From an uncultured Pseudoflavonifractor sp. (GTDB taxonomy: Bacteria > Bacillota_A > Clostridia > Oscillospirales > Oscillospiraceae): a stretch of 7,269 bases of DNA. The stretch covers positions 1 to 7,269 of the forward strand of contig CANPNN010000066.1 in NCBI GenBank assembly GCA_947575475.1, in the 5' to 3' direction. The translations under genes were made by a program, and so were the position numbers. This document shows positions 1-7,269 of the stretch, piece after piece (within the stretch, counting starts at the first letter, position 1; each line of letters opens with the position of its first letter). The notes below the pieces were generated by a model. The model was not told where the DNA came from, ran no database searches, and was given only the letters and a program-made list of their open reading frames with translations.

Positions 1-1686
1 CCGCTCCCCCTCCATAAGCCGGGAGACGGGGATGCCGGTCCACCGCTCCACGATCCGGGCCACCTCCTCCTCGGTGACCTTGTCCCGCAGCAGGCTCCCC
101 TCCCGGCCCTCGCTGGCCAAAGCCTCCTGGGCCTCCAGCTCCTTCTGGAGCTGGGGGATGCGCCCGTACTGGAGCTGAGCCGCCTTCTCCAGATCATACT
201 GCCGCTGGGCCCGCTGAAGTTCGGCGTTGGCCTCCTCCACCTCCTGGCGGAGGCCCTGGACCCGGCCGATACCCTCCTTCTCGTTCTCCCACTGGGCCTT
301 TTTGGCCCTGAACTCCTCCCGGAGGTCGGACAGCTCTCTCCGGATGTCTGAAATATGTTCCTGAGAGAGCCGGTCGGTCTCCTTGCTGAGGGCGGCCTCC
401 TGGATCTCCAGCTGGGTCATCTTCCCCTGGAGCACATCCAACTCGGTGGGCATGGAGTCCAGCTCGGTGCGGACGGTGGCGCAGGCCTCGTCGATGAGGT
501 CGATGGCCTTGTCGGGCAAAAACCGGTCGGTGATGTACCGGTTGGACAGGGTGGCGGCAGCGATGATGGCCCCATCGGTGATCTTTACCCCGTGGAAGAC
601 CTGGTAGCGCTCCTTCAGACCCCGGAGGATGGCCACCGTGTCCTCCACAGTCGGCTCCTTTACCAGCACGGGCTGGAAGCGGCGCTCCAGGGCGGCGTCC
701 TTCTCGATATACCGGCGGTACTCATTGAGGGTGGTGGCCCCAATACAGTGGAGCTCCCCCCGGGCCAGCATGGGCTTTAACAGGTTGCCCGCGTCCATGC
801 TGCCCTCGGTCTTCCCCGCCCCCACGATGGTGTGGAGCTCGTCGATAAAGAGGAGGATGCGGCCCTCGGACTTGCGGACCTCGCCCAGCACCGCCTTCAG
901 CCGCTCTTCGAACTCTCCCCGGTACTTGGCCCCAGCGATGAGGGCGCCCATATCCAGGCTGAAGACGGTCTTGTCCTTTAAGGAGGCGGGCACCTCCCCC
1001 TTCACGATCCGCTGGGCCAGCCCCTCAGCGATGGCGGTCTTGCCCACCCCCGGCTCGCCGATGAGCACCGGGTTATTCTTGCTCTTCCGGGAGAGGATAC
1101 GGATCACGTTCCGGATCTCCTCATCCCGGCCGATCACCGGGTCCAGCTTGTTCTGCCGGGCCCGCTCCACCAGGTCAGCGCCATACTTCTTCAGGGCGTC
1201 GTAGGTCTCCTCCGGGTTGTCGGAGGTCACCTGCTGGTTCCCCCGGACAGCGGCCAGCGCCTGCAAAACTCCCTCTTCGGTGACCCGGTATGTTTGGAAA
1301 AGCTCAGACAACTCCCGGTCCGCGGTCTTCACCAGGGCAAGGAGCAGATGCTCCACCGACACGTACTCGTCCTTCATCTGCCTTGCGGTCTCCTCGGCGG
1401 CGTTGAGGGTCCGGTCCATCCCCTGGGAGACATAGATCCTCCCCGCCTCCCGGCCCGGGCCGGAGACCCTGGGCTGCCGCTCCACCAGGGTCTTGGCCGC
1501 GGCGTGGAAGCTGGGCACGGTGAGGCCCATCTTTTCCAGGAGCTGGGGGACCAGGCCCTGCTCCGCCTCCAACAGGGCCAGGAGCAGATGACACTGCCCG
1601 ATCTGCTGGCTACCATACTCGGTGGCAATGGACTGGGCGGACTGGATGGCCTCCACCGTCTTCTGGGTATAATTTTGCGCGTTCAT
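1..1686 (-). CDS. clpB: ATP-dependent chaperone ClpB, N-terminal 562 residues (3' end outside window)
   Basis: ClpB is a hexameric AAA+ disaggregase in the cytosol. With DnaK/DnaJ/GrpE it threads aggregated proteins through its pore. The visible part has the Clp N-domain (about 1-145), then NBD1 with Walker A GEPGVGKT (210-217), Walker B LLFIDE (278-283), sensor GATT (316-319) and the arginine-finger segment ALERRF (332-337). The coiled-coil middle domain follows (about 409-525). The visible sequence ends at [14 protein letters not shown], the entry to NBD2. The middle domain separates it from ClpC and ClpA. The family is usually about 860 aa, so roughly 300 residues, including the second ATPase module, lie beyond base 1. 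The ATG at 1686 is preceded by AAGGA at 1698-1702, a long spacing of 11 nt. The gene lies 80 bp after hsp20 on the same strand, with a terminator between and no clear promoter of its own. It is therefore probably transcribed by read-through, or from a promoter I cannot see. Confidence 0.97.
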
Positions 1687-1723
1687 GGACGCTCACATCC
1701 TTCCTATTTCGGTTTGATGGCAG

Positions 1724-1756
1724 AAAAAGGGCCGGCCAGCTTCCGCTGGCCGGCCC
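1724..1756 (-). terminator. Intrinsic terminator between hsp20 and clpB
   Basis: On the minus strand there is a perfect 12-bp GC-rich stem (1745-1756 paired with 1729-1740) with a GGAA tetraloop (1741-1744, GNRA type). Five T residues follow (1728-1724). It begins 11 nt after the hsp20 stop codon. It should terminate most hsp20 transcripts, and leakage would set a lower level of clpB expression. The T-run is short, so termination may be incomplete. Confidence 0.85.
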
Positions 1757-1766
1757 CAGACGACCC

Positions 1767-2195
1767 TTACTGGATGGCGATGCGGTGGGTCTCCGGCTCC
1801 ACGGGCTTGGGCTTGGGGAGGGTCAGGGCCAGCACACCGTTTTCATAGGCGGCGGTGATGTTCTTCTCCTCGATCCCCGTCACGTCAAAGCTGCGCTGGA
1901 AGGAGCCGTAGCGGCGCTCCCGGCGGATATAGCTGCCGTCGGCGGCCTTGTCCTCCGTCTCGTCGCTGTGGGCGGCGGTGATGGTGAGGATGCCGTCCTT
2001 CAGATCCAGGGTGATGTCCTCCTTCTTAAAGCCGGGCAGCTCAGCCTCCAGCACATAGCTGTCCCCGGTATCCCGGATGTCGGTACGGAAGGCGGGCAGG
2101 TCAGTGTTGGACCGGCGGAAGAAATCCCGGGCAAAGTTGTCAAAGGTGTCAAACAGGTTGTTGTCACTGCGGTCAAAGGGAAGCATACCAAACAT
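1767..2195 (-). CDS. hsp20: Small heat-shock protein (Hsp20/alpha-crystallin, Hsp18-like)
   Basis: This is an ATP-independent holdase chaperone that binds unfolding proteins and keeps them in a state ClpB/DnaK can recover. The alpha-crystallin domain spans about residues 36-128 of the 142-aa form. It carries the ELPGFKKEDI strand region and the family signature A-x3-NGVL (AAYENGVLALTLPK). A C-terminal I-x-I motif (IAI, 139-141) is the site by which these proteins oligomerise. Length is normal for the family. An in-frame ATG also lies at 2201 (MIMFGM...). I chose the ATG at 2195 because the AAGGAG at 2205-2210 is 9 nt from it but only 3 nt from the upstream ATG, and because, from memory, clostridial Hsp18 proteins begin MFGM. 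A CIRCE-like operator lies in the leader 29 bp upstream, implying HrcA heat-shock control. It is followed by a terminator and clpB, its functional partner. Confidence 0.95.
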   Translation of the reverse strand: MFGMLPFDRSDNNLFDTFDNFARDFFRRSNTDLPAFRTDIRDTGDSYVLEAELPGFKKEDITLDLKDGILTITAAHSDETEDKAADGSYIRRERRYGSFQRSFDVTGIEEKNITAAYENGVLALTLPKPKPVEPETHRIAIQ

Positions 2196-2204
2196 AATCA
2201 TGAT

Positions 2205-2210
2205 CTCCTT
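2205..2210 (-). promoter_or_regulatory. Shine-Dalgarno of hsp20 that decides the start codon
   Basis: AAGGAG on the minus strand lies 3 nt before the ATG at 2201 and 9 nt before the ATG at 2195. The latter spacing is within the normal range and the former is too short, which favours the downstream start. Confidence 0.7.
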
Positions 2211-2223
2211 TTTTATTTCATAT

Positions 2224-2250
2224 TTAGCACTCTTATATTTTACTTGCTAA
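2224..2250. promoter_or_regulatory. CIRCE-like HrcA operator, half-degenerate (hsp20-proximal)
   Basis: The left arm TTAGCACTC (2224-2232) is a perfect CIRCE half-site. After exactly 9 nt comes ACTTGCTAA (2242-2250), which matches the consensus GAGTGCTAA at 6 of 9 positions. Spacing is canonical. It sits 29 bp upstream of the hsp20 start codon, in the promoter/leader position where HrcA usually blocks class I heat-shock genes. The degenerate arm may mean weaker HrcA binding than at the second element (2382-2408). Confidence 0.7.
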
Positions 2251-2316
2251 CATTTTGAGGCTCCATTGGACTCAACCTTTCTATATTCCGGGGTCGCTTT
2301 TGGGGTCCCCCGTCTC

Positions 2317-2336
2317 TTGAGTATCAGTATACTCAA
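2317..2336. promoter_or_regulatory. Operator-like hyphenated palindrome in the hsp20/HD-GYP divergent region
   Basis: Perfect 8-bp arms TTGAGTAT (2317-2324) and ATACTCAA (2329-2336) are separated by CAGT. No T-run follows, so it does not look like a terminator. The dyad size suits a dimeric helix-turn-helix regulator. On the minus strand it contains TATACT, a possible -10 element. The regulator is not identifiable from this window. Confidence 0.4.
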
Positions 2337-2348
2337 TGGCTGTGAACA

Positions 2349-2379
2349 AATATACCACAAATTATGTCCAAATTGTAAA
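2349..2379 (-). promoter_or_regulatory. Candidate promoter toward hsp20 (weak)
   Basis: On the minus strand, TTTACA (2379-2374) lies 19 nt before TATATT (2354-2349). The latter is preceded by TG plus one base, an extended -10 form. The spacing is longer than ideal. Other weak options toward hsp20 exist, such as TTGAGT (2275-2270) with TGTTAG 17 nt further on, overlapping the proximal CIRCE. No choice among them is secure. Confidence 0.3.
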
Positions 2380-2381
2380 CG

Positions 2382-2408
2382 TTAGCACTCCCATTCCAAA
2401 AGTGCTAA
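2382..2408. promoter_or_regulatory. CIRCE element (HrcA operator), near-consensus
   Basis: TTAGCACTC (2382-2390), a 9-nt spacer, then AAGTGCTAA (2400-2408). This matches the consensus TTAGCACTC-N9-GAGTGCTAA at 17 of 18 positions. HrcA binds this dyad and represses class I heat-shock genes in Firmicutes. It is 187 bp from hsp20 and 96 bp from the start of the divergent HD-GYP gene, so it may serve either gene or both. Confidence 0.85.
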
Positions 2409-2504
2409 TTCAGAAATTTTTATCCCTTGCGCAGGGTCGGGTTTTATGGTACTGTACATAATGGAGTTTTTCTCCCCATCTCCCCTATTTGGAGGGATCC
2501 CCAG

Positions 2505-4373
2505 ATGACCGGACTTTATGAGGCCTATCTTTATAATATCATTGCCGCCCAGGACCTGGCCAAACCTCATATCTCCCCGGACATGTCCGGGGAGCAGATC
2601 ATCGCCGCCATCCGTTCCGGGGCGGAGAGGCTGTTTCAGATCCACCAGGACAACGACCGCATTTTAAAGGATATCCTCTTCTCCCGAAAGCCCCAGGAGC
2701 TCTCCGCCGAAGAGGCCGGGCAGCTCTCCGAGCTGGCCGGGGCGCTTTTCAACCACAACCGCAGCCCCGATGTGGGGGTGGCCTACCGGATCCACAGGCT
2801 TCTCTACGCATATGCCCAGCACCACAGAGACCGGGCGCTGATGATCCGGGAGCTCTACTTTCAGGGCATCACCCTCATGTACCTCAACGTGCGGGACAGC
2901 AAATTGGGGCTGGACCTGTTTGTGGAGGGGATTGACCAGTATTTCAGCGCCGGCGCCGCCTGCCTGGAACAGTATGAGGAAATTCAGGACCCCGAGACCC
3001 GGGCCTACATCATCCGCTGTCTGGGCAACCTGAAATACGGCCTTACCAGCTACCGGGGCTCCCCCTCTCCCAAGGGCGAGCTCCATATGCGGGACGGCTG
3101 GGAGGACTACATGGCCTGCTTTGACCGGGCCATGGCGGTGATCCAGTCCCCCCACTACCGCTCTCTGGACCCGGGTCTTCCCTGGGACAGCTTTGCCTAC
3201 GCCATGCACTATGACCGCACAGAATTTCTCACCGTCCTCCAGCACAACCACGACCCGGTGATCGCCCAGGCCATGCTGGAGTCCGCCCAGTTCATCCAGG
3301 CCTACCAGTCCCAAAGCGCCAACGTTCAGGAGCGGTTCGTCAGCAACCGCACCACCCGGTATACCTGCCTGGCCGCCCGGTACCACGCGGGTCTGGCCCC
3401 CCTGGAGGAACTGCTGGAGACCCTTTACGACATGTGTGAGGAGGCCGACATCCACGACTTCTCCGGGGACAATATCTGGGTCATCCTCTGCGCCCCGGAG
3501 TATCTGCTCACCTACGCCCGCCGGCTCTCCCCCGAAGATTTCCTCCGCTGGGAGCCCCGGGTCCAGCACATCATCGAAAAGCAGAAGGAATACCTCTTCC
3601 TCCTGCCCCGGAACGAGTATTCCCTCCAGGTCTCCCGGTCCCTCCAGAACATCATCAGCCAGTCCACCGAGACCGACGAGCAGTTCAAGCGCCGCATCCT
3701 GGACTACATCTTGGCCTGTCACGCCCCCACCTTCGTCCACTCCAAGATGGTGGCCCTGCTGACCCGGCGGTTCTGTGAGCGGCTGCTGGAGACCGCCCCC
3801 GCCCTCCTCAACGGCGCCTTTGACCTGGACCTTGGCCCGGAGCACCCGGAAAACCACAAGATCCTGCTGGAGCTGGCCTACCTGTGCGGGCTCTACCATG
3901 ACCTGGGAAAGTGTATGCTCCTGAACTCCGTGGGCATGTACAGCCGCAGCCTTTTGGACGAGGAGTTCCTGTGCATCCAGCACCACCCCGTCTTCGGCTG
4001 CAATCTGCTGGAGTCCCTGGGCATGTCCTCCATCTCCAGCGTCTCCTACTTCCACCACCGCTCCTACGACAGAGCCGGCGGCTATCCCAAGGGGGAGAGG
4101 CCCCTTCCAGAGAACGTCCGCCGGATCATCGACATCGTCACGGTGGTGGACTCCCTGGATGCGGGCACCGACAACATCGGCCGCAGCTACGCCGCCGCCA
4201 AGACCTACGACCAGCTGGTGGAGGAGCTGCTCCGGGGCAGCGGCACCCGCTATGCCCCGGAGATCGTGGCCCTGCTGCGGGACGACCCCTTCCGCCGGGA
4301 GATCGGGGAGTTCATCCAGAATAACCGGATCGCGGTCTATCTGGATGTGTACCGGAAAAAGCAGGAGATCTGA
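2505..4373 (+). CDS. HD-GYP-type phosphohydrolase domain protein, 622 aa
   Basis: HD-GYP domains are metal-dependent phosphodiesterases, typically acting on cyclic di-GMP. The domain occupies about residues 405-610. It shows the ordered metal-ligand set: H412 (in HSKM), H465-D466 (HDLGK), H493/H494 (HHP), H517-H518, the GYP signature at 526-528 and D549 (VVDSLDA). R560-S561-Y562 sits where the family usually has RPYR. Two departures are visible: HHR where HHE is usual, and AGGYP where the usual form is GSGYP. The first ~400 residues look helical, perhaps TPR-like, and I do not recognise the domain. There is no signal peptide or membrane segment, so it is probably cytosolic. The ATG at 2505 was chosen because GGAGGG at 2491-2496 lies 8 nt upstream; an in-frame TTG at 2427 has no such site. 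It is transcribed alone, divergent from hsp20, and ends at a strong terminator. Cyclic di-GMP as substrate is family inference only. Confidence 0.88.
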   Translation: MTGLYEAYLYNIIAAQDLAKPHISPDMSGEQIIAAIRSGAERLFQIHQDNDRILKDILFSRKPQELSAEEAGQLSELAGALFNHNRSPDVGVAYRIHRLLYAYAQHHRDRALMIRELYFQGITLMYLNVRDSKLGLDLFVEGIDQYFSAGAACLEQYEEIQDPETRAYIIRCLGNLKYGLTSYRGSPSPKGELHMRDGWEDYMACFDRAMAVIQSPHYRSLDPGLPWDSFAYAMHYDRTEFLTVLQHNHDPVIAQAMLESAQFIQAYQSQSANVQERFVSNRTTRYTCLAARYHAGLAPLEELLETLYDMCEEADIHDFSGDNIWVILCAPEYLLTYARRLSPEDFLRWEPRVQHIIEKQKEYLFLLPRNEYSLQVSRSLQNIISQSTETDEQFKRRILDYILACHAPTFVHSKMVALLTRRFCERLLETAPALLNGAFDLDLGPEHPENHKILLELAYLCGLYHDLGKCMLLNSVGMYSRSLLDEEFLCIQHHPVFGCNLLESLGMSSISSVSYFHHRSYDRAGGYPKGERPLPENVRRIIDIVTVVDSLDAGTDNIGRSYAAAKTYDQLVEELLRGSGTRYAPEIVALLRDDPFRREIGEFIQNNRIAVYLDVYRKKQEI

Positions 4374-4381
4374 TCCTTAAA

Positions 4382-4424
4382 AAAAGAGGACCCGAACCGT
4401 GGTGCGGTTTGGGTCCTCTTTTCT
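4382..4424. terminator. Bidirectional intrinsic terminator between convergent genes
   Basis: A 15-bp stem (4385-4399 with 4405-4419, one G-T wobble) has a 5-nt loop. T residues follow on the plus strand and an A-run precedes it (4379-4385), giving a T-run on the minus strand. It begins just after the HD-GYP stop at 4373 and ends just before the permease stop at 4434. It therefore serves both convergent genes. Confidence 0.92.
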
Positions 4425-4433
4425 ATCCGTTTC

Positions 4434-5768
4434 TTAGTACTTACCCAGGTTGCCGGAGTTGTGGCCGTCATCCTTGCCAAACTCGTAGTCGTTGCCGGGC
4501 AGGACCGCGTTGAGGAGGATCCCCGCGATGGCGGCGATGGCAAGGCCCGTGAGGGTCACGCTGGCGCCTCCCACCTGGAAGGTGAGCCCCCCGGAGAAGC
4601 CCAGGCCGCAGACCAGGATCACCGCGGCGATGATGAGGTTCCGGGAGTTGGTGAAGTCCACCTGGTTCTCCACCACGTTGCGTACGCCGATGGCAGAGAT
4701 CATGCCATAGAGGATGAAGCTGACGCCCCCGATGATGGCGGAGGGCAAGGCCCCGATGAGGGCGGCGAACTTGGGGCTGAAGGACAGGACCAGGGCGTAG
4801 ACCGCCGCCAGGCGAATGACCTTGGGATCATGGACCCGGGAGAGGACCAGCACGCCGGTGTTCTCGCCGTAGGTGGTGTTGGCCGGGCCGCCGAAGAGGC
4901 CGGCCAGAGAGGTGGCGATACCGTCGCCGATGAGGGTCCGGTGGAGCCCCGGCTCCTCCAGGAAGTTCTCCCCCACGGTGGCGGAGATGGCGGACATATC
5001 GCCGATGTGCTCCATCATGGAGGCGATGGCGATGGGGGCCATGACCAGGATGGCGCTGAGATCAAACTTGGCCACGCTGCCGCCAAAGTCGGTGACGAAG
5101 GGCTGGAAGCCGACCCAGGCGGCGTCCTTCACGCCGGTAAAGTCCACCTGTCTTGCAAGGATGGCCACAATGTAGGCTCCCACCACACCCAGCAGGATGG
5201 GAATGATCTTCACCATACCCTTGCCCCAGATGTTGCACACAATGATGATAGCCATCGCCACCAGGGCCAGCCACCAGCAGGTGGAGGCGTTGCTCACAGC
5301 CGAGGGGGCCAGGTTCAATCCAATGCAGATGATGATGGGCCCGGTGACCACCGGGGGCAAAAACCGCATGACCTTGTGGACCCCCACCGCCTTGACGATC
5401 AGGGCCAGCACCAGATAGAGAAGACCGGCCACCACAATGCCGCCGCAGGCGTACTGCAGCTTTTCGCCCGCCGCCATGGTGGCGTAGGCCCCGTCGCTCA
5501 TACCGGCAATGGTGGCAAAGCCGCCCAGGAAGGCAAAGGAGGAGCCCAGGAAGGCAGGCACCTTAAATTTGGCGCACACATGGAAGAACAATGTGCCGAT
5601 CCCGGCAAAGAACAGGGTGGTCTGGATATTCAGCGGCAGGCCGTAGCTCTGGACCAAAATGGGTACCAGGATGGTGGCCCCGAACATGGCGAACATGTGC
5701 TGAAGCCCCAGCAGCAGCATTTTGGGCACGCCCAGCTTACGGGCGTCGCGGATCACGTCTTGATTCAT
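4434..5768 (-). CDS. uraA: NCS2-family nucleobase permease, probably uracil:H+ symporter (UraA/PyrP-like)
   Basis: This is an inner-membrane importer that couples nucleobase uptake to protons. At 444 aa it is close to E. coli UraA (429 aa). Family landmarks are present in order: GLQHMFAMFGATILVP (21-36), KVPAFLGSSFAF (69-80), EHIGD (253-257), DPGLHR-like EEPGLHR (271-277) and the substrate-loop motif NTTYGENTGV (297-306). Multiple hydrophobic segments fit the 14-TM fold. E253 and E302 correspond to the uracil-contacting UraA E241 and E290. Position 257 is Asp where UraA has His245. The NTTYGEN motif favours uracil over xanthine, whose carriers usually have Gln-Asn there, but a different base is possible. 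The ATG at 5768 has AAGGGAG about 9 nt upstream. The gene has its own promoter and an attenuator-like leader, and the shared terminator lies at its 3' end. Confidence 0.92.
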   Translation of the reverse strand: MNQDVIRDARKLGVPKMLLLGLQHMFAMFGATILVPILVQSYGLPLNIQTTLFFAGIGTLFFHVCAKFKVPAFLGSSFAFLGGFATIAGMSDGAYATMAAGEKLQYACGGIVVAGLLYLVLALIVKAVGVHKVMRFLPPVVTGPIIICIGLNLAPSAVSNASTCWWLALVAMAIIIVCNIWGKGMVKIIPILLGVVGAYIVAILARQVDFTGVKDAAWVGFQPFVTDFGGSVAKFDLSAILVMAPIAIASMMEHIGDMSAISATVGENFLEEPGLHRTLIGDGIATSLAGLFGGPANTTYGENTGVLVLSRVHDPKVIRLAAVYALVLSFSPKFAALIGALPSAIIGGVSFILYGMISAIGVRNVVENQVDFTNSRNLIIAAVILVCGLGFSGGLTFQVGGASVTLTGLAIAAIAGILLNAVLPGNDYEFGKDDGHNSGNLGKY

Positions 5769-5794
5769 ACTTCATTTCTCCCTTCTTTTCTTTC

Positions 5795-5810
5795 GTCCCT
5801 CACATGGAAC
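5795..5810 (-). promoter_or_regulatory. Small hairpin in the permease leader with a PyrR-loop-like hexaloop
   Basis: On the minus strand, GUUCC and GGGAC form a 5-bp stem (one G-U pair) closing the hexaloop AUGUGA. The PyrR-binding loop consensus is CNGNGA, so the match is 5 of 6. It lies after the intrinsic terminator and just before the permease ribosome-binding site, not in the usual anti-antiterminator position. The stem is short and this may be chance. Confidence 0.25.
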
Positions 5811-5818
5811 CTCTTTGC

Positions 5819-5874
5819 AATGGGCAAAAAAAAGACGACCACAAATGTGATCGTCAATAAAAAGATTGCCCATT
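5819..5874 (-). repeat. 9-bp inverted repeat enclosing the leader terminator
   Basis: AATGGGCAA (5819-5827) and TTGCCCATT (5866-5874) are perfect complements and flank the terminator hairpin symmetrically. The 3' copy in the RNA overlaps the end of the terminator T-run, so this outer stem can only form in read-through transcripts. The 5' copy in the RNA encodes leader codons 21-23 (AAT GGG CAA). A second upstream CCCATT (5909-5914) can pair with the same AATGGG. Confidence 0.6.
5826..5855 (-). terminator. Leader (attenuator) terminator upstream of the permease gene
   Basis: On the minus strand, GACGATCAC (5855-5847), loop ATTT and GTGGTCGTC (5842-5834) form a 9-bp stem with one wobble pair, followed by eight T residues (5833-5826). 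It lies between the promoter and the permease start codon, so it must be bypassed for expression. Its 5' arm begins within the TGA stop codon of the leader ORF. Confidence 0.88.
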
Positions 5875-5934
5875 AAAAAAGGAAAGAAAAGGCCCGTATC
5901 CAAAGCGAATGGGTCGCCCCGTCAGCTTGTTCAT
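5854..5934 (-). CDS. 26-aa leader peptide, U-rich (putative pyrL-like attenuation ORF)
   Basis: A short ORF starts at the ATG at 5934, 23 nt or so after the predicted transcript start. It has an excellent Shine-Dalgarno, AGGAGGG at 5942-5948, 7 nt away. It encodes a basic start (MNKLTGRPIR) followed by the hydrophobic FGYGPFLSFFNGQSFY and ends at TGA 5856-5854. All five Phe codons are UUU, and the adjoining Leu, Ser, Pro, Asn and Tyr codons also favour U (CUU, UCU, CCU, AAU, UAU), although the neighbouring genes favour G or C at third positions. The stop codon overlaps the first bases of the terminator stem, so a ribosome finishing this ORF would cover the stem's 5' arm. The peptide itself probably has no function; translating it is the likely point. 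No homologue is recognised. Confidence 0.65.
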   Translation of the reverse strand: MNKLTGRPIRFGYGPFLSFFNGQSFY

Positions 5935-5941
5935 GACCGAT

Positions 5942-5948
5942 CCCTCCT
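5942..5948 (-). promoter_or_regulatory. Strong Shine-Dalgarno of the leader ORF
   Basis: AGGAGGG on the minus strand lies 7 nt before the leader ATG. This is as good as any ribosome-binding site in the window and is the main evidence that the 26-codon ORF is translated. Confidence 0.75.
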
Positions 5949-5964
5949 TTCCTCATTGGGTGGT

Positions 5965-5993
5965 ATCATACCAGACCGCCCCCCAGATGTCAA
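5965..5993 (-). promoter_or_regulatory. Sigma-A promoter of the permease transcript
   Basis: TTGACA (5993-5988), a 17-nt spacer, then TATGAT (5970-5965) on the minus strand: consensus -35, 5/6 -10 and ideal spacing. The predicted start is near 5957, giving an untranslated leader of about 189 nt. A-rich tracts lie directly upstream on this strand (about 5998-6030) and could act as an UP element. A promoter this strong suits downstream control by attenuation. Confidence 0.9.
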
Positions 5994-6016
5994 TAGACAA
6001 TTTTTTCTTTTTTGAT

Positions 6017-6037
6017 TTTTGTGTTTTCTTCACAAAA
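6017..6037. promoter_or_regulatory. Operator-like inverted repeat between the divergent promoters
   Basis: TTTTGTG (6017-6023) and CACAAAA (6031-6037) are perfect 7-bp arms with a 7-nt spacer. The site ends 8 bp before the -35 of the decarboxylase promoter and starts 23 bp upstream of the permease -35. The position suits a regulator acting on one or both promoters. The AT-rich context raises the chance of coincidence. Confidence 0.35.
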
Positions 6038-6045
6038 TGACCCCG

Positions 6046-6075
6046 TTGACAGTTCTCCTCTTGGGGTGCTATTAT
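6046..6075 (+). promoter_or_regulatory. Sigma-A promoter of the decarboxylase gene
   Basis: TTGACA (6046-6051), an 18-nt spacer, then TATTAT (6070-6075), a 5/6 match to the -10 consensus. The predicted start near 6082 leaves a leader of only about 28 nt, too short for a lysine riboswitch. Confidence 0.8.
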
Positions 6076-6109
6076 AAAGAAAATACGAAGAGAAACGAGG
6101 CCTTCGCCC

Positions 6110-7269
6110 ATGAAAACTCCTTTTGTGACCCTCCCCCAGCTCCAGGCCATCACCGAGACCTACCCCACTCCCTTCCATCTTTACGATGAGAAGGGCATCC
6201 GGGAAACCGCCCGGAACCTGAAGGCCGCCTTCGCCTGGAACCCCGGCTTCCAGGAGTATTTCGCCGTAAAGGCCACCCCCACCCCCGGCATCCTGAAAAT
6301 TCTCCAGGAGGAGGGCTGCGGGGTGGACTGCTCCTCCCTCACCGAGCTCATGCTCTCCGACAAATGCGGCTTCCAGGGCCACGACATCATGTTCTCCTCC
6401 AACGAGACCCCCGCCTGCGAATATCAGCTGGCGGACAAGCTGGGGGCGGTCATCAACCTGGACGACTTTACCCACATCGACTTTTTGAAGGACACCCTGG
6501 GCTATATCCCCGAGACCATCTCCTGCCGCTTCAACCCCGGCGGGGTCTTCCAGCTGGGAGCGAGCAAGGAGGGCTTCCAGGTCATGGACACCCCGGGAGA
6601 CAGCAAATACGGCTTTACCCGGGACCAGCTCTTTGAGGGCTTTAAAAAGCTAAAATCCATGGGGGCCAAGCGTTTCGGCATCCACGCCTTTTTGGCCTCC
6701 AACACCCTCTCCAACGACTACTATCCCGCCCTGGCGGGCATCCTCTTCCAGCTTGCCGCCGACCTGGAGCGGGAGACCGGCTGCGATGTGTGCTTTATCA
6801 ACCTCTCCGGCGGCGTGGGCATCCCCTACCGCCCCGACCAGCCGAAAAACGACATCTTCGCCATCGGGGAGGGTGTCCGGGAGCAGTTCGAGAAAATTCT
6901 GGTCCCCGCGGGCATGGGGGACGTGGCCATCTACACCGAGCTGGGCCGCTATATGCTGGGCCCCAACGGCTGCCTGGTCACCAAAGTCCTCCACTTCAAG
7001 CACACCTACAAAGAGTATGTGGGGGTGGACGCCTGCGCGGCCAACCTCATGCGCCCCGCCATGTACGGGGCCTACCACCACATTACGGTGATGGGCAAGG
7101 AGGACAAGCCCCTGGACCACACCTACGACGTGGTGGGCTCCCTGTGCGAAAACAACGATAAATTCGCCATCGACCGGGAACTGCCCGAGATCGAGACCGG
7201 GGACCTGCTGGTGATCCACGACAGCGGCGCCCACGGCTTCTCCATGGGCTACAACTACAACGGCAAGCT
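6110..7269 (+). CDS. lysA: Diaminopimelate decarboxylase-like PLP enzyme (LysA family), first 386 residues
   Basis: LysA converts meso-diaminopimelate to L-lysine and CO2, the last step of lysine synthesis in the cytosol. It is a fold-type III PLP enzyme. Visible features are EYFAVKA with the probable PLP lysine K54, the DCSS segment (73-76), GIHAF with H192, the glycine-rich LSGGVGI (232-238), ELGR (277-280), C346-E347 in SLCENNDKF, and the C-terminal GDLLVIHDSGAHGFSM leading to YNYNGK. Compared with typical LysA, three motifs differ: ELGR replaces EPGR, GIHAFLAS replaces GLHCHIGS, and GAH replaces the GAY near the end. This agrees with a divergent LysA-like branch I have seen in anaerobes, so activity on another amino acid is possible. 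The ATG at 6110 follows GAGG (6097-6100) by 9 nt. The gene has its own promoter, is divergent from the permease and runs off the right edge with only a short C-terminal stretch missing. Confidence 0.82.
   Translation, partial: MKTPFVTLPQLQAITETYPTPFHLYDEKGIRETARNLKAAFAWNPGFQEYFAVKATPTPGILKILQEEGCGVDCSSLTELMLSDKCGFQGHDIMFSSNETPACEYQLADKLGAVINLDDFTHIDFLKDTLGYIPETISCRFNPGGVFQLGASKEGFQVMDTPGDSKYGFTRDQLFEGFKKLKSMGAKRFGIHAFLASNTLSNDYYPALAGILFQLAADLERETGCDVCFINLSGGVGIPYRPDQPKNDIFAIGEGVREQFEKILVPAGMGDVAIYTELGRYMLGPNGCLVTKVLHFKHTYKEYVGVDACAANLMRPAMYGAYHHITVMGKEDKPLDHTYDVVGSLCENNDKFAIDRELPEIETGDLLVIHDSGAHGFSMGYNYNGK

Follow-up and report, generated by a model that had tools for sequence, protein, structure and literature searches.

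The window, that is, the whole 7,269-nt stretch analyzed here, carries on its minus strand a gene for an NCS2 nucleobase permease (4434-5768, ATG at 5768; TIGR00801 above cut-off). Its best specific model is the uracil permease NF007995, with 311.8 bits under a cut-off of 477, the xanthine permease model scoring 210.8 bits, likewise under cut-off, and the protein is most likely a uracil permease. The region upstream of it (minus strand, 5993-5826) comprises a sigma-70-type promoter TTGACA-17-TATGAT with TG ahead of the -10 box (5965-5993, 11 of 12 matches), a Shine-Dalgarno (SD) sequence AAGGAGG with a full 7-base match (5943-5949), the leader ORF MNKLTGRPIRFGYGPFLSFFNGQSFY (5854-5934; ATG at 5934, 26 codons and the stop codon TGA at 5856-5854), and an intrinsic terminator formed by a 9-pair stem-loop (5834-5855) and a U8 tail (5826-5833). 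The first two bases of the terminator stem are shared with the TGA. Promoter, strong SD, 26-codon ORF, stop/terminator overlap and downstream permease had all been described correctly in the initial annotation of this DNA, as had the exclusive use of UUU for Phe (TTT in five of five codons). The leader peptide has no NCBIfam match.

That annotation overlooked a further element. In the predicted minimum-free-energy fold, a U/C-rich stretch near the end of the ORF, UCUUUCCUUUUUU (5887-5875, minus strand), which is the putative pause tract, forms the 3' arm of a helix whose 5' arm (5953-5941) includes the SD of the same leader; this SD-sequestering helix was also examined by a swap test over 50 leaders (see below). 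In addition, AATGGGCAA ahead of the terminator and TTGCCCATT behind it (5866-5874 and 5819-5827, minus strand) could pair around the terminator, and this potential is mostly retained in the related locus L093.

Several other features were observed in the window. The permease gene and a convergent ORF (2427-4373) with no NCBIfam family are separated by a hairpin (4379-4424), preceded by an A-run and followed by a T-run, which looks like a shared two-way terminator. A small heat-shock gene (1767-2201), whose best NCBIfam match is below cut-off, is preceded by TTAGCACTC-N9-AAGTGCTAA (2382-2408), which resembles the CIRCE operator of HrcA. The divergent gene at 6110-7267 on the plus strand matches lysA (TIGR01048) with 250.8 bits, below the cut-off of 297.9, and probably encodes a diaminopimelate or related decarboxylase.

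Occurrence of the leader among permease loci

Relatives of the permease were collected from named species genomes (the best 80 loci of a longer list) and from 150 genomes drawn from the family of the nearest genome, 69 of which had a permease match. Thirty of these entered the analysis as loci and 20 as further upstream regions, G134, the split G114 and weaker matches being left out. The deduplicated set comprised 128 permease upstream regions, the window included, and a terminator ending within 110 nt of the permease was detected in 53 of them. Of these 53 regions, 43 have a short ORF with its own SD that extends to the hairpin, and in 39 the stop codon of such an ORF lies within the hairpin or no more than 14 nt ahead of it. 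When the 150 nt preceding each terminator were shuffled with dinucleotides preserved (200,000 simulated draws), the result was 5.9 on average and 18 at maximum, which argues against a chance origin of the ORF. Short ORFs are common, but given this null expectation and the recurrence of the arrangement across many genomes, a chance ORF in an ordinary 5' UTR is scarcely credible as an explanation.

The leader ORFs are 15-38 codons long, and in 26 of the 39 leaders the stop codon starts zero to two bases ahead of the stem. Four ORFs (L005, L014, L080 and L103) run through the terminator; that of L014 ends at the permease start codon. Among the best 80 named loci, the leader was found by rule in 14 of 16 Oscillospiraceae-titled loci versus none of 38 from Lachnospiraceae. 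Two candidates accepted by the first classifier (L019 and L048) were judged to be ends of upstream genes, and the rule was then tightened; L006, L067, L075, L146 and L149, positive by eye, were missed by the final rule and stand outside the 39. A search of plasmid DNA with the leader sequence returned no match.

The leader was also seen in a metagenome-assembled genome (MAG) labelled Spirochaetales (L008), and 24 loci were examined of the 48 genomes with a permease match in the spirochaete-labelled family. Twelve of the permeases are close homologues of the window permease (72-77% identity), and the leader is present by rule in ten of these and by eye in L227, the remaining locus, L229, having no upstream DNA. 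None of the 12 more distant permeases of this family has it. The 39 leaders and 11 spirochaete-family ones (L227 delimited by eye) constitute the set of 50 used in the swap test; 45 of the 50 score 8 or more for the promoter, with the estimated transcription start at a median distance of 24 nt ahead of the leader ATG.

A quick tree was built for 87 permeases, with the leaderless rows of the best 80 named loci randomly thinned to 18, short loci excluded and the labels of L006 and L067 set by eye. The spirochaete-labelled permeases represent a supported group within a clade, starred on the tree, of 44 rows, 42 of them leader-bearing, that is otherwise clostridial; their join with a clostridial row has a support of 85, which is not a bootstrap value. 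This nesting points to transfer of the permease together with its leader. Eleven changes of the leader label are required by the permease tree, and the leader has thus often been gained or lost.

The window leader (5856-5959, minus strand) is most similar to that of L093 (1317-1417 of its upstream region), and both loci have a divergent decarboxylase and a small heat-shock gene nearby. Their permeases are placed far apart in the tree, that of the window being closest to L001 (89%), and the permease gene may have been replaced while the resident leader stayed in place. A different leader was noticed in L095, immediately ahead of the minus-strand permease gene (about 2815-2925), although this permease belongs to the leader clade: here a GGGAAACGG...CCGTTTCCC hairpin encloses a very short ORF.

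The U-rich tract and its complementarity to the leader SD

The leader peptides are not conserved (pairwise local alignments have a median score of 15, and the highest-scoring pairs are near relatives). The initial annotation had predicted that relatives would keep the ORF, the SD, the U-richness and the stop/terminator overlap without keeping the peptide, and this pattern was found. In the 39 leaders the U fraction is 0.27 at positions -40 to -31 relative to the stem and 0.41, 0.48 and 0.54 in the next three 10-nt bins, U amounting to 46% of the 30 nt before the stem. Codon choice follows the same trend. The share of NNU among NNU and NNC codons is 0.71 in the last eight codons before the stem, 0.51 in the rest of the leader and 0.16 in the permeases of the same loci, and UUU constitutes 73% versus 24% of Phe codons. 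Since the GC bias may be weaker in intergenic DNA than in genes, the gradient within the leader is the better control.

Phenylalanine itself accounts for 19% of the last eight codons versus 5.5% in the permeases, and at least two Phe codons occur among the last ten in 24 of the 39 leaders, as attenuation of the pheL/hisL type in response to Phe might predict. However, eight leaders have one Phe in these ten codons and seven have none; no stretch of codons for a single amino acid, as expected of the pheL/hisL type, is conserved; the U-ending codons increase for several amino acids rather than one; and the target gene is a nucleobase permease. In addition, pairing with the 5' arm of the terminator, as expected of an antiterminator, is not enriched (mean z +0.29, with 2 of 39 leaders below -2). 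The initial annotation had ranked Phe-tRNA sensing below pyrimidine control, and in agreement with that ranking we consider it very improbable.

Folding of the leaders is nevertheless more stable than that of their shuffles (mean z -1.95, 17 of 39 under -2). In the predicted folds this extra stability is provided by pairing of the U/C-rich tract with the SD region of the same leader, often together with the start codon, at least two bases of which are paired in 31 of the 50 leaders. As a purine-rich SD can pair with any pyrimidine tract, each SD was tested against the tracts of all other leaders. The own SD-own tract total was -1126 kcal/mol versus -895 (sd 23) for permuted pairs, with none of 20,000 permutations as low; after correction for row, column and GC, own pairs had a residual of -4.57 (permutation sd 0.46), with 48 of 50 leaders below zero, the SD segment being taken from 28 nt before the ATG, against a median estimated start at 24 nt, so that its first bases may precede the transcription start in some leaders. 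Four control segment pairs were not more negative than chance in the same test. The complementarity of SD and tract is specific.

According to the computed ensembles, the tract can close the ribosome-binding site once it has been transcribed: the predicted SD openness falls from about 0.5 before the tract to 0.14 after it, and from 0.49 to 0.01 in the window. Shuffled tracts leave an openness of 0.22 versus 0.14 for native ones (p = 6e-7), suggesting that a generic tract of such composition would do much of the closing and that the native one does better. In four aligned leaders of one clade, 92% of the cells are paired, compared with 48-64% when the sequences are slid, and covariation in that clade is not beyond shuffles (98 of 500 reach the observed value).

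The same excess of structure could be explained by regulation of termination through a protein or small ligand with affinity for the SD-tract helix or the leader. Such an explanation is improbable, since the peptide and the inner leader sequence vary freely, the leaders tried have no Rfam match, and the terminator 5' arm lacks the enriched pairing mentioned above. A more serious rival is an SD lock devoid of UTP sensing, where the tract would exist solely to pair with the SD and read-through would report ribosome loading, growth state or temperature. The strength and specificity of the complementarity speak for it, the complementarity accounts for part of the U bias, and the target-gene survey covered only permease relatives and three pyr genes. 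On the other hand, U is also enriched at positions of the tract that are unpaired (0.45 over 565 positions versus 0.28 over 706 unpaired positions of the proximal leader, p = 4e-10), which indicates that SD pairing is not the whole cause of the bias, and U peaks in the 10 nt adjoining the stem, where the predicted pairing is lowest. We regard a lock of this sort as unlikely, though worth keeping in view. The initial annotation had ascribed the U bias to selection for U content, and that view may hold for the unpaired positions of the tract, with SD complementarity as a second cause of the bias.

PyrR and other pyrimidine genes

Pyrimidine genes of Firmicutes are commonly controlled at premature terminators by attenuators that bind PyrR. 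The leaders described here are similar in the use of a premature terminator, and PyrR adjoins the same permease in seven of eight PyrR genomes, its match lying about 40-90 nt upstream of that of the permease. They differ in having a translated leader in place of a protein-bound RNA, and PyrR is under cut-off in the leader genomes searched, with the exception of G020. A canonical PyrR element had been named beforehand as the alternative controller, and neither the window nor the leaders tried yielded one. In particular, the PyrR-binding element RF00515 was not detected at the window leader, nor were Rfam riboswitch or T-box families matched in the window. The Rfam search over 16 permease loci, the L129 pyrB locus and E. 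coli gave no match in a leader; the matches outside leaders were a lysine riboswitch in L003 and a tRNA in L099.

The PyrR model exceeded its cut-off in one of 32 genomes (24 picked as leader-bearing and eight as leaderless), in eight of 48 family genomes and in none of 20 genomes of the spirochaete-labelled family; many of the genomes surveyed are MAGs and possibly incomplete. All six loci examined with pyrR directly upstream of the permease lack the leader. Among the 47 family genomes with an upstream region, the leader occurs by rule in none of seven with PyrR versus 21 of 40 without it (Fisher p = 0.012). The remaining 19 PyrR-less family genomes are leaderless by rule, all eight leaderless picks are likewise without PyrR above cut-off, and in G020 (L055), the single positive among the 32, leader and PyrR occur together with a weak match to the PyrR element. 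Thus, within one family the same permease appears to be served by either of two candidate systems, PyrR or the leader, although the alternation is not strict. PyrR-dependent attenuation of the leader-bearing loci themselves could be argued from the presence of PyrR in eight of 48 family genomes; however, the leader is missing from all seven PyrR genomes with an upstream region, and the RF00515 matches, all of them under the gathering score, are confined to PyrR-bearing genomes (five of eight versus none of 37 others), making this explanation most improbable for the genomes searched.

Other pyrimidine genes were surveyed for the same kind of leader, and a pyrimidine regulon of such leaders was mostly not found among carA, pyrB and pyrE. 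It is absent upstream of 17 carA genes (L181 having just 19 nt of upstream sequence) and upstream of 19 pyrE genes from 22 loci (L210, L214 and L218 excluded). For pyrB, 20 of 30 loci were examined (L122 having little upstream DNA), and one clear leader was identified, L129 of genome G019, whose predicted fold also sets the SD against the tract; L133 is a weak candidate with no supporting fold, and L118, flagged by the rule, was judged spurious. As the biosynthetic genes are mostly leaderless, the case for pyrimidine sensing rests mainly on the identity of the permease, itself a best match.

Proposed mechanism and comparison with known attenuators

The initial annotation interpreted the locus as a pyrBI-like, translation-coupled attenuator sensing UTP, and this interpretation is partly supported. 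In E. coli pyrL, according to PMC10135430, polymerase reaches the terminator when UTP is abundant, whereas under scarce UTP it pauses on the U-requiring template and the ribosome blocks the hairpin. PMC4824070 reports that termination is repressed by a ribosome positioned at a stop codon that precedes the hairpin by a few bases, and that a ribosome rarely catches the polymerase within the first 100 bp unless, for example, pausing couples both, a limit that fits short leaders of the present size with a pause tract. The pyrL pause studied in PMC9291695 seems not to rest on an upstream hairpin.

The leader likely works like pyrBI, judging by its sequence organization. We propose, with a probability of roughly 60%, a pyrBI-like attenuator timed by UTP and equipped with a kinetic SD gate, which would couple pyrimidine supply to uracil uptake. 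At ample UTP, polymerase would quickly cross the U-rich end of the leader ORF, the emerged tract would pair with its own SD and close it ahead of ribosome loading, and the terminator would then fold, leaving the permease off. At scarce UTP, polymerase would be slowed in the U-rich tract, with the anti-SD inside the enzyme or just leaving it, so that the ribosome site would stay open; a ribosome could then load, translate to the stop codon within the terminator stem and cover the terminator 5' arm, so that termination would fail and the permease would be made. We infer UTP as the signal, the pausing, the action of the ribosome and the order of events. The proposal builds on the leader ORF, its SD, the stop overlap, the U gradient, the SD-tract complementarity, the conservation across the clade and the near-absence of PyrR from the leader genomes searched, all established from sequence. 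Counted against it are the coexistence of PyrR and leader in G020, the many PyrR-less genomes that are leaderless, the rarity of such leaders at carA, pyrB and pyrE, the label changes on the tree, the run-through ORFs, the weak covariation in the four-leader clade and the closure produced by shuffled tracts.

Sequence features of the pyrBI class, namely an SD-led ORF, its reach to the terminator and a U-rich transcript, are present, and the putative class assignment is made from these. In the K-12 sequence, E. coli pyrBI likewise has a promoter, an SD-led leader ORF, a U-rich tract and a terminator reached by the ORF, and the predicted fold of pyrL pairs the SD with the U-rich tract, the SD openness falling from 0.4-0.8 to 0. 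The differences are the permease target and the hosts, mostly PyrR-less clostridia and the spirochaete-labelled family; the peptides have no evident relation to that of pyrL, and the ORF, shorter than pyrL, in most cases ends at the stem that pyrL runs through. In this respect L005, L014, L080 and L103 resemble E. coli pyrL, and, conversely, Klebsiella pyrL stops inside the terminator, like most leaders here. Five gammaproteobacterial pyrL leaders were read, with no ORF by rule in Photobacterium and a doubtful ORF call in Aeromonas, and no relatives were found among viral contigs. The SD-tract pairing in four gammaproteobacterial pyrB leaders is not beyond shuffles (z = -0.75, -0.44, -0.12 and -1.03), and therefore the SD lock in E. 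coli pyrL is claimed as a lead only.

Masking of a leader SD by downstream leader RNA has a precedent in the E. coli trp leader, where the masking segment is a distal part of the leader and is not known to be a U-rich tract adjoining the terminator. The leader-peptide attenuators of hisS and hisZ reported in Firmicutes (PMC2965389) encompass a stretch of codons for one amino acid; the leaders studied here share with them a translated leader and a terminator in Gram-positive bacteria, and differ in having no such stretch. What appears to be new is the host range, the target gene and a predicted SD lock that is specific to each locus and made by the putative pause tract. Literature searches over titles and the beginnings of abstracts, with few subscription papers covered and hence weak as evidence of absence, yielded no described leader of this type at a uracil permease and no SD masking in pyrL. 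More tentatively, and at somewhat less than even odds, one RNA segment may serve both as UTP-sensitive pause tract and as leader anti-SD, so that the rate at which polymerase crosses it would determine how long the leader is accessible to a ribosome; such a system may be an alternative to PyrR in Oscillospiraceae, may have moved to spirochaetes with the permease, and perhaps also operates, so far unrecognized, in E. coli pyrBI.

If the proposed mechanism is true, UTP-dependent coupling of polymerase and ribosome, known from enteric bacteria, would also exist in gut clostridia that largely lack PyrR and in spirochaetes, and transcription and translation would have to be functionally coupled at the genes concerned. 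An SD lock is also suggested, as a testable idea, for the classical pyrBI leader, and about 50 natural variants are at hand in which the influence of pause tract, SD masking and stop position on the switch could be measured.
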